From contig NZ_CP035108.1 in assembly GCF_004087915.1 (NCBI RefSeq), positions 744,001 through 808,000 on the forward strand: DNA of 64,000 bases, written 5' to 3'. The notes beneath the pieces were generated by a model. The model had not been told where the DNA came from. It made no database searches and worked only from the letters and a program-made list of their open reading frames with translations. The translations under genes and the position numbers were made by a program. This document shows positions 1 through 64,000 of the stretch, piece by piece; the stretch's first letter is position 1, and the number at the start of each line of letters is the position of its first letter. The stretch is from Geovibrio thiophilus (GTDB lineage: Bacteria > Chrysiogenota > Deferribacteres > Deferribacterales > Geovibrionaceae).

Positions 1-410
1 TCCAGATATTTCCGTATGAGGGCAGGGGAGAGATCCGCGAACTTCAGCTCACCGCCGAGTGTTAGGAACTCTATATACTTTTTGGAAGTATAGCGCAGTT
101 TGCTGTCATTTTTCACTTCCATCTGCATTTTCAGCTTTTTAATCATACCGTCAGGGGGCAGCCTGAACCATGTAGGGTCGAAAACCATAAGGTTGTAAGA
201 GTAAATCGTTGCTTTATAGCCCTTTTTCAGTGCGTGCAGACCGAGGATCACGGCGAGGGTTCCGCCTGTTTCCAGCTCGGTTATTTCATCTCTGAGGGTA
301 GAAAGCTCTATGTCTTCGCCGTAGTAGGAATAAACGGCGTGAAGGCATGTCGGACCGCAGGAGGTATCATCCGGCTGCGGAAGAATGCTTATGTTCATGT
401 CTCTGTTCAT
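1..410 (-). CDS. Peptidase C39-like protein (3' part outside window)
   Basis: About 136 N-terminal residues are visible; the gene runs off the left edge. Residues 12-22 read QPDDTSCGPTC, the signature of the papain-like C39 fold: Gln12 would help form the oxyanion hole and Cys18 would be the nucleophile. The catalytic His and Asp are expected in the missing part. No signal peptide is visible. C39 proteins cleave double-glycine leader peptides or act as stand-alone cysteine proteases. No ABC transporter domain is visible here, so a stand-alone C39-like protein is more likely. The start could be the ATG at 410 or the in-frame ATG at 398; neither has a strong Shine-Dalgarno sequence. Confidence 0.7.
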   Translation of the reverse strand, partial: MNRDMNISILPQPDDTSCGPTCLHAVYSYYGEDIELSTLRDEITELETGGTLAVILGLHALKKGYKATIYSYNLMVFDPTWFRLPPDGMIKKLKMQMEVKNDSKLRYTSKKYIEFLTLGGELKFADLSPALIRKYL

Positions 411-481
411 ATGCGCTCATCCATAATTGTATATTTTACCTTTGAAGATAAATTATCAAGTATAAGTTAAGGTTTCTCCGC

Positions 482-826
482 TTAAAGAGCCGCAGCGTCT
501 CTGAATATGAAATACGCGGCACCCACCAGACACATAGAAGCGTAGAAAAAGTTCCGTGTCACAGGCACATTCATATACCACACTGCGAAAACTGCGAATA
601 CCCCCATGGTTATTATCTCCTGCATAACCTTGAGCTGAGGCAGGGTAAACATGCCGAAGCCGTGCCTGTTTGCCGGAACCTGAAGACAGTATTCAAAAAA
701 AGCAACGCCCCACGAAACAAGAATAGCGATCATAAGCGGCTTGTCTCTGAGAGTCTTGAGATGACCGTACCATGCGTAGGTCATGAAAATGTTGGACAAA
801 ACGAGAAGAAAAACTGTGCGGAACAA
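482..826 (-). CDS. DMT-family small membrane protein (DUF486)
   Basis: A 114-residue very hydrophobic protein with about four membrane segments and the DUF486 pattern: an N-terminal helix, then an AWYGHLK segment, FFEYCLQVPANR in the middle and LPQLKVMQEIITM before the third helix. The family is related to drug/metabolite transporters, but its substrate is unknown. The best start is a TTG at 826 with GAGGT about 8 bases upstream. An internal ATG at 784 would remove the first helix. The next gene upstream on this strand is the formate/nitrite channel. Confidence 0.8.
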   Translation of the reverse strand: MFRTVFLLVLSNIFMTYAWYGHLKTLRDKPLMIAILVSWGVAFFEYCLQVPANRHGFGMFTLPQLKVMQEIITMGVFAVFAVWYMNVPVTRNFFYASMCLVGAAYFIFRDAAAL

Positions 827-908
827 AGCCTGTACCTCATTCCCGTACCTGAAAATATAGTGGACGGACGAGATCAGACTATAATCCTATTTATGAGCAA
901 ATCAATAT

Positions 909-1763
909 TTATTTGACGTGTTGCTTTCTGTTTTTCCCGCCGTATGCGAACAGCATGGCGCATGCGACCATGAGCCCGCCTCCGGCAAGGTTTCCGAGGG
1001 TTACGGCGATTATGTTTCCGGTGAACATGCTCCCCCAGCCGAGAACAGAAAGGGACGCCGGCTCAAGCCCGCTTGCAGTGACTGCCGCGGGAAAGGATTT
1101 GGCGAATATACCGGCAGGGATGAAGTACATATTCGCCACTGAGTGCTCAAACCCGCTGGCGACAAAAGCCATTATGGGAAAAAAGATTCCGAGTATTTTC
1201 CCGCCAATGTCCTGCGCACTCATCGCTATGAGAATAGCTAGGCACACCAGCCAGTTGCATAAAAGCCCCCTGAAGAAGTAAGCGTATTGATGCTCTATCC
1301 CGTAGACAGGTTCAGCGGTTTTGGCATAGGCGATCTTTATCGCCGTAGCACCGAACTGCCCGTCAGTCAGTCCGGTTCCCTTCACCACAAGCAGGGCGAG
1401 AAGCACGGCGCCTATGAGATTGCCCGTGTAAACTATCATCCAGTTCCGCAGCATGTCAGCGGCGGTTATCCTTTTATCCGCAACCCCTGCGATCATCATC
1501 GTATTCCCTGTCCAAAGCTCAGACCCCGGGATGACAGCCAGCATGAGCCCGAAGGAGAACACCGCTCCGGTGAGGAACCGCTGAACACCGACCCACTCTG
1601 TGCTGCCTGTGGTTACCATGGTAGCCAGATGTGCGGCAAAGCCTATGTACGCTCCCGCCAGAAGCGCCAAAACAAATGCTCTGGAAGCAGGCAGAGCGCA
1701 TTTTGCGGCGGCGGTTTCAAGCATGGCTTCGGTCATTTCGGGAGGGGTGAGGAATTTCCGCAT
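909..1763 (-). CDS. Formate/nitrite transporter family channel
   Basis: A 284-residue integral membrane protein of FocA/NirC/HSC type with six membrane segments. Typical family features are the N-terminal TPPEMTEAM stretch, GNLIGA in the third helix region, and FEHSVANMYFIPAG, which carries the conserved central histidine of the pore. The family conducts formate, nitrite, hydrosulfide or lactate across the inner membrane, and sequence alone does not fix which. An octaheme nitrite reductase about 5 kb away makes nitrite (or formate as electron donor) the attractive guess. The ATG start at 1763 has AGGTG upstream. Confidence 0.9.
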   Translation of the reverse strand: MRKFLTPPEMTEAMLETAAAKCALPASRAFVLALLAGAYIGFAAHLATMVTTGSTEWVGVQRFLTGAVFSFGLMLAVIPGSELWTGNTMMIAGVADKRITAADMLRNWMIVYTGNLIGAVLLALLVVKGTGLTDGQFGATAIKIAYAKTAEPVYGIEHQYAYFFRGLLCNWLVCLAILIAMSAQDIGGKILGIFFPIMAFVASGFEHSVANMYFIPAGIFAKSFPAAVTASGLEPASLSVLGWGSMFTGNIIAVTLGNLAGGGLMVACAMLFAYGGKNRKQHVK

Positions 1764-1888
1764 CAGGCACCTGTAACAGAGTATGTTCGTTTTATTTTTT
1801 GTAAAAAAGAAGAAATTTTGATGATTAGTTTTCCGGAAAGTTCTATAATTCTATAATATCTGTACTTTTTATATCAGCAGGTGAAAAA

Positions 1889-2662
1889 ATGCAACTTTTA
1901 ATGACGGCAATGTCCGTCAGCGAGAAGATCAGAACAAAAGGAATCGAAATCGGCGAACGCACATCCCATCTCCCGCTGAGCTTCCGGCTGGGTGAGGATC
2001 AGTGGGTGGTTATCTTCCGTTTCGGCGTGGTTGTCACTGTCGGTCTGAGCGATAAGGAGAGGAATGACATTCTCTCAGAGCTTGAGCCGTTTATAGATGA
2101 GCCCGACACTTCTATTGAAACTGAGAGTCTGTTTATCCAGACCGGATCAAACGAAGATAAGTTTGAGGGCGATTATGTGCGGGTGACGGAGCTTACCCGC
2201 CAGCATGTTCTCACAATGGCGGATATTCTGGCGAAAAGCGTAATGCTCGGCAGGTATGAGGCTGCCATGTCTGAGGTTTTTCAGCAGATAGAGCCCCTAG
2301 CCCTGCGTCTGAGATCCGGTGTGGGCAAAACCCGCACTTACAGAGAGCTGGTGAGCACCATCGGCTCGGCGCTGCTCATTCAGCACACCATGGTCGGCGG
2401 GGTTGAGGTGAACGAAAAGCCGGAGATCCTGTGGGAACATCCGGAGCTTGAAAGGCTTTACCTCAAGCTTGAGGACGAGTTTGAGATAATAGAGCGCAGC
2501 AAGGCGCTGGAGAGGAAGCTCAAGCTAGTGACCGACACCACGGAAAAGCAGCTCGGTCTTCAGCACAACGCCCATTCGCTCAGAGTGGAGTGGTACATAG
2601 TTATTCTGATTATTGTGGAGATAATGCTTACTCTTTACGAAATGTTCATTAAACATGTATAA
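1889..2662 (+). CDS. RMD1/YAGE (DUF155) family protein
   Basis: A 257-residue protein with the DUF155 layout: a mixed alpha/beta N-terminal part containing FRFGVVVTVG, a long helical region ending near HNAHSLRVEWYIV, and one C-terminal membrane helix (about residues 233-255). In eukaryotes the family includes mitochondrial Rmd1/Rmnd1; in bacteria its role is not defined. The protein is probably anchored by its tail with the bulk in the cytoplasm. The start is supported by AGGTG before the ATG. A GC-rich hairpin follows the stop. I infer nothing more specific about function. Confidence 0.8.
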   Translation: MQLLMTAMSVSEKIRTKGIEIGERTSHLPLSFRLGEDQWVVIFRFGVVVTVGLSDKERNDILSELEPFIDEPDTSIETESLFIQTGSNEDKFEGDYVRVTELTRQHVLTMADILAKSVMLGRYEAAMSEVFQQIEPLALRLRSGVGKTRTYRELVSTIGSALLIQHTMVGGVEVNEKPEILWEHPELERLYLKLEDEFEIIERSKALERKLKLVTDTTEKQLGLQHNAHSLRVEWYIVILIIVEIMLTLYEMFIKHV

Positions 2663-2680
2663 ATAGTGTTAATGGTACCT

Positions 2681-2710
2681 CAGCCGTCTTGGTCGGGCGG
2701 CTGTTATTTA
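2681..2710 (+). terminator. Rho-independent terminator after DUF155 gene
   Basis: CAGCCG (2681-2686) pairs with CGGCTG (2698-2703), followed by a T-rich TTATTTATT tract. It lies 18 bases after the DUF155 stop and just before the ribosome binding site of the radical SAM gene, so the two genes probably form separate transcription units. Confidence 0.6.
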
Positions 2711-2726
2711 TTGACGGGGGTGTATT

Positions 2727-4061
2727 TTGGCGGGGTTCCCGAGGGAAAACTCATATCTTCGCGCGGAGGATTCAGCGTCAGGTGATGCAGACGGCATCAG
2801 CTGGGGCTTTACAGCCAAAGCGGCGAGGCTGATAATGAAATCGGCGGTGAAATACTATCTCCGCTTTTCGGAGGACAGCGTAACTGTTCTGCCTCCGGCT
2901 GACAAAAACAAGAGCTATCTGCTCTATCTTCATGTGCCTTTCTGTCTCACTCTGTGCCCTTACTGCTCATTTCACAGATTTAAGTTTAATGAGGAAACTG
3001 CAAGACGCTATTTCAGCCTGCTGAGGGATGAGATGCGCATGACGGCACGGCTGGGCTACAGCTTCAGCTCGGCTTATTTCGGCGGCGGCACAACGTCTAT
3101 TCTCCCTGATGAGCTGGCAAAGACAATTGACCTTGCCAGAGAGCTTTTCGGCATAACCGAAATCTCCTGCGAGAGCGATCCCAATCATATAGATCCCGAA
3201 AGCCTGAAATACACCGAAGGGCGGATAGACCGTCTTTCCGTGGGGATACAGACCTTTAACGATAAATATCTCGAAAATATAGGCAGAAAAACGAAGTTCG
3301 GCAGCGGAGCCGAGCAGTATGAGAAGGTGCAGGCTATACTGAAGCACTTTCCCATCGTGAATGTGGATTTGATGTACAACTTTCCCGGGCAGACTGAGGA
3401 AGAGCTTCTGGAGGACATACGCAAGGTGCGGGAGCTGAACCCCCAGCAGGTGACTTTTTATCCGCTTATGTACGCCCCTTTTGTGGGGAGAAAGCTCAGG
3501 GAAAAGATTGGTAAATCAACAAACGAAAATGAGGCAAGGCTCTTCGCCCTCATCATGAAAAACATGACCGAACCGTACATTCAGCGCACATCATGGGCTT
3601 ACGCCCTGAAAAAGAAGGAATTTATAGACGAATACGTTGTGGATCACAGCGAATATGTGGGCTTGGGTTCGGGGGCATTCAGCTTTCTGAACGGCACTCT
3701 GTATGCCAATTCGTTTTCTCTTAAGGAATATGCGGACCGTGTGGCGGCGGGGATGGCTTCCGTGGTAAAAAGCACTGCCTTCGGCAGGCATTCGGTTAAG
3801 CAGTACCGCATGATGGTGGAGATGTTCGGTCTCCACGCCGAGCCTCCGTACAGACCTTTTTTTGAATATAATGCCCTTAAAGCTGTGGGCGCTGTGAGCA
3901 GACGGGATGGTAAGACCATTCTCACCCCCAAGGGACGTTTTCTTCTTTCCGTAATGATGAAAGGGTTCTATAACGGTATGGACTATATAAGAGAATCCAT
4001 GAGAGCAGACCTTAAGGCGGAGGATGAGAGAATCTGCCTTGGTTGCAGGGAAGATGAATGA
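2727..4061 (+). CDS. Coproporphyrinogen III oxidase-family radical SAM protein
   Basis: A 444-residue radical SAM enzyme. The CxxxCxxC cluster motif sits in HVPFCLTLCPYCSF (about residues 72-85), followed by FGGGTTS, IDRLSVGIQTF and VNVDLMYNFPGQT, the pattern shared by HemN, HemW and HutW/ChuW relatives. The family includes anaerobic coproporphyrinogen oxidase, haem chaperones and haem-degrading enzymes, and I cannot choose among them. The start is a TTG at 2727 behind GGGGG; an ATG at 2835 would drop 36 weakly conserved residues. The stop overlaps the ATG of the flavoprotein (ATGA), so the two are translationally coupled. Confidence 0.85.
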   Translation: MAGFPRENSYLRAEDSASGDADGISWGFTAKAARLIMKSAVKYYLRFSEDSVTVLPPADKNKSYLLYLHVPFCLTLCPYCSFHRFKFNEETARRYFSLLRDEMRMTARLGYSFSSAYFGGGTTSILPDELAKTIDLARELFGITEISCESDPNHIDPESLKYTEGRIDRLSVGIQTFNDKYLENIGRKTKFGSGAEQYEKVQAILKHFPIVNVDLMYNFPGQTEEELLEDIRKVRELNPQQVTFYPLMYAPFVGRKLREKIGKSTNENEARLFALIMKNMTEPYIQRTSWAYALKKKEFIDEYVVDHSEYVGLGSGAFSFLNGTLYANSFSLKEYADRVAAGMASVVKSTAFGRHSVKQYRMMVEMFGLHAEPPYRPFFEYNALKAVGAVSRRDGKTILTPKGRFLLSVMMKGFYNGMDYIRESMRADLKAEDERICLGCREDE

Positions 4062-5296
4062 CGGAAAATTTTTTTGACGTGGCTGTAATAGGCGGCGGTG
4101 CTGCGGGGCTTATGGCTTCGGGGTTTGCGGCTTCCGCAGGGGCAAAGACCGTGCTTCTGGAACGGGGTTCTTCCCTCGGGCGCAAGCTGCTGATAACCGG
4201 CGGCGGACGCTGTAATCTCACCAATAATCAGACAGATATAAAGAAACTCACGGAAGTTTTCGGAAAGGAGGGGCGTTTTCTCTACTCCGCTTTCAGCTCA
4301 TTTTCTCCGGCGGATACACTGAAATTCTTCTCTGAACTCGGGGTGGCGTGTGCGGAGGAGGACGCAGGCAGGGTGTTCCCTGATGATGACGACGCTAAGT
4401 CCGTTCTCAGGGCGCTTACCGCGTTCATCCGTTTCAGCGGCGTTAAGATATGGACAGACGCCGAAGTGAAACGTCTTGAATGTGCGGACGGCAGGGTCAC
4501 AGGTATTATCCTTGAAAACAGCATCATCCGTGCTGACAGAGTTGTAATAGCAACAGGCGGACTGAGCTACCCCGCCACAGGCTCCAAGGGCGACGGCTAT
4601 AAATGGGCGGAGCGCTGCGGACATACCATTGTTCCGCTCCGTCCGGTGCTTACCCCGGTTAAGCTCAGAGAACGCTGGATAGCTGATCTTGAGGGGCTGA
4701 GTCTGCGGGATGTGTCCTTAAGCGCATATTCCGGCAAAAAGATTGCCGAAGAACGGAGTGATCTCCTTTTTACAGGGGACGGAATGACCGGACCCGTTGT
4801 TTATAACATAAGCAGAAGAATCTCCGGAAGTGAGCATGGGATGAGGCTCTTACTGGATATATTCCCCGATGAGACGAGAGAGGAGCTTGATAAGCGCCTT
4901 GCGGAGCTCTTTGCGTCGAATGATAAAAAGATGATGAAAACAGCACTCGGGGCAATTCTCCCGCCAAAGCTGCTGCCTGTCGTGATTAAGCTCTCCGCTC
5001 TGGACGGCGAAATCCACGGGGCGAAGGTCTCAAAGGTGCACAGAAAGGTTCTTCTGGGACTGATGAAGGAGCTTGAGACTGTTATAGATTCCTTCCACGG
5101 CTTTAACAAAGCCACTGTCACTGCGGGCGGCGTGAACCTCAGGGAGGTTGACCCTAAAACCATGAAGTCGAAAATAATCGAAAACCTTTACTTCGCGGGG
5201 GAAGTTCTTGACCTTGACGCCCCCACAGGCGGCTATAACCTCCAGATGTGCTGGAGCACAGGCGCACTCGCGGGGAAATCGGCGGGCGCAGTTTAG
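4058..5296 (+). CDS. HI0933/YhiN-family FAD-dependent oxidoreductase
   Basis: A 412-residue flavoprotein of the HI0933-like (BaiN/YhiN) family. The N-terminal dinucleotide-binding motif is VIGGGAAGLMA (about residues 10-20), then GRKLLITGGGRCNLTNN, VIATGGLSYPATGSKGDGY, and the C-terminal FAD-contact segment AGEVLDLDAPTGGYNLQ. These are family signatures. Members are soluble NAD(P)/FAD oxidoreductases with few assigned substrates. It overlaps the preceding radical SAM gene by 4 bases, implying co-expression and possibly a shared tetrapyrrole-related task; that link is inference. Confidence 0.9.
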   Translation: MTENFFDVAVIGGGAAGLMASGFAASAGAKTVLLERGSSLGRKLLITGGGRCNLTNNQTDIKKLTEVFGKEGRFLYSAFSSFSPADTLKFFSELGVACAEEDAGRVFPDDDDAKSVLRALTAFIRFSGVKIWTDAEVKRLECADGRVTGIILENSIIRADRVVIATGGLSYPATGSKGDGYKWAERCGHTIVPLRPVLTPVKLRERWIADLEGLSLRDVSLSAYSGKKIAEERSDLLFTGDGMTGPVVYNISRRISGSEHGMRLLLDIFPDETREELDKRLAELFASNDKKMMKTALGAILPPKLLPVVIKLSALDGEIHGAKVSKVHRKVLLGLMKELETVIDSFHGFNKATVTAGGVNLREVDPKTMKSKIIENLYFAGEVLDLDAPTGGYNLQMCWSTGALAGKSAGAV

Positions 5297-6240
5297 CTGT
5301 AGGTGAACTTTTCGGTTGTATACCCGGTTTCCGCCGTCTTACGGAAGTATGAGTTGAAATTCGTTTTGCTTTGAAGCATGTAGAAGCCCGGTTCCCGTTT
5401 AAAATAAGCGGCTTCATCTTCACCGGCATTCCACACTCCCTTTGCTCCGGAGGACGAATCGCCCAGAGCCATCCCTTTCATATTCGGATTCCTGTACCTT
5501 ATCGCGTCATCCCAGCGAAGGATGGTTTCCGGGGAAAGGGCAGTGAGATCAGTATCATAATTCTGATCCCTTGTGAACGAGGCGTTGCCGTATATAGATG
5601 AAATATCATAATCGGATGTGATCTTTATATTAGGTTGGGGTTTTGAGATCATTACAAACTCAAAGTCTGTGTTTCTCACAGCTTTTCCATTTTCTTTGAG
5701 AAAGTTTCCTTCCTCATCGGTTTTGAATACCGCCTTCCAGAAGCTGTCTGTATCTGTGAACTGCTTTATCGCCGGATCTGTGATTCCTTCCTTTTCGACA
5801 AATTCATTGAAAAAGAGGTTGAGATCCTCTGCTGTCAGGCTTGCCAGCACTTCGCCGTCATCGATACCTACGGTTTCGCCGAGGCGCACCATAGATCCCC
5901 ACTGAACATCATTCGTGGTCTCATCAGGCTTGGGGATGCTTTTACCGTTTTCCGCGAGCGCAGAAGCAAGTTCGGATATTGAGGCGCTGTCAGGCATTAT
6001 GAGCTTATAAAGTCCTGTGCTCTTCTCAAGCATAAGCGTGTTTTTGATGTCCTGCGCTTCCTGCACTGATTTTGCGCTGCGGAGGTCTTCAAGGATTTTG
6101 CCGAGCTTCGCAGCGGCTGACGAGATCTGAACTGTGTCTGAATCGGCTTTTCTTTCGGCATTGCCGCCTGCTGGGGTGCTTTCTGAAAAGGCGCCTGTTT
6201 GATACAGTCCGCCAACGGGGTTTTCGAATTTGATAATCAT
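5293..6240 (-). CDS. Unrecognised protein with flagellar-secretion-like N-terminus
   Basis: A 315-residue protein that I do not recognise. It is hydrophilic, with no signal peptide, no membrane segment and no cysteine. Residues of about 33-45 read SDTVQISSAAAKL, like the D-x-V-x-I-S motif near the start of FlgM, hook-cap and other flagellum-associated proteins. The rest is acidic, with an aromatic C-terminus. The start is the ATG at 6240 because AGGAAGGG lies 7 bases upstream; a longer reading to 6279 adds a non-conserved leader. It converges on the flavoprotein gene (4-base overlap at the stop) and is divergent from the nitrite reductase. A flagellar or surface role is a guess from one short motif. 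Confidence 0.6.
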   Translation of the reverse strand: MIIKFENPVGGLYQTGAFSESTPAGGNAERKADSDTVQISSAAAKLGKILEDLRSAKSVQEAQDIKNTLMLEKSTGLYKLIMPDSASISELASALAENGKSIPKPDETTNDVQWGSMVRLGETVGIDDGEVLASLTAEDLNLFFNEFVEKEGITDPAIKQFTDTDSFWKAVFKTDEEGNFLKENGKAVRNTDFEFVMISKPQPNIKITSDYDISSIYGNASFTRDQNYDTDLTALSPETILRWDDAIRYRNPNMKGMALGDSSSGAKGVWNAGEDEAAYFKREPGFYMLQSKTNFNSYFRKTAETGYTTEKFTYS

Positions 6241-6421
6241 AGTACCCTTCCTGAGTATGCTTATCGGCAATATACTCAAAATGTTTAATCTGAGTTTTTG
6301 TTCCGTATCAGGCGCCCTTCACAAACTTTACATCCCTTTCAGAACCTTAACGTCCCATTTACGAATTTGCAGGTATAGTTGGACAACGCATAAACATTCG
6401 TTAATTCTTCAGGAGGTTTAC

Positions 6422-8086
6422 ATGTTTAAAAAGTGCGCTTTTATTCTCGGCGTTCTCGCAGGGCTTATGCTTCTCGTTTCAGCTCAGTCCGCGGAAGCAG
6501 CTCAGAAAGCTGCCGTTAAAAAAGTTGATCCCAAAACCTGTTATGAGTGCCATGATGTGGTTCAGGGACTTCACCAGTCCGGCAAACACAAAGGTGTTAA
6601 CTGTATCAGCTGCCACGGCGGTCTTGACGAGCACCTGAAAGACTCATCCAAACGTCCCGAAGTGTTCACTTCATGGGATGCCTGCGGAGCATGCCATAAG
6701 GAACAGCACGGCAGTTTCCTTGAAGTCAGCAAGCACAGACCGGCAAGGGATGAAAAATCACAGCTCACAAACAGAGCGCCCAACCCCTTCTGGGACAAGC
6801 TTATGGCTCCTCACGGCTTCACAAAAGAGCATGCCCTCACAAGAAGCCACGGCTTTATGCTTCTTGATCAGGTCATAGTTGACCGTGCGGCAGGCGGAAG
6901 ATTCCAGCCTAAAAACGGATGGATGTATGTTAATGAAAAACCCGGTAAACTCTGGGATTCTATCGTTGACACCCACCCCGAATCAAGCGACCACAAGCCC
7001 TTTATGAGACAGACCGCAGCAGCGGTAAATCCCGTGTGCTTCCAGTGTAAAACTCAGGACCACATACTTGACTGGGCTTATCTCGGAGATCCCAACGTCG
7101 GCGCTCCTTTCTCAAGAAAGAGCAACCCCACGGCTATGATCCAGACTAAAAAGCTTCAGCACGGTCTTAACTGCTATACATGCCATGATCCCCACGCAGC
7201 TAAGCCCAGAATCGTGAGAGATGCCCTTATTCAGGCTCTTACAAGACCCGAGGCTGACACTCTGTGGCACAAAGACCCGAACAGAACCAAAATCGAAGTT
7301 ATCGACATGGGTATGAGAGGCTACACAAGGAAAATCGCTATCCTTGAGAAATACGATGCTACGCTTCAGTGCGGTCAGTGCCACGTTGAGTACAACTGCA
7401 ACCCCGGTACAGATGCCAAGACCGGAGAGAAAGTAACATTTGACGATGAAAGAACAAACCACTTCCCCTTCAAAGACGTGCTTCAGCTCTATGACCACTA
7501 CGTAAACCAGATTGCGTTCATAGACTTTAAAAACGCTTTCAGCGGCGCGCCTCTTTGGAAAGCTCAGCACCCCGAGGCTGAAACACACTACAACTCAAAA
7601 CACGCAAAAGCGGGTGTAAGCTGTGACGGATGTCACACTCCGAAGATGATCAATAAGAAAACAGGCAAAAAATACACTTCTCACTTCGCCGTGACACCCA
7701 GAGAGCACATCAAAGAATCATGCCTCTCAGGCGGCTGCCACACAGGCTGGACAGAGAAAGACGCGATCTACTCCATCGACTCTGTAAAAGCCTACACCAA
7801 AGGCAAAATGAGAAAAGCGGAATTCTGGCTGTCTCAGCTTATCGACAAAATAGTTGAAGGCAAAGACAAGGGTCTCAGCGAAGATGTGATCAAACAGGCT
7901 CAGCAGCAGCAGCTTAAGGCTCACATTCTTTGGGAATACTGGGTAGCCGAAAACTCCGACGGCTTCCACAACCCTGAACTGGCGAGAGAATCTCTCACCA
8001 AATCTGTTGATGAGTCACAGCTTGGAATTAAGATAATCAACGATGCCATAGCCGAAATGAAAAAAGCACAGGCTGCGGCGAAGTAA
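6422..8086 (+). CDS. Octaheme c-type nitrite reductase (ammonia-forming)
   Basis: A 554-residue periplasmic multihaem protein with a Sec signal (about residues 1-26, ending AEA). Eight haem sites are visible: CxxCH at C40, C61, C88, C251, C317 and C401, CFQCK at C206-K210, and an unusual CLSGGCH (CX4CH) at C434-H440. CxxCK as the fourth of eight haems is the catalytic-haem signature of octaheme nitrite reductases (ONR, as in Thioalkalivibrio), whereas pentaheme NrfA has five. Y324 and C326 in CHVEYNC match the Tyr-Cys pair cross-linked in that enzyme. It reduces nitrite to ammonium with six electrons. The start is the ATG at 6422, 5 bases after AGGAGG. ResB and CcsB follow. Confidence 0.88.
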   Translation: MFKKCAFILGVLAGLMLLVSAQSAEAAQKAAVKKVDPKTCYECHDVVQGLHQSGKHKGVNCISCHGGLDEHLKDSSKRPEVFTSWDACGACHKEQHGSFLEVSKHRPARDEKSQLTNRAPNPFWDKLMAPHGFTKEHALTRSHGFMLLDQVIVDRAAGGRFQPKNGWMYVNEKPGKLWDSIVDTHPESSDHKPFMRQTAAAVNPVCFQCKTQDHILDWAYLGDPNVGAPFSRKSNPTAMIQTKKLQHGLNCYTCHDPHAAKPRIVRDALIQALTRPEADTLWHKDPNRTKIEVIDMGMRGYTRKIAILEKYDATLQCGQCHVEYNCNPGTDAKTGEKVTFDDERTNHFPFKDVLQLYDHYVNQIAFIDFKNAFSGAPLWKAQHPEAETHYNSKHAKAGVSCDGCHTPKMINKKTGKKYTSHFAVTPREHIKESCLSGGCHTGWTEKDAIYSIDSVKAYTKGKMRKAEFWLSQLIDKIVEGKDKGLSEDVIKQAQQQQLKAHILWEYWVAENSDGFHNPELARESLTKSVDESQLGIKIINDAIAEMKKAQAAAK

Positions 8087-8110
8087 TTAAGACCACAGGC
8101 GAATAATGCG

Positions 8111-8141
8111 GATCGGGGGCTTTACGCCCCCGATCTTTTTT
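8111..8141 (+). terminator. Strong terminator after nitrite reductase
   Basis: A perfect 10-bp stem, GATCGGGGGC/GCCCCCGATC (8111-8120 and 8126-8135), with a 5-base loop and a following T run. It separates the highly expressed reductase from the cytochrome maturation genes, which would need read-through or their own promoter in 8142-8249. Confidence 0.85.
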
Positions 8142-8249
8142 ACAAAAAAATACTGTATGAATATATCTAAAGAGTTTATATATATTATGGGATTCTCAGA
8201 AACAACATATAGAATACCGTAATTTATTTTATAAACAGGAATTTTAATT

Positions 8250-9635
8250 ATGATAAAAAAAGTCTTCCACGCCGCGGGTTCGCTCAGGTTCGCTCTTTTC
8301 ATTTTTACGGTTATAATTTTTGTATCTTCAGTGGGTACTTTTATCCGGCAGCATGCCCCCGCAGAGGAAACCACGGCAAGGCTCAGGGAAGCTTTCGGCG
8401 ACGCCGCCCCCGTTGTTTACTCATTTCTGGATAAAACAGGTTTCACAGACCTTTACCATACATACTGGTTTAACTTCATACTGCTGCTTCTGGCGCTGAA
8501 CCTTATTTTCTGCTCCGTCCGGAAGTTTCCCGCCACATGGAGGAAGCTCACAGGAAAAATAAGCACCGAGAAAGACTCCTTCTCCGCTTACTTTGTTGAG
8601 GAAAAGGAATTCAGGGCTTCATCCGAAAACGTATCCAAGGCGTTTGCGTCGGTCTTTTCCCGCTGGGCAAGGGCTGAGGGCGGGGATGTTCTTGCCGCCG
8701 AAAAAGGCAGATACGGCAAATCCGGCGCATTTGTGACCCATTTAGGTCTCGTGATACTCATTACGGGCGGCTTCATCGGCGGCATATTCGGTTACAACGG
8801 GAATATTGCCATTCTTGAGGGAAAGCTGGAGCACATCGTCACCGCAGGGAAGGATAAGGAGATAGAGCTTCCTTTCAGCGTATATCTTGAAAACTTTGAG
8901 TCCGAGTATTACGAAAATTCACCGAAGCAGAGCTCCTTCCGCTCCAAGATACACTTCATAAAGGACAACGTGACGACAGAGGCGGTTGTCTCCGTGAACA
9001 GCCCCGTAAAGTTTGACGGCGTAACCTTTTATCAATCAAGCTATGGTGTATTTCCCAACAGGGACGTTATTTTTAAATTCACAGTGGATTCTCTCATTTC
9101 CGGCGTACGCTCGGAATATTCCATGGGGCTGGGACAGGAATTTGACATTCCCGATCTCAATCTTAAGGTTAAGCTGAACGACTTCGCCCCCGCCCTCGGA
9201 AAGGACAGTGACGGCGGTCTGGTAAACTTCAGCACTCAGCTTGTTAACCCCGCTCTGAACTTTGTCTTCACCAATCAGGAAGGTGAGTCCGCCAGCGAGT
9301 GGATACTCATGAAAGACCCCGCTTCCGGCGATTTCAACAACATGCACATAACCTTCAGCGATGTATGGGGTGCTGAGTATTCTGTTCTTTCCGCACGCAT
9401 AGATCCGGGTCTGCCCGTAATCTATCTGGGCTTTATAATCATTTCCCTTGGTGTAATTATTGCGTTCTACACATCGCACAGAAGGGTCTGGTCAGTTGTG
9501 AAGCCGAGCGGCGGCAGTGTTTCTGTCCGTTTTTTTTATCATAAGGACAAGGGCAGAGTAACGGCTCAGCGTGAGGCGGAGAAGATGTTTAAATCGCTTT
9601 CGGCGGCAATCGAAAGCGGCAGGGGGGAAAAATAA
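8250..9635 (+). CDS. resB: ResB-like cytochrome c biogenesis protein
   Basis: A 461-residue ResB/Ccs1-family membrane protein: a short N-terminal arm, first helix around residues 14-35, second at about 70-90, third at about 150-170 (FVTHLGLVILITGGFIGGIFG), a large periplasmic domain, and a last helix near residues 385-405. ResB and CcsA form the System II haem-ligation complex that delivers haem to CxxCH sites in the periplasm. The stop overlaps the ATG of ccsB (TAATG), so the pair is coupled. Their position after the octaheme reductase suggests dedicated or co-regulated maturation. Confidence 0.9.
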   Translation: MIKKVFHAAGSLRFALFIFTVIIFVSSVGTFIRQHAPAEETTARLREAFGDAAPVVYSFLDKTGFTDLYHTYWFNFILLLLALNLIFCSVRKFPATWRKLTGKISTEKDSFSAYFVEEKEFRASSENVSKAFASVFSRWARAEGGDVLAAEKGRYGKSGAFVTHLGLVILITGGFIGGIFGYNGNIAILEGKLEHIVTAGKDKEIELPFSVYLENFESEYYENSPKQSSFRSKIHFIKDNVTTEAVVSVNSPVKFDGVTFYQSSYGVFPNRDVIFKFTVDSLISGVRSEYSMGLGQEFDIPDLNLKVKLNDFAPALGKDSDGGLVNFSTQLVNPALNFVFTNQEGESASEWILMKDPASGDFNNMHITFSDVWGAEYSVLSARIDPGLPVIYLGFIIISLGVIIAFYTSHRRVWSVVKPSGGSVSVRFFYHKDKGRVTAQREAEKMFKSLSAAIESGRGEK

Positions 9636-10711
9636 TGAGTTCATCACCTCTTTTTGCGGCGGCGGGTCTGGGCTATCTGCTTGCTATGGTTATTTATATA
9701 GCCTACTTTGTCACCGGAAGGGATATTGTAGGCAAGGTTGCTTCATCAGTGGCTTTAGTGAGCTTCGCCTGCCACACCGGTGCTTTTGTGATCCGTTGGT
9801 TCGCATTCTCGCAGATGTACAGTCTGGGATTTTTCCAGTCGATCCCCATAACAAACCTTTATGAATCTCTGGTATTTTTCGCATGGTGTCTTATTCTGGG
9901 CAATATACTTGTGGAGTACTATTACCGTGTCAAGGCGTTCGGCGCTCTCGCCGCAATGCTTGCGGGGATGGCTATAGCGTTCATAGACACCACGGGAATG
10001 TCCAAGGACATTCAACCTATCCTCCCTGCGCTTAAGAGCAACTGGCTTCTTGCCCATGCCTCTCTCAGCTTCATAGCATATGCGGCATTCGCCGTTTCGT
10101 TCATAGCCGCGGTGCTTCATCTCGCTCTCAGCGATAAAAGGAAAAGCTCAGGAGTTTACCTGTTCTGGACAGGAACACTCTCTCTGTTCATTTTTACCAT
10201 GGGGGGTATGCTGGCTGATATGCTGATCAAGGCTTCCTCCGGAAACAGGGAAGGGATGTCCAAGCCGTTTACAGACCTGTTCAGAAGGGCGGACGGTTCG
10301 GACATTGCCATAATCATAATCGGTTTTCTCACAGTGTGGCTTTTTCTGTGGTATTTCGGGAATGTAATCTCCGCTCTGGCGGAAAAGCTCGGGCTGACGC
10401 AGGAGCTTCTTGAGGAACTGACATATAAGGCGGTTTCCGTGGGATTCCCCGTATTCACCGTTGGCGGACTGATTTTCGGCGCAATCTGGGCAGACAAGGC
10501 ATGGGGGCATTACTGGTCATGGGATCCGAAGGAAACATGGTCGCTGATTACATGGCTTATCTACGCGTTTTACCTCCACGGGCGTTATGTTCGGGGATGG
10601 CAGGGGCGCAAGGTGACAGTCGTTGCCGTTATCGGCTTTTTGAGCACTATTTTCACATATGTCGGAGTAAATCTGCTTCTGAGCGGTCTGCACAGTTACG
10701 GCGCCTTCTGA
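9635..10711 (+). CDS. ccsB: Cytochrome c biogenesis protein CcsB/CcsA (ResC-type)
   Basis: A 358-residue polytopic protein of the haem-handling family. The tryptophan-rich WWD domain is clear near the C-terminus: WGHYWSWDPKETWSLITW, with conserved histidines in the neighbouring loops. About eight membrane segments are visible. It exports and presents haem to apocytochromes with ResB in System II maturation. The CxxCK site of the reductase needs a lyase that accepts a lysine motif. In epsilonproteobacteria a dedicated CcsA-type protein (NrfI) does this, so this pair may serve that role here; that is inference. Confidence 0.92.
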   Translation: MSSSPLFAAAGLGYLLAMVIYIAYFVTGRDIVGKVASSVALVSFACHTGAFVIRWFAFSQMYSLGFFQSIPITNLYESLVFFAWCLILGNILVEYYYRVKAFGALAAMLAGMAIAFIDTTGMSKDIQPILPALKSNWLLAHASLSFIAYAAFAVSFIAAVLHLALSDKRKSSGVYLFWTGTLSLFIFTMGGMLADMLIKASSGNREGMSKPFTDLFRRADGSDIAIIIIGFLTVWLFLWYFGNVISALAEKLGLTQELLEELTYKAVSVGFPVFTVGGLIFGAIWADKAWGHYWSWDPKETWSLITWLIYAFYLHGRYVRGWQGRKVTVVAVIGFLSTIFTYVGVNLLLSGLHSYGAF

Positions 10712-10725
10712 CCTGATGATCTTCA

Positions 10726-10820
10726 GCGTCATTCTGAGGCTTTAGCCGAAGAATCCCAAACCTGCGGATATGTTGCTCTTGCAGCAGTTTGAGATCCTTC
10801 ACTTGTGTTCAGGATGACGC
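10726..10820. repeat. Family C interspersed repeat (REP-like)
   Basis: Terminal inverted repeats GCGTCATTCTGA and TCAGGATGACGC bound a 95-bp segment containing GAAGAATCCC and GAGATCCTTCACTTG. Related copies occur at 18382-18465, 21850-21925 and 32979-33053. A degenerate piece (GCGAACCCTGAG) follows at 10853-10905. It is non-coding and lies between ccsB and msrAB. Confidence 0.7.
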
Positions 10821-11000
10821 ATAATGCCGTTCTTTGAACTGTTTACGTTATTGCGAACCCTGAGACCGCTCCGACGCTTTCGCTAACTCGAAGTAATCTT
10901 TTGCGGATCCGGTGATTATTGTTAAGAACTTCCTCTCAGTTTCCCTTTCATTACTCCACAGGTATACATATATTTATTCTTACCCCTGTGCGGAGGCACT

Positions 11001-12062
11001 ATGAAAAAATTTCTTTTCATTCCGGCATTACTCTTTCTATTAATGACAGGTGAATCTATGAGCGCTGAAAAATACGAAACCGCCACATTTGCGGGAGGCT
11101 GCTTTTGGTGTATGGAGCCACCCTTTGAAAAGCTGAACGGCGTAAAGGATGTCATAGCGGGCTACACCGGAGGCAAGGTTGAAAACCCCACCTACGAGGA
11201 CGTGAGCGCAGGCTTTACCGGGCATTATGAAGCGGTGCAGATAACCTTTGATCCTTCTGTTATAAGCTATAAGGAGCTGCTTGAGGTATTCTGGCGGAAT
11301 ATTGACCCCGTGGACAGAGGCGGTCAGTTCGCAGACAAGGGCACACAGTACAGGACTGCGGTATTTTACCACAGCCCTGAGCAGAGAGACGCCGCCGAGA
11401 TCTCCAAGCGGGCTCTGGCAAACTCAGGCAAGTTCAAACAGCCCATAGCGACAAACATTCTGCCCGCCGTGAAGTTTTACAGAGCTGAGGAATATCATCA
11501 GGATTACTACAAAAAAAACGCGAACCACTACAACAGATACAAAGTCGGCTCCGGCAGGGCAGGCTTCATCGAAAAGACATGGGGCAAGGAGAAACCCGCC
11601 GTACCAAAAACGGACTGGCGCAGCTTTAAAAAACCGTCTGATGATAATCTGAAGCAGAGGCTCACCCCGATGCAGTACAAGGTAACTCAGCATGAAGGCA
11701 CTGAAAGAGCTTTCACCGGAGATACTTGGGACAATAAGCAGGACGGAATTTACGTTGACGTGGTTTCCGGCGAACCGCTTTTTTCCTCAAGGGATAAATA
11801 CGACTCCGGCACAGGCTGGCCGAGCTTCACCAAGCCGCTGATGAGGGACAATGTGGTTACCCGTGTGGACAAGAGCCTTTTTCAGGCGAGAACGGAAGTC
11901 CGCAGCAAGCACGGCGATTCCCACCTCGGGCACGTGTTTGAGGACGGTCCCGCTCCCACAGGCATGAGATACTGCATGAACTCCGCTTCCATGCGCTTTA
12001 TTCCCAAGGAAGACCTTGAGAAGGAAGGCTACGGCGAGTTTTTGAAGCTTTTTGAGGAATAA
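11001..12062 (+). CDS. msrAB: Exported bifunctional methionine sulfoxide reductase MsrA-MsrB
   Basis: A 353-residue fusion. Residues 1-22 form a Sec-type signal sequence, so the enzyme probably acts in the periplasm. The MsrA domain starts at once, with the catalytic motif GCFWC (C34) and the YHQDYY segment. The MsrB domain (about residues 215-345) has [18 protein letters not shown] and the catalytic Cys in [11 protein letters not shown] (C325). The two CxxC zinc motifs of many MsrB proteins are absent, so this is the zinc-free type. Together the domains reduce both the S and R sulfoxides of methionine. It probably repairs oxidised envelope proteins; no dedicated membrane electron donor is nearby. 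Confidence 0.93.
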
Positions 12063-12506
12063 TCACAAAAGAAGGCGCATCGGCAGCATGGGCGAGATTG
12101 TAAACCCGTGACGTTCGTAAAATCTCTGCGCCTTTTCGTTTACAGTGTCCGTAAGCAGGGTTATGCGCATGCAGCCCTGCTTTTTCGCATGTTCCACGGC
12201 AGCGCCGAGCAGTTTTTTGCCTGTTCCAGTGCCTCTTTTTTCAGGCGCGACCACCATATCCTCCAGAACCGCGACTTTGCCGCCCAGAGCGGTACTCACT
12301 GTGTACAGAAGGTTTACCATGCCTACGGCGTGTCCGCTTTCCCGCATTATGAGTATGTCGCCTGTGCGGGGATCATCTATTATGAGCCTGAGCCCCTTTT
12401 CCTGCGCCTCTGTATCCGGTGAAAATTCCGCTTCCTGCTCAAAAAGATAAGAGAGCAGGCGGGATAGGGTGGGTATATCCTTCATTTCCGCTCTGACAAT
12501 TTCCAT
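12063..12506 (-). CDS. GNAT-family N-acetyltransferase
   Basis: A 147-residue single-domain GNAT protein. The acetyl-CoA binding motif A is VVAPEKRGTGTGKKLL (about residues 87-102), followed by CMRITLLTDTVNEKAQRFYERHGF, the typical C-terminal motif B. The substrate is not predictable. It sits tail to tail with msrAB, with stops adjacent. The ATG start at 12506 is preceded by CAGGAAAAG. It may modify a small amine or a protein N-terminus; no context decides this. Confidence 0.85.
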   Translation of the reverse strand: MEIVRAEMKDIPTLSRLLSYLFEQEAEFSPDTEAQEKGLRLIIDDPRTGDILIMRESGHAVGMVNLLYTVSTALGGKVAVLEDMVVAPEKRGTGTGKKLLGAAVEHAKKQGCMRITLLTDTVNEKAQRFYERHGFTISPMLPMRLLL

Positions 12507-12579
12507 AACTTTTCCTGCCTTATTTAAACTGGCGTATGCAGTATTTGATTATATAATTAATACTATAAAGGAGGCGTAT

Positions 12580-12978
12580 ATGCCACACTTACAGTTCGAG
12601 ATTAACAGGAAAATAAGCGACGACGAGAAAAAGGCTCTCGCCGAGAGGGTTAAGGAGCTTTTTTCGCTTGTTATGGACACAGGTACAGACCATGTCGGCA
12701 TAAGCATCCGTGAGTATGACACCTATAACCTTTTCATAGGCAGAGTGAAAAACAACAAAGAGGGTGTGGCTCTCGTAAACGCCGACATAAGGGAAGGGCG
12801 CACGATTCAGCAGAGACGCAAGCTTGCGTTGGGGTTCATGGAGATTATCAACAGCCTGTTTTTCATCCCGTTTGACAATATGTATGTGACCTTTACCGAG
12901 CATAAGGGAGAGGATTTTCACCTGAACGAACGCTATCTTGCCTCTTGGCATCAGGGGGAAGATCCTCTTAATGAGTGA
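12580..12978 (+). CDS. Tautomerase/MIF-superfamily protein
   Basis: A 132-residue protein beginning MPHL, giving the N-terminal proline that acts as catalytic base in the tautomerase superfamily. Its length is about twice the 60-70 residues of 4-oxalocrotonate tautomerase and resembles the fused beta-alpha-beta pairs of cis-CaaD or malonate semialdehyde decarboxylase relatives. The start is fixed by AAAGGAGG 5 bases upstream of the ATG at 12580, which exposes Pro after Met removal. Substrate unknown. The next gene begins 9 bases after the stop. Confidence 0.75.
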   Translation: MPHLQFEINRKISDDEKKALAERVKELFSLVMDTGTDHVGISIREYDTYNLFIGRVKNNKEGVALVNADIREGRTIQQRRKLALGFMEIINSLFFIPFDNMYVTFTEHKGEDFHLNERYLASWHQGEDPLNE

Positions 12979-12987
12979 TTGTAATCC

Positions 12988-13734
12988 TTGCCGCCTGAGG
13001 TTATTATCCGCTCCATGAGCAGCGATGTTAAAAGAGCCGTTCTCACCTGCGGGCGTGAGGTTTCCTACCGCCACACGGTGAAGGCGGGACTTAAGAATAT
13101 ATATATTTCCGTGGACGCGGACGGCGTGATTTTGGTGAAAGCGCCTGCCGTACCGGAGAAGACGATCCTCTCAGTAATTGAGAAAAAGGCGGAGTGGATA
13201 TTCCGGCGGATGTCAGTAACGCGTGAAAGGCTGGACGCCGTGCGGTTTGAAGACGGCTGCCCTGTGCCGCTGTTCGGCGTGAAATATCCCCTTGAGATAA
13301 TCCGCAATCCTCTGGCAGGACTAGGCAGGGCGGATGTGTATTTATCCGGCGGCTGCATAAAGGCGGAGATCAATCCGTATCTCTTTAAGGAAGAATATTT
13401 TTTCAAGGCTCTGGAGACCTTTCGCAAGAGAAAGGCGGAGGATGTGATAACTCCGATGCTTGAGAAGCGTTCCTCAGAAATGGGGCTGATATACCGCAAG
13501 GTATCTTTCCGCAAAACGGGCAGCCGCTGGGGAAGCTGCTCCTCCCTCGGGCGTATATCAATAAATTACGAGCTTACCAAGCTGCCCGCCGAATGCGCTG
13601 ATTATGTGTGCGTCCATGAGCTGGCGCACCTCAGACACCCCAACCACAGCGACAGGTTCTGGGCTCTTGTTGCCGAGTATGTGCCTGATTATAAGCGGAT
13701 ACGGCAGTTTATGAAAAGCTGCGTAACAGGCTGA
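12988..13734 (+). CDS. YgjP-like (DUF45) zinc metallopeptidase
   Basis: A 248-residue protein of the YgjP/WLM-related group. The C-terminal half has WGSCSSLGRISINYELTKLP and the zinc motif HELAHLRHPNHSDRFW: HExxH with a third His downstream, as in gluzincin/SprT-like folds. It is cytoplasmic, with no signal peptide. Members are assumed to be peptidases but have no firm substrate. The start is uncertain: TTG at 12988, or ATG at 13015 with TGAGG upstream at a long spacing. It is close behind the tautomerase and probably co-transcribed. Confidence 0.85.
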   Translation: MPPEVIIRSMSSDVKRAVLTCGREVSYRHTVKAGLKNIYISVDADGVILVKAPAVPEKTILSVIEKKAEWIFRRMSVTRERLDAVRFEDGCPVPLFGVKYPLEIIRNPLAGLGRADVYLSGGCIKAEINPYLFKEEYFFKALETFRKRKAEDVITPMLEKRSSEMGLIYRKVSFRKTGSRWGSCSSLGRISINYELTKLPAECADYVCVHELAHLRHPNHSDRFWALVAEYVPDYKRIRQFMKSCVTG

Positions 13735-13737
13735 CTG

Positions 13738-14844
13738 TCAGCATTCGCCGCTGCTGTAGAATGCCGTGCGGTTCCTTCCGTTTGCCTTGGCGGTGAACAT
13801 CGCTTCTCTGGCTTTATAGAAAACATCCGCTGCGTTTTCCGTTCCTTCCGGGCAGACAATGGCAATGCCTGCGGAAACAGTCACCATCGACTCAGACTTG
13901 GGTGTCTTCCACCTGCTGTTTTCAATATTTATCCTTATTCTTTCCGCCAGCTTTCCCGCAGTTGCTTCCGTTTCGTCCGCAAGGAGGACGGAGAACTCCC
14001 CTCCTCCGGTTCTGGCGATGATGTCCGCGGGGGATACCATGCTTCTCAGCCTCTGTGCTGTTCCCTGAAGTATCATGTCTCCGGCTTCCTGTCCGTGGGC
14101 TCTGTTGATTTTATCAAAACCGTCAATATCGCAGACTATGATGAAGCTGTCATTCTCGGCGGGTTTGCCTTTCAGAAGCGAATCTGCCTGTTCCAGAAAC
14201 GTATCGAGAGTTTTCAGCCCGGTGAGGAGATCCTTTCCGCTGCCGTTGCCCGCAGCCTGCGCGAAGTGTCCGGTTCTTTCTCCGGCGCTTTCTCTGCGCA
14301 TATGGAGGAAGTAGCTCCTGCGCATGTAAGATGTGATAACATAGAAGACCGTTCCTGCAAAAATAATGAGAACCGCCGCAAGTCCGCTTCCGGCTCCGGT
14401 CAGCCATTTAAGGGTAAAAAACGGCAGCAGGGTGAGATAGATAAGGGTTTTCAGCGGAATCTCCGGAAAGATGAACGGGACAAGCAGTCCTGCGTAAATC
14501 AGCGGGTGCGTTTCGCCGACAAGGAAGCTATATAAAAGGTTGAAGACAAAGAAAACCAGAACCGATGTGCCGGAGAGAATGTTTGCTCTTGCCGGTTTTT
14601 TCGGGAGCCTGAGCACGCAGACGGCTGATAACACAGCCAGAAGCGCTCCTGCGATCCGCACTTCCGGCGGCTGAGCCGATGCGGCGTAAACGGAGTACAT
14701 CACTGCGTACAGAGTGAAGAAAAGACGCATTTTCATTATCGTGACGCCAGCCTTTTCCCTGCGGAAAAGAGCTTCCAGCCGCCTGTTTTTGAAGCCGCCC
14801 GACAGCCTTATGCGGTCTGAGACCGCTTTTTGTTCCTTTGTCAT
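13738..14844 (-). CDS. Membrane GGDEF-domain protein with degenerate GGGEF site
   Basis: A 368-residue protein with about five to six membrane segments (residues ~40-190), then a GGDEF domain of ~165 residues. Family landmarks are present (DLLTGL, CDIDGFDKIN, ISAGIAIV-like end), but the signature reads GGGEF: the metal-binding Asp/Glu is Gly. The usual GHxxGD is GQEAGD. Known diguanylate cyclases need the acidic third residue, so this one is probably inactive and may sense GTP or c-di-GMP, or act as a partner. ATG at 14844 is preferred; a TTG at 14859 adds five residues. It converges on the YgjP-like gene with 3 bases between stops. Confidence 0.85.
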   Translation of the reverse strand: MTKEQKAVSDRIRLSGGFKNRRLEALFRREKAGVTIMKMRLFFTLYAVMYSVYAASAQPPEVRIAGALLAVLSAVCVLRLPKKPARANILSGTSVLVFFVFNLLYSFLVGETHPLIYAGLLVPFIFPEIPLKTLIYLTLLPFFTLKWLTGAGSGLAAVLIIFAGTVFYVITSYMRRSYFLHMRRESAGERTGHFAQAAGNGSGKDLLTGLKTLDTFLEQADSLLKGKPAENDSFIIVCDIDGFDKINRAHGQEAGDMILQGTAQRLRSMVSPADIIARTGGGEFSVLLADETEATAGKLAERIRINIENSRWKTPKSESMVTVSAGIAIVCPEGTENAADVFYKAREAMFTAKANGRNRTAFYSSGEC

Positions 14845-14977
14845 ATCTACATTCCGCAATTTTTTTATATAATCGTAAATTACAGAGAAAAGATTAGCTT
14901 TATGCGCTTCCTGTTTCCCCTTGCTGAAAAGTGTTTTCAGGGTTATATTTTTTGTTTCCCATTATTCGGAGTTATTT

Positions 14978-16345
14978 GTGAGTTCTAACGTCAGGTACGC
15001 CGAGGGCGGCGTTAAAGAGATGATTTACATAGCGTTTCCCATGCTTGTTTCAAATGCGTGTGAAACGGTGATGGTTTTCACGGACAGGCTTTTCCTCTCC
15101 CGTCTGGGCTCTGTGCAGATGAGCGCGGCGATGAGCGGCGGAATGAGCAGCTTCATGCTTACTGTTTTCTTCATAGGGCTAATCGGTTATTCCACAGCGA
15201 TGATAGCGCAGTTCTACGGTGCCGGTAAAAAGGAAATGTGCGGCACTTCCGCTTTTCAGGGTATAATAATCTCTGTCCTTGCTTATCCGCTTATCCTCCT
15301 CACCCGCCCGCTGATTCACTACATGTTCACCAAAACAGGCATGGACGAGGCGCAGCTTTACTATCAGCGCCAGTATTTTGATATACTCATTTACGGATCG
15401 GTATTTTTTCTCATCAGGCACTCCTTAAGCTGCTTCTTTTCAGGTATCGGTAAAACAGGGGTAGTGATGTTCGCCTCTCTGGGCGCTATGGTTGTGAATG
15501 TCGGGGCAAGCTGGGTGCTTATTTTCGGTCACTTCGGTCTGCCTGAGATGGGCATGCGGGGCGCTGCGATCGGTACTATAATCGGCAGTATCTCAAGTAT
15601 ATCGATTCTTGTTTTTGCTTATATGAGAAAGGATAATGTAGACACTTACGGTATAAAGGGCTCATTCAGATTTGACAGGGCGCTTACCCTCAAACTGATG
15701 AAGTTCGGCACACCCGCGGGATTTGAGTTTTTGCTCGGTTTCACGGCGTTTACATTCATAGTGCTTATTTTTCATGCTCAGGGACTCACCACTGCCACAG
15801 CGGCGACAATAATGTTCAACTGGGATCACGTTGCCTTTGTTCCGCTGATCGGTGTGGAAATAGGCGTTACAAGCCTTGTGGGGCGCTACATAGGCGCAGG
15901 AAGGCATGACATTGTGCACAAGACCGTCATCTCAGGTCTGAAGCTCGGCGTGATTTACTCCGTCATAGTGGCTTTGCTCTTCGTATTTCTCCCTTATCAG
16001 CTTACGGATTTTTTCAGACCGGATACGGCTGATCCCGCATTTGAGGCTGCCGTACCCCTTACAGTTTATATGCTGAGGTTGGCTTCTGTCTATGTGCTTG
16101 TTACGGCGCAAATGGTGGTTTTCATGGGCGCTCTGCGAGGTGCGGGGGATACTTTCTGGGCTATGGTTATTTCGGTGAGTATAAACTGGTCAATAACCAT
16201 AGCCACGTATATTATTATGAACACACTGAATTTCTCGGCAAGGGCAGGGTGGACGTCTGTTGTGCTCCTCTTTTTGCTCTTTCCTGTGCTGCTTTATGTC
16301 CGCTATAAAAGCGGCAGATGGAAGGAGATTCAGCCCGCAGTCTGA
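14978..16345 (+). CDS. MATE-family efflux transporter
   Basis: A 455-residue integral membrane protein with about 12 helices in two homologous halves (GGVKEMIYIAFPMLVSNACETVMVFTDRLFLSRLG at the first repeat is diagnostic of MATE exporters). These use sodium or proton gradients to export cationic drugs or metabolites. The start is a GTG at 14978 with GGAG 6 bases upstream; a longer reading from TTG 14921 adds 19 residues with no ribosome binding site. It is divergent from the GGGEF protein. The specific substrate is unknown. Confidence 0.9.
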   Translation: MSSNVRYAEGGVKEMIYIAFPMLVSNACETVMVFTDRLFLSRLGSVQMSAAMSGGMSSFMLTVFFIGLIGYSTAMIAQFYGAGKKEMCGTSAFQGIIISVLAYPLILLTRPLIHYMFTKTGMDEAQLYYQRQYFDILIYGSVFFLIRHSLSCFFSGIGKTGVVMFASLGAMVVNVGASWVLIFGHFGLPEMGMRGAAIGTIIGSISSISILVFAYMRKDNVDTYGIKGSFRFDRALTLKLMKFGTPAGFEFLLGFTAFTFIVLIFHAQGLTTATAATIMFNWDHVAFVPLIGVEIGVTSLVGRYIGAGRHDIVHKTVISGLKLGVIYSVIVALLFVFLPYQLTDFFRPDTADPAFEAAVPLTVYMLRLASVYVLVTAQMVVFMGALRGAGDTFWAMVISVSINWSITIATYIIMNTLNFSARAGWTSVVLLFLLFPVLLYVRYKSGRWKEIQPAV

Positions 16346-16415
16346 ATTTTTCTTTGGCACATTCCGTAAATAATGTATATATAATTGAGGATATATATAA
16401 ACAGCAGGAATGCCG

Positions 16416-17324
16416 ATGAAAAACAGAATCCTTTTTGTTGACGATGATAAATTCATTCTGGACACCTTCCGCCGCACATTCAGGGAATTCGATATTGCCC
16501 TGTGCGATTCGCCGGTAAAAGCTCTTGAAATGATGCGTGAAGAGGCGTTTGATGTGGTCGTTTCCGATTACAAAATGCCCAAGATGGACGGCGTGGAGTT
16601 CATTCGGCGCGCTTCTGAAATCAATCCCAACAGCGTGAGGATTATGCTCACCGGAAATGCGGATCTCGAAATCGCCGTGAGAGCGGTGAATGAGGGCTCC
16701 GTCTTCAAATTTCTCCAGAAACCCTGCGACAGAAACGTTCTTAAAACCATAGTGGAAAAAGCGATCGAAAAGTTCAACAGCGAAAAGGAGCTTCGTGACT
16801 CATCCGAGGAAAACTACTACAAAGCCACCCACGACAGCCTCACGGGACTTGCCAACCGCTTCATGCTTCAGGAAAAAGCCAGAGATTACATAGATAACTG
16901 GAACAGGTATCAGAAACGCTTCGCGCTTTTTTATATGGATCTGGATAAATTCAAACCCATCAATGACACCTACGGACATCACATCGGGGATGAGGTGCTT
17001 AAAGAGATTGCCTCAAGACTGCTGAAAATAGTGCGTGCCACGGATACCGTCGCGCGTCTTGGCGGAGACGAGTTTGTTATTCTTGCCGAAAATGTGAAAA
17101 ACGAGGAAGAAGCATCGGTAATGGCTAAAAAAATAATTAAAGCGGTCACTGCGCCCATATATACAGATAATGATCTGGTGCTTGAGGTTGGTATAAGTAT
17201 AGGGATAAGCATATATCCCGAACATGCGGATCAGTATAAAATTCTTCTGGAAGAGGCGGACGCCTGTGTCTATAAGTCGAAAGAGAAGGGCGGTTCAGCC
17301 TACACCATCGGCGGATGCAGGTAG
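16416..17324 (+). CDS. Response regulator with diguanylate cyclase output (REC-GGDEF)
   Basis: A 302-residue two-domain protein. REC occupies about residues 1-120: acidic pocket FVDDD, phospho-acceptor Asp in VVSDYKMP, and the LTGN...KFLQKPC switch residues. GGDEF occupies about residues 135-300 with THDSLTGLANR, FYMDLDKFKPINDTYGHHIGD and intact RLGGDEF, so it should make c-di-GMP. The inhibitory-site RxxD (four residues before GG) is not obvious. The ATG at 16416 is favoured because GCAGGA lies 6 bases upstream. No histidine kinase is adjacent. The DUF559 repeat element begins 13 bases after the stop. Confidence 0.92.
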   Translation: MKNRILFVDDDKFILDTFRRTFREFDIALCDSPVKALEMMREEAFDVVVSDYKMPKMDGVEFIRRASEINPNSVRIMLTGNADLEIAVRAVNEGSVFKFLQKPCDRNVLKTIVEKAIEKFNSEKELRDSSEENYYKATHDSLTGLANRFMLQEKARDYIDNWNRYQKRFALFYMDLDKFKPINDTYGHHIGDEVLKEIASRLLKIVRATDTVARLGGDEFVILAENVKNEEEASVMAKKIIKAVTAPIYTDNDLVLEVGISIGISIYPEHADQYKILLEEADACVYKSKEKGGSAYTIGGCR

Positions 17325-17337
17325 GAGCTGTAATAGC

Positions 17338-17372
17338 TTCCCCCTTTGTTAAAGGGGGACTGAGGGGGATTT
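17338..17372 (+). repeat. Left imperfect inverted repeat of DUF559 element
   Basis: A palindrome CCCCCTTTGTTAAAGGGGG followed by ACTGAGGGGGATTT. The next base is the A of the DUF559 start codon. Its reverse complement aligns without gaps to 17720-17754 at the other end of the gene. The GAGGGGGA stretch also serves as the Shine-Dalgarno sequence for the gene. Confidence 0.8.
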
Positions 17373-17720
17373 ATGATCAGATATAATAAAAATCTTAAAT
17401 CTTTCTCCAGAGCACTCAGGAAGAATATGACCGATGCTGAGTTGCTGATTTGGTCAAAAATCAGAAGAAAACAAATAAAGGGACTGCAGTTTTACAGGCA
17501 GAAAGTCATCGAAAATTATATTCTTGATTTTTATTGTCCTGCCTCTAAGTTGGTTATGGAAATTGATGGCGGGCAGCATTTCAGTGAAGAAGCAATTCAG
17601 AAAGATAATGAAAGAGACAGATTGTTGCTGAGGCACGGGCTCAAAGTGCTGAGATTCAGCAACACAGAAGTTTTGATTAATATTGACGGAGTTATTCAGA
17701 CAATTTACGAACATTGCTGA
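17373..17720 (+). CDS. DUF559 endonuclease-like protein (Vsr-related fold)
   Basis: A 115-residue DUF559 protein. The core is NMTDAELLIWSKIRRKQIKGLQ, FYRQKVIENYILDFYCP, LVMEIDGGQHF and VLRFSNTEVL, matching a PD-(D/E)xK/Vsr-like nuclease: the Asp of LDFYCP, the Glu of MEIDG and the Gln of GGQH are the likely active site. No activity is proven for the family. The ATG abuts the left inverted repeat and the TGA overlaps the first base of the right one, so the gene exactly fills the space between repeats and takes its ribosome binding site from the repeat. Five tandem gene-less units follow. It may be the nuclease that mobilises or maintains them. Confidence 0.88.
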   Translation: MIRYNKNLKSFSRALRKNMTDAELLIWSKIRRKQIKGLQFYRQKVIENYILDFYCPASKLVMEIDGGQHFSEEAIQKDNERDRLLLRHGLKVLRFSNTEVLINIDGVIQTIYEHC

Positions 17721-18257
17721 AATCCTCCCCCCCCCTCCTTTGCAAAAGGAGGGGGTTTTTCTTTGACAGCAACAACTTCCCCCTTTATTAAAGGGGGATT
17801 GAGGGGGATTTTCTAACCGATGCGTTGCTGAAATCCTCCCCCGCCCTCCTTTGCAAAAGGAGGGGGTTTTTCTTTGACAGCAACAACTTCCCCCTTTGTT
17901 AAAGGGGGATTGAGGGGGATTTTCTAACCGATGCGTTGCTGAAATCCTCCCCCGCCCTCCTTTACAAAAGGAGGGAGTTCCTCTTTGACTGCAATAACCT
18001 CCCCCTTTGTTAAAGGGGGATTGAGGGGGATTTTCTAACCGATGCGTTGCTGAAATCCTCCCCCGCCCTCCTTTGCAAAAGGAGGGGGTTTTTCTTTGAC
18101 TGCAATAACCTCCCCCTTTGTTAAAGGGGGATTGAGGGGGATTTTCTAACCGATGCGTTGCTGAAATCCTCCCCCACCCTCCTTTGCAAAAGGAGGGAGT
18201 TCCTCTTTGACTGCAATAACCTCCCCCTTTGTTAAAGGGGGATTGAGGGGGATTTTT
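17714..18257 (+). repeat. Five tandem 111-bp units derived from the DUF559 element
   Basis: Copies begin at 17714, 17825, 17936, 18047 and 18158, an exact 111-bp period. Each holds a right-type end (AAATCCTCCCCC then CTCCTTTGCAAAAGGAG), a short spacer (CTTTGACAGCAA or CTTTGACTGCAA) and a left-type end (CCCCCTTTGTTAAAGGGGG then ATTGAGGGGGATTT). A 19-bp linker containing TCTAACCGATGC takes the place of the gene and ends in the TTGCTG that closes the gene itself. Copies differ at a few positions (TTTGC/TTTAC, GGGGG/GGGAG, GACAG/GACTG). The long minus-strand reading frame across them is not a gene. Confidence 0.9.
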
Positions 18258-18308
18258 ATTTCTGCTTTCAATATTATCCCCAACTTCTTCACCTGTCCGT
18301 TTCTTCAC

Positions 18309-18352
18309 ACGCTCGCGCCGTGGTGAACACGGCTTCGCTTCGCACGGCGCAG
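18309..18352 (-). repeat. Family B interspersed repeat
   Basis: Contains ACGCTCGCGCC and GGCTTCGCTTCGCACGGCGC around a short inverted centre (CGTGGTGAACACG). Related copies are at 21564-21633, 27761-27827, 32769-32834 and 32851-32935, in either orientation. Confidence 0.75.
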
Positions 18353-18381
18353 TTCCGTCCGTGTAACTGTTCAGCTCTGAG

Positions 18382-18465
18382 GCGTCATTGCGAACCCTGA
18401 AAGGGTGAAGCAATCTCTCGTTAAATTTAGAGACTGCTTCATCGCTTCGCTCCTCGCAGTGACGC
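18382..18465. repeat. Family C interspersed repeat (REP-like)
   Basis: GCGTCATTGCGA at one end and GCAGTGACGC at the other form terminal inverted repeats. The inner arms GAAGCAATCTC and GACTGCTTCATCGCTTCG also pair. It lies 30 bases from a family B copy. Confidence 0.7.
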
Positions 18466-18942
18466 AATCTCCCGCTTCCTCATTTCAGAAATATCTCAAT
18501 TAGTTCAATAAATTTTTTTTCCGGTAATCCATAGGTAAAATTCGATGATAAAACTAAAAACAATGTCTCCGTGGTGCGTAATATTAGTTTTCAGTTAAAT
18601 CCTAGTGACTTAATAAGTCTTATGTGTAAGGCGTCTGCGGAAAATTATTATCAGGCTAAAATAAACCAATGTTAATTTATTTTCTTAATAATTTTTACAT
18701 TGGCATTACCAAGAAAAGTCAGTTTCTATATTTCCAGATAAATAGAAAGGTTAAGTATACTTTAACACCTAGTCATCTTCTGGGTAATTATGCAAATATT
18801 ACGAAATTACTATACATATGGAATAATAGGATTTTACGCTGATTTAGTAATGACTAATAAGTTTTGATTAAAACTAAAATATGAAAAAAATAAGATGGTA
18901 AAGCGAATGTAAATTTTATTAGCGCAAAGAGTTAAGTTCATT

Positions 18943-18970
18943 TTGACAAATCAATTTTTTTTGATATACT
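18943..18970 (+). promoter_or_regulatory. Sigma-70-type promoter of decaheme cytochrome
   Basis: TTGACA (18943-18948) and TATACT (18965-18970) are 16 bases apart, which is close to consensus. Transcription from about 18977 would give a leader of about 147 bases before the ATG at 19124. Confidence 0.75.
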
Positions 18971-19044
18971 TCGATAACGTGAGTAATATCGTACAGATAT
19001 GTAGTTTATTAAATGAGTCTTTGGAACAGAAACACCGTTTGACT

Positions 19045-19087
19045 AGGGCGTTATAGCCCTTAATCCCTGAAACAGGCATTAAGGGCT
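19045..19087 (+). promoter_or_regulatory. Structured leader with two competing hairpins
   Basis: AGGGC (19045-19049) can pair with GCCCT (19056-19060). The same GCCCT is part of AGCCCTTAAT (19055-19064), which pairs perfectly with ATTAAGGGCT (19078-19087), with an inner CCTG/CAGG stem. The two hairpins exclude each other. No U-run follows, so it is not a simple terminator. AGGAGG of the ribosome binding site is 24 bases downstream. Confidence 0.55.
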
Positions 19088-19123
19088 TAGAATAAGGGGC
19101 ATAAAATTAAAGGAGGAAAGTTT

Positions 19124-21511
19124 ATGTCAAAAAGACTTTTATTGCTTGTAATGGCAACATTACTTTGCATGTTCGTCGCTGTCGGCTGCGGCTCAGACGG
19201 TTCCGACGGAAAAGACGTTGATCCGGGTACGGTCAATAATCTTCAGGCTACTATCGACAGCCTTCAGGCTCAGCTTGATAACATGACCGCATCTGACAAC
19301 GCTTCACAGGAGACCATTGAGGCTCTTGAAGCACAGATTGCTGATCTTCTTCAGCAGCTCAATGACACCACAGTTGTTGAGGGCGAACTTACTGTTGAAA
19401 ACATTGCCGTTGCATCCGATTCTGAGGGTGTAGAAATCTCTTTCAGTGTTAAAGATGCTGCCGGCAAATACATCAACGGTTTCAGAACCGTCTACCGTTC
19501 ATACTACAACTACGCAGTGGGCGACGGTACAAACATCAGCACTTCCCTTGTTGGAGCAACTCTTGCTAACTCAGGCAATATATACTCCCTTACAATACCT
19601 GCTGATAACAATACTGATCTTGCAACCCGTGTGACCGCCAACGAAGCTCTTCGTTACCTTGCGGTTCTTAACGGAACCTTCTCAGGTACTTCCACTTATG
19701 TAAACGTTGTGAAAGATTCCGGTGTTGCTACCCGCGACCTTATAAGCGATGCAGCTTGTATGAACTGTCACGGCGACCATATTTTCCGTGCGGGCAAAGC
19801 AACTGCGGTTAATCTTGAAGGTGAACTCAGTGAATCTACAAGAGCTTACCACAGATCAACCGTTGGTGTGGTTGCCTGCGTTGTGTGTCACGAAAACTCT
19901 GACCCCGGTCACCCCAGAACCAATCTTGATATTTATGTTCACAAAATTCACGCTTCTCATGGAATGCCCGCCGGTATAGGCGATGACAACACTACAGAAG
20001 GTGTTGCAAGGGTCAAAGACTCTTACAACTATTCTGTGAGTTATCCTTATGTTGAAGCAGGAACTTCAGATTGTACAGCCTGCCACGACACTGATGCAAA
20101 AATAACTGCTGTTACTGCTCAGGCTAACTTCACTTATGATGTCTGCATGAGCTGCCATAAAAACTGGGATTTCTGGACAGATACTCAGGCAAGCGGTACT
20201 CTTGATTTCCACAGAGGAATCACTGAGGACAATAAAGCTGAGACAGCAAACCTTTGCGTAACCTGCCACACCGGCGGCGCAGCTCCCACTTTTGCTCAGA
20301 TCCACAGCGGATATGACGAACTGAGAGAAACTGGCAAAGACTTCAGATACGTAATCGATGAAATCAGAGTTACTGATCCCGTTCTTGGCACTGTTGAAAT
20401 CGATTGGTATATCGAAAATCCTGCTGATGGTACTAAATACGACCTCAGCCCTGTTGCTGTGACTGATCCCGGCGATGTTATGTTTACTGGCGTGTCTATG
20501 TATCTTGCATACGGCACAAAAGACGACTGGACTAACCAAGGAACCGGTGTTGCAGCAGGTCAGCCTTCTACAAGCAGCGTTATTCTGGCTGCTGATCGTA
20601 CAACTGCTGGCGCAGGCATAGCTACAAGTACTGCTACTATCCCCGCTGGTGTTCTTGCGATAGCTGACAACGTTAAAGGCGCAGTTGTAATTCAGGGTCG
20701 TCCCACTCTTATGACTGAAGACGGCACAGTTACTCCCAATGTACCCGGTGTTGTTAAAGCATTCAACTTCGATGATACAGAAGCTACAGAACGCCGTACA
20801 GTTGTAGACACTGAAAAATGCCTTGCATGCCACGGCACACTTGCTTTCCACGGCGGAAGCAGAGTTATGTCTGTTGAGCTTTGCACAGTTTGCCACAACC
20901 CCAACCTGACAGACAGACAGTACAGAGAGATCTGGGCTGCTGACGTTAACGGTGCGGCTCTTTTTGAAGCCGGAGTAGGTTCAGCAAGCATACTTGACGG
21001 TAAAGAGGAAGAAAGCTCAGACCTCAGATACATGCTTCACCGCATCCACTCTGTAACTCAGAATGATGAACCTTATGTTCTCTTCAGAAATACTTCAGGT
21101 GGTGGTTCAGGTATCTACATGTTCTACGGTCCCACTATGCCTGCCAACTTTGAAAACACCTACGGCATAGCTTCCGGCTGGAACACTGGTCACATCACTT
21201 ACCCAAGAGATGCTAAGGACTGCGAAGCTTGCCACAATGCAGGAACTTATGAAGTGCCCGATCAGACAAAAGCCGTAGCGCTTACTATCGGTGAAGGCGT
21301 AAGCCCTACTACTCATACAGATGACGTAGTTGTCGGACCTGCTCAGGCTGCATGCACAAGCTGCCACACTGGTGAAATCTCCGACGCAACTTCTATGGGT
21401 GCACACACGCTTTCATTCGGTTACAACGGAGCATACGACAAAACTGCTCCCGGTGTTGCTGAGTCTTGCGCAACCTGCCACAGCGATGTTGCAGAAATTC
21501 ACGAAGATTAA
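19124..21511 (+). CDS. OmcA/MtrC-family decaheme c-type cytochrome lipoprotein
   Basis: A 795-residue lipoprotein: signal peptide with lipobox AVGC (lipidated C22), then a Gly/Ser/Asp linker, then a coiled coil (about residues 37-80, heptads of L/I in NLQATIDSLQAQL and EALEAQIADLLQQL). Ten CxxCH sites follow in two clusters: CMNCH, CVVCH, CTACH, CMSCH, CVTCH, then CLACH, CTVCH, CEACH, CTSCH, CATCH. Beta-rich segments lie before and between the clusters, as in MtrC/OmcA. Family members sit on the outer membrane and pass electrons to metals or other extracellular acceptors. No MtrA/MtrB partners are in this window. SD AGGAGG is 7 bases before the ATG. It is well expressed judging from promoter and terminator. 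Confidence 0.93.
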   Translation: MSKRLLLLVMATLLCMFVAVGCGSDGSDGKDVDPGTVNNLQATIDSLQAQLDNMTASDNASQETIEALEAQIADLLQQLNDTTVVEGELTVENIAVASDSEGVEISFSVKDAAGKYINGFRTVYRSYYNYAVGDGTNISTSLVGATLANSGNIYSLTIPADNNTDLATRVTANEALRYLAVLNGTFSGTSTYVNVVKDSGVATRDLISDAACMNCHGDHIFRAGKATAVNLEGELSESTRAYHRSTVGVVACVVCHENSDPGHPRTNLDIYVHKIHASHGMPAGIGDDNTTEGVARVKDSYNYSVSYPYVEAGTSDCTACHDTDAKITAVTAQANFTYDVCMSCHKNWDFWTDTQASGTLDFHRGITEDNKAETANLCVTCHTGGAAPTFAQIHSGYDELRETGKDFRYVIDEIRVTDPVLGTVEIDWYIENPADGTKYDLSPVAVTDPGDVMFTGVSMYLAYGTKDDWTNQGTGVAAGQPSTSSVILAADRTTAGAGIATSTATIPAGVLAIADNVKGAVVIQGRPTLMTEDGTVTPNVPGVVKAFNFDDTEATERRTVVDTEKCLACHGTLAFHGGSRVMSVELCTVCHNPNLTDRQYREIWAADVNGAALFEAGVGSASILDGKEEESSDLRYMLHRIHSVTQNDEPYVLFRNTSGGGSGIYMFYGPTMPANFENTYGIASGWNTGHITYPRDAKDCEACHNAGTYEVPDQTKAVALTIGEGVSPTTHTDDVVVGPAQAACTSCHTGEISDATSMGAHTLSFGYNGAYDKTAPGVAESCATCHSDVAEIHED

Positions 21512-21534
21512 TCTAAATTAATCGCAATATAAAA

Positions 21535-21563
21535 AGCGGAGCTTCGGCTCCGCTTTTTTTTTG
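21535..21563 (+). terminator. Terminator after decaheme cytochrome
   Basis: AGCGGAGC-TTCG-GCTCCGCT (21535-21554) is a perfect 8-bp stem with a UUCG tetraloop and is followed by a run of T. Confidence 0.9.
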
Positions 21564-21633
21564 CTCCCATGGAAGGGAGCCCGCCGTGCGCAGCGAAGCC
21601 GGACGTGTTCGGCGCGAGCGTGTACATCAAACT
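21564..21633 (+). repeat. Family B interspersed repeat
   Basis: Begins with a small palindrome around CCATGG (CTCCCATGGAAGGGAG), then CGCCGTGCGCAGCGAAGCC, a central inverted GGACGTGTTC, and GGCGCGAGCGTGTA. It lies immediately after the cytochrome terminator. The start of a reading frame across it is not credible as a gene. Confidence 0.7.
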
Positions 21634-21636
21634 GAC

Positions 21637-21663
21637 AGGATGTACGGTTTTTTTACTGTCAGG
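21637..21663 (+). repeat. Direct repeat copy 1 (27 bp)
   Basis: CAGGATGTACGGTTTTTT then ACTGTCAGG; the second copy is at 21821-21847. GACAG upstream and CTGTC in the repeat can pair. Confidence 0.6.
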
Positions 21664-21686
21664 TCAGTTCCATGGAAAGATTTTTT

Positions 21687-21782
21687 AAAATCCTCCCCCG
21701 CCCTCCTTTACGGAAGGAGGGTGCTTTTACTCTTATTCGCAATAGCTTCCCCCTTTGCAAAGGGGGACCAGAGGGGGATTTG
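21687..21782 (+). repeat. Solo gene-less copy of the DUF559-associated repeat
   Basis: AAATCCTCCCCCGCCCTCC, a diverged CTTTACGGAAGG hairpin, spacer, CCCCCTTTGCAAAGGGGG and CAGAGGGGGATTT. It has the same right-end/left-end order as the 111-bp tandem units about 3.5 kb away but is a single copy without the DUF559 gene or the 19-bp linker. Confidence 0.8.
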
Positions 21783-21820
21783 AAATAGCTGATTAAAGAC
21801 TGCCGGCATGAACACAAGAG

Positions 21821-21847
21821 CAGGATGTACGGTTTTTTACTGTCAGG
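21821..21847 (+). repeat. Direct repeat copy 2 (27 bp)
   Basis: Repeats 21637-21663 with one T fewer. The two copies bracket the solo DUF559-type repeat, as if that element lies between duplicated flanks, although 27 bp and the 157-bp separation are not a classical target-site duplication. Confidence 0.55.
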
Positions 21848-21849
21848 AT

Positions 21850-21925
21850 AGAGATTGCTTCACTTTGTTCGCAATGACAGTAGCTTACGTCACTGCGAGG
21901 AGCAAAGCGACGTGGCAGTCTCAGA
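21850..21925. repeat. Family C interspersed repeat (REP-like)
   Basis: GAGATTGCTTCACTTTG, TTCGCAATGACAG and CGTCACTGCGAGGAGCAAAGCGACGTGGCAGTCTC make an arm pair resembling the 18382 copy. It ends beside the stop codon of the hemerythrin gene. Confidence 0.65.
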
Positions 21926-22346
21926 TCTGAGATTGATGCGCTTTGTTATACGCCTTGATGAAAGCGGCGAGACGTTTGTCGAAATCATTTATATGCGCCA
22001 CGTACCAGATTTGGCAGAGCTTTGCCAGTTTGTCGTGCAGTTCGTCTGAGGCGCCGTTCTCAATAAGTTCTTTGTAGATTTCAACAAGTTTTTCAGTTAG
22101 TTCTCTGTGAGATTTTCTGTGTTCCTTCTGTCTTGCGTATTCCATTTGAGTCATGATGTCGTCTTCGGTTTTGAAGTGGATTTTAACGTATTCCACCAGA
22201 TAGTTGAGAGTTTTTATCAGATCCTGCGGACTGTGATTGTGCTCGGCGCATTCAAAATATCTGTTTATCCTGCTGAACAGTTCCTTATGCTGGGAGTCTA
22301 AAAGCTCATTGTTGGTTTGTATATAGCTTGTCCATTCAATCCGCAT
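21921..22346 (-). CDS. Bacteriohemerythrin
   Basis: A 141-residue four-helix protein with all seven di-iron ligands of the family at the expected spacing: H20, H57, E61, H76, H80, H118 and D123 (motifs DSQHKELF, KIHFKTED, KEHRKSH, WYVAHINDFD). It has no fused domain, so it is probably a soluble oxygen-binding protein that stores, delivers or scavenges O2, useful in a microaerophilic or anaerobic cell. ATG at 22346 follows GAGGT. Monocistronic; its C-terminus lies beside a family C repeat. Confidence 0.93.
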   Translation of the reverse strand: MRIEWTSYIQTNNELLDSQHKELFSRINRYFECAEHNHSPQDLIKTLNYLVEYVKIHFKTEDDIMTQMEYARQKEHRKSHRELTEKLVEIYKELIENGASDELHDKLAKLCQIWYVAHINDFDKRLAAFIKAYNKAHQSQI

Positions 22347-22388
22347 TCCGCAACCTCTGCATTAAGATAATGTTATCAGAGGAGAAAA

Positions 22389-23339
22389 TCAATTGTATTC
22401 ATTCTTTACATATTTGGTGTTTATTTCTTTCTGTGTTGGTTTTGAGGTATTGAACATGAAGTTAAGCGGATTTACCGGAATGCCGTTTATAAGCACTTCG
22501 TAGTGCACATGAGGACCAGTGCTGTGACCTGTCGAACCCACCAGAGCTATCCGTTCACCCCTTTGAACGAAGTCGCCTTCCTTTACTGTCAGCCTGCTGT
22601 TGTGTCCGTATCTTGTCACAAAACCGTAGCCATGGTCGATTGTAACCAGATTACCGTAGCCCGGTTTGTAACCGGAGAAAATAACTATACCCTTAGCTGA
22701 CGCACGCACAGGAGAGCCAAAAGACGCTGCTATGTCCAGCCCCTCATGGAAGACAATTCTTCCGGTGAAGGGGGAGAGGCGGAAGTCGAACTTGCTTGAA
22801 ATCCAGCCTTCAACAGGGGAGCCGGAAGGAGTGGACTGGAAAAGATATTCCTGCTCCTCTATAAAATTCGCAAGCCCTGTAATGCTTTTTATGCGGGAAT
22901 CCAGTTCCTTGCCAAGAAAATCTGTCATAGGATTCAGCGCATTTGTCTGGTAAATATCCTCCGCAATCTGGTATGGCTGCGAGCTTTCCGCGCCGCCTTC
23001 CGGCTGAGGGTCGGAAATCTGCAATCCGGCAAGGGAGGCAGTGCCCATAAGCCTGTTCTGGGTGGAATCGAGCACAGCGGATTTATGTTCAAGCGCTGCT
23101 ATTACGGGCTCATAAAGCTTAATCTGCTTGGTCAAACGTTTGTTCTCATCTTTCCACTGCAAAAAATGCACCCTGTCCACCGCAAAATCAAAAAGAACGG
23201 CAAACACAATCATTGATAACGCAATAAATACAAAAGCCCCCGTCAGAGCCAGCCTTAAGCTGTTCTGGCTGATAGAAAAGCTTTTAACGGAATCGGTGCT
23301 TTCGGAACCGAAAATAACAACAGTTTTTTTACTTCTCAC
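22389..23339 (-). CDS. M23-family peptidoglycan endopeptidase, membrane anchored
   Basis: A 316-residue protein with one N-terminal membrane helix (about residues 27-52), a short coiled region, then a C-terminal LytM/M23 domain. Metal ligands are visible in FHEGLDIA (HxxxD), the RYGHNS loop and GPHVHYE (HxH). It should cut peptide cross-links in the periplasm or regulate an amidase, as in cell separation or envelope growth. The start is a GTG at 23339 with GAAGGT 6 bases upstream. The intact HxxxD and HxH suggest an active enzyme rather than an EnvC-type regulator. Confidence 0.9.
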   Translation of the reverse strand: MRSKKTVVIFGSESTDSVKSFSISQNSLRLALTGAFVFIALSMIVFAVLFDFAVDRVHFLQWKDENKRLTKQIKLYEPVIAALEHKSAVLDSTQNRLMGTASLAGLQISDPQPEGGAESSQPYQIAEDIYQTNALNPMTDFLGKELDSRIKSITGLANFIEEQEYLFQSTPSGSPVEGWISSKFDFRLSPFTGRIVFHEGLDIAASFGSPVRASAKGIVIFSGYKPGYGNLVTIDHGYGFVTRYGHNSRLTVKEGDFVQRGERIALVGSTGHSTGPHVHYEVLINGIPVNPLNFMFNTSKPTQKEINTKYVKNEYN

Positions 23340-23455
23340 AAATCACCTTCCGGTGTAATCATTTATTAAATAATCGTCACATTCGCAGAAAATATTAGAA
23401 TTCCTGAAAGATACAAGCTATTATTTACTTCCTAATAAAAAAAGACGGAGTTAAT

Positions 23456-24061
23456 ATGCTGCGTAAACTCATTTTGCTTCTGGCTGCGGTTCTGGTTTTC
23501 GGATGCAGTACACAGAAAGAGGCTGACAAAACTGAAGAGGTCGGGATGAAAAACACAAAAGTATTATTCAGCACAAGCCTAGGTGATTTTGAAGTTGAGC
23601 TTTACGATAATGAATCACCGGAGACGGTAAAAAATTTCCTTGGTTATGTTAAATCAAGGTTTTATGACGGAACTGTTTTCCACAGAGTAATCCCCGGGTT
23701 CATGGCTCAGGGCGGCGGTTTCACTGAGGATCTTGAGCCTAAAGAGGGGAACGCTCCCATAAAAAATGAGGCATCAAACGGCATTAAAAATGAACGCGGA
23801 ACAATCGCTATGGCGAGAACCAATGATCCCCACTCCGCTTCATCGCAGTTTTTTATAAACTATACGGATAACTATTTTCTGGATTATGCAGCAGAAACTC
23901 CGCAGGGCTGGGGATATGCCGTATTCGGAAAGGTCACTAAGGGGATGGAGATCGTAGACGCTATGGCGGATGTACCCACCGGAAGCGGCGGCTTTTTCAG
24001 AAGCGATGTTCCGCAGACTTCTATTGTAATCAAAAAAGTGAAAATGATTAAAAAGAAATAA
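23456..24061 (+). CDS. Cyclophilin-type peptidyl-prolyl isomerase lipoprotein
   Basis: A 201-residue protein with a lipoprotein signal (lipobox VFGC, Cys17) and a cyclophilin domain (about residues 35-200). Catalytic-site residues are present: FHRVIPGFMAQGG, ERGTIAMAR, SASSQFFIN and a Trp in QGWGYAVFGKV. It speeds cis-trans isomerisation of prolyl bonds in periplasmic proteins. It is divergent from the M23 gene and followed by a hairpin. Most bacterial periplasmic cyclophilins (PpiA) are soluble; lipid anchoring is a common variant in other phyla. Confidence 0.93.
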   Translation: MLRKLILLLAAVLVFGCSTQKEADKTEEVGMKNTKVLFSTSLGDFEVELYDNESPETVKNFLGYVKSRFYDGTVFHRVIPGFMAQGGGFTEDLEPKEGNAPIKNEASNGIKNERGTIAMARTNDPHSASSQFFINYTDNYFLDYAAETPQGWGYAVFGKVTKGMEIVDAMADVPTGSGGFFRSDVPQTSIVIKKVKMIKKK

Positions 24062-24068
24062 AACGAAG

Positions 24069-24095
24069 GAGCTCTCTTAGTTTAAGAGAGCTCTT
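24069..24095 (+). terminator. Terminator after cyclophilin gene
   Basis: GAGCTCTCTTA (24069-24079) pairs perfectly with TAAGAGAGCTC (24083-24093) over a 3-base loop. The T tract is short (TT). Confidence 0.6.
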
Positions 24096-24452
24096 CAACT
24101 ACTTAACGCACTCAAACTTTTTCCTTCATAACCTCTTATTATTTCGTAATTTTTATTAAATGATTCTGATTATCTAAATATTTCTGTGGACAAAAAATGA
24201 ATCATAATATAATAAAGTGTATTAGAGTGGTTATCAGATAATATTCTTTCTTTTTTAGGAATATGATAATAAACATTAAAAATCTATTGTGACAAATACT
24301 TATGTAAGGCACTCTTTTCCGGCTTTTAGAAAAGTATTGCCATTAACTACATAATTATTATTTTTAGTTGCAATATATTTGTATTTGAAGACATAATTAG
24401 TTTGAATAAGAAGGCTGTAATATTGCTGACTGAAAGTTAAAGGAGCAGGTAT
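24096..24452. other. AT-rich intergenic region before Fur-family gene
   Basis: About 357 bases with no credible gene. It is rich in A/T with several TTATTAAA-like and ATAATAT stretches and may hold the autoregulated promoter of the downstream Fur-family regulator. I could not assign a specific operator. Confidence 0.5.
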
Positions 24453-24863
24453 ATGAATTTTGAAGAGTCGCTCAGGTCGAAAAATCTTAAGGTTACGCCT
24501 CAGAGGATGCTTCTGCTCAGCGAGATCAGGGGTAAAGGGCATGTCTGCATTGATGAACTGCACAAGCTTGTCAAAGCGGTTTCCCCTTCCGTTTCTCTCG
24601 CAACCATATATAAAAATGTAAACCTACTCGTTGAGGAAGGCTTGCTGAAAGAGATACCTATCGAGGGAGCAAAGCCCGTTTATGAGATTAACGTAGGCGA
24701 CCATGTTCACTATGTCTGCTCAAAATGCGGCTATGTTGAGGATCTTGAAACGGATTCCTATGAGCTTAAAAAATTCTTCTATGAAAAATACGGAAAATAT
24801 GTGGACTCTGTGGGTGTCATGATAAAAGGCACATGCAGAAGCTGCTCGGGAATGAATTCATAA
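24453..24863 (+). CDS. Fur-family transcriptional regulator (PerR/Fur-like)
   Basis: A 136-residue Fur protein: winged helix at about residues 1-80 (VTPQRMLLLSEI, SLATIYKNVNLLVEEGLL), then a dimerisation and metal domain with INVGDHVHYVC, SKCGYVEDL and CRSC, which gives two CxxC pairs for the structural zinc. It represses iron, zinc or peroxide-response genes. The replacement of the usual DHHHHxxC by GDHVHYVC fits PerR-like members, but I cannot separate Fur from PerR. SD AAAGGAG is 8 bases upstream. Monocistronic with its own terminator. Confidence 0.9.
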   Translation: MNFEESLRSKNLKVTPQRMLLLSEIRGKGHVCIDELHKLVKAVSPSVSLATIYKNVNLLVEEGLLKEIPIEGAKPVYEINVGDHVHYVCSKCGYVEDLETDSYELKKFFYEKYGKYVDSVGVMIKGTCRSCSGMNS

Positions 24864-24872
24864 AATAAAGAA

Positions 24873-24897
24873 GGGAACCTTTCGGTTCCCTGTCTTT
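24873..24897 (+). terminator. Terminator after Fur-family gene
   Basis: GGGAACC-TTTC-GGTTCCC (24873-24890) followed by TGTCTTTTC. Confidence 0.7.
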
Positions 24898-24995
24898 TCG
24901 GGAGGTTGTTTTCTGCTTCTCGTTATAGATATGAACACCACTCCGAGGAATAGTTCAAAAAAAAGTCCGTAATTAAAAGCTGAATCGGCAGTCAG

Positions 24996-25021
24996 GCTTA
25001 AAGCATGCCTGCTTTTTTTGC
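24996..25021 (+). terminator. Second hairpin between Fur-family and HD-GYP genes
   Basis: CAGGC and GCCTG flank a 9-base loop and are followed by a run of seven T. It lies between two convergent genes. The T run on the plus strand suits a backup terminator for the Fur-family transcript. Confidence 0.45.
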
Positions 25022-25027
25022 AGTTCC

Positions 25028-26278
25028 TTATTTCCCGCTGAAAAGATACTTTTCCAACACACTGAATATGTCTGTTGTTATCTGATCCGGTGTGAGTGCC
25101 TCTTTAATTGTTTTCAGGGGCTGCCCGGTCACAATGTTTTTTGTATTGAGATCCATGGGGAAAGGTTCTGTCTCATTTCCGTTTTCATCCATGATAACAA
25201 GTATTTTTGGTTTGGTTGAGCTTCCTCTGGAAACTTCGTAAACTATGCCTGTCTCCCCTGATTCCAGCCGGAGAACCGTCCCCACCGGATAAACCCCAAG
25301 AAGACTGACGAAAAATTTGACAAGGGTTTCGTTGAAGTGTCTCCCTGACCAGCCGAAAATAAGCTTGATAGCCTGCACGGGAGAGCGCCCTTTGCTGTAT
25401 GGTCTGTCGGATGTGATAGTGTCGTATGTGTCAGCTATCGCAACTATTTTTGCGTTTTTTGTAATCTGCCTTTCAAGCAGTCCTTCCGGATAGCCTGTTC
25501 CGTTTGCCTTCTCATGATGCTGAAGCACAGCCTGAAGAACGCTTTCATTCAGCCCGCCGCATCTTTTCAGCATTTCAAACCCTTTTTCCGCGTGGCTTTT
25601 GAGTGTTTCGAGCTCATTGTCCGAGAGTTTGCCGGAATCCTTGTACACGTATTCCGGCAGAATCAGCATGCCTATATCATGCAGAAGCCCCGCCATCCCG
25701 AGGTTCTCAAGCTCATAGGTGGGCAAGCCGAGCCTTCGTCCCAGCGCTATGGAAAGTATGCTGACATTTATGGCGTGGTTGACTTCACATTCCAGAGCTT
25801 CTTTAACCAGAAGCATGTTCATAAAAACTTCATTTTTATAAAGACATGTGCTGACAAACTCGTCAGTGACGGAGCGTGCGGCGTCAAGATCGGGGAGTGA
25901 GCCTGAGGCTATTTTATCAAATATGGATTTAACATTGTCACGGGCGCGCTGCCGGATTTTTTTGGCGAAAATAAGATTGTTCCCCGGGGAGAATACTCCC
26001 GGGCGCATATTTTCTTCATCATCAGGTTCGCCTTCCGCTTTTCTGCACGGCGGGCGCAGATCATCCTTCCGAGCCAGACCGAAGTTTTCAAAAGAGAAGT
26101 GAAGCCGTTCCTCCTCCGGATCAGCCAGATAAACATAGCCGACTCCCTGACTTTTAAGCTCCTCAATAAAATTAAGGTCTGTAATAACTTGCCCGTAAAA
26201 GGGAAAATGCACTCCCTGTTTGTCCAGTCTGGCTATAATCATTCCTTTCTGAATGTCCGATAAAGGAATTCTCTTCAC
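25028..26278 (-). CDS. HD-GYP c-di-GMP phosphodiesterase with DUF3391 N-terminus
   Basis: A 416-residue cytoplasmic protein. The N-terminus (about residues 1-125, IPLSDIQKGMIIARLD) is DUF3391-like. The HD-GYP domain (about residues 165-335) has HDIGMLILP, HHEKANGTGYPEGL and DTYDTITSDRPYSKG: the HD metal site and the GYP motif are intact, so it should hydrolyse c-di-GMP. The rest is a PilZ-unrelated C-terminal tail. It is convergent with the Fur-family gene, and a LuxR-type gene lies just upstream on the same strand (36 bases apart), which suggests co-transcription. Confidence 0.92.
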   Translation of the reverse strand: MKRIPLSDIQKGMIIARLDKQGVHFPFYGQVITDLNFIEELKSQGVGYVYLADPEEERLHFSFENFGLARKDDLRPPCRKAEGEPDDEENMRPGVFSPGNNLIFAKKIRQRARDNVKSIFDKIASGSLPDLDAARSVTDEFVSTCLYKNEVFMNMLLVKEALECEVNHAINVSILSIALGRRLGLPTYELENLGMAGLLHDIGMLILPEYVYKDSGKLSDNELETLKSHAEKGFEMLKRCGGLNESVLQAVLQHHEKANGTGYPEGLLERQITKNAKIVAIADTYDTITSDRPYSKGRSPVQAIKLIFGWSGRHFNETLVKFFVSLLGVYPVGTVLRLESGETGIVYEVSRGSSTKPKILVIMDENGNETEPFPMDLNTKNIVTGQPLKTIKEALTPDQITTDIFSVLEKYLFSGK

Positions 26279-26314
26279 TTAATCACCTATATAAGCGTCT
26301 CCCTCTCCCGCCTG

Positions 26315-26896
26315 TTATATCAGTCCGGATTTAATGGCGTAATTCACCAAAGCGGTGGAGTTGGAGAGATTAAGCTTTTGCAGCATTTTGTTCCTGTGTG
26401 TGTCAACGGTATTTTTACTTATTTGGAGTTGTATTGCAATCTCTTTACTTGTTTTTCCTCCAGCAATGTGGCGGAGAATCTCATATTCCCGAACAGTAAG
26501 AAGCAGAACGGATTTTGCCCAAGGTTTCATACGCTTTCTGGGCTTTACGCCTTTGAGAGCCTCTGTGAAGGAGTGCACATCGTTCTCAATGTATAAGAAA
26601 TTTATAATATTAAATTTTTTGAAGTAATATTTCTGGAACGGATTGCTTTTTGAGGTGAGGAGCATGATTGTTGACTGCTGCTCGCCGTTCAGAAAAGGGC
26701 GTATACATTCCTCATCGAAGTTGCTGGAAAAAATGTCAAATATCACGAAATCAGGCGTGAAAGTTTTGCCGGAATTTTCAAGCTCTTCTCTGTCTTCGTA
26801 ACGAAGGGTGAGGCACTTGTGTCCCTGTATGCTGAGTATTTCGTTTATCCATTCAAGGTGAATGGTGTTGTTGCTGATAACAATATAATTTTTCAT
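26315..26896 (-). CDS. LuxR-type transcriptional regulator
   Basis: A 193-residue protein. The C-terminal about 65 residues form a LuxR/GerE helix-turn-helix: LLTVREYEILRHIAGGKTSKEIAIQLQISKNTVDTH. The N-terminal 120 residues have a receiver-like alternation (VISNN, DFVIFDIFSSNF, IMLLTSKS), but the acidic pocket is not intact, so it is a pseudo-receiver and probably not phosphorylated in the usual way. The ATG at 26896 is chosen because TGAGGT lies about 6 bases upstream; the upstream frame adds 11 weakly supported residues. It may control the adjacent HD-GYP gene. Confidence 0.8.
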   Translation of the reverse strand: MKNYIVISNNTIHLEWINEILSIQGHKCLTLRYEDREELENSGKTFTPDFVIFDIFSSNFDEECIRPFLNGEQQSTIMLLTSKSNPFQKYYFKKFNIINFLYIENDVHSFTEALKGVKPRKRMKPWAKSVLLLTVREYEILRHIAGGKTSKEIAIQLQISKNTVDTHRNKMLQKLNLSNSTALVNYAIKSGLI

Positions 26897-27028
26897 CCTA
26901 ACCTCAGTTCGGCAATGCTTAGCTGGCAATATAAAATATCACTATAAATAACGTTTATCATGCGGACGTGAAAATATCGTGAAGGAAAATCAGACTAAGT
27001 AAGGTTGGAAAAATATGTAATGGATATA

Positions 27029-27715
27029 TCAGGAATTAATGAAGTAGCCCAAACCTTTAGCACTTTTGATTATGTCTGTGCCAATTTTCTTGCGTAAAAA
27101 TTTTATGTGGCTTCGTAATGTTTCCTTGGACATATACTCATTGCGCCAGATTTCGGACTCGAATTTCTCGTAGCGGACTATTCTGCCTCTGTTTTCGATC
27201 AGGATCTCCATAATGCGGGATTCAATGTTGGTTAAGGGAATTTCCCCTTCACCGGATGAAATGCTTTTGAGTGGAATATTGTAGATGAGACCGTTTTCAA
27301 AGCAAATCTGCTCCGGATTTTTCTCTTCAAGCTCACGGACGCACTTATACAGCGCTCCCCGCAGATCCTCCAGCATAACTGGCTTTACCAGATAACGGCT
27401 TATATCAAGCTCTATAGCTTGGAGAGTGTACTGTTCGTCAGTGTAAGCAGTTGTGAGTAGTATGCGTAATTCTTTGTCAAAACGGCGTATTTTTGTTACA
27501 AGCTGCATTCCGTCAGTGTAGGGCATTTTTATATCAGCTATGAGGATGTCGGGTCTTTTTTCGGTGTAAAGAGCGAAAGCCTCATTTCCGTCGGAGGCGC
27601 AGCGAAGGCTTCCGCAAAGCTTTTTCAGTATCATCTCATAGCTTTTGCGTATGCCTTCATCATCCTCCGCATAGAGAACGGAATATTTTCGCAGTTTCTT
27701 TTCCAGTTCGTTCAT
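27029..27715 (-). CDS. OmpR-like two-component response regulator
   Basis: A 228-residue regulator. REC (about residues 8-125): YAEDDEG acidic pair, phospho-acceptor Asp in LIADIKMPYTDG, LTTAYTD, and the Lys in YLVKPV. C-terminal winged helix (about residues 145-228): LTNIESRIMEILIENRGRIV, ETLRSHIKFLRKKIG and AKGLGYFI, the Trans_reg_C pattern. It binds DNA on phosphorylation. The ATG at 27715 follows AGAGGT; the longer frame reads through a family B repeat and is spurious. No kinase is adjacent. It is transcribed in the same direction as the ketopantoate-reductase/Nudix gene 121 bases upstream. Confidence 0.9.
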   Translation of the reverse strand: MNELEKKLRKYSVLYAEDDEGIRKSYEMILKKLCGSLRCASDGNEAFALYTEKRPDILIADIKMPYTDGMQLVTKIRRFDKELRILLTTAYTDEQYTLQAIELDISRYLVKPVMLEDLRGALYKCVRELEEKNPEQICFENGLIYNIPLKSISSGEGEIPLTNIESRIMEILIENRGRIVRYEKFESEIWRNEYMSKETLRSHIKFLRKKIGTDIIKSAKGLGYFINS

Positions 27716-27760
27716 GCAGTTTGACCTCTTGATAACATCAATCCGTGCGTCCTGCCGGAT

Positions 27761-27827
27761 TGTTGAACACGCTCGCGCCTCGCAGAGCAAAGGCTTCGCT
27801 TCGCACGGCGCAACTGCGTCCATGGAG
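27761..27827 (-). repeat. Family B interspersed repeat
   Basis: AACACGCTCGCGCC, then GGCTTCGCTTCGCACGGCGCA and GTCCATGGA at the end. It separates the response regulator from the fusion gene, 10 bases from the stop of the latter. Confidence 0.75.
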
Positions 27828-27836
27828 TTGTTTTGC

Positions 27837-29159
27837 TCAAACAGGTTTCACTTTTATATAATCTGCCAAAATTTTTGCGTGGTCAAATGCCAGATCGCTT
27901 GGAAGAGCGTCCAGCGGGAAGAATTTTGCCGTTTTAGCGTCGTCTCCCGCTACAGGCTCGGCGTTCGATTCGGTGTAATACACGGCGGAAGCCACATGTC
28001 CCCGTTTATCCCTTGAGGGATCGGAATAGATGCCGAGAAGAGTGATAGAATCAGCCTTAATCCCTGTTTCTTCAATGAGTTCCCGCACTGCGGCATCTTC
28101 AGTCTTCTCTCCGTATTCAACAAAACCGCCCGGGATCGCCCATCCCTTCGGTTCATATTTTCTTTCAACCAAAAGGACATAATCCCCTTTTCTCACTATA
28201 ACATCCGCCGCGATTCTAGGGGTGTAAACAAAGATTCTGCCGTATTTGAACTTAAGCGATCTGTAAACGGTTTCGCAGTAGGGAGCGCTTTTTCCGGCGG
28301 CTTCCAGACGGCTTATCACAGGCATGAGTATGCCGTCCAGTTCGGGCTGTCTGTTTTTCTGTATGTCTATGAGCATGCTGGTTTTATAATCATCCAGACT
28401 GTCCTTGTGGGCGATCAGGGGCATCCACTCCTCTTCGGGAATTTCAACACCTTCCATCCTTGCCGCCGCAAGGGTTTCTTTCACCATTTTCACCATCAGG
28501 GAAAAAACCTCAGAGTCTTTCGCCATTTTTCCGCAGGTGCTTTCAAGAAGCGCCGAAAGAGGATTGTAGGCAATATTCCAGATCAGCTTTTTCCACAGGA
28601 TATATTTCATGCTTTCGGCAATATCGTATTTCAGGTGTGAAGCGGCGAGGATGTCCGCAAAATCTGCTTCTTTTTCTTTGCTCTCGTCGCTGAACGCGCC
28701 GAAGGTTATGCTTCCGAAGGCGGAATGCTTCAGCACCCCCGGGGATTCTATCCATACGCCGATGTAAAGGCTTGCGGCGAGAACACGGTCCTTGCCGAAG
28801 TATTTTTCAAGCAGAGCAGGGTTCTCAACTCCGTTCTGGAAGGATACCGCGTAACCGTTTTTTTTCAGGTGCTTCACTGCGTCTGCGCACACGGTTTCCG
28901 TATCCTGAGACTTCACTGCGCATATTATAACGTCATATTCGCCGGAGAGCTCTCCCGCTGCTTTAACGGGAATAACCGAGTCCCCGTGGATTCTGCTTTT
29001 GAAAACAAGCCTGCCTGTTTCCTGCATGGCTTTAAGATGCGCCCCCCTTGCGATGAGCTCCGTGCTGAAGCCTGCCTTCGTGAAGAACGCGCCGTAGTAG
29101 CAGCCTATGGCTCCGGCTCCCACTACGGCTATGCGTTTATTTGAAGCTGATTTGTCCAT
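27837..29159 (-). CDS. Ketopantoate reductase-like protein fused to a Nudix hydrolase
   Basis: A 440-residue two-domain protein. Residues 1-305 are PanE/ApbA-like: NAD(P) motif VVGAGAIGCYYG, FQNGVENP and KKLIWNIAYNPLSAL with the conserved Lys and Asn. Residues 310-440 form a Nudix domain with the full box GX5EX7REUXEEXGU (GFVEYGEKTEDAAVRELIEETGI) preceded by WAIPGG. PanE reduces 2-dehydropantoate to pantoate with NADPH; Nudix enzymes cleave nucleoside diphosphate-X compounds. I know of no common enzyme with this order, so NAD(P)H or CoA-related hydrolysis is only a guess. The start overlaps the clpC stop by 23 bases, so translation is coupled. Confidence 0.85.
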   Translation of the reverse strand: MDKSASNKRIAVVGAGAIGCYYGAFFTKAGFSTELIARGAHLKAMQETGRLVFKSRIHGDSVIPVKAAGELSGEYDVIICAVKSQDTETVCADAVKHLKKNGYAVSFQNGVENPALLEKYFGKDRVLAASLYIGVWIESPGVLKHSAFGSITFGAFSDESKEKEADFADILAASHLKYDIAESMKYILWKKLIWNIAYNPLSALLESTCGKMAKDSEVFSLMVKMVKETLAAARMEGVEIPEEEWMPLIAHKDSLDDYKTSMLIDIQKNRQPELDGILMPVISRLEAAGKSAPYCETVYRSLKFKYGRIFVYTPRIAADVIVRKGDYVLLVERKYEPKGWAIPGGFVEYGEKTEDAAVRELIEETGIKADSITLLGIYSDPSRDKRGHVASAVYYTESNAEPVAGDDAKTAKFFPLDALPSDLAFDHAKILADYIKVKPV

Positions 29160-31545
29160 CTTTTAAGACCGCCCTTAAGTTCCTGCGTTTTTTGTATCTG
29201 CCGGATATTAGTATATCGGACAGATTGTCTTCTATATGTGTCTGGAGAATACGCTTGATCGGTCTTGCTCCGTAGTTGAAGTTGTAATCCTGCTCAAGGA
29301 GAAACTCCTTCACTTTATCATCCAGAACAACCTTTTTCTCGTGCTTTTCCAGCCTCTGGTTGATTTCATCCACCTGAAGATCAATGATCTTGAGGAGATC
29401 GCTCTTGCCGAGAGGTTTGAATACTATATGACTGTCAACCCTGTTGAGAAACTCCGGCGAGAAACGGTCACGCAGTTCCTTGAATGCGTTGGATTTGAAC
29501 CGTTCATAATCTATCTCGAAACTGACCTTGTCTTCCGAGGTACTGAACCCCATGGAGCGTGAATCCAGCGTGAGTTTGGTGCCGAGGTTAGAAGTCATGA
29601 TCACTACTGTATTTTTGAAGTTCACCATGTGCCCGAGGCTGTCGTGTATGTGTCCTTCGTCCAGAATCTGGAGCAGAATATTCATCACTTCGGGGTGCGC
29701 CTTCTCTATTTCATCAAAAAGCACCACAGAGTAGGGTTTTCTGCGTACCTGCTCGGTGAGTTTGCCTCCCTCCTCATAGCCCACATATCCGGGGGGAGCC
29801 CCTATGAGTCTGGAAACATTAAACTTTTCCATGAACTCACTCATGTCGATACGGATCAGGGTTCCCGCGGAACCGAAAACTATCTCAGCCAAACGTTTTG
29901 CGACTTCCGTCTTGCCCACACCGGTGGGTCCGAGGAATATGAAAGAGCCTAACGGACGGTCGGGGTTATTGAGCCCCGCGAAGCTGCGTTTTATGGAGCG
30001 GGCGAGGGCGTCCACTGCCTCATCCTGACCGAGGACGTATTTTTTAATATCCCTGCCTACATTCGCTATGCGTTCCATCTGGTCTTCACGGAGCTTCTGC
30101 ACGGGGATTCCCGTCATCATCGCCACCACTTCGGATATATGATCCTTGTTGAGGGAAGGCCAGTTCAGGTCAAGCTCCTGAGTCCATTCCCCGAAGAGAT
30201 TACGGAACTTCCCGCTGAGACGGTCTATGTCTTTCGTGACCTTTTCCACAGAGTCAAAGTCGTTGTCGGCTATCAGCCTGTTGCGTTTGTCCATTGCCGC
30301 GTCAAGCTTCAGCTTGACCTCTTTCAGGCTGTCGGGGAGTATATTAACGCTTAGTTTCAGCTTGGAGCTTGCTTCGTCTATCACATCAATGCTTTTGTCC
30401 GGCTGAAATTTATCCGTAACGTATCTGTCTGTCAGGTAAACTGTTTCCTTCAGTACTTCATCAGTGATGTAGACCTTGTGGAAGTCTTCGTAATATTTTC
30501 TTATTCCTCCGAGGATTTCGATGGTCTCGTCTGCGTTGGGCGGGTTTACGAAGATTGTCTGGAAGCGCCTGTTCAGTGCTCCGTCCTTTTCAAAATGCTT
30601 TCTGTATTCCGTGAGCGTTGTCGCGCCGATACACTGAAAAGAGCCTCTGGCGAGAGCGGGTTTGAGCATGTTGGATGCGTCAATGGAGCCTTCCGCCGCC
30701 CCTGCGCCGACTATGGTGTGTATTTCATCTATGAAGACTATTATATTCGTCGCCTGTTCGATCTCTTTGATCAGGTTTTTCATCCTTTCCTCAAACTGAC
30801 CTCTGTATTTGGTTCCTGCGACAAGACTGCCAAGTTCCAGAGATATGAGGCGTTTGTTTTTCAGAAATTCGGGTATGCCGGAGGAGACCATCTCACGGGC
30901 GAGACCTTCGACAATGGCTGTTTTGCCCACGCCGGGTTCGCCGATTATCACGGCGTTGTTTTTTATCCTCCGGCAGAGGATCTGGATAAGTCTTTCGATT
31001 TCTCCGCTTCTGCCTATCACGGGGTCAAGCTTTCCTTCCTTGGCAAGTTCGGTGAGATCCCGCCCGAACTCGTCCAGAGTGGGGGTGGAGACTGTGGCTC
31101 CCTGAATCTTTGTTGAGGAGAGCGCGCGTATTTCCTCCCTCACCGGCGCAAGCTCAAAGCCCAGCTTGCTGAGGAGCATATATGCCTTGCCCCTGCGCTC
31201 ACGGAGGAGACCGAGGAGGATATGCTCGGTGTTGATGTATTTACTCTCAAGCAGGCGTGCTTCTTCCACCGCTGCCTCAAGCACTGTTTTTCCCATGGGG
31301 CTGAAGGGGAGGCTTCCTTTTATCATCAGGTTTCTGCCCTGAACGCTCATTTTTTTGATGTCGTTTATGAGCACGTTGGTGTCGAGCCCGCGTTTATTGA
31401 AAATATCTGCGGCGGCGCCAGTCTTCTCTCTGAGGAGCCCCATAAGGATGTGTTCCGTATCTATGGATATTTGAAGGAGCTTTTCCGCGGCCTCTCTGGA
31501 GTAGAGAATCACCCGCCTAGCCCTGTCCGTGAAGAGATCAAACAT
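29137..31545 (-). CDS. clpC: ATP-dependent Clp protease ATP-binding subunit ClpC
   Basis: An 802-residue Hsp100 protein. The N-domain repeats (about residues 1-145, [18 protein letters not shown] and [10 protein letters not shown]) are followed by AAA-1 (Walker [14 protein letters not shown], Walker [12 protein letters not shown]), a middle region with UVR-like helix pairs, and AAA-2 (Walker [14 protein letters not shown], Walker [15 protein letters not shown]). It unfolds substrates for ClpP. The whole protein fits ClpC rather than ClpA or ClpB, because the middle region is short. It is the first gene of a pair with the PanE-Nudix fusion, whose start it overlaps. ClpP is not nearby. Confidence 0.95.
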
Positions 31546-31709
31546 GTGTTTCTGCCCCCTTTGTTTAAATGTATGTTTATAATTATATGGTCTTTAAACA
31601 CTTCTTTTCAATACTAATATGCCTTCTGTTTCATTTGGGAGCAAAAAAGTCCGTTGACAAATAGTCAGGTGAACGCATAATAAATCATCAGTAATAACGG
31701 GGTGCATCT

Positions 31710-32252
31710 ATGGGAAAGGCAAACCTTTTTTCACTAATGCTCGTTGCGGGCGACAGGCCCGGTATAGTAGCGGACGTAACTAAAGTTCTCCTTGAGAACA
31801 ATTTTAATATCGAAGACTCAAGCTCCACCCTGCTTCAGGGTTTCTTTGCGGCTATATTCATCGTAAGCCATGAAAAGCCCATGACCGAATGCGAGGTGAA
31901 GGAACTTTTTGAAGGGCTCCTTGAAAAGAAAGGCGTTTCCGTAAAAGTGCAGAGCATGACGGAAACCGAAGAGGCTCCCGCGGGGGAGCATTATATTATC
32001 TCTGTTTACGGTTCGGACAAGCCGGGCATAGTTCATAAGGTGGCTTCGTTCCTCTCTGCGGAAGGGATAAATATCATTGATCTTCAGACGAAGGTCGCGG
32101 GCAAGGAAAAATCCCCCATATACATCATGGTTATGGAAGTTGTTCTGCCCGAATATTTCCCTGATAAAACATGGACGGACAAGCTTAAGCAGATCTCAGC
32201 CGAGCTGGGCACAGATATACATTTAAGACAGATCGAAACATACGAGTTGTAA
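31710..32252 (+). CDS. Double ACT-domain protein (GcvR-like)
   Basis: A 180-residue protein of two ACT domains: about residues 7-85 (LVAGDRPGIVADVTKVLLENNFNIEDSS) and 95-175 (SVYGSDKPGIVHKVASFLSAEGINIIDLQT). The DRPGIV and DKPGIV motifs mark ligand-binding ACT folds. In enterobacteria GcvR represses glycine cleavage with GcvA; elsewhere its partner is unknown, so it is likely an amino-acid sensor. It is followed after 3 bases by the peptide deformylase gene, so co-transcription is likely. ATG is used after a weak GGGGTG site. Confidence 0.88.
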   Translation: MGKANLFSLMLVAGDRPGIVADVTKVLLENNFNIEDSSSTLLQGFFAAIFIVSHEKPMTECEVKELFEGLLEKKGVSVKVQSMTETEEAPAGEHYIISVYGSDKPGIVHKVASFLSAEGINIIDLQTKVAGKEKSPIYIMVMEVVLPEYFPDKTWTDKLKQISAELGTDIHLRQIETYEL

Positions 32253-32255
32253 TAT

Positions 32256-32759
32256 ATGGCAGTCAGAGAAGTTCTGGTTTACCCCGATCCGGTTCTGAAA
32301 GAGATTTCGGAAGATGTGACGGAGCTGAACGATAAGATAAAGCAGGTCATTGAGGATCTGAAAGATACGATGGAATCATCCTCGCACTCTGTGGGGATAG
32401 CCGCACCGCAGATAGGTGAGCTTTACAGGATTATCGCAATCGATCCGGGCAAAAACCCCAAGTGCGGGCAGAGCCACGGCAGGCAGATAATGATCAACCC
32501 CGTTATTCTCAAATGGGAGGGCATAACCCCTTTCAGGGAAGGCTGCATGAGCGTTCCCGATTACACAGGGAATGTGAACAGGGCAAGGAAAATCCTTGTG
32601 CAGTATATGGATGAGAATCTGGAAGAAAAAGTCATTGAAACCGAAGGCTTTGAGGCGATTCTCATTCAGCACGAATCGGATCACCTCGATGGCGTTCTGT
32701 TTATCGACCGTGTTATATCAAGAAGAACGGATCTGTTCCGCAGGAAGAAATATAAGTAA
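32256..32759 (+). CDS. def: Peptide deformylase
   Basis: A 167-residue enzyme with the three family motifs: GIAAPQIG (residues ~46-53), EGCMSVPD (metal-ligand Cys) and QHESDHLDG (HExxH zinc/iron site). It removes the formyl group from nascent N-terminal Met in the cytoplasm, an essential step. It overlaps nothing and follows the ACT-domain gene after 3 bases. It is the typical single-domain type-1 length. Repeats fill the next 400 bases, so transcription probably ends there. Confidence 0.96.
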   Translation: MAVREVLVYPDPVLKEISEDVTELNDKIKQVIEDLKDTMESSSHSVGIAAPQIGELYRIIAIDPGKNPKCGQSHGRQIMINPVILKWEGITPFREGCMSVPDYTGNVNRARKILVQYMDENLEEKVIETEGFEAILIQHESDHLDGVLFIDRVISRRTDLFRRKKYK

Positions 32760-32768
32760 ACGCAAACA

Positions 32769-32834
32769 GTCCCATGGATGGGACTGCGCCGTGCGAAGCG
32801 AAGCCGCATTCACTGCGGCGCGAGCGTGTATTCA
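32769..32834 (+). repeat. Family B interspersed repeat (copy 1 of tandem pair)
   Basis: GTCCCATGGATGGGAC hairpin, then CGCCGTGCGAAGCGAAGCCG, a CATTCACTG centre, CGGCGCGAGCGTGTA. The CGCCGTGCG core begins at 32787. Confidence 0.75.
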
Positions 32835-32850
32835 AAATTTCCATGGATGG

Positions 32851-32935
32851 CAAATTTTGAATTATAAAGGAAAGGCACTGCGCCGTGCGAAGCGAAGCCG
32901 CATTCACTGCGGCGCGAGCGTGTATTCAAAATTTC
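32851..32935 (+). repeat. Family B interspersed repeat (copy 2 of tandem pair)
   Basis: A second CGCCGTGCGAAGCG core starts at 32881, exactly 94 bases after the first. The linker AAATTTTGAATTATAAAGG precedes both this copy and the truncated third copy at 32975. TTCAAAATTTCCATGGATGG closes both full copies. Confidence 0.75.
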
Positions 32936-32978
32936 CATGGATGGCAAATTTTGAATTATAAAGGAAAGGCACTGCGCC

Positions 32979-33053
32979 GTTGTCATTCTGAACGCCAGTG
33001 AAGAATCTCTTATTGAGCATAATATTGAGACTCTTCGCTTTGCTCAGAGTGAC
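32979..33053. repeat. Family C interspersed repeat (REP-like)
   Basis: TTGTCATTCTGAA, then CAGTGAAGAATCTC, an ATAATATT centre, GAGACTCTTCGC and TCAGAGTGACGC. It directly abuts CGCCG of a truncated family B unit, as if it had inserted in or replaced it. Confidence 0.7.
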
Positions 33054-33173
33054 GCTGAACAGGGAGAAAAACCGGGGCTGCCGTGCCGCTGTATTCCCCG
33101 CATTGACTTAATTTGCGGTCATAGCTGACCTTAGTGAAGCATTCTCTTCTATGGACTATGGCTGAAAGTGTGT

Positions 33174-34202
33174 TTACACCGCTTTCATTATCTCAGCCAG
33201 CCTGCCCGTGAATGCGTCTATGTCCTTCTTTTCCGTTGCGAAGTTAGTCATCAGGCGCACTTCGTTCAGTTCTTCGTTCCAGATATAAAAACCGAATTCT
33301 TTGATTATTTCATCGATTGCCCTGCGGGGAATCTGCGCGAAAACAGCGTTTACCTCAGGTTTTCTGCTGAGCTTTACTCCGTCTATCGCCTCCAGCCTGT
33401 TTCCGAGATACGCAGCCGTGCTGTTTGCGTGCTCTGCCGCGCGGAGCCACAGATCATCCTCAAACATTCTCTTAAACTGCGCAGCAACAAAGCGGTATTT
33501 GGATAAAAGCTGCATGGACTGCTTGCGGATATATTTGAAATTCTCTGCGAGCCGTTTATTGAAAAATACAGCAGCCTCACCGAACATCATCCCCGCCTTT
33601 GTTCCGCCGAGGCTCAGGAGATCCACGCCGAGTTCCCCCGAGATCTCCCCAATGGTTTTCCCCATGGCGCAGGCGGCGTTTGTTATCCTTGCCCCGTCCA
33701 TATGGAGAAACATGCCGTTTTCGTGGGCGACGCGGGCTATCTCCTTAATCTCGTCAACAGTATAGAGGCTGCCCGCCTCCGTAGCCTGAGAGATGGAGAC
33801 CATGGCGGGCTGGACATTGTGCTCAAAGCCGGAGTAGTGTGCAAACTTCGTGATCTCTTTCGGGTTCAGTTTGCCGTTTTCGGACGGAACAGGAAGCAGT
33901 CTGCAAGAGGTAAACCGTTCCGGCGCGCCGCATTCGTCAACGTTGATATGCGCCGTTTCCGGGCATATCACAGCCTGATAAGGCTTCAGTGCGGAGGCTA
34001 TGAGGGATACATTTGTACCTGTTCCTGTTAGCATGAAGTTAACTTCAGCGTCTCCGAGGTGTTTTTTGAGAACTTCTCTCGCTTCCGCAGTAGTTTGGTC
34101 ATATCCGTAAGGTCGTGCGAAATCATTATTTTCTGATATTATTGCATCCATGATTTCCGGCAGAATGCCCGCACAGTTGTCGCTGAAAAAGCCTTGATAC
34201 AT
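33174..34202 (-). CDS. Low-specificity threonine aldolase family (PLP)
   Basis: A 342-residue fold-type I PLP enzyme of the aldolase/beta-eliminating lyase family. Features are MYQGFFSDNCAG at the N-terminus, GTGTNVSL (phosphate cradle), DGARITNAA (Asp pairing with PLP) and SLGGTKAG carrying the Schiff-base Lys. It splits L-threonine or L-allo-threonine to glycine and acetaldehyde, with possible broader substrates. It is close to E. coli LtaE in length. The ATG at 34202 is used. It is transcribed toward the repeat region and is divergent from the PAS-GGDEF gene. Confidence 0.9.
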   Translation of the reverse strand: MYQGFFSDNCAGILPEIMDAIISENNDFARPYGYDQTTAEAREVLKKHLGDAEVNFMLTGTGTNVSLIASALKPYQAVICPETAHINVDECGAPERFTSCRLLPVPSENGKLNPKEITKFAHYSGFEHNVQPAMVSISQATEAGSLYTVDEIKEIARVAHENGMFLHMDGARITNAACAMGKTIGEISGELGVDLLSLGGTKAGMMFGEAAVFFNKRLAENFKYIRKQSMQLLSKYRFVAAQFKRMFEDDLWLRAAEHANSTAAYLGNRLEAIDGVKLSRKPEVNAVFAQIPRRAIDEIIKEFGFYIWNEELNEVRLMTNFATEKKDIDAFTGRLAEIMKAV

Positions 34203-34406
34203 TTTCTTAACTCCTTATTGCATATGTAAATTTTAAGAAATACAATTCCATTGTCAACACCTTCTCTATGGGTGTGAATCCCCATTTATTGGTATTTTAC
34301 GCTGCCGTCAGTAATATTCTCTTGCATAAATAGTTAAATTGGATAAGTATACTCCTATGCACCGATAACCGTTATTGATATATACAATGCACAGCCAAGG
34401 TGGGAG

Positions 34407-36401
34407 ATGGAAACTAATTTCAGTTCCGGATTGACTGATTTCGGTATTCTTACTGATTCCGACAGTATAATAATTGTTACCGACAAAAACAGATGCTTTC
34501 TTTACGTCAACAAGGAAGCCGAAAAGTTTTTATCCCTTTACGGAAGCGAATTCTGCGGCAGGTTCTCCTCCGAGATTTCTGACTCACTTTCGCCATCATA
34601 CGTATCCACAAGAAGCATAACTCTTTCTGATCCGCAAAACAATACCCGAACTTTCCGTTTTACACGCATTCCAATGAACGGCAGCGAAGGGAAATATCTC
34701 TGCGTTGGCACGGATATAACCGAAAGCACCGCTGAAGAGGAAGGCGCGGAGGGGCTGCCTGATATACTTGAAACAGTTACGGAACATCTTCCTTCCGGTG
34801 TGGTGATTCTTGACAGCGGACTCAAGGTAAAGTTCGCTAACGCCGCCGCTGTGGAGATGCTCATATTCGGCAGCCGTGAAAATTGGTTTAACAGAAATAT
34901 AAAGGAATTTTTTGCGGGGAAGCTTGTCGGCGACATCTGCTTTCTTTATAACTACAACTGCCCGTTTGAAGATCTGCTGAAAACGGGAAAAGCCTTCTAT
35001 AACGAGCTTTTCTGCTCCGGTAAGGAACGTGAGACGGGATACGTAAGTGTGAGCGCGTCCCTCAGCAGGGACGCCACAGGAAGGGTCAGCGGCATAGTCT
35101 GCACTCTTGAGGACTGTACGGATATTACAAAGACGCGTAAGCTGCTGGAAAAAAGCGAAAACAAATACAGGCTTCTCACCGAGTTTTCCCCCATGGGAAT
35201 TCTTGTGCATGAGAATATGCGCATCACCTACATAAATCCCGCCGGAGCGGAACTTCTCGGCTTTGACAAACCGGAGGACGCGTTCGGGGAGCACATTCTG
35301 GATTTTTCTCCGGAGCATGACAAGCAGATGGTTGAGAGCTTTATCGTTGATATGGTGAAAACAATGAAGCCTTCCGTGGGCTTTGAGAGAGCCCTGATAA
35401 ATAAGCGCGGAAGGGAAATGACCATCAAAATGTCCAGCCAGCCTTACGAAAGCGGAAACGGCGTGGCTGTGCAGAGCGTTTTCAGGGATGTTACTCAGGA
35501 AAAAAAGCGCGGCGAAGAGATAATGAAGCTCTCCCTTGTGGTGGAGCAGAGCCCTGTTTCGGTGATAATTACTGATTCATCAGGGCATGTGGAGTATGTG
35601 AACCCTGCCTTCTGTGAGATTTCCGGCTACACCGCGGCGGAAATATACGGGAAAAATATCAATATTCTCAAGTCCGGCGTTCATCCTCAGGAATATTATC
35701 ACAACCTGTGGGAAACCATAAGAGCAGACCGCACGTGGAGCGGCGAGCTTTGCAGCAGGGGAAAATACGGTGATATTTTCTGGGAGCTTTCGACAATAAC
35801 TCCTGTAAAATGCAGTGAGGGCAGGCTTCTTTTCTACGTTGCTGTGAAGGAAAACATCACAGAGAAGAAGCTCCGTGAGGAAAAGATACGACACATGGCT
35901 ATGCACGATATTCTCACCGGACTTCCCAACAGGTTTCTCATGCGGGACAGGCTGGAAACAGTGCTCGAAAGGGTGCAGAGATACGGGGAGATGGCGGCGG
36001 TTCTGTTCATAGATCTGGACGGGTTTAAAAACGTTAATGACAGCTTCGGTCACAAGGTTGGAGACGATGTGCTGAAAGAGACGGCAAGGCGCATACTCAC
36101 CAGTATACGCACCGCCGATACCGCCTGCCGCATAGGCGGTGACGAATTTCTTGTGATTTTAAGTAAAATAGAGAACAGGGAAAAAGCCGGAGCCGTGGCA
36201 CGGCGTATAATAGAGATGGTTGCCCGTCCCTACGGAGCCTGCGGGGATCAGCCGATCCTCGGCGCGAGCATCGGCATCAGTATCATCCCCGATGACGGAA
36301 CAAACATAGATGAACTGGTCAGCAAAGCTGATTCCGCCATGTATGATGTTAAACACGGCGGAAAAAACGGCTTGGCTTACTTCTTTGATTTTCCCAAATA
36401 G
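34407..36401 (+). CDS. PAS-repeat diguanylate cyclase (PAS-GGDEF)
   Basis: A 664-residue cytoplasmic sensor without membrane helices. Up to four PAS-like units are seen: residues ~15-105, ~115-235, ~245-365 (LGFDKPEDAFG) and ~370-490 (AFCEISGYTAAEIYGKNINILKSG, a classic PAS/PAC). The GGDEF domain (~500-660) has MAMHDILTGLPNR, FIDLDGFKNVNDSFGHKVGDD and intact RIGGDEF, so it should make c-di-GMP. The ATG at 34407 follows GGTGGGAG. Its 3' end overlaps the convergent MarR-type gene by 25 bases. The ligand sensed by the PAS domains is unknown. Confidence 0.93.
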   Translation: METNFSSGLTDFGILTDSDSIIIVTDKNRCFLYVNKEAEKFLSLYGSEFCGRFSSEISDSLSPSYVSTRSITLSDPQNNTRTFRFTRIPMNGSEGKYLCVGTDITESTAEEEGAEGLPDILETVTEHLPSGVVILDSGLKVKFANAAAVEMLIFGSRENWFNRNIKEFFAGKLVGDICFLYNYNCPFEDLLKTGKAFYNELFCSGKERETGYVSVSASLSRDATGRVSGIVCTLEDCTDITKTRKLLEKSENKYRLLTEFSPMGILVHENMRITYINPAGAELLGFDKPEDAFGEHILDFSPEHDKQMVESFIVDMVKTMKPSVGFERALINKRGREMTIKMSSQPYESGNGVAVQSVFRDVTQEKKRGEEIMKLSLVVEQSPVSVIITDSSGHVEYVNPAFCEISGYTAAEIYGKNINILKSGVHPQEYYHNLWETIRADRTWSGELCSRGKYGDIFWELSTITPVKCSEGRLLFYVAVKENITEKKLREEKIRHMAMHDILTGLPNRFLMRDRLETVLERVQRYGEMAAVLFIDLDGFKNVNDSFGHKVGDDVLKETARRILTSIRTADTACRIGGDEFLVILSKIENREKAGAVARRIIEMVARPYGACGDQPILGASIGISIIPDDGTNIDELVSKADSAMYDVKHGGKNGLAYFFDFPK

Positions 36402-36853
36402 TGCTCAAGCTCATAAATGAGCGATTTCAGAACCCTGTCCGCGGCGTTCAGGTCTTCCTCTCTGAACTTGGGCGCCACAGCCTCCACGTTCTCCCTCATA
36501 GCCTCATAAACTTCGCTGTAAAGCTCTTCGCCTTTCTTGGTTATTTTAAGGAACTGGGAGCGCTTGTGCCCGGGATTTTTGCCGTATTCCGCATACCCTT
36601 CGTCAACTATATCGTTGGCGAGCCTCTGTATATACTGTCTGGAAACTGAGCGCATCTTCGCTATCTGCGGCACTGTCTGCGGACCGTAGAGCTTCAGAAT
36701 CCTGAGCAGAGCCCAGATCCTTTTGCCCGTTTCGCTGACTGCGCCTATTTTTTTCCCCGCTTCCTGAATTATTCCGAATGCTCTTGCCGCTTCAACTACA
36801 AAATCAAGGATAATTTCGGTTTTCTTGTCGTTTGTCATATTTCCTGAAATCAT
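36377..36853 (-). CDS. MarR-family transcriptional regulator
   Basis: A 158-residue winged-helix repressor: YGPQTVPQIAKMRSVSRQYIQRLANDIVDEGYAEYGKNPGHKRSQFLKITKKGEELY covers the recognition helix and wing (about residues 57-110), with dimerisation helices at both ends. Many MarR proteins bind palindromes near their own promoter and respond to small phenolic or oxidant ligands. ATG at 36853 has GGAGG 5 bases upstream. It is divergent from a chemoreceptor gene. Two near-identical 26-bp direct repeats in the shared region are candidate binding sites. It overlaps the tail of the PAS-GGDEF gene. Confidence 0.88.
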   Translation of the reverse strand: MISGNMTNDKKTEIILDFVVEAARAFGIIQEAGKKIGAVSETGKRIWALLRILKLYGPQTVPQIAKMRSVSRQYIQRLANDIVDEGYAEYGKNPGHKRSQFLKITKKGEELYSEVYEAMRENVEAVAPKFREEDLNAADRVLKSLIYELEHYLGKSKK

Positions 36854-36962
36854 TCATGCCTCCGCTTGGTTAAGGAAATATAATAATCAGAATTTGTAAA
36901 ATAACAACAAAAATTGACAATCCGATTGCCAGTTTTCGGTGCGTATCGGGCAGAAATTACTA

Positions 36963-36988
36963 AAAATAGTGTCACATTTATATACAGT
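36963..36988 (+). promoter_or_regulatory. Putative operator copy 1
   Basis: AAAATAGTGTCACATTTATA then TACAGT. It differs at one base from copy 2 at 37017, exactly 54 bp away (about five helical turns). It contains a loose inverted core (GTGTcaca/tacagTGTA). Confidence 0.55.
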
Positions 36989-37016
36989 GTAATTTTGAAA
37001 GGGAATTCATCTGTTT

Positions 37017-37042
37017 AAAATAGTGTTACATTTATATACAGT
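37017..37042 (+). promoter_or_regulatory. Putative operator copy 2
   Basis: AAAATAGTGTTACATTTATA then TACAGT. One mismatch to copy 1. The spacing and the conservation in otherwise AT-rich DNA suggest regulator binding rather than chance. Confidence 0.55.
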
Positions 37043-37234
37043 ATGAATCAGGGGGGGTAATTGGTCTTAATTATTAATTATTTAAATAATCTAAACAATT
37101 TGTTTCCGAAACAAAAATAACCCTTGAAATTATTAGCAGCGGTTAATATTGTATTATGACAAAAAGGACAAAACAAGTGTTCTTTTAGGATATGACAGAC
37201 ACAAATCATGTATTCTGATTTACGGAGGTTATCC

Positions 37235-38920
37235 ATGTCACTCTCTCTCAGGTTCAAATTCAGCGTTGTCACCACGCTGTCCGTTCTTATAGCGGTTATT
37301 GCTGTGATGCTGCTGGCGGTTTACGAAATAAAACAAATGGGTAAAGCATTTGTTGAAGACACCCGAAGCGATCTTGAAGCTTCCAAGCGTGAAGAACTCA
37401 AAACGTATATCGAGATGGCGGTCTCATCCATAGACGATATTTACAACGGTGCAGCGGCTGGCGACGAAGAGGCTAAGAACGCAGCCGGAGAAGTATTGAG
37501 AAAATTCAACTTTGATAACGGCAACTATGTATTTGTTACGGATTTCGATTCAAATGTACTTGTGCACCGCGCAAGCCCTGAGCTTGAGGGAAGAAATCTC
37601 GGTGATTTGAAAAGCAGCGACGGTAAATATATTTTCCGTGAGATGAGCCGTATAGCCAGAGACGAGAAGCAGGGTTATGCGCTTTACCAGTGGGACAACC
37701 CTGAAACAGGCAGAAGCGGAGATAAACTCAGCTATGTCGTGGGTCTTGAAAAGTGGGGCTGGGTTGTAGGTACGGGCTTTTTCATAGATGATATAGGCGA
37801 GGAAGTCGGGCGGATCGAACAGTCTGTCTCTGATAATATGTCTTCAATGATCAAGGTTATGGCTGCTGCCGTGGCGGTTCTGCTGATTTTTATGGTTGCA
37901 GCGACCTTTCTGGTGGTGAGGGTTCTTACAAAAAGTCTCGGGCAGACAGCAGGAATGCTCAAAGATATTTCTGAGGGTGAAGGAGACCTTACGGTAGCCA
38001 TCAAGGTAAGCCAGAAGGATGAAGTGGGGCAGGTTGCCGAAAACTTCAACAGATTTATAGAAAAGCTCCGTGAGCTCATAATAACAATCAAACAGAGCTC
38101 GGTCAGTGTCGCTTCGGCAAGCTCCCAGCTCGCCTCTGCTTCGGAGGAAATGGCTTCGACATTTCAGGGTCAGTCCTCTCAGGTTTCGAGCGTAGCAGCT
38201 GCTACGGAAGAGCTTACTTCATCCTCCAGAGAGGTACTGGACGCTCTTCGTGAAGGAACGGAACGTTCAAAAGAAGCGGTACGGTTTACAGGTGAAGGCA
38301 GAAAAAGCCTTAATAAAGCCACGGATGAGATAAACGCGATCAAGGACAAGGTCGGCAGGCTCAGCACTGCAATAGGCAGGCTCTCCAACTCATCTGATGA
38401 GATAGGAAGCATTGTCAGCGTGATAGACGATATAGCAGATCAGACCAACCTGCTTGCTCTCAATGCGGCAATAGAAGCAGCCAGAGCAGGCGAAGCGGGA
38501 AGAGGCTTTGCAGTGGTGGCGGACGAGGTAAGGAAGCTTGCCGAACGCACCCAGAACGCCACAAGTGAGATAAGCAAAATAATAGGCAGCCTTGTCAGGG
38601 AAACCGGCGAAGCGGAAAAAGATATGAAAGAAGCGAGAAGTCAGGTCGACGAGGGCGTTAAGGTCATAGGTGAAACCGGCGCTGTTTTCGGGCAGATCGT
38701 GAGCACAATGGAAACAGCGGAGCAGGTGAACGGTATAATAAGCAACGCCGTGCAGGAGCAGACCGCAACGATAATAAGCATAAACGACAACACACAGGCG
38801 CTCAGCTCTGGTTTGGAGGAGAGCTCCGTGGCGATGCAGGAGATAACCTACACCATAGCTGATCTCCAGCGGCAGGCGGATGAAATGAGCCAGCTTGTCT
38901 CAAGGTTCAGAACTGAGTAA
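37235..38920 (+). CDS. Methyl-accepting chemotaxis protein with single Cache domain
   Basis: A 561-residue receptor: first membrane helix at about residues 9-32, a periplasmic sCache_2 domain (~40-190, [15 protein letters not shown] near its end), second helix ~205-228, HAMP ~230-285, then a long signalling coiled coil. The conserved hairpin tip reads [39 protein letters not shown]. sCache_2 domains bind small carboxylates or similar ligands. ATG at 37235 follows GGAGG; the frame extends upstream without a better site. It is divergent from the MarR-type gene and ends in a GC hairpin. Confidence 0.95.
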
Positions 38921-38953
38921 TTGCAAATAGAGTTTTCAGCGTATAGAATAATG

Positions 38954-38990
38954 ACCGCCGTCTCTTTTCTCAGAAGGGCGGCGGTTTTTG
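38954..38990 (+). terminator. Terminator after chemoreceptor
   Basis: ACCGCCG (38954-38960) pairs with CGGCGGT (38979-38985), followed by TTTT. It lies 16 bases before the HflX ribosome binding site. Confidence 0.7.
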
Positions 38991-39019
38991 CGTTCATTTA
39001 AATTTTTCGGAGGCATTCC

Positions 39020-40762
39020 ATAGAAGTATTCGGTCATCTTGAGGGGCTTCGTCCCCAGCAGATTAAACGTCTGGAAAAGCTTTACAACAGAAAATCATCA
39101 TCCTTCTCCGTGATTTCGCCTGAATTCGCCAGAGCTCTCTGTGAGCTTACTGCGGAAACAGGCAGACAGACTGCGGTTCTCTTCGACAGAACAAACATGG
39201 TTCAGTATGTGATGATCGGCGGTTCGTCGGAGATTGTCATTCCGGTTCTCAGCAGATACAGAATCACTCCCGGGGGCTTGCGGGGCTTAAGGCTTGTGCA
39301 TACTCATACAGGGGGGGAAGATCTCACGGACGATGACCTCACCGACCTTGCGCTGCTCCGTCTGGATTCCGTTACTGTCCTTCACGGGGACAGTAGGGGA
39401 ATACCCATGCGCATGCAGACCGCTCATCTTCTCCCGCCGGACAGTCCGCAAATGTTCGGCTTCCTTGAAGACACAGATCCGCACAGACAGAACACTGACT
39501 ATGGGGATTTCATCTCCGCGCTGGAAAAAGAGATAGAAGACAAAACCAAGGCGCTGTTCAGGGTGAAGAACGCCCATTCAGCCATACTTGTCGGCTCATA
39601 CCGCAGGAAGCACGAGGCAGAGGAGCACATGGCGGAGCTCAAGGAGCTTACCGAGAGCGCCGGAATGGACGTTCTGGACATACATACGCAGATAAAACAG
39701 CAGATACACCCCAAATTCGTTATGGGACCGGGCAGGCTGAAAGAGGTTGTTATCCGCGCCCTTCAGACAGGGGCTGACTTCATAGTGTTTGATAACCCGC
39801 TTTCTCCGGCGCAGTCCAGAGCCGTTTCGGAATTTACCGAGCTTAAGGTGCTTGACCGCACTCAGCTTATTCTTGATATATTCGCCCGCAGGGCAAAGTC
39901 AAACGAAGGCAAAATCAGGGTGGAGCTTGCCCAGCTCAAGTACATCCTTCCCCGTCTCTCCGGCAGGGATGATGCTCTCTCAAGACTTACGGGCGGAATC
40001 GGGGGAAGGGGGCCCGGCGAAACGAAGCTTGAGATAGACAAGAGACGTATAAACGACCGCATAGCCTTCCTTTCCAAAAAGCTTGAGAAGATAGAACAGA
40101 ACAGGACAATCCAGAGGGGCAGGCGCAACAGGGGCGGGCTGCCGATAGTCTCCATTGTGGGCTACACCAACGCAGGTAAATCCACCCTTCTGAACAGCCT
40201 AACCCAGAGCGAGGTCTATTCGGACGATCTGATGTTCGCCACACTGGATACAAGCTCAAAAAGAATACGCTTCCCCGAGGAGCGGGATGTTATCATAACC
40301 GATACGGTGGGCTTCATCCGTGACCTGCCGGACAACCTTAAGGGTGCGTTCAAGTCAACCCTTGAGGAGCTGAGCGAGGCGGATCTCCTTGTTCATGTGG
40401 CTGATATATCAAACCACGGTTTCCTGAACCACATCCGCTCTGTGGAGACTGTTCTTGCGGAGCTTGATCTCACGGACAAGAAGGTGATAACCGTGCTGAA
40501 CAAAACGGATCTCCTGCCGCCGGAAGAGGCTGACTTTGTGCTGAACAATGTCCTGCCCGATACGATGTTTGCCGATGCCAGACTGCACAGTCTGATGGAA
40601 GTGAAAAACTCCAAGCCGGACGCAGTGTACATCTCCGCCTTGGACAGAAAAACCTTCCGCCTGCTCCTTGAGCGGATACGCTTCACTCTTTTCACCGAAG
40701 GAAAAGGGCGGGACATACCTGTGGAGAGTTATTTCGATGATGACACCGAAGCAGATTATTGA
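39020..40762 (+). CDS. hflX: GTPase HflX, probable AUA start
   Basis: A 580-residue protein counting from 39020. The N-terminal residues of HflX (EVFGHLEGLRPQQIKRLEKLY) are encoded upstream of the first standard start, a GTG at 39110. In this frame GGAGG at 39009-39013 is followed after 6 bases by ATA (39020-39022), with a TAA stop in frame just before; no ATG, GTG or TTG exists in between. The N-domain and linker carry GGRGPGETKLEIDKRRI, then the G domain: G1 GYTNAGKST, G3 DTVGF, G4 NKTD. HflX binds the 50S ribosome and splits stalled or stressed ribosomes. The C-terminus overlaps the YchJ-like gene. If the AUA is wrong, a shorter protein starts at 39110. Confidence 0.9.
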   Translation: MEVFGHLEGLRPQQIKRLEKLYNRKSSSFSVISPEFARALCELTAETGRQTAVLFDRTNMVQYVMIGGSSEIVIPVLSRYRITPGGLRGLRLVHTHTGGEDLTDDDLTDLALLRLDSVTVLHGDSRGIPMRMQTAHLLPPDSPQMFGFLEDTDPHRQNTDYGDFISALEKEIEDKTKALFRVKNAHSAILVGSYRRKHEAEEHMAELKELTESAGMDVLDIHTQIKQQIHPKFVMGPGRLKEVVIRALQTGADFIVFDNPLSPAQSRAVSEFTELKVLDRTQLILDIFARRAKSNEGKIRVELAQLKYILPRLSGRDDALSRLTGGIGGRGPGETKLEIDKRRINDRIAFLSKKLEKIEQNRTIQRGRRNRGGLPIVSIVGYTNAGKSTLLNSLTQSEVYSDDLMFATLDTSSKRIRFPEERDVIITDTVGFIRDLPDNLKGAFKSTLEELSEADLLVHVADISNHGFLNHIRSVETVLAELDLTDKKVITVLNKTDLLPPEEADFVLNNVLPDTMFADARLHSLMEVKNSKPDAVYISALDRKTFRLLLERIRFTLFTEGKGRDIPVESYFDDDTEADY

Positions 40763-41078
40763 ACACAGGGCAAGACTTTACACTGAAAAAAACGGCGGCG
40801 GAGTCTATGACCTTTATTCCGAAAACAGCGATCTGAAGCGTTTCTTCACGGATATTGAGTCCTTCTGCGTACGCTTTTCGGAGATCACCGGCGAGAGCTC
40901 CCACGCCGGACTCAACATAGTGAAGGAGCTTGTGAAAGGAAAACTCGCAGAAGTGACCTTCATAGAATACTTCTCCAAGGAGGACAAGATACTGAGCTTT
41001 TTCAGCAGGAGCAGGCTTATTCTTGAGGAAGGCAGATGGCGTATTCTCCGAGAAGAAAGAGAGATGAGCATAAAATAA
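40737..41078 (+). CDS. YchJ-like NTF2-fold protein
   Basis: A 113-residue hydrophilic protein beginning MMTPKQIIEHRARLY. The pattern (SSHAGLNIVKELVKGKLAEVTFIEYFS, then SRSRLILEEGRWRILRE) resembles the middle domain of YchJ/UPF0225, a small NTF2-like fold, but without the SEC-C zinc motifs. Function unknown. Its ATG codons at 40737 and 40740 lie inside the last codons of hflX, so it is translationally coupled and likely part of the same operon. GGAG lies about 10 bases upstream. Confidence 0.65.
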   Translation: MMTPKQIIEHRARLYTEKNGGGVYDLYSENSDLKRFFTDIESFCVRFSEITGESSHAGLNIVKELVKGKLAEVTFIEYFSKEDKILSFFSRSRLILEEGRWRILREEREMSIK

Positions 41079-41164
41079 GTCTCCCACCTAAATTTGAGCA
41101 ATCAGGATTTGACTTAAAGTGAATACTCTAATATTGTCAACAAATATTATGAGCGGAGAATCAT

Positions 41165-41908
41165 TTGTTGGAAAGCAGCGAGAAGCTTTATATTTTTTGT
41201 GATGAAGCTTGTGTTAATGATAAGTTTATTCTTTATGGCGGTTTCATTTGCGATTATGACACTCAATGCGGCATACAGGATGAATTGTATAGATTCAAAG
41301 AAAAACATGGACTCAATCGTGAAATAAAATGGAATCATTGTAAAGCTCCTTTATACGACAGATATGTAGGTTTTGTGGACATAATATTCCGCTATATCAG
41401 TGAAAAAAAACTCGCTTTTAAGTTTATGTCTGTTGAGAGAGCTTTTATCGATTACAAGACATATTACGGCAATGATAAAGAGCTTGGTTTTTATAATTTG
41501 TATCAAATGCAGTTATTGCACCAGTTTTGCGTTCCTTATTATAATGAATCTCTGAAAACAAAGTTTTTTATTCGTTTAGACGCAAGAACAACCAAATACT
41601 CATTAGAGAATGTACGGAATAATCTTAATAACAAACTAAAATATAAGAAAAAAATACTTACATACCCAGTTGTGAATATTGAACCAAGAGACTCAAAGAA
41701 ATGTATTCATATACAACTGAATGATGTAATTTTGGGAGCCGCCTGTTTCATAAAAAATGATAAGTTTAAGGACAAAGATATTTCTGATGCAAAAAAGAAT
41801 ATGGCTCTGTATATACAGGAAAAGTCTAAAATAAATTTTAAAAAGAACCAAAATTCTCTGAAAGGTCAGATGAGCTTTTGGTGCTTTAAACTTAAAACCG
41901 CCCCATAG
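41165..41908 (+). CDS. DUF3800 protein, AT-rich
   Basis: A 247-residue DUF3800 protein. Acidic residues of the presumed RNase H-like active site are FCDEACVNDKF (here DEA instead of the common DES), IRLDARTTKY and QLNDVILGAACF. The C-terminal part is Lys-rich. The coding sequence is far more AT-rich than its neighbours, with AAA, AAT and TTT dominating, so it looks recently acquired. The start is a TTG at 41165 behind GGAG. Family members are often in defence or mobile contexts but no activity is established. It stands alone between hflX and a chemoreceptor. Confidence 0.8.
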   Translation: MLESSEKLYIFCDEACVNDKFILYGGFICDYDTQCGIQDELYRFKEKHGLNREIKWNHCKAPLYDRYVGFVDIIFRYISEKKLAFKFMSVERAFIDYKTYYGNDKELGFYNLYQMQLLHQFCVPYYNESLKTKFFIRLDARTTKYSLENVRNNLNNKLKYKKKILTYPVVNIEPRDSKKCIHIQLNDVILGAACFIKNDKFKDKDISDAKKNMALYIQEKSKINFKKNQNSLKGQMSFWCFKLKTAP

Positions 41909-42050
41909 CCTAGCTTTTCAGCCCGCCCAATGGCAGTTCTTCCGGCTAAACCTGAAGTTTCGGTCTATGGTGGCGGTAATTATTACTAATATAATCTATC
42001 GGACGTATTTTGTCAAAAAAAATGCCCGTTTGCTCGTGATTTTGTCCGTA

Positions 42051-42080
42051 AAACAGACCTTCCGAAAAGAAGGTCTGTTT
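42051..42080 (-). terminator. Terminator of chemoreceptor on minus strand
   Basis: AAACAGACCTTC and GAAGGTCTGTTT form a perfect 12-bp stem over a 6-base loop. Read on the minus strand it ends in TTT and follows the stop of the gene at 42098. Confidence 0.75.
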
Positions 42081-42097
42081 GTGCTCCAGTTAAAGGT

Positions 42098-44002
42098 CTA
42101 TATCCTGAACATTCTTACCGCGTTGTGCAGCTCGTCCGCCAGCCTGCTGAGCTTGCCTGTGGCGCTGCTTATTTCCATAAGCTCTTTGGTGTTGCTTTCG
42201 GAAACGGTTTTTATTCTGTCCACGGTTTTGGCTATTTCATCGGTGGTTGCGGACTGCTGCTCCGCCGCTGTTGCTATCTGGGTTGCCATGTCGGAGGTGG
42301 TGTTGGTGTTCTGTATAATTTCGCCGATGGACAACTCCGCCCTGTTTGCCTGCTCGGTTCCTGCCTGAGCGTGTTTCACGCCGCCTTCTACCTTGCTTAC
42401 CGCGTCCTTGGTGGAGCTCTGGAGTCCGCCGATCATTGATGTAATCTCCTGAGTGGCTCTCTGCGTGCGTTCCGCGAGCTTGCGCACCTCATCCGCGACA
42501 ACGGCGAAGCCGCGCCCGTGTTCTCCGGCTCTTGCCGCTTCTATGGCGGCGTTGAGCGCCAGAAGGTTTGTCTGGTCTGCTATATCGTTGATTACGTTGA
42601 CTATCTCACTGATTTTACCCGATGATGCGCCCACGGATTCGATGACTGAAGCGGACTCCTTGATGAATGCGGCAATATCCGCCACTTTCTGCACTGTTCC
42701 CATCACTGAATCCTTGCTGTATTCGGCGCTTTTCAGTGTATTGTTAGCCTGTTCCGCCGTGCTGGAGGCATTTTCGGCTATCTGCTGAATAGTCTGGTTC
42801 ATCTCTTCGATCGCCGCGGCGAGTTCGTTGGTGTCTCCCGTCTGGTGTCCGAGACCTTCGGATATTCCCGTGACAGCGTGGGCAAGCTCCGAGCTTGAAT
42901 CTGTCATGGTTCCGGCGAGATCGTCGACCTGACGTATTATGTCCTGAATCCTCTGCATGAACCTGTTGAACAGCTTCGCCACTGTACCCAGCTCGTCTGT
43001 GCGGGTCTCATCCAGACGCTTGGAAAGGTCTGCCTCGCCCTCCGCTATGTCCTGAAGTCTCGTCACAAGAGTGTCGATGGGGCTTAAGAGCTTTTTGGTG
43101 AAGAAAAATATTACAAGCACGGAAAGCGCAGTGATCAGAAAGCCCGTAAAAATCTGCTTGAGAAGCTTTGAGTGGACATCGCCGAATACCGCTTCATCGG
43201 AAATCGCCGTAAACACATACCAGCCGAGGGAGGGCACTGCGGAGCCCGAGAGAAGATAATCCTGCCCGTCTGTTTTAAACGGAACCGTACCTTCCCTGCT
43301 GTTTATTATGCTCTCTATGCTGCCGAGCTTGGGGTCAAGGTCTGAGAGCTTTTTGCTGAGAACATATTCCTTGTTTCGGTGAACGAGAATTACGCCGTCT
43401 TTATTGGTGATGAATGTGAACCCTTCATTGCCGCTACTTCTGGAAAGCACGGAGGTCACTATATCTGTCATGGTGACATCAGACGCGAGAACGCCGGCGA
43501 ACCGTCCGCCCTGATAAACAGGCTTCATGAACGATATGATCAGTCTGCCGTCCTCCGCGTCGGCATAGGGCTCCGTTGCGGAAACGGCATTGTTGCTTTT
43601 AGCGCCCTGATACCAAGGTCTCTTTCTGGGGTCATAGTCCGCCGGAAGGTTGATATGATCAGAGGGAAGAAACTCTCCCGTAGCTTCGACGCCAACGTAC
43701 ATAAGGTCGAAGGCATGGGAATCCGAAACCAGTTTAAGATTTTTTGTGAGATTGTCTATGTCGCTGAGCGCATACTCCCCCTTATTGCCGAGATCTTCGG
43801 CGAAAACATCCACTGCCTTCATTTTTGACTTTGACCATGCGTCAACATAAAGCGCGGTTTCGTCAGATACCGCTTTCTGTGAACTGTTTATTATTCCTCT
43901 GGAAAGATCCTTTTTATCGCCGTAGGACTGTATGTTCAGGATAGCCGAACTGATAAGGAACACAGCCAGCGTTATGATGAACAGTTTAAGCTTGAGACTC
44001 AT
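42098..44002 (-). CDS. Methyl-accepting chemotaxis protein with double Cache domain
   Basis: A 634-residue receptor. First helix at about residues 5-25, periplasmic dCache_1 domain (~30-270) with the amino-acid/amine-sensor-like [12 protein letters not shown] and RPWYQGAK...[21 protein letters not shown], second helix ~275-300, HAMP ~305-360, then the signalling domain with [39 protein letters not shown]. dCache_1 with RPWY is typical of ligand pockets for amino acids, purines or similar solutes. The ATG at 44002 has AGGAGGAG 4 bases upstream. It has its own terminator. No che operon is nearby, so it reports to CheA/W encoded elsewhere. Confidence 0.95.
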
Positions 44003-44509
44003 CCGCTCCTCCTTGTGTTGTGCGGGCAAAACTGCCGACAGACTTTCTAAATATGTACTTTGACAAGCAAGTGCAATGCCTTTTTTGTGCTTTAAACAAA
44101 ATTTTACAAATATTTTACGCTAAGTTCATGGAGCAGAAAGATTTTGTTCATAAAATAAATCTATAGTAAAACAGATTAACGGAGTTGTTTTATCTTAAAT
44201 AATCAGTATAAATCATTATCTTTTTACTTTTATTAATGCTTTAACTCTGCTGAACGTGCGGACAGCGATCACCCCGTGAAGCTCCTTGACACAGTTAATA
44301 TCCTTAATAAATATGCGGTGCTCTCTAAAACCGTGCTTGCGTGTGAATGCGGCTGTCTTCTGCGATGCTGCTCACTGAACGGTCAGAGGATAGGCAGACT
44401 GCCGCCTCTTTTCTGACCGCTGCGGTCTGTGTTCTTGCTTCATATGTGTCATAGATGTATTATGATTATAAGCAGACCCTTTGCGGAGGGTTTTGACTCG
44501 GAGGAGACT
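44003..44509. other. Intergenic region before 3-hydroxyisobutyrate dehydrogenase-family gene
   Basis: About 507 bases with no credible gene. AT-rich in the first 220 bases (chemoreceptor promoter side), then GC-balanced from about 44250. The latter part contains a strong hairpin at 44380-44419: CGGTCAG pairs with CTGACCG, with an inner AGGCAG/CTGCC stem. I cannot assign the hairpin to an RNA family. Confidence 0.55.
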
Positions 44510-45364
44510 ATGAAAACCGGATTCATCGGAATGGGCAATCTCGGAAAAGCCATGGCGGGAAGGCTGATTGAGCAGGGATTTGAGCTTGTCGTGTGGAACA
44601 GAACCCTTGAGAAATGCGAAGGACTCGGGGCTGAGATTGCCGAATCCCCCGCCGCTGTTATTTCCGCCGCTGATGTGACCGTGCTTAATCTGTTTGACAC
44701 GGCGGCTGTTCTGGACGTACTCTGGATGGAGAACGGACTCTTGTCAGCGGATATTGAAGGCAAGCTTATAATAGATACGACAACCAACCACTTCGGCGAT
44801 GTTTTTCAGCTTTATGACGAGGTGGAATCAATGGGCGGAATGTACCTTGAGGCTCCGGTGCTGGGTAGCACTGTTCCCGCCGCGAAGGGGCTTCTGGTGG
44901 TGCTTGCCTCTGGCTCTGCGAAGGCTCTTGAGAAGGCCCGTCCTGTGCTTGACGCCGTGGGCAGGAAAACCTGCTGGCTGGAAAAGGAAGGCGCCGCCTC
45001 AAAGGTCAAGGTTATAAACAACATGCTTCTGGGTGTCTTCTGCGCGTCCATAGCCGAAGCTGCGGCTCTGGGAGAAAAGGCGGGGATAAACAAAGCTGAG
45101 CTGCTGGATATTCTCGCTGAGGGAGCGGGAAAATCCCTTGTTATGGATGCTAAAAAAGACAAAATCATAAACGGTGACTTCTCAGCCCAGTTCAGCGGCG
45201 CCTGCATATTCAAGGATATGGGGTATCTCCAGTCGCTGGCGCATGAGCTGCGCACGCCTCTTTACACGGGTTCTCTGGTGAAGGAGCTGTTCGGCGAAAT
45301 GTTCCGCAAGGGGATTGCCGATGAGGACTTCTCCGCTGTTTACAAAATTTTCAGCGGTGAGTGA
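44510..45364 (+). CDS. 3-hydroxyisobutyrate dehydrogenase-family NAD(P) reductase
   Basis: A 284-residue beta-hydroxyacid dehydrogenase. The Rossmann motif is FIGMGNLGKAMAGRL (residues 4-18), followed by WNRTLEKCE, the substrate-binding EAPVLGSTVPAAKG, and the catalytic Lys in KVINNMLLG. Relatives include glyoxylate/succinic semialdehyde reductases and 3-hydroxyisobutyrate dehydrogenase; the exact acid is not clear. The ATG at 44510 is chosen because GGAGGAG lies 4 bases upstream. The reverse-strand frames here are not genes. Confidence 0.9.
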   Translation: MKTGFIGMGNLGKAMAGRLIEQGFELVVWNRTLEKCEGLGAEIAESPAAVISAADVTVLNLFDTAAVLDVLWMENGLLSADIEGKLIIDTTTNHFGDVFQLYDEVESMGGMYLEAPVLGSTVPAAKGLLVVLASGSAKALEKARPVLDAVGRKTCWLEKEGAASKVKVINNMLLGVFCASIAEAAALGEKAGINKAELLDILAEGAGKSLVMDAKKDKIINGDFSAQFSGACIFKDMGYLQSLAHELRTPLYTGSLVKELFGEMFRKGIADEDFSAVYKIFSGE

Positions 45365-45404
45365 GGGAGTTTCAGCGCATTTAATTTAAAGTAATGGTGC
45401 TCGG

Positions 45405-46751
45405 ATGGTAATAACAAATATGCACACAGCAGAAGGCACGGTTTACAGGAATAATTTACGTTCTTATGTTATTTCACGTCTTGATCTTATTATGGGGCTC
45501 TCCCGTGTTGTGGATTTGGTGAATCCGTTTATTGACGGGCATCATCAGCGTGTGGCGTATATTGCTGGCGTGATCGCCCGGGAATGCGGTCTGCCGGAGA
45601 ATGATGTTAACGATATAGTCTCCGCTTCCGCTCTGCACGACATTGGCGTTGTAGCGGAAAAGGAGTTCAAGGAGCTGGCAAATCCAGAATTCAGCGGACA
45701 TGAGTACGGTCACGGCTATGTGGGGCATCTGCTTTTCAGAGATACCGACTGCTTCGGCAGTATAGCCTCCATGATCCGTTATCACCATGAAAAATGGAAC
45801 CACGGCAAGGCAGCCAGAGAGCTTGGTTCCGCTCTGCCCGAAGGGGCTCTGATAATCCATTTGGCGGACAGGGTGGATATACTCACCGACAGAAACAGGA
45901 CCGCCCTTGAACAGAAGGCTGCTGTAATCGACAAAATATCCTCAATGAAGGGGCGGTGGTTTAAGCCCGCCCATGTGGACGCCTTTCTCCACGCCGCCGA
46001 GAAGGAATCCTTCTGGTTCAACCTTGAGGAGCCGGACAAATACAGGCTTCTCAAACGGGGCTACCGCTTTAATACACTGATTCTCGGTCAGGAGGAGATT
46101 CTTGAAATATCCAAGCTGATCAGCCGGATCATAGATTTCAGATGCAGCTTCACATCCACGCATTCGGCGGGAGTGGCGAAATCAGCTTCTCTGCTCGCTG
46201 AGATATGCGGAATGGACGCCGGATCCGTGCGCAATATGGAAGTGGCGGGTTATCTGCATGATTTGGGCAAGCTGGCGGTTCTTCCTGATGTGCTTTATAA
46301 AAACGGCGCGCTGAACATCAGCGAGCAGCGGATGATAAAAAAACACACTTACTACACTTATTACGCTCTCAACTGTTTCGAGATATTTGACCATATCAAG
46401 GAATGGGCTTCCTTCCACCATGAAACTCTGGACGGCAACGGCTATCCCTTCCATGTGAAAGGGGACAGGCTTGACCTTGGCTGCCGCATCATGGCTGTGG
46501 CGGATATTTTCACAGCACTCACAGAGGACAGACCCTACAGAGCCGGTATGGACAGTGAAGGGGTGATCTCCGTTCTGGATGAGCTCGCTGAGAAAAATAA
46601 GATAGACGCCCGTGTTGTCGCCGCCCTGAAAGACAATTATACGCGGATAAACACCGGAAGGGAAGAGGCGCAGGCAGCCGCAGCCGTGTCCTTCAGGGAG
46701 TTCTTGGGCAATATGCAGGGGAAGGGGATAGAGCTTTATCTGGATGAGTAG
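45405..46751 (+). CDS. Tandem HD/HD-GYP protein
   Basis: A 448-residue cytoplasmic protein with two HD modules. The first (about residues 40-200: HHQRVAYIAGVIA, ALHDIGVVAE, YHHEKWNHG) is HD-like but lacks GYP. The second (~245-415) has YLHDLGKLAVLPDVLY, FHHETLDGNGYPFHV and DIFTALTEDRPYR, the complete HD-GYP set. The second should degrade c-di-GMP and the first may be a sensor. It follows the dehydrogenase gene after 40 bases; the start ATG has only a weak SD (GGTGCTCGG). Confidence 0.92.
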   Translation: MVITNMHTAEGTVYRNNLRSYVISRLDLIMGLSRVVDLVNPFIDGHHQRVAYIAGVIARECGLPENDVNDIVSASALHDIGVVAEKEFKELANPEFSGHEYGHGYVGHLLFRDTDCFGSIASMIRYHHEKWNHGKAARELGSALPEGALIIHLADRVDILTDRNRTALEQKAAVIDKISSMKGRWFKPAHVDAFLHAAEKESFWFNLEEPDKYRLLKRGYRFNTLILGQEEILEISKLISRIIDFRCSFTSTHSAGVAKSASLLAEICGMDAGSVRNMEVAGYLHDLGKLAVLPDVLYKNGALNISEQRMIKKHTYYTYYALNCFEIFDHIKEWASFHHETLDGNGYPFHVKGDRLDLGCRIMAVADIFTALTEDRPYRAGMDSEGVISVLDELAEKNKIDARVVAALKDNYTRINTGREEAQAAAAVSFREFLGNMQGKGIELYLDE

Positions 46752-46754
46752 TTT

Positions 46755-47111
46755 TCAGTTCCCGCTGAATTCCACTGAGAACAGAGGCTTGTCATCGGGA
46801 AATTTTTCCAGCACCTTTTCGCCGTACTCGTTCATTATTTCCTCAAGCGCCTTGTCAGCCCATTGGCTTTCCGGTATCTTACGGGCGGCAACGTAAATGT
46901 CACGGCAGACTGTGGTGAAATAATCCAGACGGTTGCTTGTCCAACACTCTATTCCGAGAATGTCAATTCCGCAACTCTTTGCTTTATCAAGAAGTTTTTT
47001 TATATTATCCGCATCGAAGAACGGTGTCTCGGGCTCATGCTCCGTAATGCGGAAATGGATACCCTCAAGCAGTTCATCGTGCAGCGTTGTGTTCATTTTT
47101 TTAAAAGTCAT
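46755..47111 (-). CDS. Small hypothetical protein
   Basis: A 118-residue soluble acidic protein that I do not recognise. Features are EGIHFRITEHEPETPFFDADNIKKLLDKAKSCGIDILGIECW and two cysteines. There is no signal or membrane helix. It is 3 bases from the convergent HD-GYP stop. The start could be the ATG at 47111 or at 47096; only weak AGG sequences are upstream. It seems a real gene because codon use fits the neighbours and no competing frame exists on the other strand. Confidence 0.5.
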   Translation of the reverse strand: MTFKKMNTTLHDELLEGIHFRITEHEPETPFFDADNIKKLLDKAKSCGIDILGIECWTSNRLDYFTTVCRDIYVAARKIPESQWADKALEEIMNEYGEKVLEKFPDDKPLFSVEFSGN

Positions 47112-47299
47112 TGCTGTAAAACCTGAAATATTAATAGAATGATGTTCTGATTTATAATAAGACTATACAGGTAAAGAATAGGGCTGTCAAGCAATTGTTA
47201 AGCCTTTTCGGTGTGAAAAGGCTGAGTCAGTTTTGCGGCGTGCCTTTTTGGAGTTCATATGTTAAAACAGGTTAAACTCACGATTAAACGGGGTGGCGT

Positions 47300-47911
47300 A
47301 TGAACAGGTTTGACAAAGCCGCAGCAGGCTGGGACGCCAAGGAACGCAGGGTGAAACTTGCCCGTGACATAGCGGATGCTGTAATGAAAAAAGTCAGCAT
47401 AGACAGGAACATGTCCGTTCTGGACGTGGGCACGGGCACAGGGCTTATTCTTCTTTCTTTTTACGGGAAGGCGGGCAGATTAACCGGAGCGGACAGCTCA
47501 CTGGGAATGCTTGACACGCTGAAGGAAAAAGCGGAAAGCGCGCAGATCGATATTGAAACCCTGATTTTTGATGCCGCCTCGGATCAGCTCCCCGTTGAAA
47601 ACTATGACTTGATAACCTCCGGAATGATGCTGCACCATCTTGAGGATGTGCGGATATTCTTCCGCAAGGCTCATGCGGCGCTGAAAAAGGGCGGGCATTT
47701 CTGCGCGGCGGATCTGGAAACGGAGGACGGCAGCTTTCACGACAGCTCCGAAGGCGTCCGCCATTACGGTTTTGATAAGGAGTTCATTCGCAGTGCGGCG
47801 GAGGAATGCGGGTTTATAAATGTCTCAGTTGAGGCAGTGACCTCAGTGGCTAAGGAGAGGGACGGAAAGGTGAGACTGTTCCCTGTTTTCCTGCTGAGTG
47901 CGGAGAAGTAA
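47300..47911 (+). CDS. Class I SAM-dependent methyltransferase
   Basis: A 203-residue Rossmann-fold methyltransferase. The SAM motif I is VLDVGTGTGLILLSF (residues ~40-54), motif II is GADSSLGMLDTL, and post-motif ITSGMMLHHLEDV. It resembles the UbiE/methyltransf_11 group without the C-terminal signature that names a substrate. It is cytoplasmic and alone between two short-gene regions. The start ATG follows GGGGTGG. Confidence 0.85.
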   Translation: MNRFDKAAAGWDAKERRVKLARDIADAVMKKVSIDRNMSVLDVGTGTGLILLSFYGKAGRLTGADSSLGMLDTLKEKAESAQIDIETLIFDAASDQLPVENYDLITSGMMLHHLEDVRIFFRKAHAALKKGGHFCAADLETEDGSFHDSSEGVRHYGFDKEFIRSAAEECGFINVSVEAVTSVAKERDGKVRLFPVFLLSAEK

Positions 47912-48255
47912 GCCCCATGTTTTCCGTAATGCGGTTATTTGATTAGCAGCCTTACGGCTTTTATTTTTTTTCAGTTCATTTCATCCACGTTTAAAAGCCC
48001 GTCATGACAGACTTTTTTCTCTGAGCCCTTTCCGATAAGGTGTTTGGGAAAATCACGCTTGTTAATATAACAAAAATAAATGTTGATCCATAATAAATAC
48101 AATGGTATCCATTCTGTGTTATCAATATTTCTTATAAGCATGTTTATTTTTTCTGATAGCTTTATTGTTTATTGAACGCAGAATATGATGCCCTGTTGCC
48201 TTGGGAGGCGTATGGGGTTAAAATCCGCTTATCAATGAAGATAGTGAGGCGGAAT
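47912..48255. other. Intergenic region, terminator-like hairpin and AT-rich stretch
   Basis: AGCC-TTAC-GGCT followed by a T-rich run (47947-47972) looks like a terminator of the methyltransferase gene. The remaining about 280 bases are AT-rich and hold no clear gene; upstream frames of the HD-domain gene run into this region without an SD. Confidence 0.5.
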
Positions 48256-48813
48256 ATGGAACTTAACAGAGAAAGCGCTTATGCGCTTCTGACTGAGTAT
48301 ACAAAATCGGATTCGCTGCTGAAGCACGCTCTCTCGGTGGAGCAGGCTATGAGGGCTTATGCCCGCAGGCTGGGCGGCGATGAGGAGAAATGGGGAATAG
48401 CCGGACTGATTCACGATTTTGACTATGAGCAGTTCCCGACCCTTGAGGATCATCCTTATAAGGGCTGTGAGATACTCAGGGAGAAGGGCTGGACGGAAGA
48501 TATAATAAGAGCTGTAATGAGCCATGGAGAACACACCGGAGTGACACGTGAAACCCCTATGGAAAAAGCGCTCTTCGCGGTGGATGAGCTTTGCGGCTTT
48601 CTTCTCGCCTGTGCTTATGTCCGCCCTGACAGGAAGATCTCCATGGTTGAAGTTAAAAGCGTCAAGAAGAAGCTGAAAGACAAAAGTTTCGCAAGAGCAG
48701 TGAACAGGGAAGACATAGCCAAGGGAATAGAAGAACTCGGAGTGGAGGCGGATGAGCATATACGCTTTGTTATAGACGCTCTCTCTGAGATTTCGGATGA
48801 ACTCGGGCTTTAA
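48256..48813 (+). CDS. HD-domain (HDIG) protein
   Basis: A 185-residue protein with a single HD hydrolase domain: HALSVEQAMRAYAR (first His), GLIHDFDYEQFP (HD), and MSHGEHTGVTRE, the metal-site pattern, then an HD-like ALFAVDELCGF. It resembles small HDIG proteins annotated as hydrolases. Substrate unknown. The ATG at 48256 is chosen because GAGG lies 6 bases upstream. It converges on the B12/radical SAM gene. Confidence 0.8.
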   Translation: MELNRESAYALLTEYTKSDSLLKHALSVEQAMRAYARRLGGDEEKWGIAGLIHDFDYEQFPTLEDHPYKGCEILREKGWTEDIIRAVMSHGEHTGVTRETPMEKALFAVDELCGFLLACAYVRPDRKISMVEVKSVKKKLKDKSFARAVNREDIAKGIEELGVEADEHIRFVIDALSEISDELGL

Positions 48814-48822
48814 AGGATATTA

Positions 48823-50160
48823 TCACAGACTACACCTCTGGAGGGGCGGCACTGAGTAGTTATCGGACTCGGTGACCGCCTTTTCCGCATCTCCGGTTTC
48901 GGCGAATACTTTCCTGAAATATGCCAGTCTGTTGGACTTCTCCATCTGAGCCTTCCATGAGCCGTACTGAATGCCGTATCCGGCAAGTTTTTCCAGCGTG
49001 GCGGCAGTCTTAGGCGACACGGTCACAGGCGGAAGATTCCCGAACGGGGTTCCGGCAAGGGGCATGAAGGTGTGGCTGTGCACCTTTGCGCCCATGGAGA
49101 ACAGCTCGGTCATGAAGCGGATGCTCTCCTCCTCATCCTCCTCCGTTTCGCCGGGCAGACCGAACATGAAATCCACATTGGCAGCGAAGCCGTTTCCGAG
49201 GATAATCCGCACCGCCCTTCTTACGTCATCCACGGTGTGGCTGCGTCCGATGTGCCGCATCAGCCTGTCGCTTCCCGTCTGAGCGCCTATCACCATATTG
49301 CCGTTGGAAACATAAGCCGCCAGAAGCTCCATTGACTCCTCCGTGACAGAGGTTGGGAATACCTCCGACGGGAAGGAGCCGAAGTGGATATTCCGTCCGT
49401 CAGCGCATTTTTTCATATCACTGAGAAATTTTTCGAGGAAAGGCAGATTCGGTCTGCCGACATCACGGCTTCCGTATGAGAGGCAGTCCGGCGTTATAAA
49501 GCGCAGATCCTTCACGCCGAGAGAGACGAGCCTTTCCGCATAGCCAAGCACCTTTTCGGGCGCTCTGTGCCGGTAGCGTGCTCCCTGAATGTAGCTTGTC
49601 TGGCAGTATCTGCACGCCACCGGACAGCCTCTGGTTATTTCTATGTAGCTGAATTTGATGAGGCGTTCGGGAAACGGCGGATAATCATCAAGATTCACCG
49701 CCTGTGCCCGCCCCTTGGAGACGAGTCTGCCGTTCTCAAGTCTGCATACGCCCCTTATTTCACAGGGATCGGTTTCGTTTATGAGCGCTGCTGTCAGAGC
49801 CGGAAAGGCATATTCCCCCTCTCCTTTCACCGCATAATCGAACCCGCAGCCGAGAGTTTCCTCAACAGAACCGCTGGGGTGGGCTCCGCCTGCTATGTAA
49901 AGCGGCGGAACGGGGAGTTTGGCGAGCTGCTTTTTGAGGAGGAGAAGCTCCTTCACTGTGTCCAGAAAGTGCAGTGTGGTGAATGAAAAGCATACAACAG
50001 GCAGAAGACCTTCCTCAGAGGCCTTTGCCGCTTCCTTTACAATATCCTCCCTGTTCCAGAGGACAGACGGCTCAAGCTCCGCTGTTTCGGGGCAGATCTG
50101 CAATGCTCCGGTCAGTGCGGCTATGCTGTTCTTATTAAATTTATGGGAGAGGATCAGCAC
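48823..50160 (-). CDS. B12-binding/radical SAM protein (MJ_1487-like)
   Basis: A 445-residue enzyme. The N-terminal ~140 residues are a cobalamin-binding-like alpha/beta domain (VVCFSFTTLHF, YIAGGAHPSG, VKGEGEYAF), followed by the radical SAM core with the CxxxCxxC motif ITRGCPVACRYCQTS (~residue 185). IGAQTGSDRLMRHIGR and NVDFMFGLPGETEEDEEE follow. I recall this order from an uncharacterised B12-SAM family typified by MJ_1487 but cannot verify it. It may methylate an unreactive carbon. Substrate unknown; it is alone and convergent with the HD gene. Confidence 0.88.
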   Translation of the reverse strand: MLILSHKFNKNSIAALTGALQICPETAELEPSVLWNREDIVKEAAKASEEGLLPVVCFSFTTLHFLDTVKELLLLKKQLAKLPVPPLYIAGGAHPSGSVEETLGCGFDYAVKGEGEYAFPALTAALINETDPCEIRGVCRLENGRLVSKGRAQAVNLDDYPPFPERLIKFSYIEITRGCPVACRYCQTSYIQGARYRHRAPEKVLGYAERLVSLGVKDLRFITPDCLSYGSRDVGRPNLPFLEKFLSDMKKCADGRNIHFGSFPSEVFPTSVTEESMELLAAYVSNGNMVIGAQTGSDRLMRHIGRSHTVDDVRRAVRIILGNGFAANVDFMFGLPGETEEDEEESIRFMTELFSMGAKVHSHTFMPLAGTPFGNLPPVTVSPKTAATLEKLAGYGIQYGSWKAQMEKSNRLAYFRKVFAETGDAEKAVTESDNYSVPPLQRCSL

Positions 50161-50300
50161 CTTAACTTTTCTCAGAAAAACTCCTCATACACTTACGGAA
50201 GAAAAATAACTTTTTCTCCGCCAGTTGGCAAAAGAAAAATGCGCAGGTGATATTTGCCGCCTGTTGGGTTATAATGTAAAATCTCAGAAAGGAGAATAAA

Positions 50301-51665
50301 TTGGATCTTAAAGACAGAAAATATACACTTTTCGCCGTTATGGCAGGCTATTTCCTCACCGGATTCATGGGCAGCGCAATGGTGGTGGCTGTTCCGGTGA
50401 TAGCGCTGAATATGCAGATGAGCGTGACAATGACCGGATGGGTCATCTCAGGCTTCGTGCTGGCAAGCGCCATACTCCTCATGCCTGCGGGCAGATTTGC
50501 CGACTACATGGGCTATACCTCCGTTTTCAGGGCGGGTATGGCATCCTTCGCTGTTACCACACTCGCCTGCGGGTTTGCCCCGTCGGGTGAGATGCTGATC
50601 TTTTTCAGATTTCTTCAGGGCGCAGCCTCTGCGCTCATATATTGCAGCGGCATGGCGCTTATCTCCTGCGTTTATCCGCCGGAAGAGCGGGGGCGTGCCA
50701 TAGGCTGGGTGACCTTCACTGTGTATACAGGACTCTCCGTGGGTCCGGTCATAGGCGGCTTCTTGAACGAGATTTACGGCTGGCGCAGCATCCTTCATGT
50801 CACATGGGTTATGGCGGCGTTTGTTTCACTTTATTCTTTCAGGGTGCTTCAGCCTGTGCGGGGGCGTGAGGGCAAGGTGAGCGACTACACCGGAATGGCG
50901 CTGTTTATGCTGATGGTGCTGCTTATTTTCGGCGGGCTCTCCGTGCCGGACACGCGGGGATATTCCGCCTTCGGTTTGGGGCTTATCGTGATGGTGATCA
51001 TGACTTATTACGAATACAGACAGAAAGATCCGCTGATCAATGTACGCCTGTTCTTCGGTAACCGCACCTTCGGCTTTGCCAACAGCGCGTCCATGCTGAA
51101 CTACTGCGCCACCTCCGGCGTTCTGTTCCTTGTAAGCATGGAGCTCCAGCTTAATTACGGGCTCACCTCCGAAAAGGCAGGGATGGTTATGCTGGCGCAG
51201 CCCTTGGCAATGGCTGCCGTCACCCCTTTTGCGGGGAAAATGTCCGACAGATCAAACCCGAAAAACCTTGCCTTCGGCGGGATGCTGCTTATCGCCTGCG
51301 TGCTTGCCGCCATGGCGTTCATGACGGGCAGAGCGCAGCTTTATCAGGTTGCTCTCATGCTGTTTATTCTGGGTTTGGGTCTAGGCATATTCTCCACGCC
51401 GAACAATACGGTGATCATGAACTCCGTGGAAAAAAAGGATTACGGCTTCGCCGCATCCTCTCTCTCCACCATGCGTCTCATGGGGCAGACCTTCAGCATA
51501 GCGGCGTCAGTGATACTGCTTAATATGTTCGCCGGCTCCGCGAAACTGGAAACCATGAGCGAGGAAGGGCTCACAGCCGCTCTTCGCGCTGCTTTCATAC
51601 TGTTTGCGCTGATCTGTGCCGCGGGGGCAGTTATGTCCCTTGCCGGAAGAAACTCCGCAAAATAA
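50301..51665 (+). CDS. MFS transporter, EmrB/DHA2-like
   Basis: A 454-residue membrane protein with 12-14 helices. MFS signatures are GRFADYMGYTSVFRAG (motif A), RFLQGAASALIYCSGMA and GPVIGGFLNEIYGWRSI, the last being typical of drug:H+ antiporters of the DHA2 type. It likely exports a drug-like or metabolite compound by proton antiport. The start is TTG at 50301 with GGAG about 7 bases upstream. CorA follows after 16 bases and probably shares the transcript. Confidence 0.9.
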   Translation: MDLKDRKYTLFAVMAGYFLTGFMGSAMVVAVPVIALNMQMSVTMTGWVISGFVLASAILLMPAGRFADYMGYTSVFRAGMASFAVTTLACGFAPSGEMLIFFRFLQGAASALIYCSGMALISCVYPPEERGRAIGWVTFTVYTGLSVGPVIGGFLNEIYGWRSILHVTWVMAAFVSLYSFRVLQPVRGREGKVSDYTGMALFMLMVLLIFGGLSVPDTRGYSAFGLGLIVMVIMTYYEYRQKDPLINVRLFFGNRTFGFANSASMLNYCATSGVLFLVSMELQLNYGLTSEKAGMVMLAQPLAMAAVTPFAGKMSDRSNPKNLAFGGMLLIACVLAAMAFMTGRAQLYQVALMLFILGLGLGIFSTPNNTVIMNSVEKKDYGFAASSLSTMRLMGQTFSIAASVILLNMFAGSAKLETMSEEGLTAALRAAFILFALICAAGAVMSLAGRNSAK

Positions 51666-51681
51666 ACGGGAGGCTTTGTTC

Positions 51682-52743
51682 ATGCTGAGATTTTTTAAGA
51701 CGCCGGAAAAAAGGCTGGGCTCTGCCCCCGGAACACTGCATGAGGAAACGTCGGACTACGGCTTTTCCGCCGCCTGCACAAGCTACTGTGAGGATGTTTT
51801 TGAGCACGCCTCCTGCGATACTGTGGAGGCATGCTTGGAAGCGATAGGGCGGGAGGGCACGATCAACTGGCTGAACGTGACAGGACATGCCACCCATGAG
51901 GTTCTGCGGGAAATAGGACGGAAGCTTGATGTGCATGATCTCGTCCTTGAGGATATTCAGAGCGCCACGCAGCCGCTGAAGTTCGAGGAGTACGACAGCT
52001 TCGTGTTTATCATCGTCAAATCACTTATATATGACCACAACAGAGAGATATTCACCATCGCTGACACAAAGATACTTGTGGGCGAGAACTACGTGATCAC
52101 TTTCAGCGCCGAGCCTGTGCCCATGTATCTGAAGCTTTTCAAGAGACTTTCCCAGAAGAATACCAAGCTGAGGAAGATGGGTATTCCGTATTTTCTCTTC
52201 GCTCTGCTGGACGCCCTGAGTGACGGAAGCTACGAAACGCTGAACCGTATCATCGACACGGTTGAGGAGCTTGAAGAGGTTGTGCAGGAAAACTTTCAGG
52301 AGTTTGACGTTACGGAGATCTACCGCATCAAGCAGATCATGGGACACGCCAAGCGTTCCCTGTGGCGTTATATGGAGATAATAAACAGCATTAAGGTCAG
52401 CGACTATCTGGATATTCCTGATGAGGTGATGCCTTACTACAAAGATCTTGAGGATCACTATAAGCACATGCGCGACATAGTGGAATCGGTGCATTCCGCC
52501 GCTACTGACATGTTCAATCTCTATGTGTCTCTCAACGGACAGCAGATGAACGAGGTGATGAAGGTTCTCACAGTATTCTCCGCAATATTCATCCCGCTGA
52601 CATTCATCGCCGGTGTTTACGGCATGAACTTTCAGCATATGCCGGAGCTTGCCAAGCCTTGGGGCTACCCCGCCGTGCTGGTGCTTATGGCTGGTGTCGT
52701 CTGCGCCATGGTTGTATATTTCCGGCGCAAGCGGTGGTTCTAG
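51682..52743 (+). CDS. corA: CorA-family magnesium/divalent cation channel
   Basis: A 353-residue channel. Long N-terminal cytoplasmic domain (residues ~1-260), a long helix, then two C-terminal membrane helices. The pore signature GMN occurs in FIAGVYGMNFQHMPEL (~residue 312) and the second helix ends with FRRKRWF. CorA takes up Mg2+ (also Co2+ and Ni2+) as a pentamer. The ATG at 51682 follows GGGAGG. Its stop overlaps the convergent mscS-like gene by 4 bases. Confidence 0.95.
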   Translation: MLRFFKTPEKRLGSAPGTLHEETSDYGFSAACTSYCEDVFEHASCDTVEACLEAIGREGTINWLNVTGHATHEVLREIGRKLDVHDLVLEDIQSATQPLKFEEYDSFVFIIVKSLIYDHNREIFTIADTKILVGENYVITFSAEPVPMYLKLFKRLSQKNTKLRKMGIPYFLFALLDALSDGSYETLNRIIDTVEELEEVVQENFQEFDVTEIYRIKQIMGHAKRSLWRYMEIINSIKVSDYLDIPDEVMPYYKDLEDHYKHMRDIVESVHSAATDMFNLYVSLNGQQMNEVMKVLTVFSAIFIPLTFIAGVYGMNFQHMPELAKPWGYPAVLVLMAGVVCAMVVYFRRKRWF

Positions 52744-53540
52744 CTCTGCTCTTTCAGCTTCGTGAGATAAAGGCGTATGATTGCCTGCTCTATCCTGCCT
52801 TTTCTGCGTGACGGCACGGGAACACGTACAAGCAGGTTTATTGTTTCCTTGTCGGGAAACTCTATGGATACTCTCGGCTCCACGGACGGAACCTCAAGAC
52901 CTGCGCTTCTGCTTACTTCCGTCATATATTTCACAGCGCTTTCGAGATACTCGGTGCATACTTCGTTTGCCGCGTCGAGGATAATCTTTTCGGTTTTTTC
53001 CAGATCCTCTTCCCTTTTCAGGGGTATGCTGAAAATGTGCAGCATAAACTCATCAAGATATGTCTCATTGATTACCGGATAGCTCATGAAGAGGCTGTTG
53101 GGCAGAGTAACAGTGCGTCCGGTATACTGGTGAGTCGAGCTGATCTCCAGAAGCGTTGTGCTTATGAGGTTGACATCAATGACGTCACCTCTCAGTCCGT
53201 TCACCTCTATTCTGTCCGAGACTCTGAACGGCTGCGTGATGCCTCTTATTATCCCCGAGAGAAAGCAGAGCAGAATCTCCTTTGTGGCTATGACCAAGGC
53301 GACGGCTATTGCGGCGAGTGAGATGGCTATATCACGTATGTGCGAGAGCCAGATTATGCTGACAAGCAGTATAACAGTGAGAAAAAGCATATTGCGGGTA
53401 GTGACGAGAACACGTCTTTTTGCGTCTGCGTTGGGGAAATTATGCCTCTGCACGTAACGCAGAAAAATTAAACGCACGATTACCGCAACAGCGATTACCA
53501 GTGCTGTGCTGACTATTCTCCAGATTATTTCCTGCTGCAT
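52740..53540 (-). CDS. Small-conductance mechanosensitive channel family (MscS-like)
   Basis: A 266-residue protein with three predicted membrane helices (about residues 8-27, 52-70 and 75-100; the last, AAIAVALVIATKEILLCFLSGIIRG, matches the pore-lining TM3) and a soluble C-terminal domain with PFRVSDRIEVNGLRGDVIDVNLISTTL, the MscS beta-domain signature. It opens under membrane tension to release solutes. Some MscS-like proteins are selective for small ions or serve as adaptors. The ATG at 53540 is used; the gene is convergent with corA. Confidence 0.92.
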   Translation of the reverse strand: MQQEIIWRIVSTALVIAVAVIVRLIFLRYVQRHNFPNADAKRRVLVTTRNMLFLTVILLVSIIWLSHIRDIAISLAAIAVALVIATKEILLCFLSGIIRGITQPFRVSDRIEVNGLRGDVIDVNLISTTLLEISSTHQYTGRTVTLPNSLFMSYPVINETYLDEFMLHIFSIPLKREEDLEKTEKIILDAANEVCTEYLESAVKYMTEVSRSAGLEVPSVEPRVSIEFPDKETINLLVRVPVPSRRKGRIEQAIIRLYLTKLKEQS

Positions 53541-53659
53541 TTTTCAAAAAACCTCTTTACGTTACCGCTGCTTCGAGTATAAAGCAGTTCATACGGAAAA
53601 TAAAACTAATGAAGCATCCCTGCGGAAAAAGCAAGAGGTTTCGTGAGGAGAAACAAAGG

Positions 53660-54268
53660 ATGAGATATATAGATCTCACTCATACCATTACCGAAAGCAT
53701 GCCCGTTTACCCGGGTACGGAGAAACCGCTGCTGGAGAAGCTTGAGATAGACGGCTACAGGGAGACTCTTTTTCATATGTTTTCCCATACCGGAACCCAC
53801 ATGGACGCCCCTTATCACGTTTTCAGGGACGGCAGAAAGCTTGAGGATTACTCCATAGAAGAGTTCACCGGAAAAGCGGCAGTGATTGACATTCCGAGGG
53901 GTACAAGGACGATTGAGCCGGACATGCTTACGCCCGCCGAAGGGTTCGGCTTTATTCTCCTGCGTACGGGCTGGGGAGAAAAATGGGGCAGGGACGAGTA
54001 TTTCAGCGGTTTTCCCGTGCTCTCGCTCAAAGCGGCGGAGTATCTGGCGGGTCTCGGGCTCAAGGGTATAGGGTTTGACTGCATCTCAGCGGATGAGGTG
54101 GGTATGAACGAACTGCCTGTGCACAGAATCCTTCTGGGGAGCGGCATGCTTATTATAGAAAACCTTGCCTGTCTGGAAATGCTGCCCGCCGAGGTTGATT
54201 TCACGGCGCTTCCGCTTAAGTATACCGATTCCGACGGATGCAGCGTGCGTGCTTTCGCCTCTTACTGA
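53660..54268 (+). CDS. Cyclase/arylformamidase-family protein
   Basis: A 202-residue metalloenzyme of the kynurenine-formamidase/cyclase family (DUF205-like KynB fold). MRYIDLTHTI at the N-terminus, SHTGTHMDAPYH (metal ligands His and Asp), and FDCISADEVG near the end are typical. It hydrolyses N-formyl or cyclic substrates. The ATG at 53660 has GAGGAG 9 bases upstream. It overlaps by 7 bases the convergent macro-domain gene. The substrate cannot be named without the rest of the pathway. Confidence 0.88.
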   Translation: MRYIDLTHTITESMPVYPGTEKPLLEKLEIDGYRETLFHMFSHTGTHMDAPYHVFRDGRKLEDYSIEEFTGKAAVIDIPRGTRTIEPDMLTPAEGFGFILLRTGWGEKWGRDEYFSGFPVLSLKAAEYLAGLGLKGIGFDCISADEVGMNELPVHRILLGSGMLIIENLACLEMLPAEVDFTALPLKYTDSDGCSVRAFASY

Positions 54269-54696
54269 GTCTGCTTTTCGGTTATCACGAACCTGTCATC
54301 AAATATTTTTTCCAGAACAGGGAGAACATCCGCCTTTTTCAATCCCCCTTTGCCGCAGCCGGGGAGGGGGAGGGTGATGCGCTTGATCCCCCTTCTGTTC
54401 ACCTCTTCCAGAAGCTCAAGTGCGGAGCGCTCCACAAGGCGGAGCTCCGCGTATGAGAGCCACGTTTCCTCAACAGGGAAGCTGAATACCCTGTCACCAA
54501 GATAGTGCACACGGTTCCCGTCTTCGTTCAGGAGCCTGCCCAGCTCGGCGGCTATCTGCGGGAGTTTTGCCGCCACCTCCTTTGCGTTGCCTCTGCCCAT
54601 GTTCGCAGTGCCGTTCTTTTTAACCGTCCCGTTGGTGGTTACGGCTATGTATTCCCGTCCGGCAAGCTCCGTCAGATCATCTCCGCTGAAAAGCAT
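54262..54696 (-). CDS. Macro-domain protein
   Basis: A 144-residue single macro-like domain: YIAVTTNGTVKKNGTANMGRGNAKEVAAKLP (loop with NANG-like features, residues ~15-45) and TLPLPGCGKGGLKKADV (phosphate loop, ~110-126). Macro domains bind ADP-ribose or remove it from proteins and RNA, and some act on ADP-ribose-1''-phosphate. It lies 4 bases from the upstream class I amidotransferase on the same strand and the two probably form an operon. Its biochemical target is not known from sequence. Confidence 0.8.
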   Translation of the reverse strand: MLFSGDDLTELAGREYIAVTTNGTVKKNGTANMGRGNAKEVAAKLPQIAAELGRLLNEDGNRVHYLGDRVFSFPVEETWLSYAELRLVERSALELLEEVNRRGIKRITLPLPGCGKGGLKKADVLPVLEKIFDDRFVITEKQTQ

Positions 54697-54700
54697 CGGC

Positions 54701-55399
54701 TCAGTCCTTTGTGAACATTTCCATGAAGGCAGCCAGAAGAGAGTTTGCCTCAGGTGTTTCCGCTATGAGGCTCATGGTTTTATCGGGTTCCTTCAGCTTG
54801 TGCTTCTGGTGCTCGGCGTACTGCTCCATGATGAAGGAGTCAAATTCGGGGTGAAACTGAACGCCCCACGCGTTTTTGCCGTATCTGAAAGCGTGGAAAG
54901 GCTCGTAGCCGTTCTGCGCAAGTATTACGCAGCCTTCGGGAAGCTTCAGAACCGACTGGGTGTGTGTGGCGTGGGCTATGAATTTTTTAGGCATAGTTTT
55001 AAACAGAGGATCTTTTTTGCCTGCTTCTGTGAGTTCGATTTCCACGGTGCCTATTTCAGGTCCGAAGGGGTGATTATCAACCCTGCCGCCGAGAGCGTGG
55101 GCGAGAAGCTGGTGACCGTAGCAAATGCCCAAGATCGGCACTTCCTTCTCTGCTGCCTTTTTCAGATATGCCGCTGTTTTTTCGCTCCACGGGTGAAGGT
55201 CTGTGACCATCTCATGGGCTCCGGAAATCACTATGCCTTCATAGTCCGAAGGATCGGGAAGCTCGTCCCCGTTCTGAACATCTATAACTTTTACCTGCTT
55301 TCTGAACGCCCCCATGAAACGGATTATCCAGTCGGCAAAGCCGCCGTAATTGTCCTCAAGCTCTCTGAGAGTGCTGCCCATTTTCAGTACAAGGAACAT
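54701..55399 (-). CDS. Class I glutamine amidotransferase-like protein
   Basis: A 232-residue stand-alone GATase1 (GuaA-like glutaminase domain). Nucleophile motif GICYGHQLLAHALGG (Cys about residue 97), VIDVQNGDELPDPSDYEGIVISGAHEMV at the start, and the catalytic His-Glu of QFHPEFD. Without a synthase domain it probably hydrolyses gamma-glutamyl compounds such as gamma-glutamyl-GABA or other peptides. It is 4 bases from the macro gene. The exact substrate is unknown. Confidence 0.88.
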   Translation of the reverse strand: MFLVLKMGSTLRELEDNYGGFADWIIRFMGAFRKQVKVIDVQNGDELPDPSDYEGIVISGAHEMVTDLHPWSEKTAAYLKKAAEKEVPILGICYGHQLLAHALGGRVDNHPFGPEIGTVEIELTEAGKKDPLFKTMPKKFIAHATHTQSVLKLPEGCVILAQNGYEPFHAFRYGKNAWGVQFHPEFDSFIMEQYAEHQKHKLKEPDKTMSLIAETPEANSLLAAFMEMFTKD

Positions 55400-55466
55400 C
55401 TTAACCTCTTAACAAATTTGTTCTTGGGCTAAGAATATACCCTGAGGTTTAAGTCTTCAAGGGCAA

Positions 55467-56111
55467 TCAGCTTATTGTGCCGTGGTAAAAATACGCGCCG
55501 GCGCCTATGGTGAACAGCATGTTGCCCCAGAGGGCGTGTTCAAGGGCTGTCAGCGTGAGAGAACCTGTCCGGGAATATGTGACGGCAAAGATAAGTCCGC
55601 CGAAGAAAGAGAAGACCGGAGCGACCGGATTGCCGTAAAAAAGATGCGCGAGGGAAAAAACAGCAGCGCTGAGGGGAACCAGCGCCTTGTCTCCGAATAG
55701 CTCTCCGTAGCGGCGGAAGAAAAACACCCTGAACATGATCTCCTGCGGCAGGGCGGACAGCATAGGATAAAAGAGCATTACGACTGTCCACATTACAGGC
55801 TTCTCCGAAGGAAAGGCAAACAGGAGCGAGGGCTCGGTCAGCCGGACAAACAGGAATATGAACACAGAGCCTGCGGCGAAAAGAGGAAGAATCCGCAGAA
55901 GCGATATTCTCTGCTCGGGCAGCTTCCATTTGTCTTTCCACCTGAAGCCGCGATCCCTGCCGAGGATGAAGACTGTATAAAGCGTTGCCGCGGCTATGAC
56001 GGGGAGCACAAATCTGCCTGCGTGGCTGTTGAAGCGGAAAATGATCAGAGGCATCAGAACGAAGATTATTATAAACTCAGCGGTAAGCATCAGTTTTCTG
56101 TTCAAGGGCAC
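55467..56111 (-). CDS. CPBP-family intramembrane protease-like protein
   Basis: A 214-residue protein with seven to eight membrane helices. The CPBP core (about residues 120-200) reads SALPQEIMFRVFFFRRYG and FSLAHLFYGNPVAP: motif 1 has QE in place of the usual EE (EExxxR), with the Arg kept, and motif 2 has the HxxxG-type His. This family includes CAAX prenyl proteases and bacteriocin-immunity proteins. The missing first Glu may weaken activity. The gene is followed by a different operon. Function inferred by family only. Confidence 0.75.
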   Translation of the reverse strand: MPLNRKLMLTAEFIIIFVLMPLIIFRFNSHAGRFVLPVIAAATLYTVFILGRDRGFRWKDKWKLPEQRISLLRILPLFAAGSVFIFLFVRLTEPSLLFAFPSEKPVMWTVVMLFYPMLSALPQEIMFRVFFFRRYGELFGDKALVPLSAAVFSLAHLFYGNPVAPVFSFFGGLIFAVTYSRTGSLTLTALEHALWGNMLFTIGAGAYFYHGTIS

Positions 56112-56189
56112 ATCTCCGCATTTTTCAGAGATTATGCACGGAATATGTCAGCGGAAGCTCAGCCGTATTTCAGAAAAATGTCAGAAAGC

Positions 56190-56486
56190 TCATCCTCTGA
56201 GTTTCTTCACTCCGAAAATCTGCATAAGGCTCAGCTCTTCCATGAGATCAATGAGCCTGTCATCGCCGACGTACATACTGATGTGGATTCTGTCCACGTT
56301 TACGAGCTTCATGAGATAGCCGATAACGGAGGAGGTCATGGACAGGGAGTCCGCTATTATGAAGCTTATGCTGTCTGCGCCTCTGTCCACCAAGGACTGA
56401 ACGGTATCCTTTATGGTCATGTAGTTTTCCAGAGTCTTTATGTTGCCCTTGATTTCGATCTGTCTGTCGTGAACGTTTATTTCCAT
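56190..56486 (-). CDS. STAS-domain anti-sigma factor antagonist-like protein
   Basis: A 98-residue STAS protein. DSLSMTSSVIGYLMKLV is the switch helix with a phosphorylatable Ser/Thr (the TSS stretch). STAS partners of PP2C phosphatases release a kinase or sigma factor by partner switching. The ATG at 56486 has GGAG 7 bases upstream, whereas the ATG at 56492 is too close to it. The gene overlaps the 3' end of the REC-PP2C-HATPase gene by 10 bases, so the two are translated as a unit and act as substrate and phosphatase/kinase. Confidence 0.85.
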   Translation of the reverse strand: MEINVHDRQIEIKGNIKTLENYMTIKDTVQSLVDRGADSISFIIADSLSMTSSVIGYLMKLVNVDRIHISMYVGDDRLIDLMEELSLMQIFGVKKLRG

Positions 56487-58147
56487 GCGCATTCTCCGCG
56501 GATTGTTTTATAGATTCTAACTTTATTCCCTTTTTCATTAAAGTAAATATCATCCACTGCCGAGGTCACCATTTTTATTCCGTTTCCGCCGAAGAAGGAT
56601 TTTTTCAGTCTGCGTTTTTTACGGAAATCAAAACCGCGTCCGTTGTCGCTGATTTCAGCGCAGAAAACAAGTGAACCGCCTCTGTTCTCCACACGTGTTC
56701 TTACTTTTATGAATTTATCCGGTGCGGGCTTCGCCTTTTTGAGACACTCGTCGTACACTCCTTCCGTTATGAGCCTTGTCTTCTCCTCAAGTTCAATCTC
56801 AAGGCAGCCGTGCTCAAAAGCGTTCATTACAAGCTCGGTTAGAACACCCGTCATAGACGCTGCGTCATCGTCCGAGAGCCCGCTTCTCTTAAGAGTCTCC
56901 TCCACGCTGTTAATATAGATCATAACATCATGGAAGCCGGGATACACTGATCTTTCCTCCGCATAGCCCCCGACGGAGGAATTGATGTATATAAACGTTA
57001 TATCGTCCTCATAGTCGGTAACCGTACTCTCCAGAAATGTACGCATGTGCATAAAGGGCGGGTTGTCCTTTATGAGATCATACAGCATTTCCTTGTGTTC
57101 CGCAGTGCTTATGAATGTATTTTCCAGAAGTCCGTCAGTGAAAACAGCCAGAGAGAGCATCCCTGTTATGTTTTCTCTGCCTATATTGAAGCTTTCCGTG
57201 GAGGACATGAGAGGCGGGTTGTTGCTTTTTATTTTGCGCAGCCCCTCGGGCATGGAAAAGGAAAGGGAGGGTACGGAGAAGAGGGCGTATTCCATCTCCT
57301 CAAACCCTTCGCTTATGCGGAGAAAGGCGCAGCTTACGATCTCCTCCTCAAGGAGAACCTTCCTGATGTACTCAAGATACCTGCCAATGAGGGTGGAGAG
57401 ACCGGAGCCTTTGCGTTCGTTAAAGCGGTCTATTATGTGGTTAATGAAGGCTATGCTCATGAAGGTGGTTACGGAGGCTGAGATTCCTTTGCCCATGGAA
57501 TCAATGAGGAAAACGAATATGCTTCCGTCGGAGAGTCTTCTGATCGAATATCCGTCGCCGCTGAGGGTGTCCAGCGGCTTGTAGAAGGTATTTATGAAGT
57601 ACGGCTTGCCGGCGTTTTCCTGCATCATGCCCTGAAAGTCGTTTTTGATCAGGTTCAGCTGTTTTTCAAAGGCGTTCTTTTCCTGAAGGGAGTGATAACG
57701 CTCCTGAAAGCGGAGGAGTTCAATATCCTTCCTCCGACTCTCATTCTCAAGCTTTTTTACAAGCACCTTCTGAAAAGAGTCTTCCAGAGCGCGGCGGATG
57801 GTTTTTCTTGTTATGGGCTTCGGCAGAAAGTGGGTTATGCCGCTGTTTAGGGCGCTTATTACCACATCGCTCTCATTATGCCCGGTAACCAGAACCACAG
57901 GGGTATCGGGCTTTTCCTCAAGGATTTCCCTAGCGAGCTCCAGCCCTGTCATCTGCGGCATGTCATGGTCAGTGAAGACCACGTCTATCTCACGGCGGCG
58001 GAACAGCTCAAGCCCTTCTATGCCGTCGGCGGCGGTGAAAACCCTGCCCACCATCGGTTCCAGAACCAGTTCCATAGTCCGCCTGTTGACGGAGTTGTCC
58101 TCTACCACCAGAACATTAAGCTTACCGAGCAGACCCCCCAGAGTCAT
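56477..58147 (-). CDS. Response regulator with PP2C phosphatase and HATPase output
   Basis: A 556-residue protein. REC (residues ~8-125: VVEDNSVNR, DVVFTDHDMPQ phospho-acceptor, VLVTGHN, KPITRK). A coiled linker to ~185, then a SpoIIE/RsbU-type PP2C (~190-395: SGDGYSIRRLSDG, LIDSMGKGISA, AVFTDGLLE). C-terminal HATPase_c (~405-556) has N box ELVMNAFEHG, G1 DNGRGFDF and G2 FFGGNGIKM, like RsbW/SpoIIAB kinases. Thus it could both phosphorylate and dephosphorylate STAS partners under a phosphorelay. It starts 3 bases after the stop of the MCP and overlaps the STAS gene. Signal input is expected from a histidine kinase or CheA. Confidence 0.93.
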   Translation of the reverse strand: MTLGGLLGKLNVLVVEDNSVNRRTMELVLEPMVGRVFTAADGIEGLELFRRREIDVVFTDHDMPQMTGLELAREILEEKPDTPVVLVTGHNESDVVISALNSGITHFLPKPITRKTIRRALEDSFQKVLVKKLENESRRKDIELLRFQERYHSLQEKNAFEKQLNLIKNDFQGMMQENAGKPYFINTFYKPLDTLSGDGYSIRRLSDGSIFVFLIDSMGKGISASVTTFMSIAFINHIIDRFNERKGSGLSTLIGRYLEYIRKVLLEEEIVSCAFLRISEGFEEMEYALFSVPSLSFSMPEGLRKIKSNNPPLMSSTESFNIGRENITGMLSLAVFTDGLLENTFISTAEHKEMLYDLIKDNPPFMHMRTFLESTVTDYEDDITFIYINSSVGGYAEERSVYPGFHDVMIYINSVEETLKRSGLSDDDAASMTGVLTELVMNAFEHGCLEIELEEKTRLITEGVYDECLKKAKPAPDKFIKVRTRVENRGGSLVFCAEISDNGRGFDFRKKRRLKKSFFGGNGIKMVTSAVDDIYFNEKGNKVRIYKTIRGECAWK

Positions 58148-58150
58148 TTA

Positions 58151-60073
58151 TTAAACCTTGAATCTTTTCAGAACCGCAAGCAGACCGCCGGATTTTTCCG
58201 AAAGCATCCTTGCGACCTCCTCAACATTTTCACCGGAGTATTTGTTTTCGGTGGAAAGAGCGGTGAGTCTATGTACTATCTCTATCATTTCCTTGGTTTT
58301 TGTGGCGATGATCGTGTTCATTTTCACCACCTCTGAGGATACTGCCACAGTGTCGCCCAGCTTGCTGCCTGTGGCGTTTGCCTCTCCGATCAGCTCCTTG
58401 GAATCATCGGCGACGGTCACTATCTTTTCGGATATATCGCTTATCTGTCTGTTTGAGTTTTCAACGCCGCTGGTTATCATGCCGATTATCCGATTGATCT
58501 CCACAAGGGATGTCTGGGTGCGCTCCGCAAGTTTGCGTACCTCATCCGCCACAACAGCGAAGCCGCGCCCGTGTTCACCCGCCCTTGCCGCTTCTATGGA
58601 CGCGTTAAGGGCAAGAAGGTTTGTCTGGTCGGCTATGTCACTGATTATTGAGAGAACCTGACGGATCTGCGCCGCCTGTTCTGTGAGGTTTTCCATATCT
58701 TTTGCCAGAGATGCCTGACGCGCGCTTTCCGTGATTATGGTGCTTACCACGTTGTTCAGGTTTGTGACGAATTTATTCAGCATGTTCCGGCTGTCTTCCA
58801 GAACTTCCGTTGTGCTGATGGCGAGCTCCTCTGTTTTATCAAGGTTGGAGGCTATGTTGTTTACGATGTGGCTGTTCTCCTCCGCTAGGCTGGTCATTTC
58901 CTGAATGTTGCTGTACAGGGATTCGGAGGTGGAGGAAAGCTCCTCACTGGCGCTGGCGGTTTCGTTGGCGTTGTCCAGAGAGGTCACCACTGTATTCTGC
59001 ACTTTCTCTATGAAGGCGTCAATGTTGTCGGAGACAAGCTCAAACTCATCCCCGCTTTTGTAGTTTACTCTTCTGGTGAGGTCGCCGTCGCCCACGGCTA
59101 AGTCTTCCGTTGTGGCTATTACCTCTTTCAGGGGCTTAATAATCGCTATGAAGAGGATCACAATCACCACGGACGCTATGAACAGGAACCAGACTATGGT
59201 GTAGAAAAACTGCTGCGATGAAACCTTTTTCGCTCCGGCTATTGCCTGCTGTATGTCCTTAAGGGGAACAGCGGCGACAAAATAGCCCAATGCGCTGTCG
59301 CCGTCGTTTTTTATTTCCTTTGTGATTACAAAGTACGTGTCTGTCGTTGTGTATGATTCCCCTACGGAAAATTCTTTTTTCTGAAGCTCAGATGCAAGGG
59401 CGGAATCGCCGCTGTAGGCGACAGTGTAGCTGCCCAGCTTTTCCCCTTTAGTGTTTGAGGAGTTCAGCAGGATCAGTGTGGACACGCCCATGTCCGCCTT
59501 CATTTCTTCCGCTATTAAGTCGGCGTTTACGGAAAGCTGAAGCGAGCCAACATATTTTCCCGAGTTATCGGTTATGGGGGCTGCGCCCTTGATACAGACT
59601 CCTTCCACTGACTCCTCAAAGCCGCTGAAAGGCGACTTCGACTGTTCAGTCCTTTTCAGGACGTAACCGGCTTCGGGCGCGCCTTCGTTAAAGCCCGCAT
59701 GAGCAAACGGGCTGTTTCCTTCGTCAGTGATCAGGATTTTTATTCCATCGAAGTTTCTGTTATTTTCCAAACGGTAATGTATTTTCCCTATATATTCTCC
59801 GGCGTACTCCCTGTCGCTCATGCTGAGAGAGTTCATTATTTCGGAGTTTGTAGAGAGTACAACCGCATTTGTGAGGACTGTTTCCGAGGCGGATTCCGCA
59901 GTATGCTCAAGAAAACGCCCGATCTCCACAACCTTGGCATTCATTACGTCTTCTTTTACTTTATTCAGTCCTATTATAGAGTAAACGGAATAGACTATCG
60001 CCGCCATTGTTACAATTCCTGCAAGCGGAATGAGGAATTTCATAAAAAGGGACAGCTTTCTGACTTTAGGCAT
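58151..60073 (-). CDS. Methyl-accepting chemotaxis protein, dCache_3-like sensor
   Basis: A 640-residue receptor. First helix at residues ~11-32, periplasmic sensor (~40-295) with double-Cache character (GVCIKGAAPITDNSGKYVGSLQLSVNADLIAEEM), second helix ~305-328, HAMP ~330-385, and the tip [39 protein letters not shown]. The C-terminal end lacks a CheR-binding pentapeptide. The ATG at 60073 follows GGGGGT. It heads an operon with the REC-PP2C-HATPase and STAS genes, so its output may feed the partner switch rather than, or in addition to, the flagellar motor. That link is inference from gene order. Confidence 0.93.
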   Translation of the reverse strand: MPKVRKLSLFMKFLIPLAGIVTMAAIVYSVYSIIGLNKVKEDVMNAKVVEIGRFLEHTAESASETVLTNAVVLSTNSEIMNSLSMSDREYAGEYIGKIHYRLENNRNFDGIKILITDEGNSPFAHAGFNEGAPEAGYVLKRTEQSKSPFSGFEESVEGVCIKGAAPITDNSGKYVGSLQLSVNADLIAEEMKADMGVSTLILLNSSNTKGEKLGSYTVAYSGDSALASELQKKEFSVGESYTTTDTYFVITKEIKNDGDSALGYFVAAVPLKDIQQAIAGAKKVSSQQFFYTIVWFLFIASVVIVILFIAIIKPLKEVIATTEDLAVGDGDLTRRVNYKSGDEFELVSDNIDAFIEKVQNTVVTSLDNANETASASEELSSTSESLYSNIQEMTSLAEENSHIVNNIASNLDKTEELAISTTEVLEDSRNMLNKFVTNLNNVVSTIITESARQASLAKDMENLTEQAAQIRQVLSIISDIADQTNLLALNASIEAARAGEHGRGFAVVADEVRKLAERTQTSLVEINRIIGMITSGVENSNRQISDISEKIVTVADDSKELIGEANATGSKLGDTVAVSSEVVKMNTIIATKTKEMIEIVHRLTALSTENKYSGENVEEVARMLSEKSGGLLAVLKRFKV

Positions 60074-60295
60074 AATAAAACCCCCACACATTCAAACAAT
60101 ATATCAAAAGAAAGCTTCAAACTGTTCAGACAAAAAATTTAACAATTCCAGAATAACTTTATGCGCGATCCGTGTCAAGTGTGTAACTGAGTTGAAATAT
60201 CATAATAAAAATTATTTAAAGCTAATCGGGACAACTGTATAACACCTTTTTATGAACGTTGATGTTCATAAACGCACATAAGTTTTCATTAAACA

Positions 60296-61546
60296 TTAAC
60301 TGCCCTGAAGCACCTGCTGTTCCGCCATCCACTCAAAGCTGGCGTATTTTATTTCACTCACCTCATTGACAGTTAATCTGAACTCTGCCAGAAGTTCTCT
60401 GTTGACGGCTGCCGAGCGGTCGTCCGACGTTTCTATCAGTCTGAGCAGCCTGCCCAGTCTGCCTTCTCTTTTTTCTATGGCGTCCTTTATTGTTCCTTCA
60501 ATATTCAGCGAACTCATAAGCTCTGAGGCGGATATGCCGAAAATTGCGTCCAGCATGGATATTAGTCCTGTGAAATAGGCGTCTCCGGCTATTCCTGAGT
60601 TTTCTCCGTATACTCTGGCGGCGAGGAGCTCCATGGCTCTTGCCCGAAGAAGAACAGTCTCCAGCAGCGGGCTTCGCCTGTTCTCCTTGTTCTTTGAGGC
60701 GTAAAGCATGATTATCAGCCACTTCTGGAGCTGCTGCCTGCCGAGAAGGCTTATGGCGTGGCGTATGGAGCGCACTTCGGAGCGTATGAAGAATGATGAG
60801 GAATTGATCATCTTCAGCAGCTTCAGACTGAATTCCGGCTGAAGTTTAAACTCGGTTTCTATTTTATCCAGCGTGCTGTCACTGCCCAACAGGTTGAGCA
60901 GCTTCAGTATCGACAGTTTGGACGGTTCAATGGCGGATTTGGAAATGATGTTGGGACGGGCGAAATAATAGCCCTGAAAAAGCTCGAATCCGGCGTCCAG
61001 CGCCATAGTGTAGCTTTCCTGAGTTTCGACTTTCTCTGCCAGAAGCTTTGCCGGATATTTTTTGAGTTCCCGGGTTTTGTAGCGTATGTCATTGTCGCTT
61101 GAGAGGGTGAAGTCAACCTTGATATAGTCTGTCAGCGGAAAAAGAGGGGTGAACATAAGCATATATTCATCTGAAAAAAACAGATCATCCAGAGCGAAGC
61201 GGTAGCCCTTTTCCCTGTATTTCCTGATTCTCTCTATCAGTGCCTTGGAAACCACTGTATTTTCTATTATCTCAAATACGAGATTTTCCGGAGGAAGGAC
61301 GTCAAGTATATCCTGCATGAGGATATTTTCATTTATGTTAATAAATCCGTCTTTCCCGCCGAGGAGCTTTTCAAGACCGAAGTTCTGCACCATATTCACC
61401 AGAACTCTTGCCGTGGCGCTTGTATTATCCGCTATAACGGCTGAAGATTCACCGGGATTGCGGAACAGCAGCTCATAGCCGTGCGTGAAGCCGTCTCTGG
61501 TGAGAATAGGCTGACGACCCAGTATAAGTTCTTCATAATTCATCAA
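60296..61546 (-). CDS. EAL/HDOD signalling protein (YuxH-like)
   Basis: A 416-residue protein. N-terminal EAL-like domain (~1-205): LILGRQPILTRDG, HGYELLFRNP (ELL in place of the catalytic EAL, as in YuxH-type proteins) and YIKVDFTLSSDND, so c-di-GMP hydrolysis is doubtful. C-terminal HDOD domain (~210-410): LKLLKMINSSSFFIRSEVRSIRHAISLLGRQQLQKWL, an HD-related fold without the HD pair. It likely binds signals rather than degrading them. It is transcribed alone, before a 330-base gap. Confidence 0.9.
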   Translation of the reverse strand: MMNYEELILGRQPILTRDGFTHGYELLFRNPGESSAVIADNTSATARVLVNMVQNFGLEKLLGGKDGFININENILMQDILDVLPPENLVFEIIENTVVSKALIERIRKYREKGYRFALDDLFFSDEYMLMFTPLFPLTDYIKVDFTLSSDNDIRYKTRELKKYPAKLLAEKVETQESYTMALDAGFELFQGYYFARPNIISKSAIEPSKLSILKLLNLLGSDSTLDKIETEFKLQPEFSLKLLKMINSSSFFIRSEVRSIRHAISLLGRQQLQKWLIIMLYASKNKENRRSPLLETVLLRARAMELLAARVYGENSGIAGDAYFTGLISMLDAIFGISASELMSSLNIEGTIKDAIEKREGRLGRLLRLIETSDDRSAAVNRELLAEFRLTVNEVSEIKYASFEWMAEQQVLQGS

Positions 61547-61874
61547 CAGTATCCTTAGCTTGTGTTTTATGAGTAAAAATATAGTCTCCGTAACAAATAC
61601 CGAAAGGTGAATTTAATTTTTTGATAAAATATTATGCAGGTTTTTGTTATATCCGCTTTCGGCAGGCTTTTGAGCATTTATCACAATGGATTATAGCAAC
61701 AAAGTTGACTGTTTATCAATAATATAATTCGGATGATTCCGGTAAGAATTGCGCCCATTTATGAGCTGACGATTATTATATTTTTAAATAATAATCGTTT
61801 TAACAAGAAGTTGACAAACTTAAGTATTGCAGTTTGTGCCCGTATGTCCTATTCATTTATAAAAGGAGATTTCT
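61547..61874. other. Intergenic region with long palindrome
   Basis: No gene. A perfect 11-bp inverted repeat, ACGATTATTAT (61769-61779) and ATAATAATCGT (61788-61798), is followed by TTTTAAC. TTGACA occurs at 61811-61816. These features could give a terminator and a promoter for the hemolysin III gene; the AAGGAG ribosome binding site is 10 bases before its ATG. Confidence 0.5.
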
Positions 61875-62519
61875 ATGAGGGTAAAAGATCCTGTAAGCGG
61901 TTTTTCTCATCTGGTCGGGGCATTGATGTCCGTTGCCGCTCTGAGTGTTCTTGTGGCACTCGCCGCCATGAACGCAACAGCTTGGCACATAGTGTCTTTT
62001 TCTGTTTACGGCTCTGCGATGATACTCCTCTACGCTGCCAGCGCCGCATATCACCTCATCCCGCTGAATGAGCGGGGAACACGCATCCTTAAAAAAATAG
62101 ATCACGTGATGATCTTTATGATGATAGCCGGAACCTATACTCCTTTCTGCCTTGTGCCGCTCAGGGGAGGCTGGGGATGGACAATTTTCGGTATAGTGTG
62201 GGGCTTCGCGGTAGTGGGAATCTTCTTTAAGCTCTTCTATATCCATGCGCCGAGATTTCTTTCGACAAGCATATATCTCGCCATGGGCTGGATAAGCATA
62301 GTGGCTATCTACCCCATTGTGAAGAACATTCCCACCGGCGGAGTCATATGGCTTGCCGCAGGCGGAGTGCTTTACAGCATGGGTGCGGTGATCTACGCAC
62401 TGAAAAAACCTAACCCGTGGCCCGGTGTTTTCGGCTTCCATGAAATCTGGCATATCTTTGTTCTTGCTGGAAGTTTCAGTCATTTTATGGTAATGCTTTT
62501 ATACATCCTCAACCTTTAG
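61875..62519 (+). CDS. Hemolysin III/YqfA-family membrane protein (PAQR)
   Basis: A 214-residue seven-helix protein. Family motifs are DPVSGFSHLVGAL, YAASAAYHL, KKIDHVMIFMMIAGTYTPFC and FGFHEIWHIFVLAGSFSHF, with three conserved His that form the zinc site of adiponectin-receptor-like proteins. The bacterial members are linked to membrane fluidity and a ceramidase-like activity is proposed, but evidence is thin; early hemolysin naming is historical. SD AAAGGAG is about 9 bases upstream of the ATG. It ends 197 bases before the cold shock gene. Confidence 0.92.
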   Translation: MRVKDPVSGFSHLVGALMSVAALSVLVALAAMNATAWHIVSFSVYGSAMILLYAASAAYHLIPLNERGTRILKKIDHVMIFMMIAGTYTPFCLVPLRGGWGWTIFGIVWGFAVVGIFFKLFYIHAPRFLSTSIYLAMGWISIVAIYPIVKNIPTGGVIWLAAGGVLYSMGAVIYALKKPNPWPGVFGFHEIWHIFVLAGSFSHFMVMLLYILNL

Positions 62520-62715
62520 CTTTAAAATTATTTTCTAAAATCGTAAAAAAAAGATTCTTTTTTTTGCAAATTAGGGTATTATAAAATTAGAGCAAAGAGT
62601 ACAGTTTAGTTACCAGACGAGTACGAGTCGAGCATAATCACCGATTATCTAAGGCAAGTTGAACTGGAAGTTTCAAAACTGTAGTTCTTTTACTACTTTT
62701 AACAGGAGACTATTC
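62520..62715 (+). promoter_or_regulatory. Long 5' leader of cold shock gene
   Basis: About 150-190 bases with no gene between hemolysin III and the csp start. The segment 62590-62715 is unusually GC-balanced compared with the AT-rich stretch before it and has small complementary pieces (GTACAGTTTAG, AACTGTAGTTC). Long structured leaders that unfold at low temperature are known for csp genes. I could not define the promoter. Confidence 0.45.
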
Positions 62716-62916
62716 ATGCAAGAAGGAACTGTAAAATGGTTCAATGAGACTAAGGGCTACGGCTTCATAGCCAAAGATGACGGTGACGACATTTTCGTAC
62801 ACGTAAGCGCAATCGCTAAAGCAGGCTTCAAAACCCTTGAAGAAGGCGAAAGAGTTAAATTCGATGTTGAAAAAACTCCCAAAGGTCTTGCCGCTGTTAA
62901 CGTTGTTACTGCGTAA
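62716..62916 (+). CDS. Cold shock domain protein (CspA family)
   Basis: A 66-residue single CSD protein: [15 protein letters not shown] (RNP1) and DIFVHVSAI (RNP2), the beta-barrel RNA-binding surface that melts RNA structure at low temperature and aids translation. The ATG at 62716 is preceded by AACAGGAGA about 7 bases upstream; the upstream frame adds 19 unrelated residues. Its terminator is very strong and the leader is long, which fits a highly expressed csp gene. Confidence 0.96.
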
Positions 62917-63367
62917 GCTTTAGGAAACAATAACAGAATATTAAGCCCGTCCGGTTTTCCGGACGGGCTTTCTTTTTGCATTTTTTTATCTCCATAGACT
63001 GATAATAACTCCGAAAATCTTCTCCGGTATGCTTATTTTAATCACTCCTAACCCTTTCCTTTGTGAAAGAAGCAAACTGATTTTGTAGTAGAACACTCTC
63101 CTTTTGAAAACCGAAGCGCTTAGCTTTGACATATCCTTCACGAACTTTTTTTCATAAAATGACTTTATTGTCATTCTGCCGATCCCAGAATAATTTTTTT
63201 ATGCCTTTCCCTGAAAACTGTTTATATAATAATTGATTTTACCCATAAATGCGCTGTATGCGGCTGATTATTGAAGCAAGTGCTCAAAAAATCAGTGTGA
63301 TGTTAATGAAAATCATGATAAATTATCTCAGTGATTACGTGGTTTCTCTTAATTGGAGAGGTGGTAT
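62917..63367. other. Intergenic region after cold shock gene
   Basis: No credible gene in about 450 bases. After the terminator (62943-62977) the DNA is AT-rich, with short frames on the minus strand that have no ribosome binding site. The promoter for the lipoprotein gene should be within 63200-63350 but is not evident. Confidence 0.5.
62943..62977 (+). terminator. Terminator after cold shock gene
   Basis: AAGCCCGTCCGG (62943-62954) pairs perfectly with CCGGACGGGCTT (62959-62970) over a TTTT loop, followed by TCTTTTTG. Confidence 0.93.
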
Positions 63368-64000
63368 ATGAAAGGGCTGCACTTTATTATTCTTGCGGTA
63401 TTAATTTTGGCTGTCGGCTGCGGCGGAAACGGCAGCAGTTCCAAAGATGACTCATCGGCATATCAGGGTTATTATACAGGGGTTTACTCAAATGCTTCCG
63501 TCTCGGGAGCATGGAGTATGGCTGTTGATAAAAACGGTGACATCAGCGGGTTGGCGGAAGACAATCTTTACTCTTATATTCTTACTGGCACAGTTGATGA
63601 AGGCGGAGGCGCGGCTGTAACAGGCACAGCGGGATCGGATGCAAACGCTTTTATCAGAAGGACATTGAATTCGCCCTCGGATATTTATATTGAACTCAGT
63701 TTTATTTTTAATTTCAGTTCGGGCAATTTTACTGGAGAGTGGGCAAGAACAGACAGTCAAACTGGTTTTTTCTCTGGAACGCAGCATAATTCAAGCGGTC
63801 AGAATATAGGCAATATTCCTCCGCAGATAAGCGGAACCCCGGTAACCGGCATTACGACCGGCACTTATTACAGCTTTATTCCCATCTCTTTTGATGCCGA
63901 CGGAGATACGCTGACTTTTCATATAATTAATAAGCCGGACTGGGCATTGTTCGATAATGAAACGGGCGCTCTGACTGGAACTCCGGACAATGCCGGAGTT
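63368..64000 (+). CDS. Lipoprotein with putative Ig-like (He_PIG) domain, 3' part outside window
   Basis: At least 211 residues; the gene continues past the right edge. The N-terminus is a lipoprotein signal (MKGLHFIILAVLILAVGC, lipidated Cys18) followed by a Gly/Ser/Asp-rich linker. Residues ~35-145 hold a beta-rich segment, then from ~155 PPQISGTPVTGITTGTYYSF and FDADGDTLTFHIINKPDWALFDNETGALTGTP, the typical He_PIG/cadherin-like fold found in surface and adhesive proteins. Such domains often bind Ca2+. SD TGGAGAGG is about 6 bases upstream. Probable role: surface structure or adhesion. Full length and repeat number are unknown. Confidence 0.85.
   Translation, partial: MKGLHFIILAVLILAVGCGGNGSSSKDDSSAYQGYYTGVYSNASVSGAWSMAVDKNGDISGLAEDNLYSYILTGTVDEGGGAAVTGTAGSDANAFIRRTLNSPSDIYIELSFIFNFSSGNFTGEWARTDSQTGFFSGTQHNSSGQNIGNIPPQISGTPVTGITTGTYYSFIPISFDADGDTLTFHIINKPDWALFDNETGALTGTPDNAGV

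Follow-up and report, generated by a model that had tools for sequence, protein, structure and literature searches.

Double-hairpin repeats of the BoxC/PIT type beside a DUF559 nuclease gene in Geovibrio thiophilus: a possible partnership of repeat and nuclease

Introduction

Already since the 1990s BoxC or PIT ("potential intrastrand triplex") repeats have been known from Escherichia coli, Haemophilus, cyanobacteria and hundreds of other genomes, and they have been linked to genome instability. These intrastrand-triplex repeats, also called TM, were described in E. coli and in more than 260 genomes, and in E. coli a close inverted BoxC pair invariably consists of one type A and one type B motif (PMC4666352). 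A mobile element behind BoxC/PIT was sought by Holder et al. and none was found (PMC4666352); the origin of the repeats is hitherto unexplained. In a stretch of 64,000 nucleotides of the Geovibrio thiophilus chromosome (NZ_CP035108.1, positions 744,001 to 808,000; here called the window) a tandem array of hairpin repeats directly adjoins a gene of the DUF559 family. This raises the question of how repeats and gene belong together: are the repeats remnants of an element that carried the gene, is the gene a guest among repeats, or are the two partners?

Layout of the array

The whole tract lies on the plus strand in the order L-gene-(R-s-L-linker)x4-R-s-L, with s for the spacer. It opens with an extra, sixth L half (17328-17372), a PIT-type hairpin and its third purine block immediately before the start codon of the DUF559 gene (17373-17720); the R foot after the gene has its first base within the stop codon. 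Five doublet units (R-spacer-L, 92 bp) follow at 17720-17811, 17831-17922, 17942-18033, 18053-18144 and, as the end of the array, 18164-18255; they are 96% alike and separated by 19-bp linkers at 17812-17830, 17923-17941, 18034-18052 and 18145-18163. Tandem Repeats Finder gave a period of 111 with 4.9 copies and 96% matches (17714-18256), and four register copies of 222 nt are spaced by 111 bp. The first-pass annotation of five units with this period, starting at 17714, 17825, 17936, 18047 and 18158, is therefore correct. Its assignment of an R-type and an L-type hairpin to each unit holds as well: the window contains six matches to the L motif and six to the R motif at 0-3 mismatches, with 0 expected from 100 shuffles.

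All four linkers within the array are identical (TCTAACCGATGCGTTGCTG) and end, as the gene does, with TTGCTG. Units 3 and 5 differ at two bases, and the substitutions they have in common are real. Unit 4 resembles units 1/2 in its left part and units 3/5 in its right part; as it is a mosaic of two unit kinds, exchange between units is likely, which supports the earlier proposal of tandem amplification and conversion. A minus-strand open reading frame of 337 amino acids running through the array (17454-18467, with NPPQSPFNKGG repeats) was dismissed as a by-product of the repeat, and an Rfam search over the array returned sub-threshold chance matches only.

The dispersed 92-bp unit

The genome of the window (G000), one contig of 2,997,552 bp, was searched with two array units. 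This yielded 46 matches, among them about fifteen near-full-length copies outside the array, and many copies are far from the DUF559 gene. An isolated doublet of the same family lies in the window itself at 21688-21781 (plus strand; 765688-765781 of the contig). When copies were aligned with 60-bp flanks, the conserved block ran from AAATCC to GGATTT over 92 bp and comprised hairpin R, spacer and hairpin L, with the gene and the 19-bp linker outside it; flanks and linker were unconserved, except among copies nested in common larger repeats. Since conservation ends at AAATCC and GGATTT, the dispersed unit consists of R, spacer and L, and the feet form its two outer ends. Nine full units were compared, five from the window and four from the sister species G002; all are exactly 92 bp long, with linkers of 19 bp. 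Judged by these alignments, the linker lies between units and outside them, so that the 111 bp stand as a period but not as the border of a unit. Folded as a single strand the unit is predicted to form a cloverleaf with paired feet, and it folds better than shuffled sequences (z about -4.5).

Some doublets of G000 occur in other settings. The doublet also forms another tandem array, at 1190098-1190558 of the contig, with a period of 184 and a different linker of roughly 90 bp. Six doublets are nested in a larger dispersed repeat, AAAAAGTATATA[unit]GATATGAACAAGCCTGTTACTG...TTTGTCATCAG, and at four of these sites compared the whole composite is absent from G001, a genome of the same genus. A clean empty site of a single unit was not found in G001 or G002; the difference there involves the entire composite or a large region, and a target duplication is therefore unreadable at these sites.

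Each half as a BoxC/PIT motif

By its sequence, each half of the doublet is a hairpin plus a mirrored third purine strand and can be classed as a PIT/BoxC motif. A simple motif finder, which looks for a hairpin with a purine arm and a third purine block as its mirror image, detected 16 motifs in the window and 0 in the shuffled window. It picked all 11 halves of the tract formed by the L half and the array as well as both halves of the unit at 21688-21781. Three further single PIT-like motifs (9594-9630, 14274-14311 and 56370-56400) stand outside the family of the array.

The likeness to BoxC/PIT/TM repeats comprises the purine 3' arm of the hairpin followed by a mirrored purine block, the dispersed, intergenic copies, and the pairing of two types as inverted doublets, here R and L. 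Unlike the known repeats, the motif of the window is an AT-containing variant (CCCCCTTT/CCCTCCTTT) instead of GAGAGGG, and it is arrayed with a period of 111 bp around a DUF559 gene.

The DUF559 protein

The adjoining gene is the sole DUF559 gene of G000 and encodes 115 amino acids, which match the PF04480 profile with 119.5 bits (cut-off 20.6; E 7.7e-35). A structure model was predicted with a pLDDT of 90. In fold comparisons this model came closest to 3hrl (Z 14.3), to the catalytic domain of the EDxHD homing endonuclease I-Bth0305I (3r3p; Z 11.1, rmsd 2.6 over 90 residues) and to Vsr (Z 9.6-9.1), and weakly to TnsA (Z 7.0). Three residues (E63, D65 and D78) are invariant and three more (D52, Q68 and H69) almost invariant. 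Going by the model, the protein thus probably shares the catalytic-domain fold of I-Bth0305I and Vsr along with the conserved E63, D65 and Q68/H69. It differs from both in being a stand-alone protein without intron or specificity domain; in addition, its gene is tied to hairpin repeats, and no linked methylase was noticed. Caulobacter VsrA, a DUF559 protein, causes DNA damage responses in vivo (PMC12907096), which is consistent with a nuclease activity of the family.

Motifs around DUF559 genes in other bacteria

The association of gene and motif was followed in 30 loci from many phyla, chosen by protein similarity, together with five relatives, ycjD of E. coli and the window. Motif density was 4.9 per kb within 300 bp of the DUF559 gene versus 0.21 per kb farther away; in non-coding DNA of the 30 loci alone it was 9.2 near the gene and 2.1 far from it. 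In a second sample, made up of 119 genomes of one class that were selected by taxonomy, all 30 DUF559 genes examined had a motif within 250 bp and 24 of them on both sides. The nearest upstream motif was in '+' orientation in 26 of 28 cases and the nearest downstream motif in '-' orientation in 25 of 26, so that the feet almost always face the gene. The gene of the window has an L motif on one side and an R motif on the other, in the tail-to-tail arrangement seen with DUF559 genes across bacteria.

The motif sequence varies between a CCCCCTTT type and a CCCTCTCCC type; the architecture is constant. Motif type follows the nuclease: mapped on the protein tree it changed 5 times compared to 20 times after shuffling, and one genome (G057) has nucleases of both types, each beside its own motif type. 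The A-type motif was present in 22 of 29 genomes with a small DUF559 gene versus 25 of 83 without one (Fisher p 2.4e-5, genomes treated as unrelated), a count that leaves out genomes found through the protein. These protein-found genomes all carry the motif (19/19; reversed-pattern control 0). Conversely, 16 of 61 genomes of the class without any DUF559 match still carry it; such genomes may hold relics, may be incompletely assembled or may be signs of independence. In the family of the window, two of the six genomes without small DUF559 have a few copies and four have none.

By eye, G-rich hairpins flank most of seven DUF559 copies on plasmids or phages, on one side or on both. At three loci in Clostridia the hairpins on either side of the DUF559 gene belong to another family (aaggcttccccttgaggggaagctgtcac...gtgactgatgagg), which suggests that the association extends beyond purine-triplex motifs.

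Position of the gene in sister genomes

In the sister species G002 the same locus contains a 111-bp array with an equal number of L motifs (six). However, the DUF559 gene occupies linker slot 1 in G000 and slot 4 in G002, where one R has been deleted, and the linkers of G002 vary while its units are kept. Third codon positions of the DUF559 gene are 93% identical between the two species versus 59-63% in the neighbouring MATE and GGDEF genes, and the gene has therefore moved. Most likely, to judge from these comparisons, it was exchanged once the two species had separated and ended up in another slot of that array. The high identity could also stem from ordinary homologous recombination; other stretches, e.g. 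the flanks of another locus (L005), are very alike between G000 and G002 too. The change of slot is the strongest single hint of a homing-like movement, but recombination through the repeats could suffice for it without an enzyme. G001 has no small DUF559 gene; units were undetectable there, and the orthologous gap contains a degenerate half at most.

A proposed nuclease partner for the repeats and its alternatives

Taken from sequence comparison, these relations suggest that the DUF559 nuclease family may move or maintain hairpin repeats. The nearest known system is that of the REP/BIME/REPIN repeats and their RAYT transposase (TnpA-REP), which resembles the locus in the inverted palindromic doublet as repeating and dispersed unit, in arrays with alternating short and long spacers and in a single-copy partner gene bracketed by repeats (PMC3116915). 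The foot is a different one, AAATCC/GGATTT without a GTAG/CGTC tetranucleotide, and the partner here is a nuclease of the PD-(D/E)XK type; a Y1 transposase (RAYT, PF01797) had no match in G000. The best reading is a system of the REP/REPIN kind in which a Vsr/homing-type nuclease takes the place of the Y1 transposase, with a mobilising role of DUF559 that we infer. Such a nuclease would recognise its cognate hairpin or foot and nick or cut there; repair or copying might then spread the L-gene-R cassette and the R-s-L doublets, and a tandem array could grow by unequal recombination and be homogenised by recombination between its units. For this explanation as a whole, in which an array of dispersed, non-autonomous double-hairpin repeats has the DUF559 gene as partner and spreads driven by the nuclease, we estimate a probability of about 0.6. 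The first-pass annotation was right in seeing a non-autonomous partner relation between repeats and gene.

It derived the units, however, from an L-gene-R element by internal deletion and amplification in the manner of MITEs. The common ending TTGCTG and the presence of L and R around both gene and linker speak for such an origin, but the greater part of the linker does not come from the gene, and the 7-8 bases shared are what shuffled linkers share too. Dispersed copies are R-s-L with feet outermost and no linker, the reverse of the L-gene-R topology, and near-full-length units occur elsewhere with unrelated flanks and no DUF559 neighbour, a finding which the annotation itself had named as contrary to its proposal. 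The array of G002, with variable linkers between kept units and the gene in another slot, fits a gene placed into an array better than units derived from a gene. Chance-level similarity and inverted topology led us to reject the deletion model, and we regard it as hardly credible. Nearly as improbable is a role as bidirectional terminators or insulators, for which the hairpins would have been selected around a foreign gene, their spread being incidental. The strength of the GC hairpins, the T runs that come after them in R, and the folding of the single strand far better than shuffles would suit this role; it is opposed by the conserved mirrored third strand and foot, by the fixed orientation to the gene, by the many copies far from DUF559 and by the lack of a regulatory pattern for the E. 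coli copies (Holder et al., PMC4666352). More weight is due to the idea, in our view still unlikely, that DUF559 is a homing-type passenger which uses PIT repeats as safe insertion sites, the repeats being spread by replication slippage or another enzyme. A homing endonuclease as the closest enzymatically named fold of the model, a gene younger than its neighbours in different linker slots of one array in two species, and genomes with repeats but without DUF559 are in its favour. Against it, repeats and gene co-occur, copies are few or missing where the family of the window lacks a small DUF559 gene, and motif type tracks the nuclease clade, which is not required of a pure passenger.

YcjD and BoxC in E. 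coli

The partnership of repeat and nuclease, if true, would parallel REP/RAYT with an unrelated enzyme. A further-reaching proposal, to which we give somewhat less than even odds, is that stand-alone DUF559 nucleases including YcjD of E. coli are dedicated BoxC/PIT mobilisers that would copy both themselves and the doublets by homing-like cutting and repair. A tie between BoxC/PIT and DUF559 would give a function to the repeats and to an uncharacterised protein family alike. In the open literature, covered by titles and term searches, no link of DUF559, YcjD or COG2852 with BoxC or intrastrand triplexes was found, and a prior description is possible; DUF559, YcjD and endonucleases are unmentioned in PMC4666352.

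E. coli K-12, which has both YcjD and BoxC, offers a testable case. The ycjD gene of E. coli has a degenerate motif at its end and a full BoxC 168 bp downstream. Presence and absence of ycjD form a natural plus/minus set for the dynamics of BoxC. Counted over 5,426 E. coli genomes, the ycjD region occurs in 3,333. Two strains that lack ycjD have a TetR/RND efflux region at that side of fabI; because this region is a different one, the locus represents a replacement and was discarded as an empty site.

Other repeats of the window

Another abundant repeat lies at about 18292-18470 (GTCATTGCGAACCCTGA... / ...CGCTCCTCGCAGTGACGC). It has dozens of copies in G001 and G002 and is thus present also in a genome without DUF559 and doublets. 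Furthermore, a 94-bp unit (ACTGCGCCGTGCGAAGCGAAGCC...) is repeated 2.1 times with 100% identity at 32783-32980.
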